Source of the DNA: Qipengyuania profundimaris
GTDB lineage: Bacteria; Pseudomonadota; Alphaproteobacteria; Sphingomonadales; Sphingomonadaceae
Reading direction: 5' to 3'
Assembly (NCBI RefSeq): GCF_030717945.1
Contig: NZ_JAVAIM010000001.1
Span: 1,301,131-1,365,130, forward strand
DNA length: 64,000 nucleotides
Below the pieces are notes generated by a model that made no database searches, was not told where the DNA came from, and was given only the letters and a program-made list of their open reading frames with translations. A program made the translations under genes and the position numbers. The first letter of the stretch is position 1; each line of letters opens with the position of its first letter. This document shows positions 1-64,000 of the stretch, one piece after another.

Positions 1-323
1 GCAAACTCGTCGATCTGATCTGCGCCGCTGCGACCATCCCGCCCGTCTTCGATGTGCCGGAATGGGAGGGAGACCGGGTGCTCGACGGCGGCATGCTCGA
101 CAAGGCGCCTTTGCCGCAAGACGATCACGGGAAAACGCTCGTGCTGCTCACCAGCATCTACGACAATCTCCCCCAGACCGATCGCTGCACCTACATCCAG
201 CCGACCCGCGAGGTCGCGGCGGACAAGATCGATTTTTCCGACGCGAGCAAGGTGACCCGCACCTGGGAGCAGGGCGAAGCGGACGCGCGGCAATGGCTGG
301 CAGACCGCGGGCAGTGCGGCTAA
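1..323 (+). CDS. Patatin-like phospholipase, C-terminal end (cut by window edge)
   Basis: This is the 3' end of a gene that begins before the window; the reading frame is open from base 3. The visible part contains [11 protein letters not shown], the DGG motif that carries the catalytic Asp of the patatin Ser-Asp dyad, preceded by a hydrophobic [10 protein letters not shown] segment typical just upstream of that motif. Patatin proteins are lipid acyl hydrolases. The Ser of the GxSxG motif would lie outside the window. The stop is followed 10 bases later by the ATG of pyrC, so the two may be co-transcribed. The family call rests on one motif and its surroundings, so it is fairly but not fully secure. 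Confidence 0.7.
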
Positions 324-333
324 GGCGCGCTCA

Positions 334-1371
334 ATGACCCAGACGCTTACTATCCGCCGGCCTGACGACTGGCACCTGCATTTCCGCGACGGCGAAACGA
401 TGCGCGCCGTGGTGCCGCACACCGCGCGGCAGTTCGCGCGCGCCATTGTCATGCCGAACCTGTCGCCGCCGGTGACCACCAGCGCCCTCGCCGCTGCCTA
501 TCGCGAGCGAATCGTGGAAGCCGTGCCGGAAGGCGTAGAGTTCACGCCGCTGATGACGGCCTATTTGACCGACGAGAGCAATGCGGGCGATCTTGCGGCT
601 GGCTTCGCCGATGGCATGCTTACCGCTGCCAAGCTTTACCCGGCGGGCGCTACGACGAACTCCGCGCATGGCGTTAACGATGTCGCCAACATCAGCGGCG
701 TGCTGGAGCGCATGGCCGAGATCGGCATGCCGCTGTGCGTCCATGGCGAGGTCACCCATGCAGAGATCGACATCTTCGACCGCGAAGCCGTGTTCATCGA
801 GCGCGTGCTCGAGCCGCTGGTCGCACGCCTGCCCGAACTCAAGGTGATCTTCGAACACATCACTACGAGGCAGGCGGTCGAGTTCGTCGATGCGTCGGGC
901 CCGAATATCGCGGCGACGATCACGCCGCAGCACCTGCATATCAATCGTAACGACATCCTCGTCGGCGGGATCAGGCCGCACATGTATTGCCTGCCCGTCG
1001 CCAAGCGCGAGGAGCACCGGTTGGCCTTGCGCAAGGCCGCGACCGGCGGTTCTGCAAAGTATTTCCTCGGCACTGACAGCGCGCCGCATCATCGCCAAGA
1101 TAAGGAGAGCGATTGCGGCTGCGCGGGCATTTTCAACGCGCCACACGCGCTTGAGAGCTACGTTACGGTGTTCGACGAGGAGGGCCAGCTCGACCGCTTC
1201 GAGGCTTTCGCATCGGAAAACGGACCGCGCTTCTACGGCCTGCCGCTCAACGAAGGCACCGTGACGCTCGAGAAGATCGCACAGGAAGTTCCGGCATCGG
1301 TCGCTGGCGGTGCGGCGGAGATTGTACCCTTTCATGCCGGCGAAACGCTCAGTTGGCGGCTGGCCTCCTAG
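334..1371 (+). CDS. pyrC: Dihydroorotase (class II, PyrC)
   Basis: Catalyses the reversible cyclisation of carbamoyl aspartate to dihydroorotate, step three of pyrimidine synthesis, in the cytosol. The product is 345 residues, matching the short homodimeric PyrC type. Zinc ligands are visible as HLH at residues 14-16, the carboxylated lysine is K100 in [12 protein letters not shown], and further ligands lie in CVHGE, FEHIT and the GTDSAPH loop. The ATG at 334 closely follows the patatin gene. The last 23 bases overlap the end of the convergent rarD gene. Confidence 0.95.
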
Positions 1372-2251
1372 AGCGCGACCACAAGTCCCAGACGAAGATC
1401 GCCGCCGCTGCCCAGATGCAGGCGAAGCAGGCCGCCTGCGCGAAGTTCAGCTCTTCGCCGAAGACCGTGAGCCCCAAAATGAAGACGATGCTCGGCGCAA
1501 GGAACTGGATGAAGCCGAGCGTCGAATAGGGCAACTTGCGTGCGGCGATGGCGAACAGCAGCAGCGGGAATGCCGTCAGAGCGCCGCCCAGCATGATCGC
1601 GAGGCTGAGGCCGATGTCCTGCACGAATGACGAACCCGCCGGGCTCTGCGCGTAATACCATGCGACGCCTAGGGCCGGGAGGAGCAGGATCGCCGATTCG
1701 ATGGTAAGGCCCGGCAGCGAGCCGACCGGCACTTGCTTGCGGATGAGGCCGTAGGTTCCGAAGCTCATGGCCAACGTCAGGCTGATCCAGAGGGTTGTCA
1801 GCGCTCCTCCCAATAACAGCGAAACGCCGATCCCGGCGATTGCCACTGCAACCCACTGCGGGCGCGACAGACGCTCGCCGAGCAACAGCGTGCCTAGCAG
1901 CACGTTGACGAGCGGGTTGATGTAATAGCCAAGGCTGGCAGCGTAGACCTGCCCGTTCTGAATCGCCCAGACATAGACCACCCAGTTGATCGCGATCAGA
2001 GTCGCGCTCAGCAGAAGCAGGGCGAGGGTCTTGCGATCCGCCAAGGCCCGGCGGACTTCGCTGCCCTGTTTCCGATAGGCGACGATCAGCAGGCAAAGCG
2101 GCAATGTCCAGATGATCCGCCAGCCGACGAATTCGAACGGCGGCATGCTGCTGACGAGAATCAGGTAAAGCGGCAGGAATCCCCAGATGACATAGGCGCC
2201 AACTGCCGCCCCGAGGCCGGTCCTGTCTGTTTGTGAAGCGGCCTGCGTCAT
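1349..2251 (-). CDS. rarD: RarD-type EamA-family transporter
   Basis: A 300-residue inner-membrane protein of the drug/metabolite transporter superfamily, with about ten hydrophobic segments in two EamA halves. The N-terminal [16 protein letters not shown] and [12 protein letters not shown] segments match RarD, named for a chloramphenicol-sensitive phenotype; its substrate is not settled. The ATG start is supported by a clean open frame. The gene is convergent with pyrC and overlaps its last 23 bases. Nothing in the neighbourhood points to a substrate. Confidence 0.85.
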
Positions 2252-2356
2252 CCTGCAGCGGCGCTAGGCGCGCAAAAACCGCGCTGCAAGCTTCATCTCG
2301 CCGACGCCAAATAGTCGGTTCGTCGCAAATTTGCTTTCTGACGGCGCGGTTGCATT

Positions 2357-2369
2357 CGGTTCAGGTTGG
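2357..2369 (+). promoter_or_regulatory. Putative regulatory motif CGGTTCAGGTTGG upstream of glycine-zipper gene
   Basis: The 13-mer lies about 57 bases before the start of the glycine-zipper protein gene. GTTCAG within it pairs with CTGAAC at 2381-2386 as an interrupted inverted repeat. A near-identical 13-mer (one mismatch) precedes the RcnB-like gene on the other strand at 27605-27617. The cognate regulator is unknown. Confidence 0.35.
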
Positions 2370-2426
2370 CGGGCCTAAAGCTGAACATCACAGGGCCAAT
2401 ACAAGATCGCAAAAGGGACGAATACG

Positions 2427-2945
2427 ATGGCAAATATGTTTAAGCTTCCAGCACTGGCCATGGCCGCAGCGGGCCTCATACTGGCCGTGCCCGCATCCGC
2501 CGCACCGGCCGCCAATGCTGCTCCGGCGGCGCACGCCTCCGTCTATTACGATGGACCTGCTTCCACGGTTTACGAGCACGGCAAGAAGAAGCGCAAGCAT
2601 TGGAAGCGCTATCGCGATCGCGCCCATTACAGCGACCGCGGCTATTACAACGATCGCCGCGACTATCGTGACTACCGCCAGTCGCGTCCCTATTACATGG
2701 GCTACGACCGCAACTATGGCGAGCCGGTCCGCCGCGACACACGCATCTGGCGCGGTCGTGACGGGCGGTATTACTGTCGCCGCGACAATGGCACCACCGG
2801 CCTTCTGGTCGGCGCGGGGGTCGGCGCGCTGATCGGCCATGAAGTCGCCGGTCGTGGCGACCGCACTCTCGGCGCGATCCTTGGCGGTGCTGCCGGGGCG
2901 CTGCTCGGCCGGACCATCGATCGCTCCAGCACACGCTGCGGCTAA
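2427..2945 (+). CDS. Secreted glycine-zipper 2TM domain protein
   Basis: A 172-residue envelope protein. A signal peptide (about residues 1-25, ending near ASA-AP) is followed by a Tyr/Arg-rich basic stretch (DRGYYNDRRDYRDYRQ) and a C-terminal Gly-zipper hairpin, GAGVGALIGHEVAGRG then GAILGGAAGALLGR. This arrangement is typical of 17-kDa-antigen-like or glycine-zipper 2TM proteins of the cell envelope. The ribosome site AAAAGGGACG precedes the ATG. The gene stands alone between rarD, which diverges, and a lipoprotein gene. Function is unknown; envelope integrity is the usual guess for the family. Confidence 0.8.
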   Translation: MANMFKLPALAMAAAGLILAVPASAAPAANAAPAAHASVYYDGPASTVYEHGKKKRKHWKRYRDRAHYSDRGYYNDRRDYRDYRQSRPYYMGYDRNYGEPVRRDTRIWRGRDGRYYCRRDNGTTGLLVGAGVGALIGHEVAGRGDRTLGAILGGAAGALLGRTIDRSSTRCG

Positions 2946-3019
2946 TCCGAAACACCAGCTTTCGTCCGTGCCCACCCACGGGCGGAGGGCGGCACCCTAG
3001 ATAACAATCACGGGCCGCC

Positions 3020-3061
3020 AAGGGCGTCTCTTCTTTCCCATCGGAGAGAGGAGGCGCCCTT
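3020..3061 (+). terminator. Probable terminator after glycine-zipper gene
   Basis: AAGGGCGTCTC (3020-3030) pairs with GAGGCGCCCTT (3051-3061), eleven pairs including one G-U, around an 18-base loop. TATCGTTTT follows. The long loop and short T-run make it a moderate-quality intrinsic terminator. Confidence 0.5.
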
Positions 3062-3182
3062 ATCGTTTTGACTTAAGCTTTTCGCAGGCTAGGTGTCCCG
3101 CTATGATGCAGCGCGCTGCAAGCGGCTGGAAACCGACGGTCCCAGACAGCAGAAGCCGACACCTGTCTGCCGGAGGTCCCTG

Positions 3183-3893
3183 ATGAAATTCCGTCCCTTA
3201 GCTGCGCTCGCCCCTGTCGTCCTGCTGGCTGCCTGTGGCGGTAATGCGGATGACGCGCAGGATGCCGATGCGGTCGATCCGGCGAGCGAACAGGCGCTCA
3301 ACGATGGCTTGATGAGCGATCCCGACCTGGCCGGTCAGAACGAGGCCAATGCGGCCTTGTCGGGCACGGGCAGCCAGGCGATCCCCGAAATCGACAAGAG
3401 CCCGCGCGCCGTCGAAGCCGCGCGCAACCGCGCTGCGCAGATGGTCGGCGGATCGTCCAATCTGAAGGCCGCTCCTGCTGCCAAGCAGCTGGCGGCCAAT
3501 GCGCCCGATACGGCGGCGATGGTGGCCGCAGCGCGCGCTGCGGTAAAGCCGGACGGCCCGAATTGCGCTGCGAGCGCCGAATACGGCTCCGCCTGGGCCG
3601 CCAAGCTCCCGACTGCTTTCCCCGTCTATCCGCGCGGCAATACGCAAGAAGCCGCCGGGACGGACGAGGGCGACTGTGCGTTGAGAATCGTCTCCTTCTA
3701 CACGCCGGTCGCCCTCGACGACGTTCTATCCTTCTACAGCACGCGCGCCCGCGATGCCGGCTTCAATGTCGAGCACACGGTGAAGGACGGGGACAATATT
3801 CTCAGCGGCACTAAGGGCCAGTCGGCATATGTCATCTATGGCCGCCGCCTCGATCAGGGCGTGACCCAGATCGATCTCGTCACGAGCAACTGA
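3183..3893 (+). CDS. Putative lipoprotein, conserved hypothetical
   Basis: The product is 236 residues with a lipoprotein signal, VVLLAAC-GG, giving a Cys lipidation site near residue 19. The N-terminal half of the mature protein is acidic and Ala-rich, probably disordered. The C-terminal 100 residues look folded (FPVYPRG, DDVLSFYSTRARDAGF). I place the start at 3183, directly before the signal sequence and after CCGGAGG; an upstream in-frame start at 3093 would bury the lipobox. The gene is convergent with astD. I recognise no functional domain. Confidence 0.75.
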   Translation: MKFRPLAALAPVVLLAACGGNADDAQDADAVDPASEQALNDGLMSDPDLAGQNEANAALSGTGSQAIPEIDKSPRAVEAARNRAAQMVGGSSNLKAAPAAKQLAANAPDTAAMVAAARAAVKPDGPNCAASAEYGSAWAAKLPTAFPVYPRGNTQEAAGTDEGDCALRIVSFYTPVALDDVLSFYSTRARDAGFNVEHTVKDGDNILSGTKGQSAYVIYGRRLDQGVTQIDLVTSN

Positions 3894-3917
3894 CGCGTCC
3901 GCCCCGCCGGGCAGCCG

Positions 3918-5330
3918 TCAGGACTTGAGACCGATGCCGATGGTGGCGCGCGGCTGCTCCATCTCGGTGCTCGCCACCGGATAGGCGCAGTAATCCGCTG
4001 CGTAGAACGCCGCCGGACGATGGTTGCCCGACAGGCCGATCCCACCGAAAGGCGCGGCCGACGAAGCTCCATTGGTAGGCCGGTTCCAGTTGACGATACC
4101 GGCGCGGATTTCGCTCCAGAACTGCTCGAAATCGCTCGGACTTCCTCCGATAAGCGAGGCGGACAGGCCGTAACGAGTATTGTTCGCCTCGGCGATAGCG
4201 GCATCGAGATCGGCCACGCGGATCACCTGCAGCAACGGGCCGAACAGCTCGATATCGGGTCGCTCGGCGATATCGGTCGCATCGAGGATCGACGGCGACA
4301 GGAAGGGCAGGCTCTCGTCCTTGCGCTTCATGTGCACGATCGGCTTCCCGCCGCGCGACATCAGCGCGACGAAGCTTTCGGATAGAAGATCTGCCGTCTG
4401 GTTGTCGATCACACACCCCATGAAGGGCTGCGGATCGGCGAAGGGTTCGTCGACGATAAGCCGCTCGGTCAGCGCCTTCACTTCCGCGACGAGCTGATCG
4501 AACATCGAATCGACCACGATCAGACGGCGCGCGGCGGTGCAGCGCTGGCCTGCAGTCGTGAAGGCCGACTGGATGATCGTCGCGGCGGCATCGGCCAGCT
4601 TGGGCGTGTCGGTGACGACGATGGGGTTGTTGCCGCCCATCTCCAGCGCGACGATCTTGCCGGGGTTCGAGGCGAGCTTGCGATTGATCGCAATCCCGGC
4701 GCGCGCCGATCCGGTGAAGAGTACGCCGTCGACATCGGCATGCTCGACCAGCGCCTTGCCCGCATCCGGGCCGCCGTGGATGCACTGCACCACGCCTTCG
4801 GCAATGCCGGCTTCGTGGAAGCACCGGGTCAGGAATTCGCCAACTGCGGGCACTTTCTCGCTCGGCTTGAAGATCACGGCATTGCCCGCGATCAGCGCGG
4901 GGACGATATGGCCGTTCGGCAAATGCGCGGGGAAGTTGTACGGCCCGAGCACGACCATCAGGCCGTGCGGTTTATGGCGCAGCGCGGCGGTGCCCTGCAG
5001 CGCGCTGTCGAGCTTCTTCTGCCCGGTGCGTTCGGCATAGGCGGTGACGGAGATATCGACCTTGCCGATAACGGCCTGGACTTCCGTGCGGGCTTCCCAT
5101 AGCGGCTTGCCGGTTTCGCGCGCGATCAGTTCGGCGAAGGGTTCGGCATGCTTGCGCACGGCGTTGGCGAAGCGGCGGAGCAATTCGACGCGCTGGCCCA
5201 GCGGTATCCGCGCCCAGTCGCGCATCGCCTCCCGCCCGCGGGCGATCGTCTGCTCGACATCGCCCGCCGTGCCGCGCCAGATTTCCGCGCCGGTGGCAGG
5301 TTCGGTAGAAACCAGTTCCATATCAGACAA
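3918..5330 (-). CDS. astD: N-succinylglutamate 5-semialdehyde dehydrogenase
   Basis: Oxidises N-succinylglutamate semialdehyde to N-succinylglutamate with NAD, the fourth step of the arginine succinyltransferase (AST) pathway. The 470-residue aldehyde dehydrogenase fold shows the PYNFP and GPYNFPAHLPNGH segments typical of AstD, the general base Glu in LEMGGNN, and the nucleophile Cys in TAGQRCTAARR. A TTG at 5330 lies six bases from GGAAGG, whereas the ATG at 5321 is fifteen bases away, so TTG is the better-spaced start. No astA, astB or astE lies in the window. Confidence 0.88.
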   Translation of the reverse strand: MSDMELVSTEPATGAEIWRGTAGDVEQTIARGREAMRDWARIPLGQRVELLRRFANAVRKHAEPFAELIARETGKPLWEARTEVQAVIGKVDISVTAYAERTGQKKLDSALQGTAALRHKPHGLMVVLGPYNFPAHLPNGHIVPALIAGNAVIFKPSEKVPAVGEFLTRCFHEAGIAEGVVQCIHGGPDAGKALVEHADVDGVLFTGSARAGIAINRKLASNPGKIVALEMGGNNPIVVTDTPKLADAAATIIQSAFTTAGQRCTAARRLIVVDSMFDQLVAEVKALTERLIVDEPFADPQPFMGCVIDNQTADLLSESFVALMSRGGKPIVHMKRKDESLPFLSPSILDATDIAERPDIELFGPLLQVIRVADLDAAIAEANNTRYGLSASLIGGSPSDFEQFWSEIRAGIVNWNRPTNGASSAAPFGGIGLSGNHRPAAFYAADYCAYPVASTEMEQPRATIGIGLKS

Positions 5331-5416
5331 TCGAGACCTTCCCGCGACCTTCTTCGTTCGTGTGCGCGCCTATGAGATAGCGGCGTGAGTGCGTCAAATG
5401 GCAAATGGCGACTACA

Positions 5417-6814
5417 TCACACATGGCCAGCCGGCGCCGGTGCCGGGCCGTGTGCCTCGCCCATGCGCCGTAAGACCGCGACCTTGTCGGCCAGCGGTTG
5501 CCAGTCGTCGTTTTCGGCAATCGCCGACCAGATGCTCTCGACCTCGTCGATGAGCATGGACTGCGGCGCTCCGTCGCTCCAGTAGGGGTGATTACTCGGT
5601 AGAGGGCGATAGTCTGCCATCGCGTCAGCCAGCGCACCCTCCGCCTCTCGTTTGCCCTGATGCCGGAAGAAGAACTCGTCCGGCTGGGTCCCGCTTTCGC
5701 GCAATTGCGCTTCGCTCGCCGCAACCAGCGCCGCGTCCGCCTCCGCGCCGCGACTTTCGAGGCCGAGGCGCCAGCACCACCGCCGCCCGATGGCTTCCAT
5801 GTAGAGTGGCCCGAAGCGATCCATCGCGGCGATCAGCGGAGGTGCGTCTGTCAGGACGCGCAGGGTAATGGCGAACTGGCCGCAATTCCAGTGCAGCGCT
5901 TCCGGCTGGCGGCCGAAGGCGTAGAGCCCCTGATGATCGAAATAGGCCGCGGTGAACGCCGGGTCCCATTTCGGCAGGAACCGCCAGGGTCCGTAATCGA
6001 AGCTCTCGCCCGAGATGTTCATGTTGTCGGTATTGAGCACGCCATGGACGAAGCCTGCGACCATGTAGCTGGCAGCGAGATCGGCCAGCCGCTCGACCAC
6101 GAGGTGCATCAGCTTCACCGCAGGTTCGTCGCGTCCGGGTGCATCCTCCGGCGGCGGCGGGCCGGGAAACTGTTCGAGGCAGTAGTCGACAAGCTGCGCC
6201 ATATGCTCGCGCTCTTCCAGCGCGAGAAGCCGCTGGAAAGTGCCGATGCGGATGTGTCCATGGCTCAGCCGCGTCATCACGGCAGAGCGCGTGGGGGAAG
6301 GCTCGTCGCCGCGCCACAGCGATTCGCCCGTCTCGACCACGCTGAAGGTTTTGGAGGTGTAGACGCCCAGCGCCTCCAGCATCTCGGTCGCCAGGATTTC
6401 GCGCACCGCACCCTTCAGGGTCAGGCGGCCGTCACCGTCGCGGCTCCACGGCGTCTGGCCCGATCCCTTGGTGCCGAAGTCGAGCAGGCGGTCCGCTCCA
6501 TCGCGCAGCTGCGCGAACAGGAAGCCGCGTCCGTCGCCGATCTCGGGATTGTACACGCGGAACTGGTGGCCGTGATAGCGTAGAGCCAGCGGCTGCGGCA
6601 GGTTGTCGGGCAGCGCCTCGAAGCGACCGAAATGGCGGAGCCAGTCCTCGTCCGAGAGATTGTCCAGCCCCACCGTCGCTGCGTGGCGATCGTTGCGGAA
6701 GCGCAATGTCGTCTCGGGAAAGTCGCCCGGCGCGACCGGGTCGCCGATCCATTCGGCGAGGGCGGCGATCGGCGTGTCGGGGCGATAGCTCGCAGCTTGC
6801 GGTTCGTCGCGCAT
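5417..6814 (-). CDS. selO: Protein adenylyltransferase SelO (YdiU family)
   Basis: A 465-residue pseudokinase-fold enzyme of the SelO family, known to transfer AMP from ATP to protein Ser/Thr/Tyr. Family landmarks include RYHGHQFRVYNPEIGDGRGF, the FGTKGSGQTPWSRDGDGRLTLKG loop region, ATEMLEALGVYTSKT, RLSHGHIRIGTFQ and the GVLNTDNMNI metal-binding loop. I start it at the ATG at 6814; the frame stays open upstream, but that part is antisense to the next gene. The C-terminus (PAPAGHV) lacks the Cys or Sec seen in many SelO proteins. Confidence 0.92.
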   Translation of the reverse strand: MRDEPQAASYRPDTPIAALAEWIGDPVAPGDFPETTLRFRNDRHAATVGLDNLSDEDWLRHFGRFEALPDNLPQPLALRYHGHQFRVYNPEIGDGRGFLFAQLRDGADRLLDFGTKGSGQTPWSRDGDGRLTLKGAVREILATEMLEALGVYTSKTFSVVETGESLWRGDEPSPTRSAVMTRLSHGHIRIGTFQRLLALEEREHMAQLVDYCLEQFPGPPPPEDAPGRDEPAVKLMHLVVERLADLAASYMVAGFVHGVLNTDNMNISGESFDYGPWRFLPKWDPAFTAAYFDHQGLYAFGRQPEALHWNCGQFAITLRVLTDAPPLIAAMDRFGPLYMEAIGRRWCWRLGLESRGAEADAALVAASEAQLRESGTQPDEFFFRHQGKREAEGALADAMADYRPLPSNHPYWSDGAPQSMLIDEVESIWSAIAENDDWQPLADKVAVLRRMGEAHGPAPAPAGHV

Positions 6815-6889
6815 GCAGCGATAGTGGGGACGAAGCCCGCCCGCAGCAAGGGCGACACCGAAATCGGCACGGGACACACTCCTTCGACC

Positions 6890-7756
6890 ATGGACACGAG
6901 CTACACCGACCGCAGTTGGCAGAGCGCCGACGGCCTCACCCTGCATTTCCGCGACTATGGCGAGGCGAACGACCGACCACCGGTGATATGCCTGCACGGC
7001 TTGACCCGCAACGCTCGTGATTTCGAGGATCTGGCGGCGCATATCGCAGCGCAGGGCTGGCGCGTGATCGTGCCCGACATGCGCGGGCGCGGCGATAGCG
7101 AATATGCCAGCGACACGGCGAGCTATGCCGTGCCGACCTATGTCGGCGATGTGATCGCGCTGCTGGAGCAGGAGGGGATCGAGCGTTTCGTTTCCGTCGG
7201 CACGTCGATGGGCGGGCTCATCACGATGGTCCTCGCCACCGTGCGGCCCGATGCGCTGGCGGGGGTCGTGCTCAATGATATCGGACCGGCGCTGGAGGTG
7301 GCGGGACTGGACGCGATCAAGGGCTATGTCGGGCAGGGGCGTAGCTTCCCGACCTGGATGCACGCCGCCCGCGCGCTGGAAGAGGTGCAGGGCGCGAACT
7401 TCCCGCGCTTCGAAATGCAGGACTGGATCCGTATGGCCAAGCGCGGGATGGCGCTGGCCAGCAGCGGGCGCATCGTGTTCGATTACGACATGAAGATCGC
7501 CGAGCCGATCCTTGCGGCGGACGAAGCCGCCGTTCCGCCCGATCTGTGGCCTGCTTTCGAGGCGCTCGGCGGACGTCCTGTGCTGCTGCTGCGCGGCGAA
7601 GTATCGCCCCTCCTGTCGACGGAAAGCTTCGCCGAGATGCGGAAGCGGCTTCCCGAGGCCACTGCCGTCACCATTCCGCAGATCGGCCACGCGCCAACAT
7701 TGGACGAGGCGGAGGCACGCGCGGCCATCGATACGCTCCTCGGGCGCGTGGCATGA
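6890..7756 (+). CDS. Alpha/beta hydrolase
   Basis: A 288-residue alpha/beta-hydrolase with the oxyanion-loop CLHGLTRNA near residue 35, the nucleophile elbow VGTSMGG, and a C-terminal catalytic His in QIGHAPTL. RGRGDS after the third strand is typical of the fold. The substrate cannot be told. Its last four bases (ATGA) overlap the start of the glycosyltransferase gene, so the two are translationally coupled. It diverges from selO across about 75 bases. Confidence 0.85.
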   Translation: MDTSYTDRSWQSADGLTLHFRDYGEANDRPPVICLHGLTRNARDFEDLAAHIAAQGWRVIVPDMRGRGDSEYASDTASYAVPTYVGDVIALLEQEGIERFVSVGTSMGGLITMVLATVRPDALAGVVLNDIGPALEVAGLDAIKGYVGQGRSFPTWMHAARALEEVQGANFPRFEMQDWIRMAKRGMALASSGRIVFDYDMKIAEPILAADEAAVPPDLWPAFEALGGRPVLLLRGEVSPLLSTESFAEMRKRLPEATAVTIPQIGHAPTLDEAEARAAIDTLLGRVA

Positions 7757-8886
7757 GCGCCGGTCGCCCGCGCATCCTGCACCTGCACTCCACCTTCGCC
7801 GCCGGGGGCAAGGAACGGCGCAGCGTGCAACTGATCAACGCCTTCGGTGCCAAGGCGAAGCACACCATCGTCTCCGCAGAGCCCGACCGGCTGGGCGCCG
7901 CCGACGGCATCGCGAAAAGCATCGACGTTATGGTGCAGCCCGAATTCCCCAGCCTCAAGGGCCTGCCGCTCCCCGGTCGCCTCCAGCGGCTCGCCAAGGC
8001 GATGAAGCCCTACGATCTCATCCTCACCTATAATTGGGGCGCGATGGATGCGGTGATGGCGCATACGCTGTTCAAGGACGTCCACGGCCTTCCGCCGCTT
8101 ATCCATCACGAAGACGGATTCGACGAAAGCGAGCTTCACCGCCTGAAGAAGCGGCGCACCTGGTACCGGCGGGTCGCGCTTGGGCGGTCTTCCGGGCTCG
8201 TCGTTCCGTCCGAACGGCTCGAGGAAATCGCGCTGGTCGATTGGCAGCAGCCGCTCGGCCGGGTGAAGCGCATCCCCAACGGGATCGACACCAAGGCCTT
8301 CGGCATGCGGCCGAAGAAAGACGCGCTGCGGCTGATCAAGCGCCCGGGCGAGCACTGGGTCGGCACGCTGGCGGGCCTGCGCACGATCAAGAACCTGCCC
8401 CGGCTGGTTCGCGCCTTCGCGCCGCTGCCGGACGAATGGCAGCTGGTCATCGTCGGCGAGGGCGAGGCCCGCGACGCGATCCTTGCCGAGGTTGATCGCC
8501 TCAAGATTAATCACCGCGTCCACCTGCCCGGTTCGGTCGCCGATCCGGCGCGGGTCATCGGCCTGTTCGACATTTTTGCCCTATCGAGCGATTCCGAGCA
8601 GTTTCCGCTCTCGGTCGTCGAGGCCATGGCTGCGGGCTTGCCGATCGTCGCCCCGGCGGTGGGCGATATCGCCGGGATGGTGGCCGAAGCAAACGAACCG
8701 TACATCACCTCCCCCGGCAGCGAGGGCGGCCTTCAGGATGTCGTGGCCGCGCTGGCGCAGTCGAAGGACCTGCGGCGCCAGGTCGGCGAGGCCAATCGCG
8801 CAAAGGCCGTGGCCGAGTTCGACGAAGCGAAAATGGTGGCGACTTATCGGCGCCTCTTTTCGAGCGCGATGGGGCGGGAGCTGTAG
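7753..8886 (+). CDS. GT4-family glycosyltransferase
   Basis: A 377-residue GT-B glycosyltransferase. The N-terminal domain opens with RILHLHSTFAAGGKERR, the usual glycine-rich acceptor loop. The C-terminal domain has LAGLRTIKNLPRLVRAF and the EX7E motif in SEQFPLSVVEAMAAGLPIVAP, which places it in family GT4. The likely role is envelope or exopolysaccharide sugar transfer. The start is the ATG of the ATGA overlap with the hydrolase. No other sugar-pathway genes sit alongside. Confidence 0.87.
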   Translation: MSAGRPRILHLHSTFAAGGKERRSVQLINAFGAKAKHTIVSAEPDRLGAADGIAKSIDVMVQPEFPSLKGLPLPGRLQRLAKAMKPYDLILTYNWGAMDAVMAHTLFKDVHGLPPLIHHEDGFDESELHRLKKRRTWYRRVALGRSSGLVVPSERLEEIALVDWQQPLGRVKRIPNGIDTKAFGMRPKKDALRLIKRPGEHWVGTLAGLRTIKNLPRLVRAFAPLPDEWQLVIVGEGEARDAILAEVDRLKINHRVHLPGSVADPARVIGLFDIFALSSDSEQFPLSVVEAMAAGLPIVAPAVGDIAGMVAEANEPYITSPGSEGGLQDVVAALAQSKDLRRQVGEANRAKAVAEFDEAKMVATYRRLFSSAMGREL

Positions 8887-9018
8887 CCGAACCGGCGTGC
8901 GCTTTCATCGTCCGTTCACCCGGACGGGGACAGGCTTCGACGACCATTGCCCTTGGCGGGCGCACTGCCTAAAGACGCGCAAACATTTTTCGACAAGACA
9001 AAGCGGAGCCCGCCACAC

Positions 9019-9816
9019 GTGGCCCTCACACCCAAGAAAGAACTCAGCCGCGAGGAAAAACTCGCGAAACGTGACGCCGCCGAGCAGGAAGCCCTGCTGC
9101 GGGAGGTCGATGACGCGGTGCGCCAAGGCGATACCGAGGAATTCTTCACGAAATACGGCAAGCCTTTGCTCGCCGTGCTCATCCTCGGCCTGGTCGGTTT
9201 CGGCGGCTATTTGTTCTGGGACAGCCGCCAGGAACAGGCGATGGAGGCTGATTCCGAAGTTCTCGTGGGCGCGCTCGACCAGGTCGAAGCGGGCAATCTG
9301 CAGACCGGATACGACCAGCTCGAGGCGCTGGCCGGTGAAGACAGGGGCGGGGCCTCCGCCGTTGCAGGACTCATGCGCGCCGGGATCGCTGCCGAGCAGG
9401 ACAGGCCCGATGAAGCCGCGCGCCTCTTCGCCGCCGTCGCCGCGAATGAAAGCGCACCACAGGCGCTGCGCGACCTCGCGAAGCTGCGCGAAGTCGCCAC
9501 GCGGTACGACAGCCTGTCGAGCGGCGAGGTGATTACCCAGCTGAAACCGCTTGCCGTTCCCGGAAATCCTTTCTTCGCCAGCGCCGGCGAACTCGTCGCC
9601 CATGCCTACATGGACCAGGGCAAGGAAGCCGAGGCGGGCGCGCTGTTCGCGCAGATCGCTAAGGCAGACGATGCGCCCGAAGGACTACGCTCGCGCGCAC
9701 GGCAGATGGCCGGCGTGCTCGGCGTCGATGCGATCGAGGACGTGGACGCTCTGCTCGAAGAACAGGGCGTGGACACTCAGGCCGCGGATGGCGAAGCCGC
9801 CGCGCAAATCCAGTAA
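9019..9816 (+). CDS. YfgM-like membrane-anchored tetratricopeptide protein
   Basis: The product is 265 residues if it starts at the GTG at 9019, which is preceded by AGCGGAG; a TTG at 8947 in the same frame lacks such support. A charged N-terminus (KKELSREEKLAKR) is followed by one membrane segment, LLAVLILGLVGFGGYLFW, around residues 48-66, then periplasmic helical repeats. In enterobacteria YfgM associates with the SecYEG translocon and periplasmic chaperones, and it is encoded just before bamB. The same order is kept here, which supports the call. Confidence 0.8.
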   Translation: MALTPKKELSREEKLAKRDAAEQEALLREVDDAVRQGDTEEFFTKYGKPLLAVLILGLVGFGGYLFWDSRQEQAMEADSEVLVGALDQVEAGNLQTGYDQLEALAGEDRGGASAVAGLMRAGIAAEQDRPDEAARLFAAVAANESAPQALRDLAKLREVATRYDSLSSGEVITQLKPLAVPGNPFFASAGELVAHAYMDQGKEAEAGALFAQIAKADDAPEGLRSRARQMAGVLGVDAIEDVDALLEEQGVDTQAADGEAAAQIQ

Positions 9817-9850
9817 GGGGCCCGTTCGGGCCGGAATGGAAGAACCGACT

Positions 9851-11224
9851 ATGGATCGTAAGGGCCGGAAGCCTTCGAAAGCTAACTCACGCAGCGGTTT
9901 GGCACGCGGCGTTCTGGCCGTAGCGCTGGTCGCCAGCCTCGGCGCCTGCAGCGGCGGCCTGTTCGGCGGCGGCGATGAGAAGGCGACTCCGACGATCGGC
10001 AATCGCGAACCGATCCTCTCGCGCATCGAAGCCGGTGCCGAAGTCGATCCTGCGCTGGCCGGTGTTGCGGTGGTTCTCCCTCCCGCGCAGGCGAATGACA
10101 GCTGGGCGCAGGCCGGGGGCACGGCCAGCAAGTCCTATGGCCATCTCGCGCTCTCCGCCACGCCGACGCGGGCGTTTACCGCCGAGGTCGCGGGCGGCTC
10201 CAACCGCGAGCGTCTGGGCGCTGCGCCGGTCGTGGGCGGCGGTATGCTGTTCGCGGTCGGTAGTGACGGCGAACTCGATGCTTTCGACGCGCAAACCGGT
10301 GCCAAGCGCTGGGCATTTGCCCCCAACTTGACTGGTGACACGCGCGCTTCCGCGTTTGGCGGCGGCGCGAGCTATGCCGATGGCAAGGTCTACATGACCA
10401 CCGGTGCGGGCGACGTCATCGCCCTCGATGCAAACACCGGCGCGCAGCTGTGGCAGGTCAAGCCCGCCGGTCCATTGCGCGGTTCGCCCACCATCGCCTT
10501 CGGTTCGCTGTTCGTGATGACGCAGGACAACCAGATCTATGCGCTCGACCTGAACGACGGCGCGGTCCAGTGGCAGCAATCCGGTTCGGCGACCCAGGCC
10601 GGCGTTTTCGGCGTGGCGGCGCCTGCTGCAGGGCAGGGTACGGTTATCGCCGGCTACAGTTCGGGCGAGCTCATCGCCCACCGCTACGAAAACGGCCGCA
10701 CGCTGTGGGCCGATGCGCTGGCGCGCACCTCGATCTCGACCTCGGTCAGTTCGCTGACCGATATCGACGCCGATCCGATCATCGACAATGGCCGCGTCTA
10801 CGCGCTGGGCCAGGGCGGCCGCATGGCAGCTTACGAGCTGGTCACCGGGCAGCGCATCTGGGAACTCAGCCTCGCAGGGATTTCCACGCCGGCTATCGCC
10901 GGCGAGTGGATTTTCACCCTTACCGACGATGCCCGTCTGCTGGCCATTGCGCGCAGCACCGGCAAAGTCCGCTGGATCACGCAGCTGGCGCAGTATCGCG
11001 ATCAGGAGGACAAGAAAGGTCCGATCTTCTGGACCGGTCCTGTCCTCGCCGGGAACAACCTCTGGGTCGCCAGCAGTGAAGGCGAGATCTATCGCGTCAG
11101 CACGGGCGAGGGTTCCGCCAGCCTGTTCTACGACCTCGACGAACCGGTCAGCCTGGCTCCGGTGGTGGCTAATAACACGCTCTACATCCTCGACGACAGC
11201 GGCACGGTTACCGCCTTCCGCTAG
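9851..11224 (+). CDS. bamB: Outer membrane assembly lipoprotein BamB (PQQ-like beta-propeller)
   Basis: An eight-bladed beta-propeller lipoprotein of the BAM complex that folds outer-membrane proteins. The lipobox SLGAC-SGG gives a Cys about residue 30, followed by repeated blades such as DGELDAFDAQTGAKRW, GDVIALDANTGAQLW and NQIYALDLNDGAVQW. I choose the ATG at 9851, eight bases after GGAAG; another ATG at 9836 adds five residues. A short GGCCCG/CGGGCC hairpin (9819-9832) sits in the 34-base gap after the YfgM-like gene. The der gene that often follows is absent. Confidence 0.92.
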   Translation: MDRKGRKPSKANSRSGLARGVLAVALVASLGACSGGLFGGGDEKATPTIGNREPILSRIEAGAEVDPALAGVAVVLPPAQANDSWAQAGGTASKSYGHLALSATPTRAFTAEVAGGSNRERLGAAPVVGGGMLFAVGSDGELDAFDAQTGAKRWAFAPNLTGDTRASAFGGGASYADGKVYMTTGAGDVIALDANTGAQLWQVKPAGPLRGSPTIAFGSLFVMTQDNQIYALDLNDGAVQWQQSGSATQAGVFGVAAPAAGQGTVIAGYSSGELIAHRYENGRTLWADALARTSISTSVSSLTDIDADPIIDNGRVYALGQGGRMAAYELVTGQRIWELSLAGISTPAIAGEWIFTLTDDARLLAIARSTGKVRWITQLAQYRDQEDKKGPIFWTGPVLAGNNLWVASSEGEIYRVSTGEGSASLFYDLDEPVSLAPVVANNTLYILDDSGTVTAFR

Positions 11225-11279
11225 GCTTTGCGCTATTCTCTGCCGGGTGTTAACCATTCGGGTGTAGGACGGCGGGGAA

Positions 11280-12638
11280 ATGGATACGCGTGAATCGATC
11301 CCGGTGACGCGGCCGAAGAGCGATGTCTCTGCGGCTGTCGGGCTGGTCGGCCTGGCCGGGCTGTTCGGCTGGGTCCTGTTCGCGCGCGCCTATCCCGCGA
11401 TTGCCACCAGCCTCGACCTGCCCGGCCCGCGCGAGGTCATGTCCGGTCCGCACGCAGCATTGGTCGGCCTGCTCGCCGCGGCGCTGCCGATGGCGCTGTG
11501 GTCGGTAGTGGTGGAGAAGGTGCATCGTCGCCCCAGCACCGGGCTCGACTGGTCGCTCGGCCGCACGCGACAGCCCGATCGTGCGGACACGCTGATCAAG
11601 CTCATCGGCCTGTGGGCGACCTGGGCGATCATCGCTGCGCTCTACTGCCTGTGCCGCTGGTACTGGAGCGGGAATTACCTCTTCTCGATGCGGGTGCTGG
11701 GTTATGCGGCGATTCCGCTCATGGTGCTGTCGGTCCCCTATGTGTTCTGGATCGATCGCTACATGGTGAACCCGCGCGACCATGCCTGGCACTTCGGGGC
11801 ACTGCTCGTTCGCAAGGCCGGGTGGCAGGTCGATGAAGTCAAGGCGCATTGGCGCAGCTGGATCATCAAGGCCTTCTTCACCGCCTTCATGATCTCCATC
11901 ATCCCGTTTGCCTTCCGCAACGTGGTGGAAGCCGATTTCGGATTGCTCGCCCAGCGCCCCGAGCAATTAGCGCTGATGATTATCGAAGTCATGTTCATGG
12001 TCGACGTGATGATCGGCACGGTCGGCTATATCGTCACCATGCGCCCGCTCGACGCCCACATTCGCAGCGGCAATCCCTTCCTGGCAGGCTGGGTGGCGGC
12101 GCTGATCTGTTACCCGCCGATCGTCTGGGGCATTCTGGGCGAGGGCAAGGCGATCAATTACGAGCTCGGTACGCCGGGATGGATATTCTGGCTGGAGGGC
12201 AACGATCTCGCGCTCGCTGCATGGGGCGCGCTGCTGGTGGTGCTGACCGCGTTCTACGCCTGGGCGACCTTCGCCTTCGGCCTGCGCTTTTCGAACCTCA
12301 CCTATCGCGGCGTGCTCACGAACGGGCCATACCGCTTCACGCGCCATCCGGCCTATGTGTCGAAGAACCTGTTCTGGTGGTGCGCGACGCTGCCCTTCCT
12401 GGTGCAGGACGGTTCATGGGTGGAAACCATCCGCAATTGCTTTTTCCTGCTGGTGGTCAACGCGATCTATTTCTGGCGGGCCAAGACCGAGGAAGCGCAT
12501 CTGCTGCGCGAGGATGAAAAATATCGCGTGTACTACGCGTATATGGCGCAGCACGGCCTTCTGACCGCGCCGCTCACACGCCTGCAGCGATTGGTCTGGA
12601 AGCCGCGCGAAACTCTGGCACCGCAGCCCGCGGAGTAA
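11280..12638 (+). CDS. Isoprenylcysteine carboxyl methyltransferase-family membrane protein
   Basis: A 452-residue polytopic inner-membrane protein with roughly ten hydrophobic segments. The C-terminal part carries the ICMT/phospholipid-methyltransferase signature, GPYRFTRHPAYVSKN followed by RAKTEEAHLLREDEKYRVY, which binds S-adenosylmethionine. Bacterial members methylate unknown lipid or amine substrates; the long N-terminal membrane region is extra to the minimal family domain. GGCGGGGA precedes the ATG. TTAACCAT, a CtrA-type half-site, lies at about 11250, but a single half-site proves little. Confidence 0.78.
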   Translation: MDTRESIPVTRPKSDVSAAVGLVGLAGLFGWVLFARAYPAIATSLDLPGPREVMSGPHAALVGLLAAALPMALWSVVVEKVHRRPSTGLDWSLGRTRQPDRADTLIKLIGLWATWAIIAALYCLCRWYWSGNYLFSMRVLGYAAIPLMVLSVPYVFWIDRYMVNPRDHAWHFGALLVRKAGWQVDEVKAHWRSWIIKAFFTAFMISIIPFAFRNVVEADFGLLAQRPEQLALMIIEVMFMVDVMIGTVGYIVTMRPLDAHIRSGNPFLAGWVAALICYPPIVWGILGEGKAINYELGTPGWIFWLEGNDLALAAWGALLVVLTAFYAWATFAFGLRFSNLTYRGVLTNGPYRFTRHPAYVSKNLFWWCATLPFLVQDGSWVETIRNCFFLLVVNAIYFWRAKTEEAHLLREDEKYRVYYAYMAQHGLLTAPLTRLQRLVWKPRETLAPQPAE

Positions 12639-12941
12639 TCAGCCGAGCGGATTGCCCTCGTCGGTCTCGTAGATGCGAATATCGCGCGAGGCGGGCGGAT
12701 TGTCGGCCATCACCTTCTGGAATTCCGCCATGTGAGCGGATGTGCCATGCGCATCCAGCGCCGCCTGGTCGCGCCAGCGCTCGAACAGCACCAGCGTATC
12801 GGGATCGGCCAGATCGGTGGCGAAGGCATAGTCGAGGCAGCCGTCTTCCGCACGGCTGGCGCGGACCATTTCGACGATCGCCTTGCGCGTCGCGGCATCG
12901 ATCGTGCGGCCCAGCTTGATGGTGCCATTGATCTGGATCAT
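12639..12941 (-). CDS. Antibiotic biosynthesis monooxygenase (ABM) domain protein
   Basis: A 100-residue single-domain protein of the dimeric alpha/beta-barrel ABM superfamily. It has the typical opening strand (IQINGTIKL), EDGCLDYAFATDLADPDTLVLFERW in the core, and AHGTSAHMAEFQ. Such proteins include quinol monooxygenases of the YgiN type. GAAGGGAAAGAGCG precedes the ATG. It lies 16 bases after the glutamate-cysteine ligase gene and is probably in its transcript. A redox-related housekeeping role is an inference. Confidence 0.85.
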   Translation of the reverse strand: MIQINGTIKLGRTIDAATRKAIVEMVRASRAEDGCLDYAFATDLADPDTLVLFERWRDQAALDAHGTSAHMAEFQKVMADNPPASRDIRIYETDEGNPLG

Positions 12942-12957
12942 CGCTCTTTCCCTTCGC

Positions 12958-14328
12958 TCAGAAACTGTATTTGTAGACGCGCTCGATATCGCCGCCCCAT
13001 TCGCCATGATAGCGATCGAGCAGGACCTGCGCGGGCACCTTCCCGCTGGCGACGATCTCGTCGAGCGTTTCGAGGAACCCGGTTTCGTTGTCGCCCGACG
13101 AGTTGAGACGCGCGCGGGAGGCGAGCCCGGCGCGGGCAATGGCCAAGACCTCTTTCGCGAGATCGCGCAAGGTGCCACCGCCCGGAATCGGTGCAGCGAG
13201 CGCCTGCTTCGGCACAGCGTTGCGGAGCGCCTCGCGCTCTTCCATCGTCCAGTGCCTGACCAGATCCCATGCGCCGTCGAGTGCGCCTTGGTCATAAAGC
13301 AGGCCGACCCAGAAAGCGGGGAGGGCGCAGATCCGACTCCACGGGCCCCCGTCGGCACCGCGCATTTCGAGGAAGCTCTTCAGGCGGACTTCGGGGAAAG
13401 CGGTGGAGAGGTGGTCCCACCAGTCGCTCTCGGTCGGTTTCTCGCCGGGCAGGACTTCGAGTTCGCCCTTGAGGAAATCGCGGAAACTGTGCCCTGCCGC
13501 ATCGATATATTTCCCGTCGCGGAAGACGAAATACATCGGCACGTCGAGCATGTAGTCGGCCCAGCGCTCGTAACCGAAGCCGTCCTCGAACACGAAGGGC
13601 AGCATGCCGGTGCGGTGCGGGTCGGTGTCGCTCCAGATGTGGCTGCGGTAGGACAGGTAACCGTTCGGTTTCCCTTCGGTGAAGGGCGAATTGGCGAAGA
13701 GCGCGGTCGCGAGCGGCTGGAGCGCGAGGCCGGTGCGGAATTTCTGCGCCATGTCCGCCTCGCTCGAATAATCGAGGTTCACCTGGATGGTGCAGGTGCG
13801 CAGCATCATGTCGAGGCCCAGCGTGCCGACGCGGGGCATGTGGCGCTTCATGATTTCGTAGCGACCCTTGGGCATCATCGGCAGTTCTTCGCGGGTCTTG
13901 TCGGGCCACATGCCAAGGCCGAGGAACCCGACGCCGCAATCCTCGCCGACGCGCTTCACCTGGTCGAGATGCCGCCCGGTTTCCGCGCAGGTCTGGTGCA
14001 GGTTTTCCAGCGGTGCACCCGACAGTTCGAGCTGGCCGGCTGGTTCGAGGCTGACCGTTCCGTCCTCCCCGCGCATGGCGATGACCTTGCCGCCCTCTTC
14101 CACCGGTTCCCAGCCGAACTGGCGCAGGCTCATCAGGATGTCGCGGATGCCGCCTTTTTCGTCGTAGGACGGTGCGCGGAAGTCGCTACGGTGGAAGACG
14201 AGTTTTTCGTGCTCGGTGCCGATGCGCCACTGGTCCTTGGGCTTCTCCCCGCGCTGCATCGGGGCGACCAGCTGGTCGCGGGATTCGATGACGGGATCGG
14301 CGTTGCCGGAGGTCTCGCGCGTGCTCAT
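12958..14328 (-). CDS. gshA: Glutamate-cysteine ligase (plant/alphaproteobacterial type)
   Basis: Catalyses ATP-dependent joining of glutamate and cysteine, the first and limiting step of glutathione synthesis. At 456 residues it belongs to the GCS2 family found in plants and alphaproteobacteria rather than the E. coli type. Landmarks are WRIGTEHEK near residue 35, EPAGQLELSGAPL, the FLGLGMWPDKTR segment and MMLRTCTIQVNLDYSSE. The ATG at 14328 fits the usual N-terminus. It is followed by the ABM gene in the same direction. Confidence 0.93.
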   Translation of the reverse strand: MSTRETSGNADPVIESRDQLVAPMQRGEKPKDQWRIGTEHEKLVFHRSDFRAPSYDEKGGIRDILMSLRQFGWEPVEEGGKVIAMRGEDGTVSLEPAGQLELSGAPLENLHQTCAETGRHLDQVKRVGEDCGVGFLGLGMWPDKTREELPMMPKGRYEIMKRHMPRVGTLGLDMMLRTCTIQVNLDYSSEADMAQKFRTGLALQPLATALFANSPFTEGKPNGYLSYRSHIWSDTDPHRTGMLPFVFEDGFGYERWADYMLDVPMYFVFRDGKYIDAAGHSFRDFLKGELEVLPGEKPTESDWWDHLSTAFPEVRLKSFLEMRGADGGPWSRICALPAFWVGLLYDQGALDGAWDLVRHWTMEEREALRNAVPKQALAAPIPGGGTLRDLAKEVLAIARAGLASRARLNSSGDNETGFLETLDEIVASGKVPAQVLLDRYHGEWGGDIERVYKYSF

Positions 14329-14370
14329 GGTCGGTGGCGTTAGAAAACCGAACCTTTGGAGGGAAGCCTT

Positions 14371-15126
14371 TTATTCTTCGTCCAGCCAGTCGCCCGCTTC
14401 CGCCATCCACACGGCGGTCCCGGCGATGGCCGCCGTCTCGCCGCGCAGGATCCTCGGGCCGAGGCTGATCGCGACGGAGGCGGGATGCGCGCGGATCGCG
14501 GCCCGTTCGGCATCGTCGAAGCCGCCTTCGGGGCCGACCAGCAGCGCGGCCGGTCCCTCGGCATAGCAAAAGGCGTCGGCGGCCGGTTCGCCGCCATCCT
14601 CGTCGGCAAAGAACAGGTGGCGGTCCTGCGGCCAGTCGCGCAGCAAGGCGTCGAGTTTTGCGACCGGTGCGATCTCGGGCAGGGCGGTGCGCGCGCATTG
14701 CTCGGCCGCTTCGGTCACGATCGTGTCGGCGCGTTCGGGATTGAGCTTGTCCGCCACGCAGCGCCGGGTGACGACAGGGGCGATGCGCGCGACGCCGAGC
14801 TCGGTCGCTTTCTCGAGCACGAGATCGAAGCGGTCTTTCTTGAGCAGCGCGGGGCAGAGCCAGAAATCCGGCACCGGCTCGCGCAGGCGCAGGTGCTGCC
14901 CGACCTCGAGCTGGACGCGGCGCTTGTCGACTTGCGTGACACTCGCGGCCCATTCTCCCGTGAGATCGTCGCACAGGATCACCGCATCGCCCTCGTCAAC
15001 GCGCATGACCCGGGCGAGGTAATTGGCCTGGTTGCCTTCGACGGCGATAGTCCGGCCGGAGCCGAGTTCGTTCTCGACGAACAGGCGCGGTGCACTCTTG
15101 GGCGGCCAGGCGGGTGTTGCGGGCAT
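14371..15126 (-). CDS. rsmE: 16S rRNA (uracil1498-N3)-methyltransferase
   Basis: Methylates U1498 of 16S rRNA using S-adenosylmethionine. The 251-residue protein has the N-terminal PUA-like domain (RLFVENELGSG) and a C-terminal SPOUT knot with the signature loops LLVGPEGGFDDAE and SLGPRILRGETA. The start at 15126 gives MPATPAWPPK; the frame stays open further, but that region is antisense to ubiA. It lies 42 bases upstream of the glutamate-cysteine ligase gene on the same strand and diverges from ubiA with only 39 bases between starts. Confidence 0.93.
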   Translation of the reverse strand: MPATPAWPPKSAPRLFVENELGSGRTIAVEGNQANYLARVMRVDEGDAVILCDDLTGEWAASVTQVDKRRVQLEVGQHLRLREPVPDFWLCPALLKKDRFDLVLEKATELGVARIAPVVTRRCVADKLNPERADTIVTEAAEQCARTALPEIAPVAKLDALLRDWPQDRHLFFADEDGGEPAADAFCYAEGPAALLVGPEGGFDDAERAAIRAHPASVAISLGPRILRGETAAIAGTAVWMAEAGDWLDEE

Positions 15127-15165
15127 GGCTTTGCAGGTGGCACGTCGGAGGTTAGGGAGCAAGCG

Positions 15166-16080
15166 ATGAGCGAAACCGCCAACCCCGACGTCGTCCCCGA
15201 CAGCGAACATAAAGGCCTCGTCGCGCGGCTGCCGCAATTGCCGTGCGATCTTGCGATGCTGGCGCGGTTCGACCGACCGATCGGCTGGTGGCTGCTGTTC
15301 TGGCCCTGCGCCTGGGGCGTGTGGCTGGCCGGGGCGGGATGGCAAGTCGCACTGCTCGGCTGGTTGCTGGTCGGCAGTATCGCGATGCGCGGTGCGGGCT
15401 GCGTCTATAACGATATCGTCGATGCAAGGCTCGATAGGAAGGTGACCCGGACTGCAAGTCGTCCGGTGGCCAGCGGACGTGTTTCGAAGAAGGTAGCTTG
15501 GGGTTGGTTGCTCGCACTGTGCCTGATCGGCCTGCTCGTCCTCGTCCAGTTGCGCCCCCTCGCGCAAGGTGTAGCGCTAGCGAGTATCGCTCTTGTCGCC
15601 GCCTATCCCTTCATGAAGCGCATCACTTGGTGGCCGCAGGCTTGGCTCGGCATGGTGTTCACCTGGGGCCTGCTGGTCGGCTGGACGCAGTTGCGCGCCG
15701 ACAATTGGGACGCTCTGGCTTCAATGTACGCAGGCGCAGCGCTGTGGGTCATCGGCTACGACACGATCTACGCGCTGCAGGACCGCGAGGACGATGCGCT
15801 GGTCGGCATCCGCTCCAGCGCGCTGCGGCTCGGCGGCCATGTGACCGGCGGCGTGGCGCTGTTCTATGCTGGCGCAGTGGCCCTGTGGGCGCTCGCCTTC
15901 TGGCTCTACCGTGCGGACTGGATCGCGCTGCTCGCGCTGCTCCCCGCCGCAGCACATCTCGCGTGGCAGGTCGCGACGCTCGATGCGGAGGACCCCGCCA
16001 ATCCGCTCGATCGCTTCCGCTCGAACCGCTGGACCGGCGCGCTGGTTGCCGCCGCATGCTTTGTCGTGGGCAACGCCTGA
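15166..16080 (+). CDS. ubiA: 4-hydroxybenzoate polyprenyltransferase
   Basis: Attaches the polyprenyl tail to 4-hydroxybenzoate in ubiquinone synthesis, in the inner membrane. The 304-residue protein has about eight hydrophobic helices and two Asp-rich motifs, YNDIVDARLDRKV (NDxxD) near residue 80 and YDTIYALQDREDD near residue 200, which bind the Mg-diphosphate. TRTASRPVASG between them is typical of UbiA. TTAGGGAGC precedes the ATG. Its TGA overlaps the ATG of the SRAP gene (TGATG). Confidence 0.94.
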   Translation: MSETANPDVVPDSEHKGLVARLPQLPCDLAMLARFDRPIGWWLLFWPCAWGVWLAGAGWQVALLGWLLVGSIAMRGAGCVYNDIVDARLDRKVTRTASRPVASGRVSKKVAWGWLLALCLIGLLVLVQLRPLAQGVALASIALVAAYPFMKRITWWPQAWLGMVFTWGLLVGWTQLRADNWDALASMYAGAALWVIGYDTIYALQDREDDALVGIRSSALRLGGHVTGGVALFYAGAVALWALAFWLYRADWIALLALLPAAAHLAWQVATLDAEDPANPLDRFRSNRWTGALVAAACFVVGNA

Positions 16081-16700
16081 TGTGCAATCTCTACCGGATG
16101 ACCAAGACCACCGATGAGGTCGCCAAATGGTTCGACGCGGTCAATGCACTCGGGGGGGCGAACTTCGCAGAGGAAGTATTTCCCGGCTATCCCGGTGCCG
16201 TGGTCGCTGAAGGCCAGCTCCAGCAGATGACCTGGGGTTTCCCGCTGGTGATGAAGGGCAAGAGCGGCCAGCCGCTGAAGCCCAAACCGGTCAACAATGC
16301 GCGCACCGACAAGCTCGACAGCTTCTTCTGGGGCTACAGCTTCGAAGAGCGCCGCTGCATCATCCCGGTGACGGCCTGGGCGGAGGCCGAGGGTCCCAAG
16401 GGTGGCAAGACGCGCAGCTGGATGTCGCGGCCAGATGCGGAAGTCTTCGCCGTCGCCGGTGTCTGGCGCGAGTCGAATGAATGGGGTCGCTGTTATTCGA
16501 TGGTGATGACCGATGCGGACGGGCTGGCGACAGAGGTCCATTCGCGCATGCCGGTGCTGCTAGAAGATGCGGACATCGGCGTCTGGACCGGCGGCTCACC
16601 CGACGATGCGCGCGCTCTGTGCAAGCCCTGGCAAGGCGATCTGACCCTCGACCGCACGGGCGTACCGTGGTCCGGTCGTGGACAAGTCTCGTTGCTCTGA
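16080..16700 (+). CDS. SRAP-family (YedK/HMCES-like) abasic-site DNA protein
   Basis: The 206-residue SOS-response-associated peptidase domain protein forms a thiazolidine crosslink with abasic sites in single-stranded DNA. The catalytic Cys2 follows the initiator Met (MCNLYR), the PVNNARTDK segment binds DNA, and EVHSRMPVLL supplies the conserved His. The start is at base 16080, sharing one base with the ubiA stop, so translation is probably coupled. No LexA box was noticed. Confidence 0.9.
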   Translation: MCNLYRMTKTTDEVAKWFDAVNALGGANFAEEVFPGYPGAVVAEGQLQQMTWGFPLVMKGKSGQPLKPKPVNNARTDKLDSFFWGYSFEERRCIIPVTAWAEAEGPKGGKTRSWMSRPDAEVFAVAGVWRESNEWGRCYSMVMTDADGLATEVHSRMPVLLEDADIGVWTGGSPDDARALCKPWQGDLTLDRTGVPWSGRGQVSLL

Positions 16701-16746
16701 CCACGCAAACTTGAGCGACTCGGTGCGGTGTGCCTAGCCTTGCTGC

Positions 16747-17073
16747 ATGACGGACACATTCGTCGCCCTTTCCGATCCCACGCGCCGGCTCCTGCTGGAC
16801 CGGCTGAGCGAGCAGGGCGGGCTTACGCTCTCCGATCTCAGCGCGGAGCTGCCAATGTCGCGGCAGGCGGTGGCCAAGCATCTCGCGGTGCTTGAGGCGG
16901 CAGAACTGGTCGCGAGCGAGCGCGACGGGCGATGCAAGCGGCACTACCTCAACCCGATGCCACTGGCGAAGATGGCGCGGCGCTGGCTAGGGCGGTTCGA
17001 GGACGTGCCGATGACCGCGCTGGCGGGTTATCACGGGTCCGAAGGGAATCAGGGCTTCGCTCCACGGATGTAG
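16747..17073 (+). CDS. ArsR-family winged-helix transcriptional regulator
   Basis: A 108-residue regulator beginning MTDTFVALSDPTRRLLLDRL, the classic ArsR start. The recognition helix lies in LPMSRQAVAKHLAVLEAAEL and the wing in ERDGRCKRHYLN. There is a single Cys and no obvious metal-binding CxC motif, so it resembles the SmtB-like regulators paired with SRPBCC proteins, though no such partner is adjacent. It is convergent with the VOC gene, and its target is unknown. Confidence 0.85.
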   Translation: MTDTFVALSDPTRRLLLDRLSEQGGLTLSDLSAELPMSRQAVAKHLAVLEAAELVASERDGRCKRHYLNPMPLAKMARRWLGRFEDVPMTALAGYHGSEGNQGFAPRM

Positions 17074-17126
17074 CCGGTTGCGGCGGTTGACGACGGCGAG
17101 CGAACAGCGGCTTGCGCGGCATGATC

Positions 17127-17501
17127 TCATTCATAGCTGACCACCTCGAACTCGATCCCGTCCCAGTCGAAGAAATAGAAACTGCGCGGGCCGGGCTCGT
17201 ATTTCCCGTGATTGAACGTTTCGAGGCCATGCTCGATCACGACCGCTTCGGCGGCGTCGAGATCGTCGACCGCGATGCCGATGTGGTTCATCGGCACGCT
17301 CTTGGCGAAATCACCGGCAATCCGCGGGCTGGTGTGTATGGCGACATAGGCATGATCGTCGCCGAGGTGGGTCGAGCGTCCGTTGTCGAGCGAGGGCCCT
17401 TCCCAGCGGCGGTGCCAGCCGGTCAGCTGTTCGAGCAGCCTGGCGCTGCGTTCACCGTCGGTGACCGAGAAATTGACGTGTTCTAACCGTGCATTGGCCA
17501 T
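17127..17501 (-). CDS. VOC-family (glyoxalase-like) protein under a SoxR box
   Basis: A 124-residue vicinal oxygen chelate protein with two beta-alpha-beta-beta-beta units: LEHVNFSVTD opens the first and PMNHIGIAVDD the second, and a C-terminal DWDGIEFEVVSYE supplies the usual last metal-ligand Glu. The substrate is unknown. AGGAG precedes the ATG. Its minus-strand promoter overlaps an 18-base SoxR box, with -35 TTGACC (17565-17560) and 19 bases to CATCAA. SoxR-activated promoters characteristically have such an overlong spacer, so the gene is probably induced by redox-cycling compounds. Confidence 0.85.
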   Translation of the reverse strand: MANARLEHVNFSVTDGERSARLLEQLTGWHRRWEGPSLDNGRSTHLGDDHAYVAIHTSPRIAGDFAKSVPMNHIGIAVDDLDAAEAVVIEHGLETFNHGKYEPGPRSFYFFDWDGIEFEVVSYE

Positions 17502-17543
17502 GGATAATCTCCTGTTCGAATGGCGATGCACGCATTGATGCAA

Positions 17544-17561
17544 CCTCAAGCTAAGTTGAGG
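17544..17561. promoter_or_regulatory. SoxR box between soxR and the VOC gene
   Basis: CCTCAAGCTAAGTTGAGG is an interrupted palindrome (CCTCAA / TTGAGG) nearly identical to the known SoxR operator of the soxS promoter. It lies between the divergent VOC and soxR genes. On the minus strand it sits in a 19-base spacer between TTGACC and CATCAA. On the plus strand TTGAGG and TATAAG are 17 bases apart and could serve soxR itself. Confidence 0.85.
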
Positions 17562-17592
17562 TCAAGGTTTAATTGCGCTATAAGTCTGATCG

Positions 17593-18030
17593 ATGAAAGC
17601 GAACGACCTGCTCAGCATCGGCGAACTCGCCCGCCGCACCGGCCTGAGCGTGTCTGCGATTCGGTTCTACGAAGACAGGGGTCTGGTCGAGCCGATGCGC
17701 ACCGGCGGCAACCAGCGCCGCTTCCTGCGCAGCGATATCCGGCGTCTCAGCTTCATCCTGATCGCGCAGAATCTCGGTCTGTCGCTGGCGGAGATCGAGG
17801 AGGCGATGAAGGGCCTGCCGCATGGCCGCACGCCAAATGCCGCCGACTGGAAGCGGATCAGCGGCGCGATCCGCCAGCGCATCGATGCACAGATCGTGCA
17901 GCTGGAGAAGGTCCGCGAGGACCTCGACGGCTGCATCGGCTGCGGCTGCCTGAGCCTGAAAAAATGCGCGCTCTACAATGCGAACGACAAATGGGGCGAG
18001 AGCGGCAAGGGGCCGCGTGTCTTGCGTTAG
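17593..18030 (+). CDS. soxR: Redox-sensing MerR-family activator SoxR
   Basis: A 145-residue transcription factor. The N-terminal winged helix (LLSIGELARRTGLSVSAIRFYEDRG) binds DNA, a dimerisation helix follows, and the [2Fe-2S] ligands are C114, C117, C119 and C125 with the exact CX2CX5-containing spacing of E. coli SoxR (CIGCGCLSLKKC). Oxidation of the cluster by redox-cycling agents switches on target promoters. There is no soxS; in non-enteric bacteria SoxR acts directly on its targets, here most likely the divergent VOC gene. Its last four bases overlap the convergent PagL-like gene. Confidence 0.95.
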   Translation: MKANDLLSIGELARRTGLSVSAIRFYEDRGLVEPMRTGGNQRRFLRSDIRRLSFILIAQNLGLSLAEIEEAMKGLPHGRTPNAADWKRISGAIRQRIDAQIVQLEKVREDLDGCIGCGCLSLKKCALYNANDKWGESGKGPRVLR

Positions 18031-18566
18031 AAGGCGAGGTTTGCGCGCACACCGATCATGTCGATGCCGGGGTTCTGCTGTGAATTGAACAGGCGCGCAT
18101 TGCTGATGTGTACCCAGCTCGCCTCGACCGAGACGCGCTCCGATACCGGCAGGCCGATCGCGATCTCAGGCTCGAACAGCACGCGGCTGCCGAGGTCGGT
18201 GCGGATGCGGGTCTCGGGGTCGAGCCTGAACGCAGGCGCGTCGTGCAGGGCGAGGCCGACACCGGGGCGCAGGTACACCGGACCCAGATCGATCTTCCAG
18301 CTCACGCCCGCCGCCACGAAGTTGGTATCGCCCGCCGTATTGACCGACCCAAAAGCATAGAGCGACGGCTTGCCGACGAAGGCCAGCGCCTCGATCGGTT
18401 CGCTCCGAACGCCTGCCTGAAGATCGATGCCGTCCTCGTTCGTCTCGAAGGTGAAGGGCGTATCGACACCATGCGCCATGACGCCGCCATAGACCTCACC
18501 CGCATGGGCCGAGGTCGCAGCGGCTGAAACGAGGCAGGCGCCAATGATGGAAAAAAGGCGTTTCAT
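18027..18566 (-). CDS. pagL: PagL-like lipid A 3-O-deacylase (acyloxyacyl hydrolase family)
   Basis: A 179-residue outer-membrane beta-barrel with a signal peptide (residues 1-22, cut near AHA-G) and a C-terminal Phe. The catalytic His153 and Ser155 are in SWVHISNARL. PagL enzymes use a Glu about 12 residues after the Ser; here the matching position appears to be Asp169 in NPGID after a two-residue longer loop, so activity is uncertain. The ATG at 18566 starts the signal sequence. A nine-pair hairpin (18570-18595) ends only three bases before it. Confidence 0.8.
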   Translation of the reverse strand: MKRLFSIIGACLVSAAATSAHAGEVYGGVMAHGVDTPFTFETNEDGIDLQAGVRSEPIEALAFVGKPSLYAFGSVNTAGDTNFVAAGVSWKIDLGPVYLRPGVGLALHDAPAFRLDPETRIRTDLGSRVLFEPEIAIGLPVSERVSVEASWVHISNARLFNSQQNPGIDMIGVRANLAF

Positions 18567-18569
18567 TCG

Positions 18570-18595
18570 AAGGCTTTCGCTGGAGTGAAAGCCTT
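18570..18595 (-). other. Hairpin immediately upstream of the pagL-like start codon
   Basis: AAGGCTTTC and GAAAGCCTT form nine perfect pairs around an 8-base loop and end three bases before the ATG. It has no T-run, so it is not a clear intrinsic terminator for the upstream sixA gene. It may instead limit ribosome access. Confidence 0.5.
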
Positions 18596-18629
18596 GCTTA
18601 ATCACGCTATCCTTGCTGCAGCCTGACGC

Positions 18630-19157
18630 TCAATATTCCGGCCCCAGCTCCTCGTCGAGGTCGCGCGGGCGGGCGAAATGCACCAGCTTGCCACAGCCGT
18701 CGCGCAGGTCGGCCCAGCTCTCGATATCAAGCTCATAGACCGCATAGGCTGCGGTCGGGAATTTGACCTTGGCCTCGTCGTAAAGATCGTTCTCGTTCTT
18801 CGGCGCGACCAGTTCGAACAGCATGTCGCCCAGACCCGGATTGTGGCCCGACAACAGCACCGCCTCCGCATCGCCGCCGCATTCGCGCAGGACGTCCATG
18901 ATCGTATCGGTCCCGGCGAGGTAGAGCCGCTGGTCCCATTCAGGCGCGAGATCTGGCAAGGCGTCGGCCAGCGTCAGCTTTACCCGCTCGGCCGGACTGG
19001 CGAGCACTGTGTCCCACTTTACGCCGTGCCTGGCGATATGCTCGCCGATCACCTTGGCGCCCCGATGGCCGCGATCGTTCAGGCCCCGGTCGAAATCGCG
19101 CTTGTCGCTCGCGCCCCAGTCGGACTTGGCGTGGCGCAGGAGACCGAGGATTTTCAC
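18630..19157 (-). CDS. sixA: SixA-like histidine phosphatase
   Basis: A 175-residue phosphoglycerate-mutase-like phosphatase. The catalytic RHA motif is at residues 8-10 (LLRHAKSDW) and the second His lies in LSGHNPGLGD. SixA proteins remove phosphate from histidine phosphotransfer domains or related phosphorelay partners. The GTG start overlaps the stop of the helicase gene (GTGA), so the pair is translationally coupled. The extended acidic C-terminus (RPRDLDEELGPEY) is family-like. Confidence 0.85.
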   Translation of the reverse strand: MKILGLLRHAKSDWGASDKRDFDRGLNDRGHRGAKVIGEHIARHGVKWDTVLASPAERVKLTLADALPDLAPEWDQRLYLAGTDTIMDVLRECGGDAEAVLLSGHNPGLGDMLFELVAPKNENDLYDEAKVKFPTAAYAVYELDIESWADLRDGCGKLVHFARPRDLDEELGPEY

Positions 19158-21898
19158 GAGGCGTCATTCTCCGCAGCGACTTGGGGCTCGGCTGTTCCAA
19201 CACCCTTCGCCACGCGCTGTAAAGCCTCTTCGAGTGTCAGGCGGATGACGGGCGTGCCTTCGGGGAAGGCCGACAGCAGCCGGCTGGGGAAGGCGCTGGA
19301 AAGAACGATGAAATGGCCCGAATCGTCGCGGCTGCGGATCAGGCGACCGAAGGCCTGCGCCAGCCGCGCGCGGATGATGCGGTCGTCGTAACGCTTGGCG
19401 CCGCCCTCTTGCTCGGCGGCAGCCGCGCGGCGGGCGCAGTGGAGGATGGTCGGGCGCGGCCAGGGCACGCTTTCGAGGACCACGCAGCGCAGGCTCTCGC
19501 CCGGCACGTCCACCCCGTCGCGCAGGGCATCGGTGCCGAGCAGGCTGGCACGTGGGTCGTCGCGGAAGATATCGGTCAGCGTGCCGGTGTCGATCGGATC
19601 GACGTGTTGGGCGTAAAGCGGCAGGCCGGCCCGGGCGAGGCGGTCGGCGATGCGGCCATAGACCGCGCGCATCCGGCGGATCGCGGTGAAGAGGCCGAGC
19701 ACCCCGCCACCGCTCGCCTCGATCAGCCGCGCATAGGCACCCGCCATCGCGGGAATGTCGCCCTTGCGGATGTCGGTGACGATCAGCACTTCGGCGCGGT
19801 TGGCATAGTCGAACGGGCTGTCGGCCTGCGCGGTGCGCGGATTTAGCTCCAGATGCGGCGCGCCGCTGGCGGCGATGGCATGCGGCCAATCCGGCCCGGT
19901 CTCGTCGCGATCGGTCAGCGTGGCGCTCGTCATCATCAACCCGTGCGCCGGTTCCATGACTACGCGGGCAAAAGGCTTCATCGGGTCGAGCCAGTGGCGA
20001 TAGAGGCCGACGTCGAATTCGCGTGCATCGTTGCGGTCGACTTGCAGCCAGTCGACGAATTCCGGGTCCGCAGGCCCGCCGAGCCGCCCGAGCAGCGCTT
20101 CCCACGCCGCGATCAGGTCGATCCGCCAGGCGAGCGAGTGGCGCGCGCCCTCGATCCGCGCGCGACCCTGCCCGTCGAGCCAGTCGGGCGCGTCTTCCAG
20201 CACCGCCTCCAACCGGCCCGCCAGCTTCAGCAGCGGAACGCGGATGGCAGCCAGCGCCTGCGCCGCGGTGCCAGCCGCTTCGACCAGTTCGCCGGGCATC
20301 TGCGCAGTCTCGGTCTCGATCCCGTAGCCTGCCTCCAGGCCGCTTTCGTCGCGCGCGAAGGTGGTCGCGCGGACCTGCGCCAGCAATTCCTCGACCGGGC
20401 CGATCGGCGCGCCTTCCGCCAGCCGCCCCAACCAGCCTTCGGACGGGAGGGCATGCGCCGCCTCGACCGCGGCTTCCACCGCCTCGCCGCCCGCATCGTC
20501 ATAGCTTGCCACATCGGCCAGCCGCGCCGCGAGTCCGCGCCGCCGCCCGCGCGAGTTCTTCTCCGGCCCGACGATCCAGCGCCTGAGTTCGATCGCCTCC
20601 TGCCCGGTGAGCGCGGCGGAGAAGGTCGAATCCGCCGCGTCGAACACGTGATGCCCCTCGTCGAACACGATCCGCGTCGGCCGCCCGCCCTGGTCCCGCC
20701 CGCGCGCCGCATTGACCATGACCAGCGCATGGTTGGCGATCACCAGATCGGCCTGCGCGGCATTCCTTGCGCTGCGTTCGATGAAGCATTTCCGGTAGTG
20801 CGGGCACCCGGCATAGACGCATTCGCCGCGCTGGTCGGTCAGCGCCGCGATGCCGCGTTTCCGGAACAGCGTGCCGAGCCAGCCGGGCAGGTCCCCGCCG
20901 ATCATGTCGCCATCCTGCGTATAGGCCGCCCAGCGCGCCACCAGATGCGCGAGGATCGCGGGCCGCCCGGCAAAGCCGCCCTGCAGCGCATCCTCCAGGT
21001 TCAGCAGGCAAAGGTAATTCTCCCGCCCCTTGCGCACCACCACCGGCGGCGAGCCGTCCTTACGGGTCGCAGGCCATGCGCGGGCGCTTTCGCGGCGCAG
21101 CTGGCGCTGGAGGTTCTTGGTATAGGTGCTCACCCACACCGTGCCGCCCGACAGCTTCGCCCAGAGCGAGGCGGGGGCGAGATAGCCCAGCGTTTTGCCG
21201 ATGCCCGTGCCCGCCTGCGCCAGCAGCACATGCGGGCGCTTCTGCCGGTCGCGCGGGGCGAAGACGCTACCCGCATTGCGCGAGAACAGGCGCTGCCCCT
21301 CGCGCCGCTCGGCCCCTTCGCCGGTCAGCCGTTCGAGATGCGCCTCGATCTCCGGCTCCTCGATCAGCACCTGCGCGGGCTGCGGACGCTCGGGCGTCTC
21401 CTCCCATTCGGGCAGGCGGCTGAAGAGCCATTTCTCCGCCCGCTCGGGTTTCTTGACATGCGGGGCGAGCACGCCCGCCCACGGCCAGCGCAGCCGCGCC
21501 AGCGATTGCAGGGTCGACCACGCACCCTCACGCTGCACCCATTTCGCGCTCTCGCACGTCGCCACCAGCGCGCCCGCGGCTTTCTGCAGCAGCAGCGGCA
21601 CTTCGGCATCGTCGCCCGGCTCCTCCAGCCCCAGCGCATGGGCGAGGCCCTTGGGCGTGGGCACGCAGAATTGCGCCGGATGGACGAAAGCGAACAGCTC
21701 CAGCAGGTCGAGGCCGTTCAAGTCCGGATAGCCCAGCCGGTTCGCCACTAGCGGCGCGTTCATCATCAACAGCGGCGTATCGGCCGCCGCCATCACCGCC
21801 TCGCCCTTGGAACACCCCCGCGTCGCTCCGTTGGCATCGCGCAGCCAGGTTCCGGCATGGCTGGCGTGCAGGGCGGGGAGGGGGAGAGGCTGGCTCAC
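19154..21898 (-). CDS. DinG/XPD-type Fe-S DNA helicase
   Basis: A 914-residue superfamily 2 5'-3' helicase. Walker A is AQAGTGIGKTLGYL, the Walker B/DEAH variant is VFDEGHHVFD, and four Cys for the [4Fe-4S] cluster lie between them (YLC, then CVYAGCPHYRKCF). The C-terminal motor motifs include the QAFGRLIRSRDDSG arginine-finger helix. The N-terminal 200 residues (LDLLELFAFVHPAQF) are an extension shared by alphaproteobacterial DinG-like proteins. The start is a GTG; an in-frame ATG exists at 21793, but the preceding residues look conserved. It probably acts in repair or restart of replication. Confidence 0.9.
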   Translation of the reverse strand: MSQPLPLPALHASHAGTWLRDANGATRGCSKGEAVMAAADTPLLMMNAPLVANRLGYPDLNGLDLLELFAFVHPAQFCVPTPKGLAHALGLEEPGDDAEVPLLLQKAAGALVATCESAKWVQREGAWSTLQSLARLRWPWAGVLAPHVKKPERAEKWLFSRLPEWEETPERPQPAQVLIEEPEIEAHLERLTGEGAERREGQRLFSRNAGSVFAPRDRQKRPHVLLAQAGTGIGKTLGYLAPASLWAKLSGGTVWVSTYTKNLQRQLRRESARAWPATRKDGSPPVVVRKGRENYLCLLNLEDALQGGFAGRPAILAHLVARWAAYTQDGDMIGGDLPGWLGTLFRKRGIAALTDQRGECVYAGCPHYRKCFIERSARNAAQADLVIANHALVMVNAARGRDQGGRPTRIVFDEGHHVFDAADSTFSAALTGQEAIELRRWIVGPEKNSRGRRRGLAARLADVASYDDAGGEAVEAAVEAAHALPSEGWLGRLAEGAPIGPVEELLAQVRATTFARDESGLEAGYGIETETAQMPGELVEAAGTAAQALAAIRVPLLKLAGRLEAVLEDAPDWLDGQGRARIEGARHSLAWRIDLIAAWEALLGRLGGPADPEFVDWLQVDRNDAREFDVGLYRHWLDPMKPFARVVMEPAHGLMMTSATLTDRDETGPDWPHAIAASGAPHLELNPRTAQADSPFDYANRAEVLIVTDIRKGDIPAMAGAYARLIEASGGGVLGLFTAIRRMRAVYGRIADRLARAGLPLYAQHVDPIDTGTLTDIFRDDPRASLLGTDALRDGVDVPGESLRCVVLESVPWPRPTILHCARRAAAAEQEGGAKRYDDRIIRARLAQAFGRLIRSRDDSGHFIVLSSAFPSRLLSAFPEGTPVIRLTLEEALQRVAKGVGTAEPQVAAENDAS

Positions 21899-22020
21899 GC
21901 GAGGGCGTTAGAACACATTGGGAACGCGGGGCAAGCGGGGTGGGAGGGATTTTCTCCGGGGTGAAGGTCGCCGCTGATGGCTCCTACCGTCCGCTTCCGG
22001 GCGCTGCGCGAAAAACGCCT

Positions 22021-22052
22021 AATGTCCGATTGTGGGTGGAGAACGGTCGATT
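22021..22052 (+). repeat. Dispersed repeat copy 1
   Basis: AATGTCCGATTGTGGGTGG followed by a GCGGAC-like tail. It belongs to a family with core AATGTCCGC-(N)-GGGTSGTTAGCGGAC, seen at least eight times in this window. This copy overlaps no gene and lies just beyond the 3' end of the small secreted protein at 22055-22474. Confidence 0.6.
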
Positions 22053-22054
22053 GC

Positions 22055-22474
22055 CTATTCGTATTTGAAGCCGTTTTCCTCAAGGCGGCCCAGAGCGTCC
22101 TCCCAAGCCAACTTCCACCCAACCGCATCCTTGCTCTGGCAGCCTCGCTCAATGGATAAGCTGACAGAGGTTGAGCTGGTCTCCGCGATGGTAATGACGA
22201 ACCTTTCATGCTCGTCAGTCATCCAGTATTCGCTACGCTCTATGGTGGACGATTTTTCCAAGGCGCCGAAAATCTGAAACGTCGAATCAGTTTCTTTCGC
22301 CATGCGTTCGATCAAAGCTGGTAAAGATGCGATTAAATGCTCATCGGCGGAAGCTGAGACATTCGCCAGCAAACGCTCTCCATTTGATCCGTAGCAAGCT
22401 ACTCGTGTGGCGCTCGCCTCGGGAGCGACCACGAAACTCAGGGCACCGAAGGCAAGGATCACTCTAGTTCGCAT
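22055..22474 (-). CDS. Small secreted protein, unknown
   Basis: A 139-residue protein with a short signal peptide (MRTRVILAFGALSFVVAPEA, cut near ASA-T). The mature part has two Cys, many Ser/Thr/Glu residues and no domain I recognise. Codon use is visibly less GC-biased than in the flanking core genes. It sits in an islet bracketed by dispersed repeat copies at 22021 and 22508, together with another orphan secreted protein. Recent acquisition is an inference. Confidence 0.6.
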   Translation of the reverse strand: MRTRVILAFGALSFVVAPEASATRVACYGSNGERLLANVSASADEHLIASLPALIERMAKETDSTFQIFGALEKSSTIERSEYWMTDEHERFVITIAETSSTSVSLSIERGCQSKDAVGWKLAWEDALGRLEENGFKYE

Positions 22475-22507
22475 TGTCGAACTTTAGATAATTCCAAGCT
22501 TGACTAC

Positions 22508-22540
22508 AATGTCCACTACCGGGTCGTTAGCTGCCTGTCC
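22508..22540 (+). repeat. Dispersed repeat copy 2
   Basis: AATGTCCACTACCGGGTCG continues into TTAGCTGCCTGTCC, the second half of the same family. It lies just upstream of the 22055-22474 gene. Confidence 0.6.
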
Positions 22541-22578
22541 GCTACGGGCACGTCACCAGCTCGGGGAAAGCGGCTTTA

Positions 22579-22599
22579 GATGGGTGGGAAGCGGTCATC
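22579..22599 (+). repeat. Dispersed repeat copy 3 (partial)
   Basis: GATGGGTGGGAAGCGGTCAT matches the central and right part of the family. It lies between two orphan genes. Confidence 0.45.
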
Positions 22600-22622
22600 G
22601 CCGCTGACCATGGCATCACCGT

Positions 22623-23201
22623 TCATTCGGTGCTCAAAGATTCCGTCTCTTCCTGTTCAGCCAAATACGCATCGCGCATTTCAAGTATCTCGCTCGGGAC
22701 ATGATCGTCAGACGGTTCCCTACCAAGAAAATCGGACACGACCTTCCAGCCATCTTCCGTGCGGCTAAGGACCATCAAGCCTGAACCGAGCAAAGCCCGT
22801 TCCCTGCCCATATCCATTCGGACATTCCAAGTCTTGTAAGTCACGAGGGCAGTGTTTTCGTATTGGTGGAACACAACACCGAATGTCTCATTCACGCTGG
22901 CGTCTTCCAGCCCGTTTGCAGTTTGACGCTCGGTCAATCCGTCGAAGCTGACAGGGTGGCCGTCCAGACCGTGATAAAAATAGGCAGGTGAAACTAGCCG
23001 TGACCGTCTCTCATCTCGCTCCTCAACCGAAGAATAGCCGCTATCCGCCGCAGCGTATTCGAGCGCAACGGCGATTGCCTCAGGATCGGGTGGATGCGAA
23101 CCACCGTATTCGATACCCGGTGGCGAAGCTTCCTGAGCGCTTGTTGCCACACTGACGAGTGACATGCTCACGGTGGCAAAAACTACAGCAATAAGGCGCA
23201 T
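22623..23201 (-). CDS. Secreted SnoaL/NTF2-like protein, hypothetical
   Basis: A 192-residue protein with a signal peptide (MRLIAVVFATVSMSLVSVATSA). The mature part resembles an NTF2-like cone fold: NETFGVVFHQYENTALVTYKTWNVRMDMG, then LMVLSRTEDGWKVVSDFLG, the usual closing strands of DUF4440/SnoaL-like proteins. AGGGGAG lies six bases before the ATG at 23201; the ATG at 23207 abuts it and is less likely. Base composition is lower in GC than the neighbours. It is flanked by dispersed repeats. A catalytic role cannot be assigned. Confidence 0.65.
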   Translation of the reverse strand: MRLIAVVFATVSMSLVSVATSAQEASPPGIEYGGSHPPDPEAIAVALEYAAADSGYSSVEERDERRSRLVSPAYFYHGLDGHPVSFDGLTERQTANGLEDASVNETFGVVFHQYENTALVTYKTWNVRMDMGRERALLGSGLMVLSRTEDGWKVVSDFLGREPSDDHVPSEILEMRDAYLAEQEETESLSTE

Positions 23202-23328
23202 TGGCATCTCCCCTAAATATGCACGAACCGTAGCCGCCGCTGATTTCTCTAGCAAGACAAGGAGCAGCCACCACTAGGTAGGCCATTCGAGGCGCACCCA
23301 AGCCAATACAGATATTGCCTCTAGTGAT

Positions 23329-23356
23329 ACGTCCGCAATGGGTCGTCAGCGGAGAG
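23329..23356 (+). repeat. Dispersed repeat copy 4
   Basis: ACGTCCGCAATGGGTCGTCA continues into GCGGAGAG, a close match to the family core. It sits at the outer edge of the islet that holds the 22055 and 22623 genes. Confidence 0.6.
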
Positions 23357-23540
23357 GCTGCTTTTAGCGGGAAAATGAGAGTTCTGTCCTACACAACTCT
23401 TTCGCGATAACTCCCGTCACATGCCGCCCCACCAGTTCCTCGCTCTCCACCTAAATTCCACTCCCCAAACCACCCCGCAACTTTTTCCGCTCAGGACTGT
23501 GGTCCATGCGGTCCATGTGACTGGAGTGGCCCGGCGCCGC

Positions 23541-23559
23541 TCCAACACGCGTCCAACAC
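23541..23559 (+). promoter_or_regulatory. TCCAACAC direct repeat (11-base period) upstream of lysS
   Basis: Two exact TCCAACAC copies start at 23541 and 23552, one helical turn apart, 44 bases before the lysS ATG. That spacing is typical for tandem binding of a regulator, but none is known here. Confidence 0.35.
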
Positions 23560-23602
23560 TTCGCACTTGCGAAAGGGGCACGCAGCGGCAAAAGGTTCGC
23601 GC

Positions 23603-25228
23603 ATGAGCATGAACGATCTGATCGCCGCCGCACGTGTGTCCAAGGCCTGGCCCTTCCAGGAGGCGCAGCGGCTGCTCAAGCGCTATCCCGATGGCGCGAA
23701 ACCCGATGGCAGCCCGGTCCTGTTCGAAACCGGTTACGGCCCCAGCGGCCTGCCGCATATCGGCACCTTCCAGGAGGTGCTGCGCACCACGCTGGTCCGC
23801 CGCGCGTTCGAGGCGATGATCGGGGCGAAGCCGGAGGACGGGAAGACGCGCCTCGTCGCCTTCTCCGACGATATGGACGGCCTGCGCAAGGTGCCCGACA
23901 ATGTGCCGAACCAGGCGCTGTTGCAGGAGAACCTGCACCTGCCGCTCAGCCGCGTCGCCAATCCGTTCGACACCGATCACCAGAGCTTCGCCGCGCACAA
24001 CAATGCGCAGCTGCGCGCTTTCCTCGATCGCTTCGGCTTCCAGTACGAGTTCATCGCCGCGAGCGACATGTACAATGCGGGCAAGTTCGACGTGGCGCTG
24101 AAGCAGGTGCTGCGCAAGAACGAGGCGATCCTCGACATCATGCTGCCGACGCTGCGCGAGGAGCGGCGCAAGACCTATTCGCCCATCCTGCCGGTCTCGC
24201 CCGCCACGGGCCGCGTGCTGCAGGTGCCGGTGGAGGTGGTCGATGCCGAAGCCGGCACCATCCGCTTCACCGACGAGGACGGCACCGTGGTGGAACAGTC
24301 CGCGCTGGGCGGCATGTCCAAGCTGCAGTGGAAGGTCGACTGGGCGATGCGCTGGTATGCGTTAGGCGTCGATTACGAGATGTACGGCAAGGACCTGACC
24401 GACAGCGGCGTGCAATCGGGCAAGATCGTGAAGGTACTGGGCGGGCGCAAGCCGGAAGGGCTGATTTACGAGATGTTCCTCGACCAGAACGGCGAGAAGA
24501 TCTCCAAGTCCAAGGGCAACGGCCTCTCGATCGAGGAATGGCTGCAATATGGCAGCGAGGAGAGCCTGGGGTTCTACATCTTCCCCAACCCGAAGAGCGC
24601 CAAGCAGCTGCATGTCGGCGTGATTCCGCGGGCGGTGGACGATTACTGGAGCTTCCGCGAGCGATTGAGCGAACAGGAGCTCGACAAGCAGCTGGGCAAT
24701 CCGGTGTGGCATCTGGCGCGGGCCAATGGCGGGTTCGAGGGTAGCGAGGCGCCGGGCGCGGGCGACAGCCTGCCGGTGACCTACGGCTTGCTGCTCAACC
24801 TCGCCAGCGTGCTGGGGGCGGAAGCCACAGTGCCGAACTTGCGCGACTATCTCGAAAGCTACATCGGGGCAGGGCAGGTGACGCCCGGGCTCGAGGTGCT
24901 GATCGAGACGGCAGTGAACTACACCCGCGACTACATCGCGCCGACGCTGGTCAAGCGTGCGCCGACCCCGAATGAGGCGGAAGCGCTGAAGGCGCTCGAC
25001 GCCTATCTCGCCGAGACCCCCGCCGATGCGAGCGCGGAGGATCTGCAAACCGAGGTCTACGAAATCGGCAAGCGCGAGGAGTACGGGTTCGAGAACCTGC
25101 GGGACTGGTTCAAGGCGCTCTATCAGACGCTCCTCGGCAGCGATCAGGGCCCGCGCATGGGCAGCTTCATCGCGCTCTACGGCGTGGAGAACAGCCGCAA
25201 GCTGATCGCGGAGGCGCTAGCGCGGTAA
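23603..25228 (+). CDS. lysS: Lysyl-tRNA synthetase, class I
   Basis: Charges tRNA-Lys with lysine. The 541-residue protein is the class I (archaeal-type) enzyme also used by alphaproteobacteria, with the HIGH motif as PSGLPHIGTF near residue 50 and KMSKS as KISKSKGNG near residue 295, rather than class II motifs. The C-terminal helical domain ends GVENSRKLIAEALAR. The ATG at 23603 follows AAAAGG; a second ATG two codons later is possible. It is convergent with the oxygenase gene, with seven bases between stops. Confidence 0.94.
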   Translation: MSMNDLIAAARVSKAWPFQEAQRLLKRYPDGAKPDGSPVLFETGYGPSGLPHIGTFQEVLRTTLVRRAFEAMIGAKPEDGKTRLVAFSDDMDGLRKVPDNVPNQALLQENLHLPLSRVANPFDTDHQSFAAHNNAQLRAFLDRFGFQYEFIAASDMYNAGKFDVALKQVLRKNEAILDIMLPTLREERRKTYSPILPVSPATGRVLQVPVEVVDAEAGTIRFTDEDGTVVEQSALGGMSKLQWKVDWAMRWYALGVDYEMYGKDLTDSGVQSGKIVKVLGGRKPEGLIYEMFLDQNGEKISKSKGNGLSIEEWLQYGSEESLGFYIFPNPKSAKQLHVGVIPRAVDDYWSFRERLSEQELDKQLGNPVWHLARANGGFEGSEAPGAGDSLPVTYGLLLNLASVLGAEATVPNLRDYLESYIGAGQVTPGLEVLIETAVNYTRDYIAPTLVKRAPTPNEAEALKALDAYLAETPADASAEDLQTEVYEIGKREEYGFENLRDWFKALYQTLLGSDQGPRMGSFIALYGVENSRKLIAEALAR

Positions 25229-25235
25229 ATGCCGC

Positions 25236-25904
25236 TCAATCGTGCTTGCGGGCGCGGTACCATTTGGTCAGCACATATTTCGAACCCTTGATGACGGGGG
25301 TCCCGGCGTGCAGCGTGCCCTCGTTCGGCTCCCCCTCCGGCGTGGCGTTGTTCCAGACGAGCAGGACGCCGGGCTTGGGCTCGATCGACGCGCCAACCTC
25401 CACGAAATGCGTGTGCCCGCCTTCCTCGACCGTGTTCAGGAACGCCATCGCGGTCCAGCAGCGTTGCCCGCCGCGCTTGCGCTCGATCTGCCAGTATTCC
25501 TGGTCGGTGTAGAACCAGTCGTTATGCGGCTTGAACTCCTGCCCCGGCAGATAGCGCTGGCCCTGGATGCGCTCACCCTGCGCCGGCGACATCCCCAGCA
25601 GATCGTCGATCCGGCGCGAGATCATCTTCACGAAGGGATCGTGCGGATCGAAATTGCCGGAGTATGAGGTACGGAACTTCGCGACATAGGCGGTTTCGTG
25701 CAATTCGCTCGGGCGGGCGACCGCGTCGATCATGCCGATCAATCGCTGGCATTCCTCGGCGCTGAAGAAATCGCCGATCGCGAAGATCTCGGCCTTGTCG
25801 GTCGGTACCTTGTAGGCTTGTGGGTCGGCCTCGAGACGCTTGCGCACTTGGGCGCCGATGCGTTTCAGGGCGCCCTGGTCCGGAATGGTCGCTGTCTTGC
25901 TCAT
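25236..25904 (-). CDS. 2-oxoglutarate/Fe(II) oxygenase, prolyl 4-hydroxylase-like
   Basis: A 222-residue jelly-roll dioxygenase. Iron ligands are visible as the HxD pair in FKPHNDWF and a distal His in TLHAGTPV, followed by the 2-oxoglutarate-binding Lys in KGSKYVLTKWYR. GQRYLPGQEFKPH is typical of P4H-alpha-like proteins. The N-terminal 60 residues are helical and charged. The protein substrate is unknown. The start is a clear ATG. Confidence 0.88.
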   Translation of the reverse strand: MSKTATIPDQGALKRIGAQVRKRLEADPQAYKVPTDKAEIFAIGDFFSAEECQRLIGMIDAVARPSELHETAYVAKFRTSYSGNFDPHDPFVKMISRRIDDLLGMSPAQGERIQGQRYLPGQEFKPHNDWFYTDQEYWQIERKRGGQRCWTAMAFLNTVEEGGHTHFVEVGASIEPKPGVLLVWNNATPEGEPNEGTLHAGTPVIKGSKYVLTKWYRARKHD

Positions 25905-26001
25905 GTCCGGGTGTTAGCAAGCACAGCCGACGCTTCAAGTATTGCGCTTGCCCGCAGGCGCCGAGGCGCTAGGCTGACGGGACAACCTTCGGGAGAGAAC
26001 A

Positions 26002-26559
26002 ATGGCCGACACCACCGCACGGCGCTATTCGATTGGCGCGATGATCTTTCACTGGACCATCGCCGTCGCCGTCATCTGGAACTGGCGCCTGGCCGAAAAT
26101 GCCCACCATACGGACGACCGGGCGCAAGCCATGGCGATCTTTGCCGATCACAAGGCGCTTGGCATAACGATCCTCGTGCTCACGGTCGGCCGCCTGCTCT
26201 GGCGCTGGACGCATCCGGTGCCGCCGCTTCCGTCCGATCTGGCGGGTTGGGAGAAGGCACTGGCCCGCACGGTGCATGTCATTTTCTACGTCCTGCTGAT
26301 CGGCCTGCCGCTCGGCGGCTGGATGGCGAACTCGCTGAACGGGCGGGATATCGATTTCTTCGGCCTGTTCACGATCCCCGCGCTGCCGATCGGCACGAAC
26401 GAGGATCTCGGCGGGACGATCTTCGATCTGCACGCCCTCGGCGGGTCGATTTTCATCTACCTGATCGCGCTGCACATTCTCGGGGCTTTGAAGCACACCT
26501 TCTTCGACAAGAACGGCGGCATCTTCCGCATGCTGCCTTTTGGTAAAGTGCCCGGCTGA
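26002..26559 (+). CDS. Cytochrome b561
   Basis: A 185-residue four-helix inner-membrane di-heme cytochrome of the bacterial b561 family, which passes electrons between quinones and other acceptors. Candidate heme His residues are in MIFHWTIAV, ADHKALG, RTVHVIFYV and LHALGG...ALHILGALKH. GGGAGAG precedes the ATG. A strong hairpin 17 bases after the stop serves the opposite-strand gene better than this one. Confidence 0.9.
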   Translation: MADTTARRYSIGAMIFHWTIAVAVIWNWRLAENAHHTDDRAQAMAIFADHKALGITILVLTVGRLLWRWTHPVPPLPSDLAGWEKALARTVHVIFYVLLIGLPLGGWMANSLNGRDIDFFGLFTIPALPIGTNEDLGGTIFDLHALGGSIFIYLIALHILGALKHTFFDKNGGIFRMLPFGKVPG

Positions 26560-26575
26560 AGCTACGCACGAAAAA

Positions 26576-26601
26576 GCCCCCGCCGATCGCTCGGCGGGGG
26601 C
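26576..26601 (-). terminator. Intrinsic terminator (best for the minus-strand RcnB-like gene)
   Basis: GCCCCCGCCGA and TCGGCGGGGGC form eleven pairs around TCGC. The AAAAA at 26571-26575 gives a T-run for transcripts reading the minus strand from the RcnB-like gene. For the plus strand (cytochrome b561) it lacks a T-run but could still act. Confidence 0.85.
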
Positions 26602-26646
26602 TGCTCTGCCATCCGGACCACTCTCAAGCCGGCTGGCGAAGGTGAC

Positions 26647-27522
26647 TTACCAGAAGAAGTCGTGGATCACGTCGACCACTTCGCCACTGTAGATATCGAC
26701 CAGCAGGACGTCGTCGTAATACCGGACCCAGCGATAGGGGCCGTAGACTTCCGGCAGGCGATACTGCCACGGATCGTTGATCCAGTAGCGGCTGCCGAAG
26801 AACAGGCTGCCGAGGCGGAAGCCGATGTTCAGGCGCCGATAGCTGTAATCGCGATAGGGCGCATAGTAGCGGCCCAGCCGGTAGAGGCTGCGATTGTTGT
26901 AGCGATAGCGGTTCCAGTTGTAGCGATCGTTGTTGCGCCAGCGGCGGTGGTCCCAGCGATCGTAGTCGTGCCAGCGGCGGCCATCGTAATAGCGCGCTCG
27001 CCGGTCGTAACGGCGTCCGTCGCGGTAGCCATTGCGATAAGCATCGCGGCGTTGGTCGCGGTAGGTCGTGTTGCGGTCGGCGCGATAGGTCCGATTGCGT
27101 TCGTAACGGTCGGCCCGGCGATCCGCACGGCGTTCCACCCTGCGATCTTCGCGACGTTCTGCGCGGCGCTCGCCCCGGTCTTCAGCCACCCGACGTTCAA
27201 CGCGCCGCTGGACGCGGTCATCGATGCCATCACGCCGTTCGGCCCGTCGTTCGCTGCGACGCTCTGCACGCTGTGCAGGGCGCGCCTCGCCACGGTTCGC
27301 ACGGCGTTGCTGGCGAGCTTCGCCACGATTACCGCGGCGTTCCTGGCGCGCTTCACGGCGCTCGCCACGGCGGTCCTGGCGGCTCTGCTGCCGCTGCTGC
27401 TTGATCTCATTCGCGCGCTCGCGCCATTCCTGGGCTTGCGCCTCCGCCGGCAAGGCAGTCACCGCCATCGCTGCGGCGAGGGCGCTAAGTGCGCTTCCTT
27501 TCATCAATCTGATAAGTGTCAT
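26647..27522 (-). CDS. RcnB-family periplasmic protein with long Arg-rich linker
   Basis: A 291-residue secreted protein. A signal peptide (about residues 1-30, ending AEAQAQ) is followed by roughly 130 residues dominated by Arg, Glu and Gln in repeated RRxERR-like units, then a Tyr/Arg/Asn-rich stretch. The C-terminal RcnB-type domain has GRYYAPYRDYSYRRLNIG, WRVPEV-like WQYRLPEVYGPYRWVRYYDD, and DIYSGEVVDVIHDFFW. E. coli RcnB affects nickel/cobalt homeostasis, but that role is not shown for these longer proteins. GGAAGGAACG precedes the ATG. Confidence 0.8.
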   Translation of the reverse strand: MTLIRLMKGSALSALAAAMAVTALPAEAQAQEWRERANEIKQQRQQSRQDRRGERREARQERRGNRGEARQQRRANRGEARPAQRAERRSERRAERRDGIDDRVQRRVERRVAEDRGERRAERREDRRVERRADRRADRYERNRTYRADRNTTYRDQRRDAYRNGYRDGRRYDRRARYYDGRRWHDYDRWDHRRWRNNDRYNWNRYRYNNRSLYRLGRYYAPYRDYSYRRLNIGFRLGSLFFGSRYWINDPWQYRLPEVYGPYRWVRYYDDVLLVDIYSGEVVDVIHDFFW

Positions 27523-27604
27523 GGAGCGTTCCTTCCGCTATACCAGCCGCTCCACCACCTGCGGCTCGTTTCACTGTCGCTGTTTGTACCGGTTCGGGCT
27601 GACC

Positions 27605-27617
27605 CCAATCTGAACCG
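27605..27617 (-). promoter_or_regulatory. Putative regulatory motif CGGTTCAGATTGG upstream of RcnB-like gene
   Basis: This minus-strand 13-mer lies 83 bases before the start codon and differs in one base from the one at 2357-2369. CCGGTTC (27589-27595) and GAACCGG (27612-27618) make an inverted repeat across it, and another GTTCAGATT occurs at 27660-27652. Confidence 0.35.
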
Positions 27618-27706
27618 GTCTGTCGACCTAACGTTAATGTTATCCCAAAGTAATCTGAACAAGATCGAGCTTGGCAGGTAGGGTCTGGCGGTGCAAGGCG
27701 GCAGCG

Positions 27707-28276
27707 ATGCTTTCAACCTTCGACGCAATCCGCAATGATATCGCACAGCGCCTTGCAGATGGTGCGACCAACCGCAGATCGCCGATCCACACGCCGGTCG
27801 TCGCTACCGCCGATGCCGATGCACGGGTGATGGTACTGCGCGGCTTCGATCCCCAAAGCTGGACGCTGCGATTTCACACCGATGCCCGCTCTCCCAAGGT
27901 CGCCGTGATCGAAAGCGATCCACGCATTGGCGTCCTTGCGTATGATAAGCAGGCAAAATTGCAGCTACGTCTGCGGGGGAGCGGACGGATCGTCACGACC
28001 GGCCAAGCGGTCGACAGCGCATGGTCGCAGAGCGACAACTTTGCCCGGCGTTGCTACCTCGGGAGCGGACCTGGCGAGCAGTCCGATCAACCGACCAGCG
28101 GTCTGCCAGCGGAGTTCGAAGGCGTCGAGCCGACGGACGATCAGGTGATCCCCGCTCGGGAGAACTTCGCCCTATTGCTGGTCCAGATCGAGGAGGCGGA
28201 CTGGTTCAGTCTCGCCCATACCGGCCATCGCCGCGCGCTGTTCATCGGTGACGAGGGGCGCTGGATTTCGCCTTGA
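27707..28276 (+). CDS. Pyridoxamine 5'-phosphate oxidase-like FMN-binding protein
   Basis: A 189-residue split-barrel flavoprotein. HTPVVATADADARVMVLRGFD and LRFHTDARSPKVAVIESDPRIGVLAYD match the N-terminal FMN-binding part of PNPOx-like proteins, and the C-terminal FALLLVQIEEADWFSL is typical. It lacks the C-terminal dimerisation domain of true PdxH, so PLP synthesis is unlikely; a general flavin reductase or oxidase role is the usual assignment. AAGGCGG precedes the ATG. It diverges from the RcnB-like gene. Confidence 0.85.
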   Translation: MLSTFDAIRNDIAQRLADGATNRRSPIHTPVVATADADARVMVLRGFDPQSWTLRFHTDARSPKVAVIESDPRIGVLAYDKQAKLQLRLRGSGRIVTTGQAVDSAWSQSDNFARRCYLGSGPGEQSDQPTSGLPAEFEGVEPTDDQVIPARENFALLLVQIEEADWFSLAHTGHRRALFIGDEGRWISP

Positions 28277-28365
28277 GCGAGGCGTGCGGCCGAAGCCTGA
28301 ACAACGCTTCGCCGCAGTTTGCGCCCAAGCCACCCCCTCCGACCAACCTCCATGGCCAATGGTTC

Positions 28366-28384
28366 ATGTGGCAGAAATGTGGCA
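28366..28384 (+). promoter_or_regulatory. ATGTGGCA direct repeat (11-base period) upstream of the OmpA-family gene
   Basis: Two exact ATGTGGCA copies start at 28366 and 28377, one helical turn apart, about 160 bases before the OmpA-family gene. OmpR/PhoB-type response regulators bind such tandem sites; the reverse complement core GCCACA resembles the ChvI-type half-site reported in Caulobacter. Confidence 0.4.
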
Positions 28385-28545
28385 AGCCGATTGCGGGCGC
28401 AGGCGATCACCCCCGCGGGGACTGCATATCGCCTGTCGACAAGAAACATCGGGGGTCGGGACAGCGGGCCAAGTCTCACAGGGGGAGGCGAACCAAACGG
28501 TCGCATTTGCCGAGGCACGCTGTCGTACATGAAGGAGTACCCAAT

Positions 28546-29433
28546 ATGACAATTCGAACCAGCACGGCCTCGCGCCTTGCCCTCATCGCTTTAGTGACGC
28601 TGCCCGCAGCCGGCACGCTGTCGGCCCAGGAAATCGAACCTGCGCAGGACGGTGAGGTCCTGACCACAGTTTATGGCGCGACCCCGGTCGAAGGGCCGGA
28701 TATCGAAGGCGTGATCACCGCCCGCCGCGGCGACCAGATTCAGGTCACTAGCGCCGATGGCACGAATTCTGTCATCACCGTGGAGCCGGACACCGAGATC
28801 CGCGGCACCGGCGGCTTTCTCGGCCTTGGTCGTACCTCGCTCACCGCGCAGGACCTGCTGAACGGTATCCCGGTCGAGGTCGAGACCATGCAGGCCGGCG
28901 AGATGCTGCTCGCCAGCGAGATCAAGCTGAAGAACGACGATCTCGAAACCGCGCAGATGATCCAGGCCGGCACCTCGCAGCGCTTTGCCGAACAGCGCGC
29001 CGATATCGACACCAACACCGCCGCCGCCGAGGCGCTGCGCGGGCGCATGGGCAATATCGACAACTACAATGTGAAGGGCGTCACCAACGTCTATTTCGAC
29101 ACCGGCAAATGGTCGGTCGGGCAGGGCGACCGTGCGCAGCTGTGCCAGGCTGCCAGCCAGGCCGACAGCATGAGCAATGCGTTGCTGCTGGTCGTCGGTT
29201 ACACGGATTCGGTCGGCGATCAGGATTACAACCAGACGCTGAGCGAGCGGCGCGCGGCGCGTGTGGTCAACATCCTCCAGCAGGAATGCGGCTGGAAGCC
29301 TTGGCGCATGCTGACCCCGACCGGTTTCGCCGAAGCCGATCCGGCGGCGGACAATTCGACTGCGGAAGGCCGTCGCCAGAACCGGCGCGTGTCGGTCAAT
29401 ATCCTCGTCAGCAAGGCGGCCGAGGAAGGCTGA
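28546..29433 (+). CDS. OmpA-family peptidoglycan-associated envelope protein
   Basis: A 295-residue secreted protein. A signal peptide (cut near LSA-QE) is followed by a DUF5666-like beta domain (GVITARRGDQIQVTSADG, TVEPDTEIRGTGGF), a helical linker (QRADIDTNTAAAEALRGRMG) and a C-terminal OmpA domain, NVYFDTGKWSVGQGD...VVGYTDSVGDQDYNQTLSERRAARVV...EGRRQNRRVSV, which binds peptidoglycan. AAGGAG lies nine bases before the ATG. A good terminator follows. The 269-base upstream region holds no gene but a tandem ATGTGGCA site. Confidence 0.9.
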   Translation: MTIRTSTASRLALIALVTLPAAGTLSAQEIEPAQDGEVLTTVYGATPVEGPDIEGVITARRGDQIQVTSADGTNSVITVEPDTEIRGTGGFLGLGRTSLTAQDLLNGIPVEVETMQAGEMLLASEIKLKNDDLETAQMIQAGTSQRFAEQRADIDTNTAAAEALRGRMGNIDNYNVKGVTNVYFDTGKWSVGQGDRAQLCQAASQADSMSNALLLVVGYTDSVGDQDYNQTLSERRAARVVNILQQECGWKPWRMLTPTGFAEADPAADNSTAEGRRQNRRVSVNILVSKAAEEG

Positions 29434-29457
29434 GCGCTGCAAACCTTCGATACCAGG

Positions 29458-29482
29458 GGGCGGGCTTCGGCTCGCCCTTTTT
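29458..29482 (+). terminator. Intrinsic terminator after the OmpA-family gene
   Basis: GGGCGGGC and GCTCGCCC pair (one G-U) around a TTCG tetraloop, followed by TTTTT. Confidence 0.92.
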
Positions 29483-29535
29483 CCCTGACAAACTGCTGCG
29501 CCAAACAATCCGAATGTTAACCGTCTTTTTCGGAA

Positions 29536-29557
29536 TTTCTGGTAGCGCTATCAGAAA
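29536..29557. promoter_or_regulatory. LacI-type palindromic operator
   Basis: The 22-base palindrome has arms TTTCTGGTAGC and GCTATCAGAAA with one mismatched pair and a central CG, as LacI/GalR-family operators have. It lies 20 bases before the start codon of the sensor-domain gene at 29577. Confidence 0.75.
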
Positions 29558-29576
29558 TAAGACGGAGGGGCTTGGA

Positions 29577-30425
29577 ATGAACGCAGCAAGATCGATTCTG
29601 TTGTTGTCCGACAATCCTGGGGAAGACTACGTTTCCCGCGTTCGCTTGGGGCTGGAACGTACCTGCCGGCCTGCCGGACTTGGCGTCGAGGCGGTCAATG
29701 TCTACGGTCGCGGGACAAAAGCTATCGACGTGCTGCGGGCTTCGGACCATGCCGGGATCGTGCTGACGCCGCCGCTTTCGGACGATCGCCCGCTGCTTTC
29801 GATCGTAGAGGCCCGTGGCGTGCCTATGGTGCGCATCGCGGCCCTGCTCGATCCCGACCGTGGAAATATCGTCGGCATGGACGAATTCGCGGCCGCGTCT
29901 GCGATAGTCGGTCAGCTTACCGAACGAGGCCATCGCCGCATTGCCATCCTGCGCGGGCCGCAGTCCCACCTTGTCAGTCTGCGCCGCTACAATGGCTATG
30001 CCAACGCGCTGGGCGCAAAGGGTTTGCGGGTCGATCAGTCGCTTGTCGCGCAAGGAGATTTCACCCGTGAGTCTGGCAAACGCGAGGCACCGAAGCTGTT
30101 CGCGGCCAAGCCGACCGCCATATTTGCCAGCAATGACGAGATGGCCGCGGGAATTATCGACGCGGCGAACGAAGCCGGCATTGCCGTTCCGGGCGATATT
30201 TCGCTGGTCGGCTACGACGACAATGCCGTGGCCACAAAGGTCCGTCCCCAGCTGACGACCGTGCGCCAGCCCTGCGAGGGAATGGGAGAGGCGGCGGGCA
30301 AACTCCTTGCCGATCAGGTCGGCCGACACGGAGCGCAGTCGCGGCAAGTATCGGTGCCGTTCGATATCGTCGAGCGGCAATCGGTGAGCGATTTGAAGGA
30401 ACAGGGTTCGGCCGACGGAGTGTAA
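29577..30425 (+). CDS. LacI-family effector-binding domain protein without DNA-binding domain
   Basis: A 282-residue periplasmic-binding-protein fold matching the C-terminal sensor of LacI/GalR regulators: AARSILLLSDNPGEDYVSRVRLGLE at the start, GHRRIAILRGP, PTAIFASNDEMAAGIIDAANEAGIAVPGDISLVGYDDN, and PQLTTVRQPCEGMGEAA. The usual 55-60 residue helix-turn-helix before it is absent, and the 143 bases back to the OmpA gene hold no room or frame for one. GGAGGGG precedes the ATG. A near-perfect LacI-type operator lies just upstream, so a relative encoded elsewhere may control it. It may act as a sugar sensor or a competitor for dimerisation. Confidence 0.8.
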   Translation: MNAARSILLLSDNPGEDYVSRVRLGLERTCRPAGLGVEAVNVYGRGTKAIDVLRASDHAGIVLTPPLSDDRPLLSIVEARGVPMVRIAALLDPDRGNIVGMDEFAAASAIVGQLTERGHRRIAILRGPQSHLVSLRRYNGYANALGAKGLRVDQSLVAQGDFTRESGKREAPKLFAAKPTAIFASNDEMAAGIIDAANEAGIAVPGDISLVGYDDNAVATKVRPQLTTVRQPCEGMGEAAGKLLADQVGRHGAQSRQVSVPFDIVERQSVSDLKEQGSADGV

Positions 30426-30455
30426 TGATCCGCCCGCCGACCGAACCCGGGCACG

Positions 30456-30893
30456 TCAGGCGGCCTGCTTGATGTCGCGCAGGGTGAGGTCGAAGGTCAC
30501 GTCCTCGCCGGCGAGCGGGTGGTTGCCGTCGGCCTTCACCTGCTCGTCGCCCACTTCGAGGATGTAGAGCGTCATCGGCTGGCCTTCGGGCGTCTGCGCT
30601 TGCATTGCCATGCCCGGCTGCGGAGCGGGCTCTGCGGGCAGGTTGGCGCGCGGGATGTCGATCACCAGTTCCTCGCGGCGCGGGCCGAAGGCGTTGTCGC
30701 TGTCGATGGAGACGGTCTGGCTGTCGCCGACTTCCATGCCGGTCAGCGCTTCTTCGATCGCCGGGAAGATCTGGCCTGCGCCAAGCTGGACGGTCTGCGG
30801 GCCGACTTCGGACGTGTTGCCGATTTCCTGCCCGTCGCCGCGCTTGAGGACGTAGTCGATGGTCACGGTGTCACCGTTGCTGGGTGTGGTCAT
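30456..30893 (-). CDS. FKBP-type peptidyl-prolyl isomerase, SlyD-like
   Basis: A 145-residue FKBP with an inserted-flap domain as in SlyD: GDTVTIDYVLKRGDGQEIGNT opens the FKBP fold, FPAIEEALTGMEVGDSQTV follows, the flap lies around residues 70-125, and NHPLAGEDVTFDLTLRDI closes it. The family isomerises Xaa-Pro bonds and acts as a chaperone. The C-terminus lacks the His/Cys-rich metal tail of E. coli SlyD. It is convergent with the sensor gene. Confidence 0.9.
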   Translation of the reverse strand: MTTPSNGDTVTIDYVLKRGDGQEIGNTSEVGPQTVQLGAGQIFPAIEEALTGMEVGDSQTVSIDSDNAFGPRREELVIDIPRANLPAEPAPQPGMAMQAQTPEGQPMTLYILEVGDEQVKADGNHPLAGEDVTFDLTLRDIKQAA

Positions 30894-31417
30894 GGTATTC
30901 CTTTGGATTTCGTGTTCGCGGCGCGAGGGAATGCGCCGTCGTGGAATGCGCCCGCGTGTCGGGCACGTTGGGCGCTATTGTGTCAAACCGGGGTGGGGGG
31001 TGTCAAACGCAGCGGCGGAGCGAGTTCGGAGAGCGGGGCGAAAGCGACAGAGAGGCGACAAAGGCGACACCCTGTCGCCTATCGCGATCGCCAGAAAAAT
31101 CGTTTTTAAACAGAGGTCTAGTTTAACTCGCAGCAGGCCACACTTCGATCCCCCCCCCCGGGGGCAAACACAAATGTCAAGAAATTCAGACCTCGTTTGT
31201 CAAAGAGCATCTCATCGTTATCAGCGAGATGGGAGGTAGGAAAGCGGCGCCCTGATTAAAGAGGATGGACGAGTGGAGACCACGTTTGGTTTGCGAGGAT
31301 CAACTAACGCGGGCCGAAGGCGAAAGTGGCCTGTTATGCCGAAGCGCAAACCCAACGTCCGCTCTCAGGTAGTCGACCGATTCTTCCCAATGTCTTTTTG
31401 TGGGTGGTTAGCAGACG
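30894..31417. other. Intergenic region of 520 bases, repeats but no supported gene
   Basis: No reading frame here looks coding. Visible features are two TGTCAAAC copies (30981 and 31001), three GGCGACA-like units near 31037-31070, a run of ten C followed by five G at 31150-31164, and repeat-like sequence at 31354-31380. The stretch separates the FKBP promoter from the orphan Imm8 gene. Confidence 0.5.
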
Positions 31418-31421
31418 CTAA
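31389..31421 (+). repeat. Dispersed repeat copy 5
   Basis: AATGTCTTTTTGTGGGTGG continues into TTAGCAGACGCTAA. It overlaps the last codon of the Imm8 gene. A weaker relative, AACGTCCGCTCTCAGGTAG, begins at 31354. Confidence 0.6.
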
Positions 31422-31765
31422 GGTGGCGTCATTCCTTCGAACTCCCAACGACTCCAGGCAGCAAGTTTTGTAGCGATTGAGTTCCAGTCGGACCCTTCTG
31501 TCTGCCCAACTCGCTTCGCCACAAATCGCTCAAGCGCTGGGAAATCGAACTCTGCCATGATCAACCTGTATTGCCCACTCACGACTTCATCCGTCTCAAG
31601 CGCAGAGCGCAGCCATGCGGGGGAGCAAACTTCGAAAGTAAAGTCATCTCCTCCACGCTCACCAACAGCTCCAATCGTCGCAATGACATTTACGCAGAAC
31701 GCCTCCTCCTCAAAGGAGCTCAGGTCGCTTTCGAAATAGTCTAAGGATCGGAGTTCGGCTCTCAT
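31418..31765 (-). CDS. Imm8-family immunity protein (orphan)
   Basis: A 115-residue protein matching the Imm8 family of polymorphic-toxin immunity proteins: MRAELRSLDYFES at the start, FCVNVIATIGAVGERGGDDFTFEVCSPAWL in the centre, GQYRLIMAEFDFPALERFVAKRV, and a closing WNSIATKLAAWSRWEFEG. GAGGTGG lies seven bases before the ATG at 31765; a start at 31780 would add five residues. No toxin gene is recognisable next to it. It is enclosed by dispersed repeat copies and lies downstream of nothing obvious, so it may be a defensive orphan or a relic. Confidence 0.75.
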   Translation of the reverse strand: MRAELRSLDYFESDLSSFEEEAFCVNVIATIGAVGERGGDDFTFEVCSPAWLRSALETDEVVSGQYRLIMAEFDFPALERFVAKRVGQTEGSDWNSIATKLAAWSRWEFEGMTPP

Positions 31766-31789
31766 CTGGCCACCTCGCATTAAATTCCG

Positions 31790-31832
31790 AATGTCCGCAA
31801 GGAGGTCGTTAGCTGCCAGTCTGCTAACGACC
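31790..31832 (+). repeat. Dispersed repeat copy 6 with inverted half copy (hairpin)
   Basis: AATGTCCGCAAGGAGGTCG begins the copy. GGTCGTTAGC (31804-31813) and GCTAACGACC (31823-31832) then form ten perfect pairs around a nine-base loop. The hairpin ends 12 bases beyond the ettA stop and may end its transcript. Confidence 0.7.
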
Positions 31833-31844
31833 CGCACAGGCCGG

Positions 31845-33518
31845 TTATCGCGTCAGCTTCTTATACGCCAACCTCGTCGGCCGATCTGCCGCATCGCCGA
31901 GCCTGCGCCGCTTGTCCTCTTCGTAAGCCTCGAAATTGCCCTCGAACCATTCGACGTGGCTGTTGCCTTCGAAGGCGAGGATGTGCGTTGCGAGGCGGTC
32001 GAGGAAGAAGCGGTCGTGCGAGATGACCACGGCGCAGCCGGCGAAGTTCTCGATCGCCTCTTCCAGAGCGCCGAGCGTTTCCACGTCGAGGTCGTTGGTC
32101 GGCTCGTCCAGCAGCAGCACGTTGCCGCCTTCCTTGAGCATCTTGGCCATGTGGACGCGGTTGCGTTCGCCGCCGGACAGCTTGCCGACGTTCTTCTGCT
32201 GGTCCGCGCCCTTGAAATTGAACGCGCCCACGTAGGCCCGCGTGGAGGTGTCGTGGCCGTTGACCTTCATGTAGTCGAGGCCGTCGGAGATTTCCTCCCA
32301 CACGTTGTTCTTCGGGTTCAGATCGTCGCGGCTCTGGTCGACATAGCCGAGGTGGACGGTGCTGCCGATCTCGATGCTGCCGCTGTCGGGCTCTTCCTGT
32401 CCGGTGATGATCTTGAACAGGGTGGACTTGCCCGCGCCGTTAGGCCCGATCACGCCGACGATGCCGCCCGGGGGCAGCATGAAGTCGAGGTTTTCGAAGA
32501 GCAGCTTGTCGCCGTATGACTTGGTCAGGCCCTTGGCCTCGATCACCTTGCCGCCGAGCCGTTCGGGCACCTGGATCACGATCTGCGCCTTGCCCGGCTT
32601 GCGGTCCTTCTGGCTTTCCTGGAGTTCCTCGAACTTGCGGATACGCGCCTTGGACTTGGTCTGGCGAGCGGACGGCGTCTGCCGGATCCATTCGAGTTCG
32701 CGGCTGAGCGACTTCTGGCGCCCGCTTTCCTCGCGGCTTTCCTGCTCGAGACGCTTAGCCTTCTTTTCGAGGTAGGTCGAATAATTGCCCTCGTAAGGGT
32801 AGTAGCTGCCGCGGTCGAGTTCGAGGATCCATTCCACCACATTGTCGAGGAAGTAGCGGTCGTGGGTGATCATCAGCACGGCCCCTGCATATTCCTTGAG
32901 GTGGTTTTCCAGCCACTCGACGCTTTCGGCATCGAGGTGGTTGGTCGGCTCGTCCAGCAGCAGGATGTCCGGCTTCTGGATCAGCAGGCGGGTGAGCGCG
33001 ACACGGCGTTTCTCGCCGCCCGAAAGATCGGTGACGGGGCTGTCGCCCGGCGGGCAGCGCAGGGCCTCCATCGCGATTTCGAGCTGGTTGTCGAGCGTCC
33101 AGCCGTCGACTGCGTCGATTTCGGTCTGGAGCGCGGCCATCTTGTCGCCCAGCGCTTCGAAATCGGCATCGGGTTCGGCCATCTGCGCGGCGATCGCGTT
33201 GTATTCATCGACCTTGTCGGCGATGTCGCGGGCACCGTCTTTGACGTTTTCGAGCACGGTCTTGCTCTCGTCCAGCTCGGGTTCCTGCTCCAGATAGCCT
33301 ACGGTGATGTTCTCGCCCGGCCAGGCCTCGCCCGAAATATCGGTGTCGATGCCGGCCATGATCTTGATCAGGGTGGACTTGCCCGCGCCGTTAGGCCCGA
33401 CGATGCCGATCTTCGCCCCGCGATAGAACTGCAGGTTGATATTGCTCAGCACCGGCTTCTGCGCGCCGGGGAAAGTCTTGGTCATGTCCTTCATGACGAA
33501 TGCATATTGCGCGGCCAT
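31845..33518 (-). CDS. ettA: Energy-dependent translational throttle protein EttA (ABC-F)
   Basis: A 557-residue soluble ABC-F ATPase with two nucleotide-binding domains that gates ribosome elongation by ATP level. Walker A motifs are GPNGAGKSTLIKI near residue 40 and GPNGAGKSTLFKI near residue 350; the signatures are LSGGEKRRVAL and LSGGERNRVHM; Walker B motifs are ILLLDEPTNHLD and VLLLDEPTNDLD. The linker region with ETQ-like charged helices and the arm of EttA are present. The ATG at 33518 follows a 277-base intergenic stretch. Confidence 0.95.
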   Translation of the reverse strand: MAAQYAFVMKDMTKTFPGAQKPVLSNINLQFYRGAKIGIVGPNGAGKSTLIKIMAGIDTDISGEAWPGENITVGYLEQEPELDESKTVLENVKDGARDIADKVDEYNAIAAQMAEPDADFEALGDKMAALQTEIDAVDGWTLDNQLEIAMEALRCPPGDSPVTDLSGGEKRRVALTRLLIQKPDILLLDEPTNHLDAESVEWLENHLKEYAGAVLMITHDRYFLDNVVEWILELDRGSYYPYEGNYSTYLEKKAKRLEQESREESGRQKSLSRELEWIRQTPSARQTKSKARIRKFEELQESQKDRKPGKAQIVIQVPERLGGKVIEAKGLTKSYGDKLLFENLDFMLPPGGIVGVIGPNGAGKSTLFKIITGQEEPDSGSIEIGSTVHLGYVDQSRDDLNPKNNVWEEISDGLDYMKVNGHDTSTRAYVGAFNFKGADQQKNVGKLSGGERNRVHMAKMLKEGGNVLLLDEPTNDLDVETLGALEEAIENFAGCAVVISHDRFFLDRLATHILAFEGNSHVEWFEGNFEAYEEDKRRRLGDAADRPTRLAYKKLTR

Positions 33519-33795
33519 CGGGCGGGTCCTTCGTGATCGGAATGGGATAAGCGGGCGGCGCGCGCCCGGCAGGTATGGTGGGCCAGATAATGGCCGCAGC
33601 GCGCAGGGGCAAGCGCGGTGTGAGGAGCGCCGATCTTATCGCCTCGCCTGATGGAACGTTCACATGGTCGCGGCTGCCGTCGAAAAGTCGCCATCTGCTG
33701 TTTTTGTTCGAGAAATCTAGGCAAAACCAAGAAAAAAGTGAGGACTTATTAAGTAACGGTCTCTAGGACGCCGGCAGGGGGTTTCACGCGACATC

Positions 33796-34989
33796 ATGCG
33801 CGAGCAGATACTCGGACTTATTACACCTGCCATGGCATTGATTTTCATGGCGATGTTTCTCGTGCTGTGGAAGCGCGGGAACATGGGGTCCTATGTGCTC
33901 GGCTTTGCGGCCGCCTATTTCTGCCTCGGTCTCGGTTTCCTGGTCACGCATCTCGTGCCCGATCCGGGGGCGTTCTACGTTTTTCACGCGACGCAGGTGC
34001 TCTATACGTTGGGCACGGGCGCTCTGATCTGGGCAGCGGCGAAGCGGGTGGGGCAGCATGTCTCGATCCGGGCATTAGTCGTCGTCTATGCCGTCTCCGC
34101 TCTCACGCTTGCCGCCGCGATATCCCTGTCAGACGATACCGGCCCGCGGCTCTATATCGTCAATACAGGTTATGGCGTGATGATGGTTATCGGAACGATG
34201 GCGCTGTTCAACGTGCAGCGGCGCAATGCGATCGACACGCTGATCGCGGTGCTGTTCGCTTTCGCGGCCGTCAATTTTCTCGTCCGGCCGGTGCTGACGC
34301 TGATCATCGCGGGCGGGTCGGACGCATCGGCCTATCGCGAATCCATCTATTACTCGGTGCTGAGCGTGGCGGTGACGGTCGCCTCGCTGATGACCGGCGT
34401 GGCCCTGATCGGGGCCTGCGCATGGGACATGGTGATAGCCGAGCGTGAGCGCGGGGAACGCGATATGCTGACCGGTCTGCGCGCGCGCCGGGCCTTCGAG
34501 CAGGACGCAATCGCGATTATCGACCGGGCCAAGCAGGAAGGCGTACCGGTGGGGCTGGTGGTCGCCGATATCGATCACTTCAAGGCGGTGAACGACGTCT
34601 ACGGCCACCAGGTCGGCGACAAGGCGATCGCGGCGTTCGGCGGCGTCATTGCCGACATGATCCGCAACAGCGACATCGCCGGGCGCATTGGCGGCGAGGA
34701 GTTCTGTATCCTCGCATGGAATTGCGACGGCGAAAAAGCGGAGGCGATGGCGGAGCGCGTCCGTCGGCGTTTCTCGGAGACGGCGGTGCCGGGCATGCCG
34801 AGCAACAACCGCCTGTCCGCCAGCTTCGGCGTTGCCGGGCGCGAGGCGGGCGAGGGCTATGGCAAACTGTTCGCGCGCGCCGATGCCGAGCTTTACCGCG
34901 CCAAGGAAAGCGGTCGCAACCGCGTCTGCCGCGAGGAGAAGGCGAACGTCGTGACAGAGTTCAGGCCGAAGGATGCCCAGCGCGCATGA
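33796..34989 (+). CDS. Diguanylate cyclase with seven-helix membrane sensor
   Basis: A 397-residue enzyme that makes cyclic di-GMP from two GTP. Residues 1-215 contain about seven hydrophobic helices forming a membrane sensor of unknown ligand. The GGDEF domain follows (DMLTGLRARRAFEQDA), with the active-site GGEEF at 299-303 and the product-inhibition I-site RxxD as R290-D293, five residues before it, so it should be both active and feedback-inhibited. The end overlaps the convergent MATE gene by 29 bases. Confidence 0.92.
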   Translation: MREQILGLITPAMALIFMAMFLVLWKRGNMGSYVLGFAAAYFCLGLGFLVTHLVPDPGAFYVFHATQVLYTLGTGALIWAAAKRVGQHVSIRALVVVYAVSALTLAAAISLSDDTGPRLYIVNTGYGVMMVIGTMALFNVQRRNAIDTLIAVLFAFAAVNFLVRPVLTLIIAGGSDASAYRESIYYSVLSVAVTVASLMTGVALIGACAWDMVIAERERGERDMLTGLRARRAFEQDAIAIIDRAKQEGVPVGLVVADIDHFKAVNDVYGHQVGDKAIAAFGGVIADMIRNSDIAGRIGGEEFCILAWNCDGEKAEAMAERVRRRFSETAVPGMPSNNRLSASFGVAGREAGEGYGKLFARADAELYRAKESGRNRVCREEKANVVTEFRPKDAQRA

Positions 34990-36304
34990 GCCGCGGTATC
35001 AGGGCCAGCTGCAGCATCGCTCTGAGCGCTAGAAACGCCACGAAAGACAGCCACAAGCCGTCATTTCCCAGCGGCCAGGTCAGCCACAGCAATAGCGCAT
35101 AACCCACGGACGCTCCTGCCATGCTGAGCAGCAGGGCGCGCGTCCAGCTGGCTCCGACGAACACGCCATCGAGCACGAACCCGGCGACGCCTGCGAAAGG
35201 TATGACCACCAGCCATGGCACGAGAGCTCGGGCCTCGACCGCCACTGCCTCGGTCGCTGCAAAGGATTCGAGGATCCAATCGCCGGCCAGGGCGAAGCCT
35301 CCGGCGAGTATGGTCGCGACACCAAGCCCGCGCAGCAGGATAGCGCGCATGTAGGCGAGGAAACCGTCGCGGTCGTCCTCGCCATGCCGCTCGCCATTGA
35401 GTACCTGCGCCGCATTCTCGAACCCGTCGAGCAAAAGCGCAGAGAACACGAACAGCTGGTAAAGAATGCCGTTGGCAGCCAACACAGCCGCGCCGCGCTC
35501 CGCGCCAAGCCGCGTGAGGGCCGAGATCGCGACCATCAGGATCACCGTCCGCAGGAACAGATCGCGGTTGACGGAAAGAAAGGGCTTTAGCGCCTTAAGC
35601 GAGATCGAAGCTCGGTCACGGACTGCATCGCGAAGGTCCGATCCGGCGAGTGCGACGACGATTGCGACGCAAGCAGCCAGCTTGGCGAATTCCGCGATAA
35701 AGCTGGACCAGCCGATCCCGGCGATCCCCCAGTCGAGCCCCAGGGCCAACCACAGCCCGAGCGCAACGTTGAGCAGGTTGTAGGCCACCTCGATCGCCAG
35801 CACCGTTTTCATCCGCCGCCGTCCGACGAGGAAACCGACCATGGCGAAATTGGCCAGCACTGCGGGGGCGCTCCAGTAGCGGATGTCGGCATAGATCACG
35901 GCCGCAGTGCGAACCTCACCTTGTGCGCCCAGCGCGTCGAGCAGTGCAGGCAGCAGGATCGGCTTGGCTATGAGCAGAACCGCGGCGATGGCGAGGCCGA
36001 CCACCAGCCCGCGGATCAGCACGGCGACCTGCTCCGTCGGACCCGACCGAGTGCCGGCTTGCGCGACGAGGCCGGTCGTGCCGGTCTTGAGGAAATTCAT
36101 CACCGTGAACAGCGCGGCGAACAGCTTGGCCCCGACATCGACCGCACCTTGTGTCGGGGCATCGCCAAGCTGGCCGACGATCCACATATCGCCGATTCCG
36201 ATCAGGGCAGTCGCGACATTCGTGACCATCGCGGGCAGGGCGATGGCCCAGATCGCGAGGATCGCCGTCCGATCGAGTTTGGCAGGTGTCGATGTCGCGC
36301 TCAC
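34961..36304 (-). CDS. MATE-family efflux transporter
   Basis: A roughly 447-residue, twelve-helix multidrug and toxin extrusion transporter. LDRTAILAIWAIALPAMVTNVATALIGIGDMWIVGQLG is the typical first helix and loop; GLDWGIAGIGWSSFIAEF and GLVAQAGTRSG are also family-like. The start is unsure: a GTG at 36304 (VSATSTPAK) gives a normal length, and a GTG at 36373 in the same frame would extend it across the divergent GST start. Substrate unknown. Confidence 0.85.
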   Translation of the reverse strand: MSATSTPAKLDRTAILAIWAIALPAMVTNVATALIGIGDMWIVGQLGDAPTQGAVDVGAKLFAALFTVMNFLKTGTTGLVAQAGTRSGPTEQVAVLIRGLVVGLAIAAVLLIAKPILLPALLDALGAQGEVRTAAVIYADIRYWSAPAVLANFAMVGFLVGRRRMKTVLAIEVAYNLLNVALGLWLALGLDWGIAGIGWSSFIAEFAKLAACVAIVVALAGSDLRDAVRDRASISLKALKPFLSVNRDLFLRTVILMVAISALTRLGAERGAAVLAANGILYQLFVFSALLLDGFENAAQVLNGERHGEDDRDGFLAYMRAILLRGLGVATILAGGFALAGDWILESFAATEAVAVEARALVPWLVVIPFAGVAGFVLDGVFVGASWTRALLLSMAGASVGYALLLWLTWPLGNDGLWLSFVAFLALRAMLQLALIPRLMRAGHPSA

Positions 36305-36365
36305 CGGAACTTGAGACAGGAGCGGGCCATTGAACGCAAGACCACCGAAACCCGAGGACGATAAA

Positions 36366-36989
36366 ATGCCCACACTTTACACGATGCCCGGCACTTGTGC
36401 CCTTGCCACCAATATCGCGGTCGCGTGGCTGGATGCTCCGATCGAGGTCGAGAACATGGCCTATGGCGACCAAAAGAAGGACGAGTATCTTGCGATCAAT
36501 CCCAAGGGCAAGGTGCCTGCCGTCGCGTTCGAAGATGGCGACGTCCTGACCGAGGCCGCAGCGATCCTGAGCTGGCTCGGCGCGGAATACGGCACCGAGG
36601 GCTATGCACGCGACAAGGTATTGGGGCGCAAGGAAGCCGAGGCGCTATCTTACCTCACAAGTGAAGTGCATGCCGATTTCGGACCGCATTTCGCCGCAAA
36701 GACCTACGCTGAGAGCAAGGATGCGCAAGACGAGGTGAAGGCTGCGGCTTACGACAAACTGCGCAAGCATTTCGATCGGCTGGAGGCCAATTTCGAAGAG
36801 TCGGATGGTGACTGGTATCTATTGGATCGCAGCTTCGCCGATGCCTATCTCTATGTCGTCACGCGGTGGATCGAGCAGACCCCGCTGTCGATCGACGACT
36901 ACCCGACCTTGCGGTCGTTCCGCGATCGGATCCAGCAGGACGATGGAGTCAAGTTGGCACTCGCACGGCAGGACATGAAGCCAGTTTAA
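36366..36989 (+). CDS. Glutathione S-transferase (beta-like)
   Basis: A 207-residue GST. The thioredoxin-like N-terminal domain has PTLYTMPGTCALATNIA with Cys at residue 11, as in beta-class bacterial enzymes, and KGKVPAVAFEDGDVLTEAAAIL for glutathione binding. The helical C-terminal domain has WYLLDRSFADAYLYVVTRW. It conjugates or reduces substrates with glutathione in the cytosol. It diverges from the MATE pump; with the glutathione pathway genes elsewhere it suggests stress detoxification. Confidence 0.9.
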   Translation: MPTLYTMPGTCALATNIAVAWLDAPIEVENMAYGDQKKDEYLAINPKGKVPAVAFEDGDVLTEAAAILSWLGAEYGTEGYARDKVLGRKEAEALSYLTSEVHADFGPHFAAKTYAESKDAQDEVKAAAYDKLRKHFDRLEANFEESDGDWYLLDRSFADAYLYVVTRWIEQTPLSIDDYPTLRSFRDRIQQDDGVKLALARQDMKPV

Positions 36990-37082
36990 CATGCGTGGGA
37001 TCTCGCAATCCTGCCATACATTGAACGCAGCTGGTTCCTGACCGAAGCCGATGGGTATGGCGCGCAGAATTCGGAAAGTCTT

Positions 37083-37208
37083 CTACGATGGCATGATCCA
37101 CCAGCGGATGAGGCTCGCGACTACTCCGAGCACCGCAACACTGCCTGACCAGATCGCTGCCATCCACGCGAGGCGCTTCCAAAGCGGCGCGGAAGGTTCG
37201 CCGGGCAT
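37083..37208 (-). CDS. DUF2474-type small subunit of bd/CIO oxidase
   Basis: A 41-residue single-helix protein: PLWKRLAWMAAIWSGSVAV leads into LGVVASLIRWW. Such DUF2474 proteins follow cydB in cyanide-insensitive oxidase operons and parallel CydX in stabilising the complex. Its ATG shares one base with the cydB stop (TGATG). It is short and easily missed, but position and sequence agree. Confidence 0.85.
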   Translation of the reverse strand: MPGEPSAPLWKRLAWMAAIWSGSVAVLGVVASLIRWWIMPS

Positions 37209-38203
37209 CAATGGTAGCCCTCGTGGCCGACTTTGCCGCGGAACACCCAGTACGCCCACGCCGTGTAAGCGATGATCAACGGCATGGTAATCGCTACGCC
37301 CACGAGCATGAAAATCTGGCTCCGTTCGGGAGCAGCTGCATCCCAGATCGTTATTCCGGGCGGGACAACATAAGGCCACATTGTCACCCCGAGGCCCGCC
37401 ATACCGAAGAAGAAGAGCGCGATCGACAGCCAGAACGGCTTGCTGTGCCGCTCTGTCTTCAAAGTGCGCAGAAGGGAAATTGCAATAGCGGCCGTGATGA
37501 TCGGCACAGGCGCTGCGAAATAGATTTCCGGTGCCGTCATCCAGCGTGCTGCGTATTCGGCGTTCAGAAAGACGTTGTAGAGACTTACGGCGCCCATCAG
37601 GACCAAAGTCGCCCATGCAGCGCGGATGCCCAGATTTCGCGCATGAGCCTGGCCTTCGCCGTCCAGCTTCCATACCAGCCAGGTTGCTCCCAAGAGAGCA
37701 TAACCGGCCACTGTGCCGATCCCGGTCAGGAGAGTGTAGGGCGTAAGCCAGTCGAACCAGCTTCCCGCATAACTCCGGTCGACGACCTCAACACCTTGGA
37801 GGAGCGCTCCCAGCGTCATACCCTGGGCCATAGCGGCGACAAGCGAGCCACCGGTGAACGCAGCGTCCCACAGCCTACGGTGCGACGGATCGCGCCAGCG
37901 ATATTCGAATGCGACGCCGCGGAAGACAAGGCCGAGCAGCATGGCGATGACAAGGGGGTATGTGGCTGGCAGCACTACCGAGTAGGCGAGTGGGAAAGCA
38001 GCGAAAAGCCCGCCTCCTCCCAATACTAGCCAAGTTTCGTTGCCATCCCAAACCGGTGCGATGGAATTCATCGCCCTATCTCTCTCAGGGCCAACCTCGA
38101 ATGTCGGGAAAAGAATTCCGATGCCGAGATCGAACCCGTCCATCACGACATAAGCGAAGACGGCGAAGGCAATAATGAAGGCCCAGATTACGGTTAGGTC
38201 CAT
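37208..38203 (-). CDS. cydB: Cytochrome bd-type ubiquinol oxidase subunit II
   Basis: A 331-residue eight- to nine-helix membrane subunit that pairs with CydA to reduce oxygen with quinol. WAFIIAFAVFAYVVMDGFDLGIGIL, WDGNETWLVLGGGGLFAAFP and LRGVAFEYR-like FRGVAFEYRWRD are family hallmarks. AAGGAGG precedes the ATG at 38203, which shares one base with the cydA stop. Together with the DUF2474 gene it indicates the cyanide-insensitive subtype. Confidence 0.94.
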   Translation of the reverse strand: MDLTVIWAFIIAFAVFAYVVMDGFDLGIGILFPTFEVGPERDRAMNSIAPVWDGNETWLVLGGGGLFAAFPLAYSVVLPATYPLVIAMLLGLVFRGVAFEYRWRDPSHRRLWDAAFTGGSLVAAMAQGMTLGALLQGVEVVDRSYAGSWFDWLTPYTLLTGIGTVAGYALLGATWLVWKLDGEGQAHARNLGIRAAWATLVLMGAVSLYNVFLNAEYAARWMTAPEIYFAAPVPIITAAIAISLLRTLKTERHSKPFWLSIALFFFGMAGLGVTMWPYVVPPGITIWDAAAPERSQIFMLVGVAITMPLIIAYTAWAYWVFRGKVGHEGYH

Positions 38204-39657
38204 CAAAGGTCCTCCTTGTGTTCGATGTCGACAAGGGCCTGATCGGTCTGGTCCGTCGGGTCCTGGGTCGGCCCCGGCGTGATACCCGCCGTCCTGATCG
38301 GGCCGGTATCTCCCCGCTTGACACCCGTTTCGTGCGCATGCGGCGGTTTGTGCATAAGGTGCAGGATATACCAGACACCCGCGCCGAAAACCGCGAAGTA
38401 GACCGCGACGAAGGCAAGCAGGGACGTCGCGACGGCTGGGGCATCGAGCGGACTGGCCGCATCGGCCGTTCGCATCAGATTATAGATTACGTAAGGCTGG
38501 CGCCCCACTTCCGTTGTGATCCATCCGGCGATGACGGCTACGAAGCCCGACGGTGCCATGGCCAGCGCCGACCTGTGCAGCCAAGTCCAGTCGTAAAGCC
38601 TTTTGCGCATGCGTGCGACCAAGCTCCATAGCCCCACGCCGAGCATGGCGAACCCGATACCGATCATTATACGGAACGACCAGAACACGATGGCGACCGG
38701 CGGTTGTTCATTGTCCGGAATGGTGTCGAGCCCGGCCAGTGGCGCATCCGGGTCATGTTTCAGAATGAGGCTGGAAAGCTTGGGAATGCCGAAGGCGTAT
38801 TCCAGCTTCTGTTCTTCATCGTTCGGAATTCCAAACAGATAGAGCGGCGCACCGTCGGGGTAACTGTCATAGTGCCCTTCCATCGCCATGACTTTCTGCG
38901 GCTGGTACTCCAGCGTGTTGAGGCCGTGCATGTCTCCGGCGAAAATCTGCACCGGCACGACCAGGGCGGCCATCCACATTGCCATCGAGAACATCTTGCG
39001 CGCATGCAAGTTGGCTCGATCCTTGAGCAGATGCCACGCCCCCACACCGCCGACCACGAATGCGGTTGTCAGATATGCCGCGAGCACCGTGTGGACCAAC
39101 CGATAGGGGAAACTGGGATTGAAGATGATCTCCAGCCAGCTGTCGCCGGGGAGATACTGCCCGTTGGCCCCCATTTCGAAGCCGGTCGGCGTGTGCATCC
39201 AGCTGTTTACCGAAAGGATCCAGAAAGCGCTGATGAAGGTGCCGATGGCGACCATCAGGGTGGCCGCAAAGTGCAGCTTTCTTCCCACCCGCTCCATTCC
39301 GAACAGCATGACGCCGAGGAATCCTGCTTCCAGAAAGAAAGCGGTTAACACCTCATAAGCCATGAGCGGGCCGATCACGGGCCCGGCTACATCGGAAAAC
39401 ACCGACCAGTTCGTGCCGAATTGGTAGGACATGACGATCCCACTCACGACGCCCATGGCGAACGCGATCGCGAAGATCTTCAACCAGTATTTGAAGAGAT
39501 CGAGGTAGATCGGTTTGCCCGTCTTGAGCCAGAGCCCTTCCAGCACGGCCAGATAGCTCGCCAATCCGATCGAAAAAGCCGGAAAGATAAAGTGGAAGCT
39601 CACCGTGAAGGCGAACTGAATACGGGCCAGCAGGATTGCATCGAGTTGGTCGAACAT
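38203..39657 (-). CDS. cydA: Cytochrome bd-type ubiquinol oxidase subunit I
   Basis: A 484-residue subunit carrying the hemes and the quinol site. IQFAFTVSFHFIFPAFSIG holds the first heme His (residue 22), ADMHGLNTLEYQPQKVMAMEGH lies near the quinol site, and the GRQPW motif reads GRQPY here. The short Q-loop and the DUF2474 partner suggest a cyanide- and sulfide-insensitive oxidase, which fits the adjacent sulfur cluster. First gene of cydA-cydB-DUF2474. Confidence 0.94.
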   Translation of the reverse strand: MFDQLDAILLARIQFAFTVSFHFIFPAFSIGLASYLAVLEGLWLKTGKPIYLDLFKYWLKIFAIAFAMGVVSGIVMSYQFGTNWSVFSDVAGPVIGPLMAYEVLTAFFLEAGFLGVMLFGMERVGRKLHFAATLMVAIGTFISAFWILSVNSWMHTPTGFEMGANGQYLPGDSWLEIIFNPSFPYRLVHTVLAAYLTTAFVVGGVGAWHLLKDRANLHARKMFSMAMWMAALVVPVQIFAGDMHGLNTLEYQPQKVMAMEGHYDSYPDGAPLYLFGIPNDEEQKLEYAFGIPKLSSLILKHDPDAPLAGLDTIPDNEQPPVAIVFWSFRIMIGIGFAMLGVGLWSLVARMRKRLYDWTWLHRSALAMAPSGFVAVIAGWITTEVGRQPYVIYNLMRTADAASPLDAPAVATSLLAFVAVYFAVFGAGVWYILHLMHKPPHAHETGVKRGDTGPIRTAGITPGPTQDPTDQTDQALVDIEHKEDL

Positions 39658-39767
39658 GATCTTACTCTAGGCCTTTTGCCTGAGGCGAGTGGTGCGAAAT
39701 TGGCACCGCCTGTTCGGCTGCTTACAACGCGCAGACCGCGCAACGCCGATTGTCGGGCAGGCTACCA

Positions 39768-41522
39768 TCAGATCTGCCCTCTTGCGAGATCGTGGGGTTG
39801 AAGATCGCTGTCCCCATTATCGCGAAGCGCATCGGCAAAAGCCCGAGCTTGCGAAAGGTACACCTTGCCGCCCAAATCTTCGACGAAGTGTGTGCGTTCG
39901 AGTTTGTCCATGACGGGACCTTTCACCTCCGACAGGTGCAATTTGATGCCGCCATCCTCCAGTCGGTGGTTGATCGCTTCCAGACTTTCCAGACCGGATG
40001 CGTCGATAGCATTCACGGCGCTGCACATCAGGATAACGTGATGCAGTTCGGGGTGGTCGGCGACCTCCTCCATTACGAATTCCTCGAGCCAATGGGCATT
40101 GAGATAGGTCAGGCTTTCGTCGATGCGGATGGAAAGGATATGCGGATCGGTGAAGACCGCATGGCGTTCGATATTGCGAAAATGCTCGGTTTCGGGAACG
40201 CGCCCAACGATTGCAGCATGTGGGCGCGATGCCCTCCACAGGTAAAGCAGCAACCCCACACCGACCCCCGCAATGACGCCTACCTCGACCCCGGCCAGTA
40301 GCGTCATGCCGATCGTGGCGATATGCGCGGCGAAATCGGCTTTCGAATAGCGCCACAGCCGCCCCGGAGTTTTTAGATCCACCAGGCTGAGGACAGCCAC
40401 GATGATCGTAGCAGCCAAGGTGGCGACCGGTAGTGAAGAGAGCAAAGGCGTCAGGAACAGCGAAGCGAGCGCTATTCCGACGGCGGTGAATGCGCCGGCC
40501 GCAGGCGTTTCTGCCCCGGCATCGAAGTTGACTGCGGAGCGCGCGAAGCCGCCCGTAACCGGGTATCCACCGGAAAATGCACTGGCGATATTGGCGGCGC
40601 CAAGTCCGACCAACTCCTGGTCGGGCGAGATACGCTGCCGGCGTTTCGCTGCGAGCGTTCTGGCAACGGACACGCTTTCGACAAAGCCGATGATCGAGAT
40701 GAGTAGGGCGGGCACCCAAAGCTGTTCGATCAAATCGAGGTCGGTCGATGGGACTGCAAAGGGCGGTAGCCCTTGGGGAACTTCGCCCACCAGCGCGACC
40801 CCGCGTTCTTCGAGCTTGAATATTATCGCAGCGATGATGGTCAGCATGACAGCGACGACAGGCCCGGCTTTCGCCGTGATGTCTGCTGCTCTGGGCCGGA
40901 GTCCGAACCGCTCCAGCGCGGGTTTGGCTTCGCTGCGCACCCAGAAAAGAAAAAGCGTTACGGGTATGCCGATAGCCAGTGTCCAAGCGTTCGTCCCGTC
41001 CAGAGCAGACCCGAGCGACCCCAGCAATGCAGGCCAGTTGTCACCGTCGGCCCGGATACCGAGGATGTGTTTCAGCTGGCTCGTGGCAATCAGCAATCCG
41101 CTGGCGGTAATGAAGCCGCTCACAACCGGGTGAGACAGCAGGTTCGCGAGGAACCCTGCTCGCAATAGTCCAAGAACAGCGAGCATGATGCCGGAAAGGG
41201 CTGCAAGAGTGATTGCGGCCTCCAGATATTCTGCCGTTCCCTGCGCTGCTACCGCTCCAGCGGCGCTTGCCGTCATCAGACTGATGACGGCCACCGGGCC
41301 AACGGCAAGCGTTCGGCTGGTGCCGAAAATCGCATAGGCGACCAAAGGTAGGATCGACGCGTAAAGTCCTATTACTGGTGGCAGACCCGCAAGCAACGCA
41401 TAGGCAAGGCTTTGCGGGATCAGCATGATCGTTACGATCGATGCAGCAACCAGATCATTGGTGAGAACCGCCCCGTTGTAAGTCCGGCCCCACTCGAGAA
41501 TAGGCAAATATCGCTTCAGCAT
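39768..41522 (-). CDS. SulP-family anion transporter with STAS domain
   Basis: A 584-residue inner-membrane protein of the SLC26/SulP family. About twelve hydrophobic helices start with LVAASIVTIMLIPQSLAYALLAGLPPVIGLYAS, the SulP signature, and include GFVESVSVARTLAAKRRQRISPDQELVGLGAANI. A C-terminal STAS domain occupies about residues 440-570 (ILSIRIDESLTYLNA, HVILMCSAVNAIDASGLESLE). Sulfate or bicarbonate are the usual substrates. The location next to sulfur genes favours sulfate or sulfite, by inference. No strong ribosome site was seen at the ATG. Confidence 0.88.
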   Translation of the reverse strand: MLKRYLPILEWGRTYNGAVLTNDLVAASIVTIMLIPQSLAYALLAGLPPVIGLYASILPLVAYAIFGTSRTLAVGPVAVISLMTASAAGAVAAQGTAEYLEAAITLAALSGIMLAVLGLLRAGFLANLLSHPVVSGFITASGLLIATSQLKHILGIRADGDNWPALLGSLGSALDGTNAWTLAIGIPVTLFLFWVRSEAKPALERFGLRPRAADITAKAGPVVAVMLTIIAAIIFKLEERGVALVGEVPQGLPPFAVPSTDLDLIEQLWVPALLISIIGFVESVSVARTLAAKRRQRISPDQELVGLGAANIASAFSGGYPVTGGFARSAVNFDAGAETPAAGAFTAVGIALASLFLTPLLSSLPVATLAATIIVAVLSLVDLKTPGRLWRYSKADFAAHIATIGMTLLAGVEVGVIAGVGVGLLLYLWRASRPHAAIVGRVPETEHFRNIERHAVFTDPHILSIRIDESLTYLNAHWLEEFVMEEVADHPELHHVILMCSAVNAIDASGLESLEAINHRLEDGGIKLHLSEVKGPVMDKLERTHFVEDLGGKVYLSQARAFADALRDNGDSDLQPHDLARGQI

Positions 41523-41529
41523 AATTCGG

Positions 41530-41715
41530 TTACGCCATCGCAGACGAGCGGGCCTGATGCCGTCGAGCAACCGCTCGGAGAAACCGGTCGGCTACCCCAC
41601 CACCAGCGCGGTTTTCCATCATGGACCTGATCCCCAGACCCACGATTTCCGACACATCTTCGGATCGGAACTCGCCAGTGACCGAAACGCGATCCGGAGG
41701 TTTGGTGATCTCTAT
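41530..41715 (-). pseudogene. DUF442 (TIGR01244-like) gene fragment, start codon ATA and early stop
   Basis: On the minus strand an open stretch of 61 codons begins ATA GAG ATC ACC and reads EITKPPDRVSVTGEFRSED then VSEIVGLGIRSMMENR, matching the first ~45 residues of DUF442 / TIGR01244 sulfurtransferase-phosphatase domains (typical ...RLSVTGQ...EDV...GFRS...NRPDGE). There is no ATG where one is expected, only ATA. The rest diverges and stops before the catalytic Cys loop. In Blh proteins this domain is fused to the metallo-hydrolase encoded three genes upstream. I read it as a decayed member of the sulfur operon. Confidence 0.5.
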
Positions 41716-41730
41716 GCAAGGAGCGCTTTT

Positions 41731-42141
41731 CTAGGCCTTCAACGCGATGCGATGAGCTGCAACGCCCACGGCCATCGATCCGACAAACACCAGCGCAGGT
41801 ATCGGAGAGGTCGCCAAAGACGAGATGGCCGGTCCGGGACAAAGCCCTGCCAGTCCCCAACCGATGCCGAAGAGCGCCGAGCCACCGATCAGCTTGCCGT
41901 CAAAAAGTCGGGTGCCGGGAAGGTTGAACTCTTCTCCGACCATTGGCGCCGACATCCTTCGCTGAATGAACCAGGCGACAGCCATTACGAGAACGGCGCC
42001 ACCCATGACGAAAGCAAGGGTCGGATCCCAGTCACCGAAAATATCGAGAAAGCCGCGGACACGGGCCGGGTTCATCATACCGGACAAAGCGAGCCCGAAG
42101 CCGAAGATCGATCCTGAAAGCAAGGTAAAGAGGAAACGCAT
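41731..42141 (-). CDS. YeeE/YedE-family sulfur transporter half (DUF6691-like)
   Basis: A 136-residue membrane protein with about four helices: [38 protein letters not shown] is the signature start, and [25 protein letters not shown] contains the conserved Cys of the half-transporter. Together with the upstream half it would form one YeeE/YedE unit, which imports thiosulfate or related sulfane sulfur. Its ATG shares one base with the stop of the upstream gene. Confidence 0.88.
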
Positions 42142-42587
42142 CACCATGCACCTTCCAGAGCGTTGACTATGGCCACGGTTGCCACACCGGCAGCAATGAA
42201 AGTTGCCGTTGCCACAAGCGACCGGGGAGAAAGCCGCGACATGCCGCATACCCCGTGGCCGCTGGTGCAGCCGGAGCCCAGGCGAGTGCCGAAACCAACC
42301 AGAGTGCCCCCGGCGATTAGCAAGCCTAGACCTGGGGGGAACCTTGCTTCGATAGGCCCAATGGCAGCCTGAAACGCGACTGCTCCTAGAATGAGGCCGA
42401 CAATGAATAGCGCAGCGATCGGCCAGGGAGGGCTCCCTCCCTCGATCGCAGTGGCACGGGCAAACATGCCGGAGACACCGGCAATACGGCCAAGTCCAAG
42501 CAACATGATAGCAGCTGCCAGACCGATCAGCACACCCCCGAGCAATCCTTCGAGTGGCTGGGCCTCTGGAAAACCTGGCAGCATCAT
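42141..42587 (-). CDS. YeeE/YedE-family sulfur transporter half
   Basis: A 148-residue membrane protein with about four helices. [26 protein letters not shown] is the family's Cys-bearing motif, which relays thiosulfate sulfur through the pore in characterised members. It begins with ATGATG overlapping the stop of the metallo-hydrolase gene, and its stop overlaps the start of the second half, so all three are translationally coupled. Confidence 0.9.
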
Positions 42588-43516
42588 ACGGCGTTCACCG
42601 GGATCTTGATGTAAGACACCCCGTTATCTTCCGGGTCCGGCAAGCGTCCGCCACGGATGTTGACCTGGACGCTCGGCATGATGAGGGTAGGCATGGCGAG
42701 GGTCTTGTCGCGGCTGGTCCGCATTTCGACGAACTCTGCCTCGGTCACTCCGTCCTTTACATGGACATTGCCTTCTCTCTGCTGCTTGACTGTCGTTTCC
42801 CATGCGTAGTCGTCTCGGCCGGGCGCCTTGTAATCGTGGCAGAGAAACAGGCGTGTTTCGTCGGGAAGCGACAGAAGTCTCCTGATCGAACGAAACAGCT
42901 GTCCAGCGTCACCACCGGGAAAATCCGCGCGGGCCGTGCCGAAATCGGGCATGAAGATCGTATCCCCGACGAAGGCCGCATCACCGATAATGAAAGCCAT
43001 GTCGGCGGGCGTGTGCCCCGGCACGTGCAGGGCTATGCCTTCGAGCTTGCCGAGGGCGAACTTTTCGCCGTCCTCGAAAAGGTGGTCGAACTGCGAACCG
43101 TCGCGTTCGAAATCCGTGCCTGCGTTGAAGAGCTTGCCGAACACTTCCTGGACGCGGATGATATCCTTGCCGATAGCCAGCTTGCCTCCCACACGCTCCT
43201 GCAAATACGGGGCGGCAGAGATATGATCGGCATGAGCATGCGTCTCGATCAGCCAATTCACTTTCAGCTTTTTGGTATTTACGTATTCGACAACTAGATC
43301 GGCGGATCCATGAGAGGTGCGGCCCGATGCTGCCTCGAAGTCGAGAACCGAGTCGATGATGGCCGCTTCGGAGCTTTCCGGATCGTGTACGACATAGCTT
43401 ACCGTGTTGGTCGCTTCGTCGAAAAAGCCCGCAATACTTGGCCGCGCCGTTTCATCGTCGACGGCGCGCCTCACTTGGTCTTGCGCACGGGAGAGGGCCG
43501 CATCAGAAGCACTCAT
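42584..43516 (-). CDS. ETHE1/Blh-like metallo-beta-lactamase-fold persulfide dioxygenase
   Basis: A 310-residue metallo-hydrolase fold. The metal motif is ETHAHADHISAA; LHVPGHTPADMAF and AFVGDTIFMPDFGTARADFPGGDA carry further ligands, and LCHDYK the last His. The DFGTARADF segment is typical of ETHE1/Blh persulfide dioxygenases, which oxidise glutathione persulfide to sulfite. First gene of the coupled set with the YeeE halves, and divergent from the peroxiredoxin-ArsR pair. It lacks the N-terminal DUF442 domain of Blh, a piece of which survives at 41530-41715. Confidence 0.9.
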   Translation of the reverse strand: MSASDAALSRAQDQVRRAVDDETARPSIAGFFDEATNTVSYVVHDPESSEAAIIDSVLDFEAASGRTSHGSADLVVEYVNTKKLKVNWLIETHAHADHISAAPYLQERVGGKLAIGKDIIRVQEVFGKLFNAGTDFERDGSQFDHLFEDGEKFALGKLEGIALHVPGHTPADMAFIIGDAAFVGDTIFMPDFGTARADFPGGDAGQLFRSIRRLLSLPDETRLFLCHDYKAPGRDDYAWETTVKQQREGNVHVKDGVTEAEFVEMRTSRDKTLAMPTLIMPSVQVNIRGGRLPDPEDNGVSYIKIPVNAV

Positions 43517-43536
43517 GGCGATATCCTATTATCAAT

Positions 43537-43551
43537 TTCATAAACTATGAA
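43537..43551. promoter_or_regulatory. Palindromic operator between the sulfur operon and peroxiredoxin-ArsR
   Basis: TTCATA-AAC-TATGAA is a perfect six-base inverted repeat in the 70-base AT-rich gap between divergent starts (43516 and 43587). Position and form suit binding by the ArsR-family protein encoded at 44234, controlling both directions. Confidence 0.65.
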
Positions 43552-43586
43552 TATGTATTGCGTCCGCCTGTGTCAACTGTTACGCG

Positions 43587-44237
43587 ATGCTCATGGCCGA
43601 AGCGTTGCATCTGAACCCATCCTCGCAGAGTCTCCGCATCGGCGACTCCGCTCCGTCATTCGCTGCCCGCAGCACAGTGGGACCGGTCGAGTTGGACGAC
43701 TACCGCGGCAAATGGGTCGCGTTCTTCTCTCATCCCGCGGACTTCACGCCGGTATGCACCTCCGAGTTTGTCGCTCTCGCCAAGCGTGAAAGTGAATTCG
43801 CAGAGCGCGGTTGCGCTCTCATCGGCCTTTCGGTCGACAGCCTGTTCTCTCACCTCGCGTGGCTCAGGCTGATCCGTGACAAGTTCGATGTCGAAGTTCG
43901 CTTCCCGCTTTTGGAAGACCCGACAATGGTGGTCGGAAGAGCCTATGGAATGATCGCCGGCGATGATGCGGACAGCGCGACGATCAGGAGCACGTATTTT
44001 ATCGATCCAACAGGCATCATCCGAGCGATTTCAACCTACCCAGCAAACGTCGGGCGTTCGATCTCGGAGATGTTGCGTCTGCTCGATGCGCTACAGGCGG
44101 CCGACAGGGAGGGTGCACTCGTGCCTGCGGATTGGCTGAGGGGCGAACCGCTACTCAAGCAGACGAGCACCAGCCTGGACGACGTCTTCGAAAGCGCAGA
44201 GGCTGGCGGCTGGTTCACCGAAAAGCATCGACCATGA
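43587..44237 (+). CDS. 1-Cys peroxiredoxin (Prx6-like)
   Basis: A 216-residue thiol peroxidase. The peroxidatic Cys is in HPADFTPVCTSEF near residue 55; the longer C-terminal region (LPADWLRGEPLL-like VPADWLRGEPLLKQTS) is typical of Prx6/AhpC-like one-Cys enzymes, with no clear resolving Cys partner motif. It likely reduces peroxides or persulfides. Its stop overlaps the ArsR start (ATGA). The ribosome site is weak; ATGs at 43587 and 43593 are both possible. Confidence 0.88.
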   Translation: MLMAEALHLNPSSQSLRIGDSAPSFAARSTVGPVELDDYRGKWVAFFSHPADFTPVCTSEFVALAKRESEFAERGCALIGLSVDSLFSHLAWLRLIRDKFDVEVRFPLLEDPTMVVGRAYGMIAGDDADSATIRSTYFIDPTGIIRAISTYPANVGRSISEMLRLLDALQAADREGALVPADWLRGEPLLKQTSTSLDDVFESAEAGGWFTEKHRP

Positions 44238-44578
44238 GCTTCGATGAGCAAATAGATCTCTTCAAGGCGATCGGGCATCCGGTGCGTTTCCGCGTCCTCC
44301 AGTCTTTGAGCAGAAGCGAGAAGAGCGTCGGCGAGATCGAAAAAGATACCAAGGTCTCCCAACCCGGCCTGTCGCAGCAGCTTGCGATCCTACGCAAAGC
44401 GGAACTGGTGACGACACGCCGGGAGGCAAAGATGGTCTTCTACTCGTTGGAGCGGGAGAAGATCGATCAGATCGCGGACAGCCTCGTCAAGCTCGTAGGG
44501 GCACCGCCTGGCTTGCGGGACAATCACAAGAAGCCGACACCGGGCGCTGCGAATTTTGCGCGCGTCATGCGCGACTGA
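44234..44578 (+). CDS. ArsR-family regulator lacking cysteines (BigR/SqrR position)
   Basis: A 114-residue winged-helix regulator: [67 protein letters not shown]. Placement beside a persulfide dioxygenase and YeeE genes matches BigR/SqrR, which sense persulfide through two Cys. This protein has no Cys at all, so it cannot use that chemistry. A partner, such as the coupled peroxiredoxin, or another ligand would have to supply the signal. It probably binds the palindrome at 43537-43551. Confidence 0.87.
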
Positions 44579-44639
44579 GGCCCATATCTCATCGCCCGTC
44601 GCACCCTGTCCCGGTGCCACTCGGCTTGATGGTATCAAA

Positions 44640-44716
44640 TGGTCGGGGAGACTGGATTCGAACCAGCGACCCCTTGTACCCAAAACAAGTGCGCTACCAG
44701 GCTGCGCCACTCCCCG
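44640..44716 (-). tRNA. tRNA-Pro (anticodon TGG)
   Basis: A 77-base cloverleaf on the minus strand with the acceptor CGGGGAG/CTCCCCG, discriminator A and encoded CCA. The T-arm contains GGTTCGAATCC, and the anticodon stem CTTGT/ACAAG closes a TTTGGGT loop. Confidence 0.95.
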
Positions 44717-44743
44717 ACCGGATGTCCCGCAATTCGCTGTAGA

Positions 44744-44820
44744 TGGTGGGCCCGGCAGGACTCGAACCCGCGACCTAGCCGTTATGAGCGGCCAGCTCTA
44801 ACCAACTGAGCTACAGGCCC
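44744..44820 (-). tRNA. tRNA with CAT anticodon, probably tRNA-Ile2
   Basis: A 77-base cloverleaf on the minus strand with acceptor GGGCCTG/CGGGCCC (one G-U), encoded CCA, and anticodon loop CTCATAA. The body (TAGGTCGCGGGTTCGAGTCC) resembles the Ile2 type, whose C34 is changed to lysidine, more than elongator or initiator Met. I cannot exclude Met. Confidence 0.85.
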
Positions 44821-44877
44821 CCATGCACCGCATGCGGACGCAAGCGCCTAGCGGCACGGCGCCGGACTGGCAAGCCG

Positions 44878-45804
44878 CTAGACGACGACGGATTCGATGA
44901 TTTCCGCAACCGTGGTCGGGTGAACACCGCGCTGGTCGAGGTAGGCGTAGACGGTCCGCAACCAGTCGTAGAAACGGTCGAGGTCGCCTTCGCTGCGCAC
45001 ATAGGGTGTGTGGCCGGGCGACAATGAAGGGCTGTGGAAACTAAGAGTAAGCACCGGTAGCCCGTCGTCGAGCGCGATGTCCACGGCCCTGAGCGCCTCT
45101 TCCGCCGATGTGCCCTCGGGCGTCAGGGCAATCCGCTCCAGCATACCGAGCCGCGAAAAGAGGCTGGTGAGCACTGCCGAGTTCCGGGCGAGCGGAAACA
45201 GCGCGTCGCCCTGCTTGCGCAGCATGCCCCAGTAAACCGTGGTCAGCGGGAGCTCCAGCAGCTTGCGTTGCACATCGGTCCAGTACGGCGTGCAGGGATG
45301 GCCGCGGAAATCGGGCCCGCCTTCGGCGCTGTAATCGAAGCGGCAGCGCACGGAACTGTCGATGGCGATACCGGTCTCCGAAAGCATCGCGGCGGTCGCA
45401 GGTCCGACGCCATAGCGACCTGCGCGGTAGATGCGGGGGACGGTGCCGAATTTTTCCTCGATCAGATCGCGCAAGGCCCGGAATTTGGCGCGCTCGAGGT
45501 CGGGCGGCAGATTGCCGGAAAAGCTGGTGTGGCGGGTCAGTTCTTCGTCGAAAGGGGGATTGACCCAGGGATGCAACTGGACGCCGACTTCGGCCTCTCC
45601 CTTGGCCACAGCACCGCCGATAATGTCTTGCGCGATCGGTGACTGTGCGATGGGCCAGTCGATCAGATAAACCGGCGAGATGCCAAGCGATCCGCAGAAC
45701 TGCTGGAACTTCGCGATCCGCGGCACGTGGTCGAGCGTGTAACCCTGGCGCGAGAAATCGCCGGTCCAGTCGAATTCCTCCTCGGCATCGACGGTCAGAA
45801 GCAC
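44878..45804 (-). CDS. WalW-like polysaccharide deacetylase-family protein
   Basis: A 308-residue protein of the NodB-like superfamily: LLTVDAEEEFDWTGDFS supplies the metal/catalytic Asp, GVQLHPWVNPPFDEE the His motif, and RAGRYGVGPATAAML a later motif. WalW relatives occur in sphingomonad exopolysaccharide or cell-wall sugar loci. The only canonical start is GTG at 45804, but the frame stays open to a TGA near 45916 and those ~35 upstream codons read like the usual N-terminal lead. An ATT at 45906 could be the real start. Confidence 0.78.
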   Translation of the reverse strand: MLLTVDAEEEFDWTGDFSRQGYTLDHVPRIAKFQQFCGSLGISPVYLIDWPIAQSPIAQDIIGGAVAKGEAEVGVQLHPWVNPPFDEELTRHTSFSGNLPPDLERAKFRALRDLIEEKFGTVPRIYRAGRYGVGPATAAMLSETGIAIDSSVRCRFDYSAEGGPDFRGHPCTPYWTDVQRKLLELPLTTVYWGMLRKQGDALFPLARNSAVLTSLFSRLGMLERIALTPEGTSAEEALRAVDIALDDGLPVLTLSFHSPSLSPGHTPYVRSEGDLDRFYDWLRTVYAYLDQRGVHPTTVAEIIESVVV

Positions 45805-45915
45805 CCGCTGCCCGAAATCGGGTGCAAAGCGGACGGCCTGATCGCGCGACGGCGGATGGAGAAGATTCGCGTGTTGAATGTGGCCTGCCCCCCGGCGTGT
45901 TCCAATGGCGGGTGA

Positions 45916-47691
45916 TCAGCCCGCCGCGCGACCCGGCGTATCGACAGGGCTAGGTAGCGCCTCTTCCCCGGTCAAGAGTGGCAGCGAGAGGATCAACCAT
46001 TGGTCGTCGCGCGACAATTCGCCGCCCGCGGCACGCGCCTCCGCCCGCGCAAGGCGGAGCGAGAAGCCCGCACCGAAGATACCGGCGCTCACCGCTCCGG
46101 TACCGCCGCGCGCCTCGTGAGAGAAGACGTCGTTTGCGCTGGCCAGCGTAGCCGGCAATTGGGCGCGCAAAGTCGCCTGCCCGTCTTCCGTGCGCAAGTA
46201 GAGCTTGATCGTCTCGCCCGCACCGGTCGCGCCCGCGATCGTGGCCAATACGCGCCAGGCGAGCATCTCTGCATCGCCGGTGGTTATCGGCAGCAGCGCG
46301 GCATCGGCTTCCAGCTGCGTGGCGAAGCTGGCGACGCGCGGTTTCAGAACCGATTGCAACTGGTCGATCTGGGCATGCGCAATGGCGGCGAAATCCGCCG
46401 TTCCGGGCTCGAGATCCAGCGTGCCGGTTTCGAGCCGTGCCAGCCGGTCGAGCTCGTCGAAGCCGGCGAGGATACGCGCACTGTCGCCTGCGATCGAAGC
46501 GGCCAGCGCGCGATATTCGTGCGGCGTGGGGCCGAAGACCTGCTGCTGGATGACCTCCGCATTGCCCTGCATCGCATTCACTGGCGTACGCAGCTCGTGG
46601 AGCAGCTGGCGCAGGCGGTCGGCGCTGTCCTGGCGGCGATCATCGCTCGCCGCGACAGCCCGGCGGAAGCGCCCGACATAGCCGTAGAACCGGCCTTCGC
46701 CGCGGGTGAAGCGGGGAGCGGCATCGACCGTCCATTCGCCTGCAATGGCGTCGCCGCCACGCAGCGTCAGGGTGGCGCTGCGTACTGGCCTGCGATTGAG
46801 GAATGCGGCAGCGAACTCGTCTCCGCCCGCGCCATCGCCGCGCCGCTGCGTGAGCGCGGTACCGACCACCATGGGCGCGATCTCGTCCTCCGCCCAGTCG
46901 ATCCGGCCTTCGGCATCGGTGCCGAACAGGAAGCTGGCGACCGGCTTGCGCTGCACCGCCGGTTCCGGTTCACCCAGCGGCAGCGACGGGGCTTCATCGC
47001 CGGTGTTTCCGCGATTGCGCTTGTACGCCTCGATCCGGTCGACGAGGGCGCGGATGCCGCCGGTCGGGGCGGGAGTGGGAACGGGAGGAGCGGCGGGAGC
47101 GTCCTCTTCCGGCTCTCCATTCGACAGGACATCGGTGGTTGTGTCATCGCCATCGTTCGCCGCCGACAGCACCAGCGGCGGTGGCACTGCGGGCAGGTCG
47201 GCCTCGATCGCTTCGGTCGGCTCCACCTCGTCCAGCAGCTCCAGCATGTCCGGCAAGGGCAATGCTCGGTCCTGCACGCCCAGCCGGTCGAGCACCCGCA
47301 CGGCATCGTCGGGCAGGTCGCGGCGGTGCCGCAGGAAGCCGCGCGCGCGGATCGGCAGGCGGGGGATGAGGCTTTCCCATTCCTGGCCCGTCAGATGCGC
47401 GCGGTATAGCGCGGCTGCCGCGATCTTGGGATGCGCCTCGCCGAACCATTTCACGAGTTCGGGATTGCGGAACCGCCAGCCGTTCTCGCCCACGATGCGG
47501 GCGCGCTCATCGACCGGGATCATCTCCGCCAAAGCGATCAGGCGCAGATATGCCGCCGCCTTCAACGCCGGGTCGCCCGCCTGCGGACGCTCGCCCAGCA
47601 GGTCGATCAGTTGGCGAAACTGCGTCTTGCCCGCACGCTCGCCCGTCGCGCGGTGGCGCAACACTGTGGCAAGGCGGTCGTCAAAATGCAT
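45916..47691 (-). CDS. Atypical orphan sensor histidine kinase
   Basis: A 591-residue soluble protein. The N-terminal ~130 residues are helical and novel to me; a Pro/Ala-rich linker follows to about residue 250, then a PAS-like domain. A HisKA dimerisation helix contains the H-box LLHELRTPVNAMQGN with His365. The ATPase region is degenerate: the N-box position reads LATIAGATGAG without its Asn, no DxGxG is evident, and the glycine loop is GAGFSLRLARAEARAAGG. It may be a pseudokinase or very divergent. No response regulator is adjacent. It diverges from the Lrp gene. Confidence 0.78.
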   Translation of the reverse strand: MHFDDRLATVLRHRATGERAGKTQFRQLIDLLGERPQAGDPALKAAAYLRLIALAEMIPVDERARIVGENGWRFRNPELVKWFGEAHPKIAAAALYRAHLTGQEWESLIPRLPIRARGFLRHRRDLPDDAVRVLDRLGVQDRALPLPDMLELLDEVEPTEAIEADLPAVPPPLVLSAANDGDDTTTDVLSNGEPEEDAPAAPPVPTPAPTGGIRALVDRIEAYKRNRGNTGDEAPSLPLGEPEPAVQRKPVASFLFGTDAEGRIDWAEDEIAPMVVGTALTQRRGDGAGGDEFAAAFLNRRPVRSATLTLRGGDAIAGEWTVDAAPRFTRGEGRFYGYVGRFRRAVAASDDRRQDSADRLRQLLHELRTPVNAMQGNAEVIQQQVFGPTPHEYRALAASIAGDSARILAGFDELDRLARLETGTLDLEPGTADFAAIAHAQIDQLQSVLKPRVASFATQLEADAALLPITTGDAEMLAWRVLATIAGATGAGETIKLYLRTEDGQATLRAQLPATLASANDVFSHEARGGTGAVSAGIFGAGFSLRLARAEARAAGGELSRDDQWLILSLPLLTGEEALPSPVDTPGRAAG

Positions 47692-47921
47692 GGATACTCC
47701 GGTGCGGCATCAAGGTTTGCGAAGGGTAAACCATGACGCTCTTTCGCTTTCTATCCGTGTAAGGTTTACGATGAACGGAAACTTGCCTTCGCGTTGCAAA
47801 GCGGGACAATTGCTGGCAAAGATAATAATGTTAGCCAAGAGGCTCCAGATGCGTTGTTAACATTTCGCGATGCATGCCGGACCGGGATAACGAAAAGACG
47901 CATTTTAGGGGCTCACGGGTC
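47692..47921. promoter_or_regulatory. Divergent intergenic region between histidine kinase and Lrp gene
   Basis: The 230 bases contain no gene. GTAAACC (47726-47732) and GGTTTAC (47763-47769) form a widely spaced inverted repeat, and an AT-rich patch lies at 47820-47870 before the Lrp start. Both promoters must be here. Confidence 0.45.
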
Positions 47922-48389
47922 ATGGCCAATCTCGACGAAATCGATCGCAAGCTGCTGAGCGAATTGCAGGCCGAAGGGCGCATTACCAATGTCGAGTTGG
48001 CCCACCGGGTCGGCTTGACCGCTCCGCCGTGCCTGCGCCGCGTTCGCGCGCTCGAGGACGAGGGCGTGATCAAGGGCTATCACGCCGATCTCGATCCGGG
48101 CAAGCTGGGCTTCTCGATCACGGTTTTCGCCATGGTCAGCCTGAAGAGCCAGGCCGAAGACGCGCTGCGCGAATTCGAAGAAGCCATGCGGGATTTGCCG
48201 GAGGTGCGCGAGGTCCACATGCTCAATGGCGAGATCGATTTCATCATCAAGATCGTCAGCAAGGATCTGCAGAGCTTCCAGGAATTCCTCACCAGCAAGC
48301 TGACTCCGGCGCCGAATGTCGCGAGCGTGAAGACATCGCTGACGATCCGCACCAGCAAGAGCGAGCCGGGCGTACCGCTGGGTAAATAA
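47922..48389 (+). CDS. Lrp/AsnC-family transcriptional regulator
   Basis: A 155-residue regulator: the helix-turn-helix is LDEIDRKLLSELQAEGRITNVELAHRVGLTAPPCLRRVRALEDEGVIKGY, then a RAM/AsnC ligand-binding domain (VSLKSQAEDALREFEEAM, EVREVHMLNGEIDFIIKIVSKD). It likely responds to an amino acid. I start it at the ATG at 47922 after AGGGG; an ATG at 47874 lies in frame upstream but reads as non-coding. The GFA gene follows after 12 bases. Confidence 0.92.
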   Translation: MANLDEIDRKLLSELQAEGRITNVELAHRVGLTAPPCLRRVRALEDEGVIKGYHADLDPGKLGFSITVFAMVSLKSQAEDALREFEEAMRDLPEVREVHMLNGEIDFIIKIVSKDLQSFQEFLTSKLTPAPNVASVKTSLTIRTSKSEPGVPLGK

Positions 48390-48401
48390 GGAGGCGGTGC
48401 A

Positions 48402-48830
48402 ATGACCGACACCATGCGGGGCCAGTGCCTGTGCGGCGCGGTCGAGATCACCATCGAAGCACCCGCCCACGAGATCGAAATCTGCCAATGCAGCATGTGC
48501 CGCCGCTGGAGCGGGGCCATCTACACTGCACAGACCGGCAAGTCGGTCACGATCGAGGGCGAGGACAAGGCCAGCGTTTACCGCTCGAGCGAATGGGCCG
48601 AGCGAGCCTTCTGCGGGACCTGCGGCAGCCATTTGTGGTTTCGGTTCCTGCCCACCGGCAATCGCAGCTTCTCCGCGGGGCTGTTCGATGCGGCCTCCTC
48701 GCACACCATCGAAAAGGAAATCTTCGTCGACGAAGCGGCGGATTGGTGCCGCATCGAGGGCGATCATCCCCGCCAGACCGGCGCCGAGGTCATCGCCGAG
48801 GCCGAAGCGGCGGGCTTCACCTTCGACTGA
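48402..48830 (+). CDS. GFA-family (CENP-V/GFA fold) protein
   Basis: A 142-residue zinc protein. Zinc-binding Cys pairs are CLCG near residue 10, CQCSMC near residue 30 and CGTCG near residue 70, the GFA pattern named after glutathione-dependent formaldehyde-activating enzyme. The enzymatic role is disputed, and most members are uncharacterised. AAGGAGG precedes the ATG, and it probably shares a transcript with the Lrp gene. It is convergent with the DUF3616 gene, three bases apart. Confidence 0.9.
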   Translation: MTDTMRGQCLCGAVEITIEAPAHEIEICQCSMCRRWSGAIYTAQTGKSVTIEGEDKASVYRSSEWAERAFCGTCGSHLWFRFLPTGNRSFSAGLFDAASSHTIEKEIFVDEAADWCRIEGDHPRQTGAEVIAEAEAAGFTFD

Positions 48831-48833
48831 GCG

Positions 48834-49949
48834 CTACTCCTCGATCGCGAACAGGTCCGCGAGGATCGTGCCGTTGTCCAAATCCAGCCGGTCCGGATTG
48901 GGGCTGTCGTAGAAGACGACCAGCCGCCGCACGCCATCCTCATCGATCATGAACTCGATGCCTTCGGGATGGTCGGCATGCAGTTTCACCGGCAGGTCGA
49001 ACAATCGCTCGGGCCGGTGGAGGCGAACGGTGTCTTCGTTCTCGGGCGCTTCATTGGCCCAGTTGGTCCATCGGTAGATCGCACAGCGGCCGTCGAGGTC
49101 CTGCGTCGGCCCGGCCAGGATCAGCAGGTCGTCCCCATCCGCCAGCAGGTCGCGCATGCCGAGCCCGCCGAGATCGACCAGCCGCTGGTGCGGTTTGCTG
49201 GGCAGGTGTAGCTTGCCGGAGTCCTTCGGTTCGATCTGGGGCTCGAGCAGGACGGCGAACGTCTGGATGACCGGGCCGCGCAAGCCGAGCGCCAAGCGCG
49301 TCGGGCCACAGGCCGCGATGCCCTCGATGTCCAGCCCGCCTTCCTTCGCCGCCATTCGCATCGACGGGCCGATCAGCGGATCCTTGGCAAGATAGCGCCC
49401 CAGCTTGCTGCCGTGGTCGTTCTTCTGCGCCACAAGCCCCGCCTTCCGATCGCCATGCTGCCTGATCGGCACCGCATGGCCATCCTCGTCATAGAGCAGC
49501 GGAATGCGGGCCAGCACGCAGCGAGGGCGGGTATCCTTGAGATCGGCGAATTTCTCGAGATCGATGCAATCGGGCTCCGCACCGTCGTCGCGCGGATCGT
49601 GGCGGGTGCGCGAATGGCTGCCGGTGACCCAAAGCCAGTCGTCGTGGATCGCCAGTCCTTCGATATCGATCTCTTCCTCGGGGTCCTTGAGCTCGATGAA
49701 GTCCTTCAACGGGTAGCGGGTGTGGTTCTCGAACCAGCCGTACTTGCCGGGTGTCAGGCGCTCCACGCCGTGCGCCTCGTCACCCGCCACGAACAGCACA
49801 TCGCCCGCAAAGGCGCAGGCGGAGATGTCGTGGATCGGATGCGCGTTGTCCTCAGCGTCGCCGTCGAACAGCAGCTTGATATGGCCGACCGGTTCGCGCG
49901 GGGTCGGCAGATCGTCGGAGCGGGTGAAGGCTTGCGGTTTCAAGGTCAT
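48834..49949 (-). CDS. DUF3616 beta-propeller-like protein
   Basis: A 371-residue cytosolic protein with repeated beta motifs, such as HIKLLFDGDAEDNAHPIHDISACAF, DIEGLAIHDDWLWVTGSHS, and DIEGIAACGPTRLALGLRGP, typical of DUF3616. The acidic GDD/DDG loops suggest a propeller, possibly metal-binding. There is no signal peptide. The function of the family is unknown. It diverges from the aldolase gene across 105 bases. Confidence 0.85.
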   Translation of the reverse strand: MTLKPQAFTRSDDLPTPREPVGHIKLLFDGDAEDNAHPIHDISACAFAGDVLFVAGDEAHGVERLTPGKYGWFENHTRYPLKDFIELKDPEEEIDIEGLAIHDDWLWVTGSHSRTRHDPRDDGAEPDCIDLEKFADLKDTRPRCVLARIPLLYDEDGHAVPIRQHGDRKAGLVAQKNDHGSKLGRYLAKDPLIGPSMRMAAKEGGLDIEGIAACGPTRLALGLRGPVIQTFAVLLEPQIEPKDSGKLHLPSKPHQRLVDLGGLGMRDLLADGDDLLILAGPTQDLDGRCAIYRWTNWANEAPENEDTVRLHRPERLFDLPVKLHADHPEGIEFMIDEDGVRRLVVFYDSPNPDRLDLDNGTILADLFAIEE

Positions 49950-50054
49950 GCCTATCGAACCGCCGGATGGTCGAAACGTTCACCTTCGTTTGGATTTGAG
50001 CCGGGCGGCGCCGACGTGTAGGGTGCGCGCAAAGTTACATCCGGAGAGAGACCC

Positions 50055-50849
50055 ATGGCCACCGTACTCGAAACCAAATCCGCCAATGACGACAGCCACA
50101 TCCGCGGCTCGGTCAGCGAAGAGGAATGGGCGGTCCGCGTCGATCTCGCGGCGGCCTATCGGCTGGTGGCGCTCTATGGCTGGGACGATCTCATCTTCAC
50201 CCACCTCTCTGCCCGCGTGCCTGGGCCGGAGCATCACTTCTTGATCAACCCCTACGACATGATGTTCGAGGAGATTACCGCTTCCAGCCTCGTCAAGATC
50301 GACACCGAGGGCCAGCCGGTGATCGAGACCTCGCATCCGGTCAATCCGGCGGGCTTCACGATCCACTCCGCGCTGCACATGAATTGCGAGGATGCGCATG
50401 CCGTGATGCACCTCCACACGCCCGACGGACAGGCAGTGAGCGCGATGTCCGAAGGCCTGATGGAGCACACGCAGACCGGCATGATCGCGCGCCACGACAT
50501 CGCTTATCACGAGTACGAAGGCATCGCGACCGATCTCGAAGAGCGCGAGCGTCTGGTCGAGGACATGGGCGACAAGCACGCCATGATCCTGCGCAACCAC
50601 GGCACGCTGGCGATCGGCAAGACGGTGGCCCAGTGCTTTCTGCGCCTCTATTTTATCGAGCGCGCCTGCACCGCGCAGGTCCGCATGCTGAGCGCGGGCC
50701 GCGAGAACCTCAACAATCCGCCGCAGGGCACACCGCAAAAGGTGGAGAGCCAGACGCCTGCTGCCGGCATGGGAATGGTCGCAGACGGGCTCGCCTGGCC
50801 CGCATTGCTCCGTAAGCTCGACCGGATCGATCCGAGTTTCCGGGATTGA
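50055..50849 (+). CDS. Class II aldolase/adducin-family protein
   Basis: A 264-residue zinc aldolase fold: RVDLAAAYRLVALYGWDDLIFTHLSARVP opens the domain, NPYDMMFEEITASSLVKID follows, and the metal His residues are in VMHLHTPDG with a further one in ILRNHGTL. It may split or form a sugar-phosphate or hydroxy acid. The adducin-like bacterial members are mostly uncharacterised. GGAGAGAG precedes the ATG. A strong hairpin follows, shared with the opposite operon. Confidence 0.88.
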   Translation: MATVLETKSANDDSHIRGSVSEEEWAVRVDLAAAYRLVALYGWDDLIFTHLSARVPGPEHHFLINPYDMMFEEITASSLVKIDTEGQPVIETSHPVNPAGFTIHSALHMNCEDAHAVMHLHTPDGQAVSAMSEGLMEHTQTGMIARHDIAYHEYEGIATDLEERERLVEDMGDKHAMILRNHGTLAIGKTVAQCFLRLYFIERACTAQVRMLSAGRENLNNPPQGTPQKVESQTPAAGMGMVADGLAWPALLRKLDRIDPSFRD

Positions 50850-50866
50850 TGGACGAAGAATGAAAA

Positions 50867-50894
50867 GGGCGCCGCTTCCATCGAAGCGGCGCCC
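50867..50894 (-). terminator. Intrinsic terminator of the aroQ-accB-accC operon
   Basis: GGGCGCCGCTTC and GAAGCGGCGCCC make twelve perfect pairs around CATC. AAAA at 50863-50866 gives a T-run on the minus strand, downstream of accC. It can also stop read-through from the aldolase gene. Confidence 0.88.
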
Positions 50895-50923
50895 AACTTG
50901 CTAAGCTCGGTACATGCGCGAAC

Positions 50924-52276
50924 TCAGTCCTCGCGCTCCTTCAGCCAGTCCTCGAGCCACTTGATCGTGTAATCGCCGGTCCGGACGTCTTCCTGCAGCA
51001 GCAACTCCTGATGCAGCGGGATGTTTGTTTTCACGCCCTCGACCACCATTTCTTCCAGCGCGCGCTTGAGGCGCATCATGCAGCGGTCGCGGTCGCGGCC
51101 GTAGACGATCAGCTTGGCGATCATGCTGTCATAATAGGGCGGGATCGAATAGCCGGCATAGAGCCCGCTATCGACGCGCACATGCATGCCGCCGGCGGGG
51201 TGGTAATGCGTGACCTTGCCGGGGCTGGGCGCGAAGGTGAATGGGTCTTCCGCATTGATGCGGCACTCGATCGCGTGGCCCTTGAACTCGATCTCGTCCT
51301 GCGTGACCGACAGGGACTTGCCCGCCGCGATGCGAATCTGTTCGCGCACCAGGTCGACGCCGGTGATCGCCTCGGTGACGGGGTGCTCCACCTGCAGGCG
51401 GGTGTTCATTTCGATAAAATAGAACTCGCCGTTTTCCCACAGGAACTCGATCGTGCCCGCGCCGCGATAGGCCATGTCGCGCATCGCTTTAGAGCAGACC
51501 TCGCCCATGCGCATGCGCTCTTCATGAGTGATGACGGGGGAGGGCGCTTCCTCCAGCACCTTCTGGTGCCGCCGCTGGAGCGAGCAGTCGCGCTCGCCCA
51601 GGTGGATCGCATTGCCTTCGCCGTCGCCGAACACCTGGAATTCGATGTGGCGCGGATTGCCGAGGTACTTCTCGATATAGACGGTCGCATCGCCAAAGGC
51701 GGCTTTCGCCTCGCTGCCGGCCTGCTGCATCAGCGTTTCGAGCTGGTCCTCTCTCTCGCAGACCTTCATCCCGCGCCCGCCGCCGCCGCTGGCGGCCTTG
51801 ATGATGACGGGATAGCCTATCTCCTCGGCGATCTCGCGCGCCTCGGCGATGTCGGAGACCGCGCCTGCAGAGCCTGGCACCAGCGGCAGGCCGAGGTCGC
51901 CTGCGCTTTTCTTGGCTGCGACCTTGTCGCCCATGGTGCGGATGTGTTCGGGCTTAGGGCCGATCCACTTGATGTCGTGTGCCTCGACGATCTCGGCGAA
52001 CTTGGCGTTTTCGGAGAGGAAGCCGTAGCCCGGGTGGATCGCATCCGCCTCGGCGATTTCCGCGGCCGAGATGATGTTTGCGATGTTGAGATAGCTGTCG
52101 GTCGCGCTCGGCGGGCCGATGCAGATCGCATGGTCGGCAAGGCGGACGTGCATGGCATCGGCATCGGCGGTGGAGTGCACCGCGACTGTCTCGATGCCCA
52201 TTTCATGCGCTGCGCGGTGGATGCGCAGCGCGATTTCGCCGCGATTGGCGATCAGAATACGTTTGATATCGGACAC
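50924..52276 (-). CDS. accC: Acetyl-CoA carboxylase, biotin carboxylase subunit
   Basis: Carboxylates biotin on AccB with ATP and bicarbonate, the first half of malonyl-CoA formation. The 450-residue ATP-grasp enzyme has [20 protein letters not shown] at the start, the glycine loop [41 protein letters not shown] and [12 protein letters not shown]. It starts with GTG eight bases after GAGG. It lies nine bases after accB. Confidence 0.96.
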
Positions 52277-52285
52277 GTGAAAACC

Positions 52286-52780
52286 TCAGCCGATGACGAC
52301 GAGCGGCTGGTCGAACTCGACCGGCTGGGCGTTCTCGACGAGGATCGCCTTGACCGTGCCGGCCTTGTCGGCAGTGATCGGGTTCATCACCTTCATCGCC
52401 TCGACGATGACGAGGGTCTGGCCTTCCTTCACGCTGTCGCCGACCTTGACGAAGTCCGATGCTCCCGGCTCGGGCGCGAGATAGACGGTGCCGACCATCG
52501 GAGACTTGATCGCACCGGCATGGTCCGCAGCGGGTGCCGCTTCGGGCGTGGGAGCGGCAGCTGCGGGGGCCGGAGCGGCTGCGGGAGCCGCTGCCGCAGC
52601 GGCCACCTGCGCCGGGGCCATCGCCACGCCGCCGCCGCGCGAGACGCGGATCATGCGGTCGCCGTCTTCGACCTCGATTTCGGTGAGGCCGGTATCGGCC
52701 AGCATTTCCGCCAGTTCGCGGACCATTGCGATATCGATGTTCATACCGGACTTGCCGGCGCTGCCCTTGTGATCGGCCAT
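52286..52780 (-). CDS. accB: Acetyl-CoA carboxylase, biotin carboxyl carrier protein
   Basis: A 164-residue carrier. An N-terminal helix ([23 protein letters not shown]) is followed by an Ala/Pro-rich mobile linker (about residues 55-95) and the biotinyl domain [13 protein letters not shown]...[10 protein letters not shown], in which the Lys of AMKV receives biotin (AMKM in E. coli). The ATG at 52780 follows AAGGGT. Middle gene of aroQ-accB-accC. Confidence 0.95.
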
Positions 52781-52853
52781 GGTTACCCTTGTTGTAGCTT
52801 TGCAGCGCCTATGCGCCGCAGCGGCGCGCAAGACAAGGGGGTGACAATCCGAT

Positions 52854-53288
52854 TTAGAGCGCCGCGGCCTTCTCCAACGCTACGGCATAGCCGCGCGGGC
52901 CCAGGCCCTTGACCTCGTCCACCGCGCCCATGCCGACATAGGATATGTGGCGGAATTCCTCGCGTTTCGCGGGGTCGGACAGATGCACCTCGATTACCGG
53001 CACGCCGATCGCCTTGATCGCGTCGAGCAGCGCGATGGAAGTGTGGGTATAGGCCCCCGCATTGAGCAGCACCGCCTTCGCCCCGACCTCGCGCGCCTCG
53101 TGCAGCCAGTCGACCAGGACGCCCTCGTGATTGGTCTGCCGCATGTCGATGGCGAGGCCAAGTTCCTGCGCCTTGGCCTCGAGCATGCGGGCGATATCGT
53201 CGAGCGTGTCGGAGCCGTAAATCTCCGGCTCGCGCGTGCCGAGCAGGTTGAGGTTGGGGCCGTTGAGGACGAAGACGGTGGCGGTCAT
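52854..53288 (-). CDS. aroQ: 3-dehydroquinate dehydratase type II
   Basis: Removes water from 3-dehydroquinate in the shikimate pathway. The 144-residue dodecamer-type enzyme has [19 protein letters not shown] with its catalytic Tyr, INPGAY-like [17 protein letters not shown], and the catalytic His in [19 protein letters not shown]. It leads the operon with accB and accC, a common alphaproteobacterial arrangement. Confidence 0.95.
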
Positions 53289-53326
53289 GCGGCAGGGTTA
53301 GCGGGAGTTGGCACGGGTGAAAAGGT

Positions 53327-53356
53327 GCCTGCCCACTAACGACCCCATTGCAGACG
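53327..53356 (-). repeat. Dispersed repeat copy 7
   Basis: On the minus strand it reads CGTCTGCAATGGGGTCGTTA then GTGGGCAGGC, close to copy 4. It lies between aroQ and the small membrane protein gene. Confidence 0.6.
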
Positions 53357-53622
53357 ATCAGCGGCGAACCAGAACAAACGTAGGTTCTCCACTCGAGATC
53401 ACATCAAGACAACCGAAGCCCATCTGGAAACGATAGTGTTTCGGTGAGCTTTCTATGCAGCGCCAAGCCTTCTGAGGTTGCGGATGCTGCGGTTTGTCTT
53501 TGCCAATCGAATGACAGCAGGTCTGCCCGGTCTGCATCTGACCAAGGGGCTGGACTGTGTATTGGAAAATACTTGATCATCGGAAAACGCTAGCGGCTGA
53601 CGGAGACCAACGCTACGCCTCT

Positions 53623-53655
53623 AAATGTCCGTTTACCACCCCGGTTGCGTACTGG
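53623..53655 (+). repeat. Dispersed repeat copy 8
   Basis: AAATGTCCGTTTACCACCCC and a GGTTGCG tail. It lies 62 bases before the 53717 gene and matches the left half of the family best. Confidence 0.45.
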
Positions 53656-53716
53656 GTCCGAGCCTGCCACCCAACCTTTGGATGGATGCTAAGACAAAGG
53701 TGTAGGGACCGCTGAA

Positions 53717-53998
53717 ATGCTTGAACCACTCATCATATTGGCAGTTGCAGCGATGTATTGCCGGTATGCCTATCTTTACGCCCCACCATCTTTGGAAAGG
53801 TGGGCTCGGATCCTTTACTCATGCATACCACTTGCATCGCTTGTCTTCATGGTATGCGTCGGCGCTATTGCCCCCGATTTGGATGAGGAATGGCAGGCCA
53901 TCGTGATTGGTTCGTTTGCCTTGCCTATCCTGGCCATTTCCTTCGTCGCAGTGAAAACTTTGCGGAATATGGCCCACGAGAGAGGCAAAGACTCTTAG
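53717..53998 (+). CDS. Small membrane protein, unknown
   Basis: A 93-residue protein with about three hydrophobic segments: PLIILAVAAMYCRYAYLY, ILYSCIPLASLVFMVCVGAI and AIVIGSFALPILAISFVAV, with a short charged tail. No family is recognised. Composition is less GC-rich than core genes, and repeat copies 7 and 8 lie just upstream. TAGGGACC precedes the ATG. It is probably an accessory orphan. Confidence 0.6.
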   Translation: MLEPLIILAVAAMYCRYAYLYAPPSLERWARILYSCIPLASLVFMVCVGAIAPDLDEEWQAIVIGSFALPILAISFVAVKTLRNMAHERGKDS

Positions 53999-54057
53999 TA
54001 ATGCAATGCGTAGCGCGCGTCCGCTCCCCACCCCATTGCCGCCCTTGAGGTGCGGCA

Positions 54058-54471
54058 CTACTGATCCGAACCCTTCACCTTCCCCCACTGACGCGCCGCC
54101 GTGTACCCGAGATAGCCCGTGCCAAATAGCGCATAGAGCGCATCCGGCAGCGCGGCGAGGTAGCGGGTCATGCCGGTACCGATGTTGTGCGCGGCTTGCG
54201 CGTCGAAGGCGGCGATCACGCCCATCGGCACGCTGAACAGGATCAGAGCATACATCACATAGAGGAAGCTGGGCCGTGCGCGGCTGGTCCAGGGATCGGC
54301 GCTTTGCGCCTCGGCGACAATGGCGGAGAGGCGCGCTTCGATGGCCTTCAGTTCCTGCGTACCCTCCAGCGCGATGAGTTCGAGCTTGGCCTTGGCGCGC
54401 GCTTCCTTGTCCGGGATCACCTTGTCGATGATCGAGGCGATGGGGCCGATGAGCGAATCGATGAGGGGCAT
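54058..54471 (-). CDS. 3TM holin of the gene-transfer-agent type (orphan)
   Basis: A 137-residue protein: a helical N-terminus PLIDSLIGPIASIIDKVIPDKEARAKAKLELIALEG followed by helix-rich EARLSAIVAEAQSADPWTSRARPSFLYVMYALILFSVPMGVI and a second membrane segment (YLAALPDALYALFGTGYLGYTAAR). This fits the GTA_holin_3TM family found in alphaproteobacterial gene transfer agents and prophages. No capsid, tail or lysin gene is nearby, so it is a lone holin, perhaps domesticated or a relic. Confidence 0.8.
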   Translation of the reverse strand: MPLIDSLIGPIASIIDKVIPDKEARAKAKLELIALEGTQELKAIEARLSAIVAEAQSADPWTSRARPSFLYVMYALILFSVPMGVIAAFDAQAAHNIGTGMTRYLAALPDALYALFGTGYLGYTAARQWGKVKGSDQ

Positions 54472-54566
54472 GGCGCGGTCTCCGTCGGTTGGGTACGACG
54501 ACTTAACTAACCAATACGGTTCATGTAGGAAAGCGGGTGTTCGCCCGTAGGTACTTTTAACGGACG

Positions 54567-56168
54567 CTAATCGACAATCACTTGAAAGGTGAAGGCGACA
54601 GATGCTCCCGCTGCCAGGCTGGAGGTCGTGGCGCGAACTTCACCTGAGACGAACTGCGCTCCACGTGGATCGGACTCGTCGGCCCCCGCGCCGTCGTCGT
54701 CCTCGACCGTGGTCGCATTGGCACACCCCGTCCCGGACCTGATCGACCCGGAGACGAAAGAGGTTTCGGGCGGAATCGCGTCGGTCATCAGGACATTCGA
54801 TGCGGCAGTATCACCGGTGTTCGATGCAAGCAGGCAGTACTCGATCAAAGCGCCGGGTACATTGAATTCTGTCGAACCGACCGGGATCATGTCGTCGATC
54901 ACGCGGCTCGTCTTGCTAAGCGCTATGGTTGTGTCAGGTCGGCAGAAAGTGATGTCGTGAAGCGCGATGCCCTGCTGGCCGGGATCGACCGGAGCCGCGG
55001 CATGATTGCCATAGCTAATGATAATCCTATCGATCGGCTGGCTGAAAGTGACCACGACATTGCCGAAGCTGGAATCATTGTCTGAAGCCCCGTCACCGTA
55101 TGCGCTATTGCCGATCACGTAGTTTGCGCTGCCGTTCGTGAGCGTCGGGGTGACATTTGCCCCCTGATAGCGCCCTTCGACGGTCACCAGATCCGCAAAC
55201 TGCCCCGGGTTGCTATCGACATCGAATATCGTGAACTGCGCACCGCGCATGATTGCAGGCAAGGTGATCGTGGTGACGGCACGCCCGGCCCTCGAGGGCT
55301 GGTCTGCCACCTGCCCTAGCGAGAACTGGCTTGGGGATAGTCCTCCCGTGAACCCGTTTTGCCGCACTGGCGATTGTCCGCCGAATGTCGCGTTGTTGAG
55401 CCAGGCTCCGTCGGTCGTCAGGTTGAACCCGATATTTCCGAGTGTCCCGAGCGCATAGGTGTTGCTCGTCGAGCCCGCCGTCCAGGTGACAGCATCCCAA
55501 TCGAAGACGATCGTCTGGTTGGGGCAGGTGAGCGCTGGTGCGACCCCGGCCTGGCGAGCCAAAGTCAGATACAGATCCGACCGCACGAATGTCCCGTTGT
55601 CCGCCGTCGGGAAAAGATCGCAAATTTCCAGGCGCCATGTGCCCGCGGCGCTCTGCCCGTTGAACGCCGAAAGGGCCGCCCGGGGACGAAAAGTGTTCTG
55701 GTAAGGCGGGGCGGAGGTTGAATGGTTGCCTGTCGCGCTGTCGCTGTTGACCACCTGCGTCGCCGCATCGTCGAGCAGGACATTGAAGTTGTCGCCACTA
55801 ACGTTGTTCGTATCGCCGTTTGTCATGCGGACGCGCGTCCCGGTTGGGGATTGCAGGGTGAACTGCAGGTCGCCGCGCCAGGTATGTGTGGCGAGAATGC
55901 CGATATTGATGTCGGCCACCGTTCCCGTCGACGACACGGTGAAGTTGCGAACGAGAGGATTGGTGCAGACGGTCGTACTGTTGATTGCACCGTTCGTTGT
56001 ATTGGAGAAAGTCGAAGATGCCTGAGCCGCCGCCGGTGTAGCGTTCAGCATCATCGCGAGGCCAAGAACCAGCAGTGCAATGCAGTATCCGGCCACGCCG
56101 CGCACCCGCTCCAGCAGTGAAGCGCCGAACATCTGTAGCTGGCAATTGATCGTCGCGTTTATGCTCAT
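54567..56168 (-). CDS. Secreted P-domain and DUF11 protein (operon gene E)
   Basis: A 533-residue secreted protein. The signal region (residues 1-~50) ends ATPAAAQA. Residues ~55-175 form a proprotein-convertase P-like domain (DINIGILATHTWRGDLQFTLQSPTG, then AAGTWRLEICDLFPTADNGTF) without any protease domain. The centre (~180-400) is a beta-rich anchor-type domain, and residues ~410-533 a DUF11 repeat ending AFTFQVIVD at the very C-terminus. Its ATG overlaps the stop of the giant gene (ATGA). It is the last gene of the operon. Confidence 0.82.
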   Translation of the reverse strand: MSINATINCQLQMFGASLLERVRGVAGYCIALLVLGLAMMLNATPAAAQASSTFSNTTNGAINSTTVCTNPLVRNFTVSSTGTVADINIGILATHTWRGDLQFTLQSPTGTRVRMTNGDTNNVSGDNFNVLLDDAATQVVNSDSATGNHSTSAPPYQNTFRPRAALSAFNGQSAAGTWRLEICDLFPTADNGTFVRSDLYLTLARQAGVAPALTCPNQTIVFDWDAVTWTAGSTSNTYALGTLGNIGFNLTTDGAWLNNATFGGQSPVRQNGFTGGLSPSQFSLGQVADQPSRAGRAVTTITLPAIMRGAQFTIFDVDSNPGQFADLVTVEGRYQGANVTPTLTNGSANYVIGNSAYGDGASDNDSSFGNVVVTFSQPIDRIIISYGNHAAAPVDPGQQGIALHDITFCRPDTTIALSKTSRVIDDMIPVGSTEFNVPGALIEYCLLASNTGDTAASNVLMTDAIPPETSFVSGSIRSGTGCANATTVEDDDGAGADESDPRGAQFVSGEVRATTSSLAAGASVAFTFQVIVD

Positions 56169-59100
56169 CGGCCCAAACCCAGGAATCCGAAGCTGTCGGC
56201 ATCGAACTTCAGGCGGAAGCTGGCGTAAAGACCCTCGTCTGTGTTGCGCGCGGCGCTGAAGTCTTCGTCGCGGAAGCCGGACACGTTGTAGCCGACGCTC
56301 AGCAGCATGTCGTCTGCCGGGACGAAGCCGACTTCCGGGCCGAATGCGAAGCTGGTGTAGCCATCGGTGAGGCCGCTGCGCACAGTCGCGCGCCCGCCGA
56401 CCTCGAAGCGCTCGCCGATACCGATACGGGCATCCAGTCCGCCAAGCAGCGTCCAGCCCGAAGCGTCGTAGCCTTCGAAGCTGTCGAAATTGTATCGCGT
56501 GCCGACGAACACGCCGATTTCGGTGCGCTGGAAAAGTCCGCCATCGTCTTCGTCGTAACCGCGCGGCGACCAATTCGTCGAGAGGCTGCCGATGAGGCGG
56601 CGCGATTTCGCCTCGCCATCCACAGTCAGGGCCGTGCGTCCGGCAGGCCCGGTCTCGCCTGCGACGGCGCCGCGAACTTCGTCGCTGCGATATTCGATCT
56701 TGGCGAGGAAAGCGAAAGGCGATTCGTCCGGGCGGTGGGCGATCGCGATCGCGCCGTCCATGATCTCGCTCATCGCTCCGAAATCGTCTTCGGCATTCGT
56801 CCAGGTAAAGCCGGAGCCGACCACGCTGCCTTCACCGAGCTGGCGGATAGCGCCGAAGGTCACGCCCTTGCGATCGGCCTGTTCGCCGTCGCGAAACTCG
56901 CCGCGGAAGTTGGCAGCCCAGCGATCCTTGCGCCAGGTTGCGCCGGCGGTGATGGCGACAAAGTCCTCGAACAGCTGACCGTCCTGGCCGAGATGACCGC
57001 CGCTGGCGACGGGGTGAAGCGGATTGATCACCTTGCTCGGATCGACGCCGCCGATCTGCCGGTTTCCGTCGACGGTGAAGTCGACCGTGAGATTGCTGGT
57101 CACAGGCAGACTCTGCGCAAGACCGAAGGCAGCGAAAGAACGCGGGCCATATTCGGAGATCGTCTGCCGGCCCAATGTGCCGGTAACGCGTGCGCCGGTC
57201 CACGGGGCGAGCTCGATGCCGCCCTGCACGGTGCGAGCGTCGATCGCTTCGCCCTCGGCAATCTCGTAGCTACCGATCAGGCGGATGGCATTCGTCACGG
57301 CATAGCGCGCGCCGAAGCGGTGGCGGGTCGGAAGATCGATGGAGTCCGTGTTCTCCAGCGCGATGCTGGTGCTGGCATTCAGTTCCAGCCGGTTGTCGAG
57401 CAAGCGCTGGCTGGCACCTGCTTCAACCACGGTCGACGAGCCGGTCGTGCCGTCCTGGAACCGGTCGGAGAAATGGGCGAGGCCGAGACGCAGGTCGGTC
57501 GATTGCGAACGCCAGGCGGCCTGCACCTGAATTGCATTGCGGCGTGCCGCGTCGGTCAGGCTGTCGTCGCGCCAGGCACTGCCGGTCACGCTGAGATCCT
57601 CGGTGATCGAATAGCGTGCATCGACACCCACCTTGGTGCGTCCACGTTCGACGGCGTTCTGCTGTTCGACGCCGTAGCCTTCCTCGATGCTGCGGGCATA
57701 CGCCAGGACGTCGAGCTTGCCGGTATGGTGTTCGGCCTCGACCTGCCAGGCAGCCTTGGTTTCGCCTTCGCTATGGCTGGCCCCGATTTCGGCGCGCACT
57801 TCCGTTGCAGCGCCGATCCGTGCGCGCACATCGGCGGCGACGATTTCGGTGCGCGGTCCATCGCCCTTGTCGGTAATGGCGCTGGCGCCGATGCGCAGGT
57901 TGCCGTCTGCCACGGTAACATCGGCGCGAACGCCGGCATTGAGTTCGCCCGACGAGGTCAGCTGGTCGATTTCGTAATCGATAACGATGAACTGCGGGTT
58001 GAGATCGAAATCGCGGCTCAGGACCGGCTGGGTAAAGGTGATCGTGCCCGAGAGGATGTCGATGTCATAGTCGACGAACCGCTCGAGTTCGCGGCGTTCG
58101 ACGATGACTTCAGAACGGAAGCGGTCGCGCGTTTCGATGGCGACGCGTTCCGAATTGATGACGATCGCGCGGCTGGACAGGCGGTAGGGGCCCGACAGAC
58201 CGTTGCCCTGGATTTCGTCACGGCGGAAGCGGGTTTCGGTTTCGGCTGCAAAGCCCTGGACGTGCAGCTTACCGAACCGGCCTTCTGCTTTCATGCCGGT
58301 GGCGGCGCGATCGTAACGGGCAAGGTCGGTCTGGTCGAAACCGGTGCGGAAGTCGCCGTAGATTGCGTAGAAGGTCTCGGTCTCGACGCGGACATACAGC
58401 TTGCCGCGGCTGGCGGCATCGAAGCGGCGCGTGGAGCCATCGCCGTACACAGTGTAATAGGCGTTGGGATCGATCGTGCCTTCGAGGCGCTGTTCTTCAC
58501 GCTGCTTGGCGCTGTCATAGGCGGCGGTCACGAGGAATTTACCGAGCACGCGGCCCTTCGCATAAAGCGCCACGCGGGCCTCGTCGCCAAGATCGCTGTC
58601 GAAGCGCCCGGTGCGCTGCATGTTGTCCGCGACAGTGCGCGCGCCCGCGGAGCCTTCGGCGAGGCCGACGACTGTCCAGGGCTGGTCGCCCGGCACCATC
58701 CAGCCTTCGATTTCCTGAGTGCGCGTGATCTGGCGGTCGGTAAAGCTGAACTGCAGATGCAGGGGGCCGCTAACCATCGTCGGCGCCAGTTCGATCAAAG
58801 CTACGCCGTCATCGCCTTCGACCGTCCAGGTCGGCGATGCGCCGCCAAGGCCGGTCAGCTGGCGCAGCTGCATTGCTTCGATCGCCTGCGCGCTCTCGTA
58901 GGGCGCATTGATGGCAACGCTGCCGCTGACGCCGCTGCGAACCGGGCGGCTCTTACGGTCGGTGATACGCACCGCGATCACCGGCTTGTTTTCGCCATCG
59001 GCTACCAGGCGCGAGCGAGCGTCGATGAGTTCGGCCTTGGCGGGGGCGGCGGCGAAATTGACGCTACGCTCCAGCGCGGCAATTTCTTCGCCGTTCGCCG

Positions 59101-61210
59101 ACAGGACACGCGCAGTCAGGCTTGTGAGCTCGGATTTCAGGGCAACGCCGCGCCAGACGCTCACCGCATAACTGCTATCGGCAGACTTCTTCACTCCGTC
59201 GAAAGCCAGCGGATCGACGCGTTCTCCATTGGCCGACAATTCTACTTTCTCGCCGACTTGGTGGCGGATCGCAACCCGGACCGCAGGAGCGCGAGGATTG
59301 TGGCCGACTTCAGGAAAAAGGAATTCGGTCGGGCCATCGCCGACAGCGGCCCAATCGATGTCCGCGCCGGCGGCGGCCGCGTCCTCGAGCGGGGTTTCAT
59401 CGCCTTCGGGGGTGGGCGGAGCCCAATCCGCAGGCAGTGTCGCATGAAAATCCGCGACTACGAGGCTGCCACCCTGGCCCCGCACGAAGAGCGAGTTCGT
59501 CGCACCCGCGTTGGCCGTCGAGCGGCTGCAATCGACGAATGCGCCGCCCTCGGGCAGGGTCTGCTCTTGCGCCTGGACCACATGCGTGCCGGGCATCAGC
59601 CCCTCGAAGTGATAGCGGCCGTCGCGGTCGGTAATGGCGAAGCTGCCGTCCTCGAGCATGACGCGCACGCCCGGAATACCGCGCCGTCCATCCTGCAGCA
59701 GGCAGTCGCCTTCGGTGATCCGTCCGATCAGGGTCATGCGATCGGCGATAATGTCGCGCTCAACTCGCAGGCTGGCCGTGGCCGTGGTTAAGTCTCCGCG
59801 ACTGTCGACGATGTCTGCCCGGTTTTCGATCACGCCGGGCGGGGCATCGGCGCGGATGGTCATGGCATATGTTGCGCGGCGGCTCTCTCCGGCGGGGATG
59901 TCACCGAACGCGATCTGAAGTTCGCGGCCGTCCGGGCTGATGGTAACTCGATCGTCAGCCTCTTCGCCATCGATGCGGATACTGTCACGGCGCAGGCGCA
60001 ACCAGGGGGAGGGTGTATCGGTGACGACCACATCGCGCTTTGCGCCGATCGTATCCGGATTGGAGACCGTAACCACGTAGAACACGACGTCGCCTGGCGC
60101 GGCAATCTGGCGCGATGCGGTCTTGGTGATGTCGAGTGTGACCAGCGGACGATCGAGCGGGATATCGAACTCTACCGGGCCCCCGTCGGCCAGGGTGAAA
60201 GCGTTCGAATAGGAGCCGTCCGTGATGATGTAGCTCTCGCCATCGGGACGATTGAAGGGCGCGAGTTCCGCCGGTGTCGCCTCCGACGGAGCGGTGTAGG
60301 GCGGGGGAGGCTGGATCAGCAGACGGTAGGTTCCGGGCGAAAGCACCGGGAAGCGGTATTCACCTGGCGCCAGCGGGAAGGCGCCGCCATCGGCCAGGGG
60401 AATCGTGCTGCCGCTGACCACCGTCGAGGGCCAAGGCGTCACGCCATCGTCGGCGTAAACGGTTGCGGGCTGGCCGGTCGCGGTGTCGATGATTGTGACA
60501 CGCGCCCCATTCACCAGACTTCCGTCTTGGCTGTCGAAAACATAACCAAACGGGTTCGAAATGGCAGCGACAATGGTCGAGACGATCGGATCGCCGGTCG
60601 GACCGGGGTACGAAATCGTTATGTCGTCGCCGGAGCGAAGCGAAAGTGCGCAATCGCCCTGGACCGGCGCTGGCGGAACGAATGTCGTGGGAATTGCACC
60701 GACGAACTCGCCTGTGTTCTCGCCGGTTTCGAAGATCGTCAGCCGCTCTTCGTCGCCGGACTGGGCGGAGATCACAACCTCGATGGAATCGATGGCGGAG
60801 GTGTCGCGATTGGCTCTCCGGGCGTTGATGCTGAAAAACAGCGTCTGACCGATGCGAATTTCATTAGTGGCTTCGAGCGCAACCGGCTCGGCAGTCGCCG
60901 CACCGCCGGTCATGAACGACATGTCGATCGGCGCTCCGCCGCATAGCGACGGAGATAACGGGTACTGCACGCCTCCGGTGGGCGAAGGCACGAATGTGCC
61001 GATTGTCACCGGGGTATCGTCGATTTCCAGAGCAACTTCGTTGGAAGTCGTCGCGCCCGGAAGATCGCCGCTGCGCCAGCTGGCTTCGGCGATATTGGTG
61101 ATTACACGGACTGCGTCGGCAGTCTGGGCATAGGCCGGAACCAGCACGAAAAGCAGCAGCATTCCGAGGAATGCCACTGCCTTTCGCGAGAGGTTCAGGT
61201 CGATGACCAT
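56165..61210 (-). CDS. Giant DUF11/carboxypeptidase-regulatory-like outer-membrane barrel protein (operon gene D)
   Basis: A 1681-residue secreted protein. After the signal peptide (1-29) come beta-domains: a carboxypeptidase-regulatory-like fold at ~220-330 (PFGYVFDSQDGSLVNGARVTI), DUF11 at ~353-480 (LVTLDITKTASRQIAAPGDVV), and a second regulatory fold at ~495-560 (LIGRITEGDCLLQDGRRG, GRYHFEGLMPGTHVV). From ~860 on it reads as repeated amphipathic strands (YTVYGDGSTRRFDAASRGKLYVRV, YAIYGDFRTGF) to the end, GLYASFRLKFDADSF, suggesting a barrel of many strands. It may display or export the small partners; the function is not known. Confidence 0.8.
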   Translation of the reverse strand: MVIDLNLSRKAVAFLGMLLLFVLVPAYAQTADAVRVITNIAEASWRSGDLPGATTSNEVALEIDDTPVTIGTFVPSPTGGVQYPLSPSLCGGAPIDMSFMTGGAATAEPVALEATNEIRIGQTLFFSINARRANRDTSAIDSIEVVISAQSGDEERLTIFETGENTGEFVGAIPTTFVPPAPVQGDCALSLRSGDDITISYPGPTGDPIVSTIVAAISNPFGYVFDSQDGSLVNGARVTIIDTATGQPATVYADDGVTPWPSTVVSGSTIPLADGGAFPLAPGEYRFPVLSPGTYRLLIQPPPPYTAPSEATPAELAPFNRPDGESYIITDGSYSNAFTLADGGPVEFDIPLDRPLVTLDITKTASRQIAAPGDVVFYVVTVSNPDTIGAKRDVVVTDTPSPWLRLRRDSIRIDGEEADDRVTISPDGRELQIAFGDIPAGESRRATYAMTIRADAPPGVIENRADIVDSRGDLTTATASLRVERDIIADRMTLIGRITEGDCLLQDGRRGIPGVRVMLEDGSFAITDRDGRYHFEGLMPGTHVVQAQEQTLPEGGAFVDCSRSTANAGATNSLFVRGQGGSLVVADFHATLPADWAPPTPEGDETPLEDAAAAGADIDWAAVGDGPTEFLFPEVGHNPRAPAVRVAIRHQVGEKVELSANGERVDPLAFDGVKKSADSSYAVSVWRGVALKSELTSLTARVLSANGEEIAALERSVNFAAAPAKAELIDARSRLVADGENKPVIAVRITDRKSRPVRSGVSGSVAINAPYESAQAIEAMQLRQLTGLGGASPTWTVEGDDGVALIELAPTMVSGPLHLQFSFTDRQITRTQEIEGWMVPGDQPWTVVGLAEGSAGARTVADNMQRTGRFDSDLGDEARVALYAKGRVLGKFLVTAAYDSAKQREEQRLEGTIDPNAYYTVYGDGSTRRFDAASRGKLYVRVETETFYAIYGDFRTGFDQTDLARYDRAATGMKAEGRFGKLHVQGFAAETETRFRRDEIQGNGLSGPYRLSSRAIVINSERVAIETRDRFRSEVIVERRELERFVDYDIDILSGTITFTQPVLSRDFDLNPQFIVIDYEIDQLTSSGELNAGVRADVTVADGNLRIGASAITDKGDGPRTEIVAADVRARIGAATEVRAEIGASHSEGETKAAWQVEAEHHTGKLDVLAYARSIEEGYGVEQQNAVERGRTKVGVDARYSITEDLSVTGSAWRDDSLTDAARRNAIQVQAAWRSQSTDLRLGLAHFSDRFQDGTTGSSTVVEAGASQRLLDNRLELNASTSIALENTDSIDLPTRHRFGARYAVTNAIRLIGSYEIAEGEAIDARTVQGGIELAPWTGARVTGTLGRQTISEYGPRSFAAFGLAQSLPVTSNLTVDFTVDGNRQIGGVDPSKVINPLHPVASGGHLGQDGQLFEDFVAITAGATWRKDRWAANFRGEFRDGEQADRKGVTFGAIRQLGEGSVVGSGFTWTNAEDDFGAMSEIMDGAIAIAHRPDESPFAFLAKIEYRSDEVRGAVAGETGPAGRTALTVDGEAKSRRLIGSLSTNWSPRGYDEDDGGLFQRTEIGVFVGTRYNFDSFEGYDASGWTLLGGLDARIGIGERFEVGGRATVRSGLTDGYTSFAFGPEVGFVPADDMLLSVGYNVSGFRDEDFSAARNTDEGLYASFRLKFDADSFGFLGLGR

Positions 61211-61223
61211 GATCCGGAAGCCG

Positions 61224-62270
61224 TCAGTCGATGATGGCCTGGAAGATCAACGTGCGGGTCTCGCCCGCTGCGATGTCATCGAGCGTACCGGACACTGTCG
61301 GATCCGCATAGGATCCAGTGCCCGTAGCGCCCGCAACGTCGCAGCTGGTGCTATTCGTGCTGACCGGGAAGTTGGTGTCCGTGTAGGTGAGGCCAGTCGG
61401 CACATCGTCGGTTACGTTAACGCCGGTGGCAGTCGCACTGCCAGCTGCGTTGGTTACCGAGATGCAGTACTGGATGGTCGCACCGGGGATTGCCTTGGGA
61501 TTGGTCGTCCCGCTCACCGGATCCTCGATCACCGAGCTGATCTTGGTCACAGTCAGCGCTGCTGCCGACACGACATAATCGTCCGCTGCCGAGAATGCGC
61601 CATCGTATTGCGCGTCGGTTTCGCCAGCGCCATCGGCCAGCACCGTATCGACCGCATCGACGGTGTTGGTCGCCGAAGTGGCGAGCAACGCGCCCTGCGA
61701 TCCTGCGGTCCCGCCAGCATACGCCGTTGCCGTGAGGATCACGGTCGCGACGTCGCCGGTAACTTGATCGATCGGAACGTCCGACACGACGAAGATGGTG
61801 CGGGTCTCGTCGGGTGCAAGTTCGTCGATATAGGTGACGGCAACTTCGTCCGTCCAATCGCCGTCACCGTCGGTATCGACGTAGATCAGGGTGTTTGTCG
61901 TATCGAAATTGTCGGTCCCGCCGAATGCGCCGGCGCCGCCCGCCTGTTGATCGACAGTCAGACCGAAGTCGGCCGTGTCGTTCGACAGGTTGGTCACCTG
62001 GAAGGTGGTGACCTGCTGCGTCGAGCCGGGTGACACGACCGTCTGCGTGCCGCCGACTTCGGCGACCGTCAGGTCGATCTTGCGGTCGACGACGAACTCG
62101 TCGGTCGCTTCCTGGTCATTCTGCGTGACGCCGCCGACCTGATAGGACACCGAAACGGTGTTCTGAATGGTCGTGCCGGCATCGGTCCCCGCGGCCAGGG
62201 CCGGGGAGGCGCCGAGAGCGATGAGCGGTACTATGCTCACCGCACCCAGCAATCTGCTGGTACGTTTCAT
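61224..62270 (-). CDS. Secreted DUF11-type protein (operon gene C)
   Basis: A 348-residue secreted protein. The signal peptide ends near SPALA-AG. GTTIQNTVSVSYQVGG resembles the N-terminal strand of gene A (GSIIENTATASYDDGG). Then come two or three beta-sandwich repeats, one with DVDGDGDWTD-like VDTDGDGDWTDE, a calcium-loop-like sequence. The last DUF11 repeat is VTKISSVIEDPVSG to TLIFQAIID, ending the chain. Residue content is Thr/Asp/Gly-rich with almost no Lys. It lies 13 bases before the giant gene. Confidence 0.82.
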   Translation of the reverse strand: MKRTSRLLGAVSIVPLIALGASPALAAGTDAGTTIQNTVSVSYQVGGVTQNDQEATDEFVVDRKIDLTVAEVGGTQTVVSPGSTQQVTTFQVTNLSNDTADFGLTVDQQAGGAGAFGGTDNFDTTNTLIYVDTDGDGDWTDEVAVTYIDELAPDETRTIFVVSDVPIDQVTGDVATVILTATAYAGGTAGSQGALLATSATNTVDAVDTVLADGAGETDAQYDGAFSAADDYVVSAAALTVTKISSVIEDPVSGTTNPKAIPGATIQYCISVTNAAGSATATGVNVTDDVPTGLTYTDTNFPVSTNSTSCDVAGATGTGSYADPTVSGTLDDIAAGETRTLIFQAIID

Positions 62271-62341
62271 GGTCTCGAACCCTCTGTTGTAATGGTCGCA
62301 CTTGTCAGCGCCCGCGACCTGCGGCGCGTTTCCTCCGCCGG

Positions 62342-62812
62342 TTAGCGGACGATCCCGTAGTAGCTGAGTTCACCGCTCTCGCCCGGCGCGACCTGTGCCA
62401 GGACCCACCGGATGTGCGTGACGTCGGACAGTTCCGCAGGCCGCCGACCAGCGTCGGCATCCGGAACGGCGAGGCGATCGAGCGCGGCGAAGGTTTCCCC
62501 TCCATCGACCGACACTTCGAAGCTTTCGTCGAGCTCGGCGAGCCGGACTGCCGAAGGCAGCGGATTCGTCACGACGAAATTCTCCGCCACCGCGTTTCCG
62601 CCATTCGCATAGCTGGTGGTGAACAGGAGGCGATCGCCCGGAACCACGCCCTCGGGGGCGGCCAGAGTCGTGCGTGATTGCCCGTTTTCGACCGTGGTGC
62701 GCTCGACTTTGACATCGCTCGAAAGAGCTACGTCGTTCTGCGCAGTGGCAGGTGCGGAAAAGCCCAGGGCCATGCAGGCCAGACCGAAGCTAAGTGCGAC
62801 TTTCTTGTTCAT
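62342..62812 (-). CDS. Small secreted DUF11-type protein (operon gene B)
   Basis: A 156-residue secreted protein with a signal peptide (KKVALSFGLACMALGFSAPATA-Q) and one DUF11-like domain: VPGDRLLFTTSYANGGNAVAENFVVTNPLPSAVRL, then VLAQVAPGESGELSYYGIVR at the end. AAGGA lies seven bases before the third of three consecutive ATGs (62812), which I choose. A single-domain size suggests a subunit or chaperone role in the operon, by inference. Confidence 0.8.
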   Translation of the reverse strand: MNKKVALSFGLACMALGFSAPATAQNDVALSSDVKVERTTVENGQSRTTLAAPEGVVPGDRLLFTTSYANGGNAVAENFVVTNPLPSAVRLAELDESFEVSVDGGETFAALDRLAVPDADAGRRPAELSDVTHIRWVLAQVAPGESGELSYYGIVR

Positions 62813-62833
62813 CATCATGTCCTTAGGGTCGGA

Positions 62834-63808
62834 TTAGTCGACGACGACGTCGAAGGTGACAGTGTAGTCGTTGCCGGAGGTCACGGTCCCGACATCGACG
62901 CTGATACCCGTTGCGCTCGCTTCGCCCGCATCGGCGTCGGCAGCGTCGGTCAGTGCCGCACCGTCGAGCGTCAGTGTGCCGGCTTCATAGGAAGTGAAGG
63001 TCGGGAAATCGTCGGTGATCACGAAGTTGTCGAACGACCCTGTGCCGGTGACTTCCGCCACAATGGTAAAGGTCACGATCGCGCCCGGAACCGCTTCGGT
63101 GCCGCCGAAGGGATCGGCGACAATCGCCGATTTCACCAGCGAGACCTGGGCTACACGTGCGATCAGCGAGCCGTCTGCATCGGCATCCGCATTGGTGAGG
63201 CCGACGACGGCATCGCTGCCACCTTCGCCCTGGCCCGCGAACGTCGTACCCGGTGCGCCGGTGCCGGTAACCGCTTCAGCCAGGAGATTGACGTCGCTGG
63301 TTTCCCCGTCGGTCAGGCCGCCAGGCGACGAGACGATAACGAAGATCGTGATGGCCTCGTCCGGATCGAGCAGCGGTGTCGGATCGCCGGGCGAAATGAC
63401 AATGTCGACGCCTTCTTCATAGATGCCGTCGCCATCGTCGTAGACGATCGCGTTGATCGTGACATCGAAGTCGTTCCCGGTGCGTCCCGGATCAGCGGTT
63501 AGGTTGAAAGCTTCCGGACCATTGCCGGTATTGGTTACTTCGAAGGTGAGCACCGCAGTTCCATTCCCCACTGGGACTGCGCTGCCGTCCTGCCAGGTTG
63601 TCGTAACGTTGAGCAGCTCGTCGACCTGGACCTCGACGGTATTCGACGTGACCGTGCGCGGCGTCGAGCCGCCATCGTCATATGACGCGGTCGCGGTATT
63701 CTCGATGATAGAGCCTGCGGGCACGCCATCGGCGAGTGCGGGCGAGGCAGCAAGGAGGGTGGCAAGGGCCAGCGTGCTGGCAGCGAGCTGATGGCGATGG
63801 TTCTTCAT
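62834..63808 (-). CDS. Secreted DUF11-type protein (operon gene A)
   Basis: A 324-residue secreted protein, first of the operon. The signal peptide ends LAASPALA-DG. GSIIENTATASYDDGG is the N-terminal strand shared with gene C, followed by an IENT-domain-like sandwich (NTGNGPEAFNLTADPG), an acidic VYDDGDGIYEEGVD loop, and a last DUF11 repeat (VSLKSAIVADPFGG-like) ending YTVTFDVVVD. The ATG at 63808 precedes the signal; a TTG at 63829 lies in frame. The ribosome site is weak. Confidence 0.82.
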   Translation of the reverse strand: MKNHRHQLAASTLALATLLAASPALADGVPAGSIIENTATASYDDGGSTPRTVTSNTVEVQVDELLNVTTTWQDGSAVPVGNGTAVLTFEVTNTGNGPEAFNLTADPGRTGNDFDVTINAIVYDDGDGIYEEGVDIVISPGDPTPLLDPDEAITIFVIVSSPGGLTDGETSDVNLLAEAVTGTGAPGTTFAGQGEGGSDAVVGLTNADADADGSLIARVAQVSLVKSAIVADPFGGTEAVPGAIVTFTIVAEVTGTGSFDNFVITDDFPTFTSYEAGTLTLDGAALTDAADADAGEASATGISVDVGTVTSGNDYTVTFDVVVD

Positions 63809-63850
63809 GTCGCATACAGTGCACGACAATGGTAAACGAACCGTTAGAAA

Positions 63851-63868
63851 CTACGCATTTCTACGTAG
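63851..63868. promoter_or_regulatory. CTACG repeat / CTACGTAG palindrome upstream of the DUF11 operon
   Basis: CTACGCATTTCTACGTAG holds two CTACG copies ten bases apart, the second within the palindrome CTACGTAG (63861-63868), 43-60 bases upstream of gene A. It may be the operator of the operon. The rest of 63809-64000 shows no gene. Confidence 0.4.
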
Positions 63869-64000
63869 GTGTGAAATTAATCGGGTCTAAAGATTTGGCG
63901 GCGTTCGGTGCAATCCGGCCGGTCGCCTCCGCGCAGCGATGTACAGCCGGTTTCAAACGGCTCTGTCTTGCATGGAACTGCCGTATCACATGCAGGTTGA

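What the first reader, a model, noticed from the sequence alone, without database searches (positions are those of the whole stretch)
54567..63808. Five-gene secreted DUF11 operon built around a 1681-residue outer-membrane barrel
Seen: five co-directional genes with gaps of 13-71 bases or ATGA overlap, all with signal peptides, all rich in DUF11-type beta-sandwiches, nearly Lys-free and acidic. The central protein ends in ~800 residues of barrel-like strands. Known: DUF11 modules occur in bacterial surface proteins, often of unknown role. Inference: the giant protein could anchor, display or export the smaller ones as a surface layer or fibre, a possibly undescribed assembly system.
Basis: partly seen in the sequence, partly recalled or inferred. 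Interest (0 to 1): 0.75.

Follow-up and report, generated by a model that had tools for sequence, protein, structure and literature searches.

The report
Self-locking surface fibre operon
A set of four neighbouring genes, kept together in many bacteria, appears to encode a surface fibre whose building blocks snap together end to end, and probably lock with a chemical bond, on a large outer-membrane anchor; if true, it is an undescribed way to build a tough bacterial surface thread.

Summary
The operon is real: A-B-C-D plus a variable E. "Rich in DUF11" is overstated; each protein has about one. In A, B, C and E the DUF11 domain runs to the C-terminus and lacks its final strands. The N-termini of A, C and D carry a motif (AGTxIxNxA or TITNxA) that resembles those missing strands. 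When acceptor and donor are joined in silico, an Asn falls on the isopeptide-Asn column of D's complete DUF11 in 76-95% of tested loci, against 6-17% for shuffled donors. The acceptor Lys and catalytic Asp are kept in 41-42 of 42 A and C proteins. In the 15 of 42 A proteins with one mature Lys, it is that Lys each time. A and C would thus chain head to tail by donor-hairpin complementation, probably locked by a Lys-Asn bond; D is the outer-membrane base, E an end (tip) subunit. A-B-C-D keep order in 40 of 41 loci; the commonest other neighbour is in 6 of 41. No complex was modelled, the barrel model is poor, and some join tests were weak. Fibre and bond are inferred. New variant of donor-strand fibres.

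The parts
62834..63808 (-). gene A: subunit with N-terminal donor hairpin and C-terminal truncated DUF11 (324 aa)
63617..63727 (-). A donor hairpin, residues 28-64, Asn37 in IIENTATASY
62837..63169 (-). A acceptor (truncated DUF11), residues 214-324, Lys226 is the only Lys of the mature protein
62342..62818 (-). gene B: small acceptor-like protein without conserved Lys or Asp and without donor motif (158 aa)
61224..62270 (-). gene C: subunit with donor hairpin and truncated C-terminal DUF11 (348 aa)
62085..62192 (-). C donor hairpin, residues 27-62, Asn37 in TIQNTVSVSY
61227..61565 (-). C acceptor (truncated DUF11), residues 236-348, Lys243
56165..61210 (-). gene D: outer-membrane anchor with N-terminal donor, complete DUF11, and C-terminal barrel (1681 aa)
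61019..61126 (-). D donor hairpin, residues 29-64, Asn39
59753..60148 (-). D complete DUF11, residues 355-486, Lys363, Asp398, Asn463
59564..59695 (-). D CarboxypepD_reg / SdrD_B domain, residues 506-549
56168..58687 (-). D barrel region, residues 842-1681
   Evidence: low-confidence model
54567..56168 (-). gene E: variable end (tip) protein with P-domain and C-terminal truncated DUF11 (533 aa)
55584..55913 (-). E P-domain, residues 86-195
   Evidence: positions there one too high
54570..54938 (-). E acceptor (truncated DUF11), residues 411-533, with the only Lys of the mature protein (Lys419)
   Evidence: positions there one too high

Best explanation
The operon makes a cell-surface fibre assembled by donor-hairpin complementation and probably locked by Lys-Asn isopeptide bonds between subunits. 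A and C each end in a DUF11 (CLIPPER) domain that lacks its last strands but carries the reactive Lys and the catalytic Asp. Each begins, just behind the apparent signal peptide, with a hairpin that resembles the missing strands and carries the Asn. The hairpin of one subunit completes the domain of the next: a head-to-tail chain. D has the hairpin at its N-terminus, a complete DUF11 of its own and a C-terminal barrel, so it is the base tied to the outer membrane. E, and different proteins in its place elsewhere, have an acceptor but no recognised donor, so they would sit at the far end, like a tip adhesin. B is acceptor-like without the bond chemistry, perhaps a reversible cap or chaperone. 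Shown by sequence analysis: synteny, truncated domains, donor motif, residue conservation. Inferred: complementation, covalent bond, fibre, polarity, location, tip role. Export through D's barrel is a guess.
For: Synteny: A, B, C, D all hit in 28 of 28 loci; in order in 40 of 41. A and D co-occur in 43 of 196 genomes, A alone 1, D alone 4. Truncation: C's DUF11 match ends at 83/114 at the C-terminus, E's at 82-84, D's own runs to 104. 42 of 45 B proteins listed and 8 of 18 E proteins listed align to within 5 residues of the end. Donor Asn kept in 39/42 A, 42/42 C, 40/42 D. Join test: Asn on the Asn463 column in 25/33 to 36/38 against 6-17% in shuffles. TIGR04226 for C acceptor: 21.4 alone, 29.7, 33.7, 28.8 with A, C, D donors, 20.3-24.5 with five controls. 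Lys kept in 42/42 A and all 41 aligned C; Asp 41/42 in both. Of 42 A proteins 15 have one mature Lys, 15 of 15 the predicted one. L041 lost acceptor Asp in A and C together with donor Asn in A and D.
Against: D model poor. AlphaFold2 gives C's hairpin pLDDT about 80 on its own, so it may belong to C's first domain. With home-made profiles the score gain is small: A donors 3.5-3.6 against 0.6 for shuffles, D donors 1.8-2.6 against 0.9-1.2, and reversed D donors do better (3.4-3.8). E acceptors place the donor Asn on the column in only 10/17, 4/17 and 4/14. The acceptor Lys is matched by motif, not by that profile alignment (0-8 loci aligned). A acceptor with A donor gives no TIGR04226 match. 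Ten of 18 E proteins align only in part. L041 kept C's donor Asn; L051 and L072 lost only A's. G233 has A without C or D. A or C could complement itself in cis.
Confidence: 0.6

Rival explanations
1. Donor-strand fibre without a covalent lock: the hairpin completes the next subunit non-covalently, as in chaperone-usher pili, and the Lys-Asp-Asn set is a structural leftover.
For: Donor Asn is lost in 3 of 42 A and 1 of 42 D; B lacks the chemistry in nearly all loci; PMC12617251 passages say that some DUF11 domains lack the bond.
Against: Lys is kept in all aligned A and C and Asp in 41 of 42, and a single retained Lys in 15 A proteins is always this one.
Confidence: 0.22
2. No polymer: the N-terminal hairpin is part of the first domain of A and C or completes the same chain's DUF11; the proteins are separate secreted surface proteins and D a large adhesin.
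For: AlphaFold2 gives the hairpin pLDDT about 80 in a single chain; weak gains.
Against: The same motif heads D, whose own DUF11 is complete, while E has an acceptor and no recognised donor, so a partner in trans is needed for these two; Asn placement far above shuffles; strict A-B-C-D linkage.
Confidence: 0.11
3. D is first of all a secretion pore for A, B, C and E, as in two-partner secretion, and the shared domains are targeting signals rather than joints.
For: Very large likely barrel; distant relatives lie next to a large DUF11/SdrD_B gene; shared C-terminal domain in A, B, C, E.
Against: Does not explain the donor motif on D itself or the kept Lys and Asp. Not exclusive of the fibre.
Confidence: 0.07

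Closest known systems
Chaperone-usher (type 1) pili
   Same: Incomplete Ig-like C-terminal domain, N-terminal donor, donorless tip protein, outer-membrane barrel (general knowledge; passage on donor strands)
   Different: No usher, PapD-like chaperone or fimbrial Pfam family found in A-E; donor looks like a hairpin; probable covalent lock
Archaeal threads (Saci_0406), PMC9715654 (passages)
   Same: Head-to-tail subunits by donor strand complementation with a proposed isopeptide bond between subunits
   Different: Asn57 to N-terminal Asp24 two subunits on, archaeal, no Pfam domain; here Lys-Asn with Asp in a DUF11 domain and an outer-membrane anchor
DUF11 / CLIPPER isopeptide domain, PMC12617251 (passages)
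   Same: Lys-Asp-Asn triad; D has all three in one chain
   Different: Here the Asn of A and C acceptors is supplied, by inference, by another chain
Engineered tag/catcher pairs (SpyTag and DogTag type; search listing)
   Same: Isopeptide domain split in two pieces that join covalently
   Different: Engineered, and not a natural polymer joint
Two-gene pairs of large DUF11/SdrD_B protein and barrel protein
   Same: Barrel part 842-1149 of D; donor-like N-termini in L064, L065, L082; acceptor-ended neighbour in L065 and L082
   Different: Anchor split over two genes; no A-B-C set seen in the stretches fetched

Membership tests
Chaperone-usher pilus system | usher, PapD-like chaperone and fimbrial subunit families | tested here: not met
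   No such Pfam match in A-E at E<=1; no flanking gene shared by more than 6 of 41 loci
Chaperone-usher pilus system | incomplete C-terminal Ig-like domain completed by the N-terminus of the next subunit | tested here: inconclusive
   Sequence pattern fits; no complex structure
DUF11 / CLIPPER isopeptide domain | Lys, Asp and Asn in one domain | tested here: met
   D: K363, D398, N463 in 41, 42, 41 of 42
DUF11 / CLIPPER isopeptide domain | Asn present in the same domain of A and C | tested here: not met
   The chain ends before it
Archaeal thread filament | sequence relation to Saci_0406 | tested here: not met
   No PDB sequence match for C at E<=1; 7pnb only a weak fold match
Sortase-assembled pilus | LPXTG-type C-terminal sorting signal | tested here: not met
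   C-termini read by eye end in the DUF11 strand
Classical autotransporter | autotransporter beta-domain family in D | tested here: not met
   No such Pfam match in D at E<=1
Donor-strand fibre of any kind | fibre seen on cells | not testable with these tools
   needs microscopy

The most novel reading that the evidence does not exclude
A natural tag/catcher polymer: a class of Gram-negative surface fibre in which the isopeptide-forming DUF11 domain is split between successive subunits, so that each joint is completed and covalently welded on contact, with no usher-family, PapD-like or sortase gene in the conserved set, on a very large outer-membrane barrel that is itself the last donor. It spans Alphaproteobacteria and other Pseudomonadota and carries interchangeable end proteins.
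Probability: 0.42. Interest if true: 0.9.

Novelty: new variant of a known kind. Interest (0 to 1): 0.78.

Why it matters
DUF11 is a widespread domain of bacterial and archaeal surface proteins whose within-chain isopeptide bond was described only in 2025 (PMC12617251, passages). A natural split version used as a polymer joint would show how such domains build fibres, give a sequence signature (truncated C-terminal DUF11 plus an IxNxA N-terminus) for finding fibre operons among genes now annotated as DUF11, TonB-dependent receptor or hypothetical protein, and offer ready-made covalent coupling parts. It also gives a testable role to a large family of barrel proteins.

Tried and rejected
Surface layer: no evidence for or against; not pursued. 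Relation of D to a solved barrel by sequence: the profile of D 485-1681 found nothing meaningful (best E 0.09, unrelated). RNA structure in the B-C gap (median 70 bases): z-scores from -1.9 to +1.2 in seven loci. Promoter scan: none found. Hydrophobic-moment count of barrel strands: 26 peaks in 860-1675 against 19 in 30-840, too weak to count strands. Foldseek of the C model: the 13 matches with E<=0.001 are integrin alpha chains at low TM-score; 7wrk (Thermus TTHA1873), type 1 pilins and 7pnb come lower; weak support only. No paper on TTHA1873 in the library. Home-made profile join test: modest, told under evidence against. Literature on a split DUF11 or an isopeptide-locked donor-strand fibre in Gram-negative bacteria: nothing in the listings, in an open-access library only; only passages of PMC9715654 and PMC12617251 were read.

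Full report
What is there. On the minus strand between 63808 and 54567 lie A (324 aa), B (158), C (348), D (1681) and E (533), with gaps of 15, 71 and 13 bases and an ATGA overlap of D and E. E starts at 56168; I used 56171, which adds one residue, so positions printed there for E are one too high. The genome is 2.95 Mb in 3 contigs; the nearest named relatives are Erythrobacter. Downstream lies a GTA_holin_3TM gene; upstream and divergent lie two genes that look like SecD and SecF, named by eye and recall from the translation.

Domains. Pfam finds one DUF11 in C and one in D over cut-off and one below cut-off in B and in E, a P-domain in E, and CarboxypepD_reg, SdrD_B and a marginal MtrB_PioB in D. 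NCBIfam adds the Lys-to-Asn isopeptide domain TIGR04226 in D over its cut-off. A and C are paralogues, about 30% identical.

A conserved set. With more loci, 40 of 41 loci with a D score above 700 bits have A-B-C-D in that order on one strand within 11 kb; the 41st, L061, fails because the longest open frame of C reaches back past B. These 41 include near-identical ones (L034-L036) and two genomes with two loci each (G014, G188). They were picked by D, or by A or D, so D's presence is by design. The independent test is the genome sample: A in 44 of 196 genomes of the order, D in 47, both in 43. The A-only genome (G233) has A and a B-like gene but no C or D match in the 19 kb fetched, on a contig that continues; the four D-only genomes hold only the distant barrel relative. 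In the genus 5 genomes have A and at least 10 lack it, so the set is patchy. Flanking genes are not shared: the commonest is in 6 of 41 loci (frames under 120 aa left out). In the family sample D matches occur in 23 of 59 genomes, in the phylum sample in 58 of 398. Of 20 loci fetched from that sample, L088 and L089 have A-B-C-D, and L090, L092, L093, L097 and L103 have B, at least two proteins with A/C-like acceptor, and D; the others show less, some only the distant barrel pair. An Acinetobacter plasmid has a similar run of genes.

The split domain. C's DUF11 match ends at profile position 83 of 114 and E's at 82-84, where the proteins stop. A profile trained on A and C acceptors aligns to within 5 residues of the C-terminus in 42 of 45 B proteins that it lists, and to the last residue in 8 of 18 E proteins; in the other 10 only its first part aligns, ending 54-90 residues from the end. 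The missing part holds the Asn of the isopeptide triad. The N-termini of A, C and D carry such an Asn: AGTxIxNxA in A and C, often AQTITNxAxASW in D, just behind the apparent signal peptide. It is kept in 39 of 42 A, 42 of 42 C and 40 of 42 D (window plus 41 loci). Some D proteins of more distant loci (L084, L088, L089, L097 and others) and three two-gene relatives start with a similar motif; others in the same list do not.

Tests of the join. Pfam DUF11 bits, C acceptor: alone 38.1, with A donor 43.0, C donor 43.1, D donor 41.3, shuffled A donor 38.4, another stretch of C 38.7; A acceptor 16.1 to 18.3 with C donor; E acceptor 28.1 to 34.9 with A donor. TIGR04226, C acceptor: alone 21.4, with A donor 29.7, C donor 33.7, D donor 28.8; controls 20.3 (shuffled), 21.8 (middle domain), 24.2 (reversed), 24.5 (E N-terminus), 21.8 (B N-terminus); A acceptor: no match alone or with A donor, 34.9 with C donor, 30.1 with D donor; E none with or without A donor. 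Other loci: L055 C 14.5 to 25.3 (A donor) and 21.2 (D donor), L060 20.8 to 25.5, L090 none to 24.4; L055 A acceptor with C donor 34.0, not run alone. Against a profile of D's own complete domain an Asn of the donor falls on the Asn463 column in 30/39, 31/38 and 25/33 (C with A, C, D donors) and 33/39, 36/38 and 29/33 (A with A, C, D donors); shuffled donors give 6-17%; with a 3-residue linker the real figures are 22/33 to 35/38. Loci in which my motif search found no donor were left out of these counts. I set the donor start six residues before the motif, since cleavage sites are not known. Weaker and contrary results are told under evidence against.

Chemistry. In the crystal of a DUF11 domain (9IFR) Lys715, Asp748 and Asn806 form the triad, the bond joining first and penultimate strands in this fold class (PMC12617251, passages). 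D has K363, D398 and N463 (41, 42 and 41 of 42). A keeps the Lys in 42 of 42 and C in 41 of 42 with one gap; both keep the Asp in 41 of 42; E has Lys 9 and gap 9 of 18 in a cut-off window, Asp 17 of 18; B has Asn in place of the Asp in 37 of 42 and a mixed Lys column. In L041 the acceptor Asp of A and C and the donor Asn of A and D are gone together, C's donor Asn staying; L051 and L072 lost only A's donor Asn.

Roles. A and C, with donor and acceptor, can chain. D, donor only, is a base. E, acceptor only, is an end. In E's place, downstream or upstream of the set, other genomes have different proteins with a DUF11-like C-terminal part; of ten scanned, two have a P-domain, six show only DUF11-type domains, one also SpaA_4, one nothing. 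This resembles exchangeable tips, but no binding activity is known. B is found with D in all 41 loci and is unexplained; a cap or chaperone is a guess.

The barrel. D 485-1681 folded with nine sequences gives mean pLDDT 42, yet 33 strands of seven or more residues from residue 947 on, and 49 of 50 listed PDB matches are outer-membrane barrels. Residues 842-1149 are shared with proteins annotated as TonB-dependent receptor or OmpA family, in several genomes encoded next to a large DUF11/SdrD_B protein, often with an ATGA overlap. Whether subunits pass through D is open.

Conclusion. The best reading is a donor-hairpin fibre with a probable covalent lock on an outer-membrane anchor. Synteny and the sequence pattern are solid; structure, bond and fibre are inferred. 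A natural split isopeptide joint of this kind was not seen in the nine searches named in Tried and rejected, in an open-access library only; natural autocatalytic bonds between chains are known elsewhere, such as phage capsids (PMC12617251) and, as proposed, archaeal threads (PMC9715654).

Noticed in passing
window 54058-54471 (-): A GTA_holin_3TM gene lies just downstream of E; a homologue is near the set in L034, L050 and L078 too.
   Followed up: partly
L108:11420-14009 (+), upstream of A outside the window: Two divergent genes that look like SecD and SecF by eye lie upstream of A; a SecD-like neighbour is in three of 41 loci.
   Followed up: no
L067:7996-9850: A and a B-like gene without C or D matches in the stretch fetched: a possible remnant or a different layout.
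   Followed up: partly
L084 (Acinetobacter haemolyticus plasmid p4): A related run of genes on a mobilizable plasmid with an OmpA-family gene after D and what look like broken pieces before it.
   Followed up: partly
G170:C1:3186198-3191321 and G140:C22:8434-13470: D homologues with one internal stop codon each.
   Followed up: no
L062-L065, L082, L083, L085, L086, L099-L102, L107: Pairs of a large SdrD_B/DUF11 protein and a barrel protein, often with overlapping genes, in several groups of Pseudomonadota; possibly a wider anchor family.
   Followed up: partly
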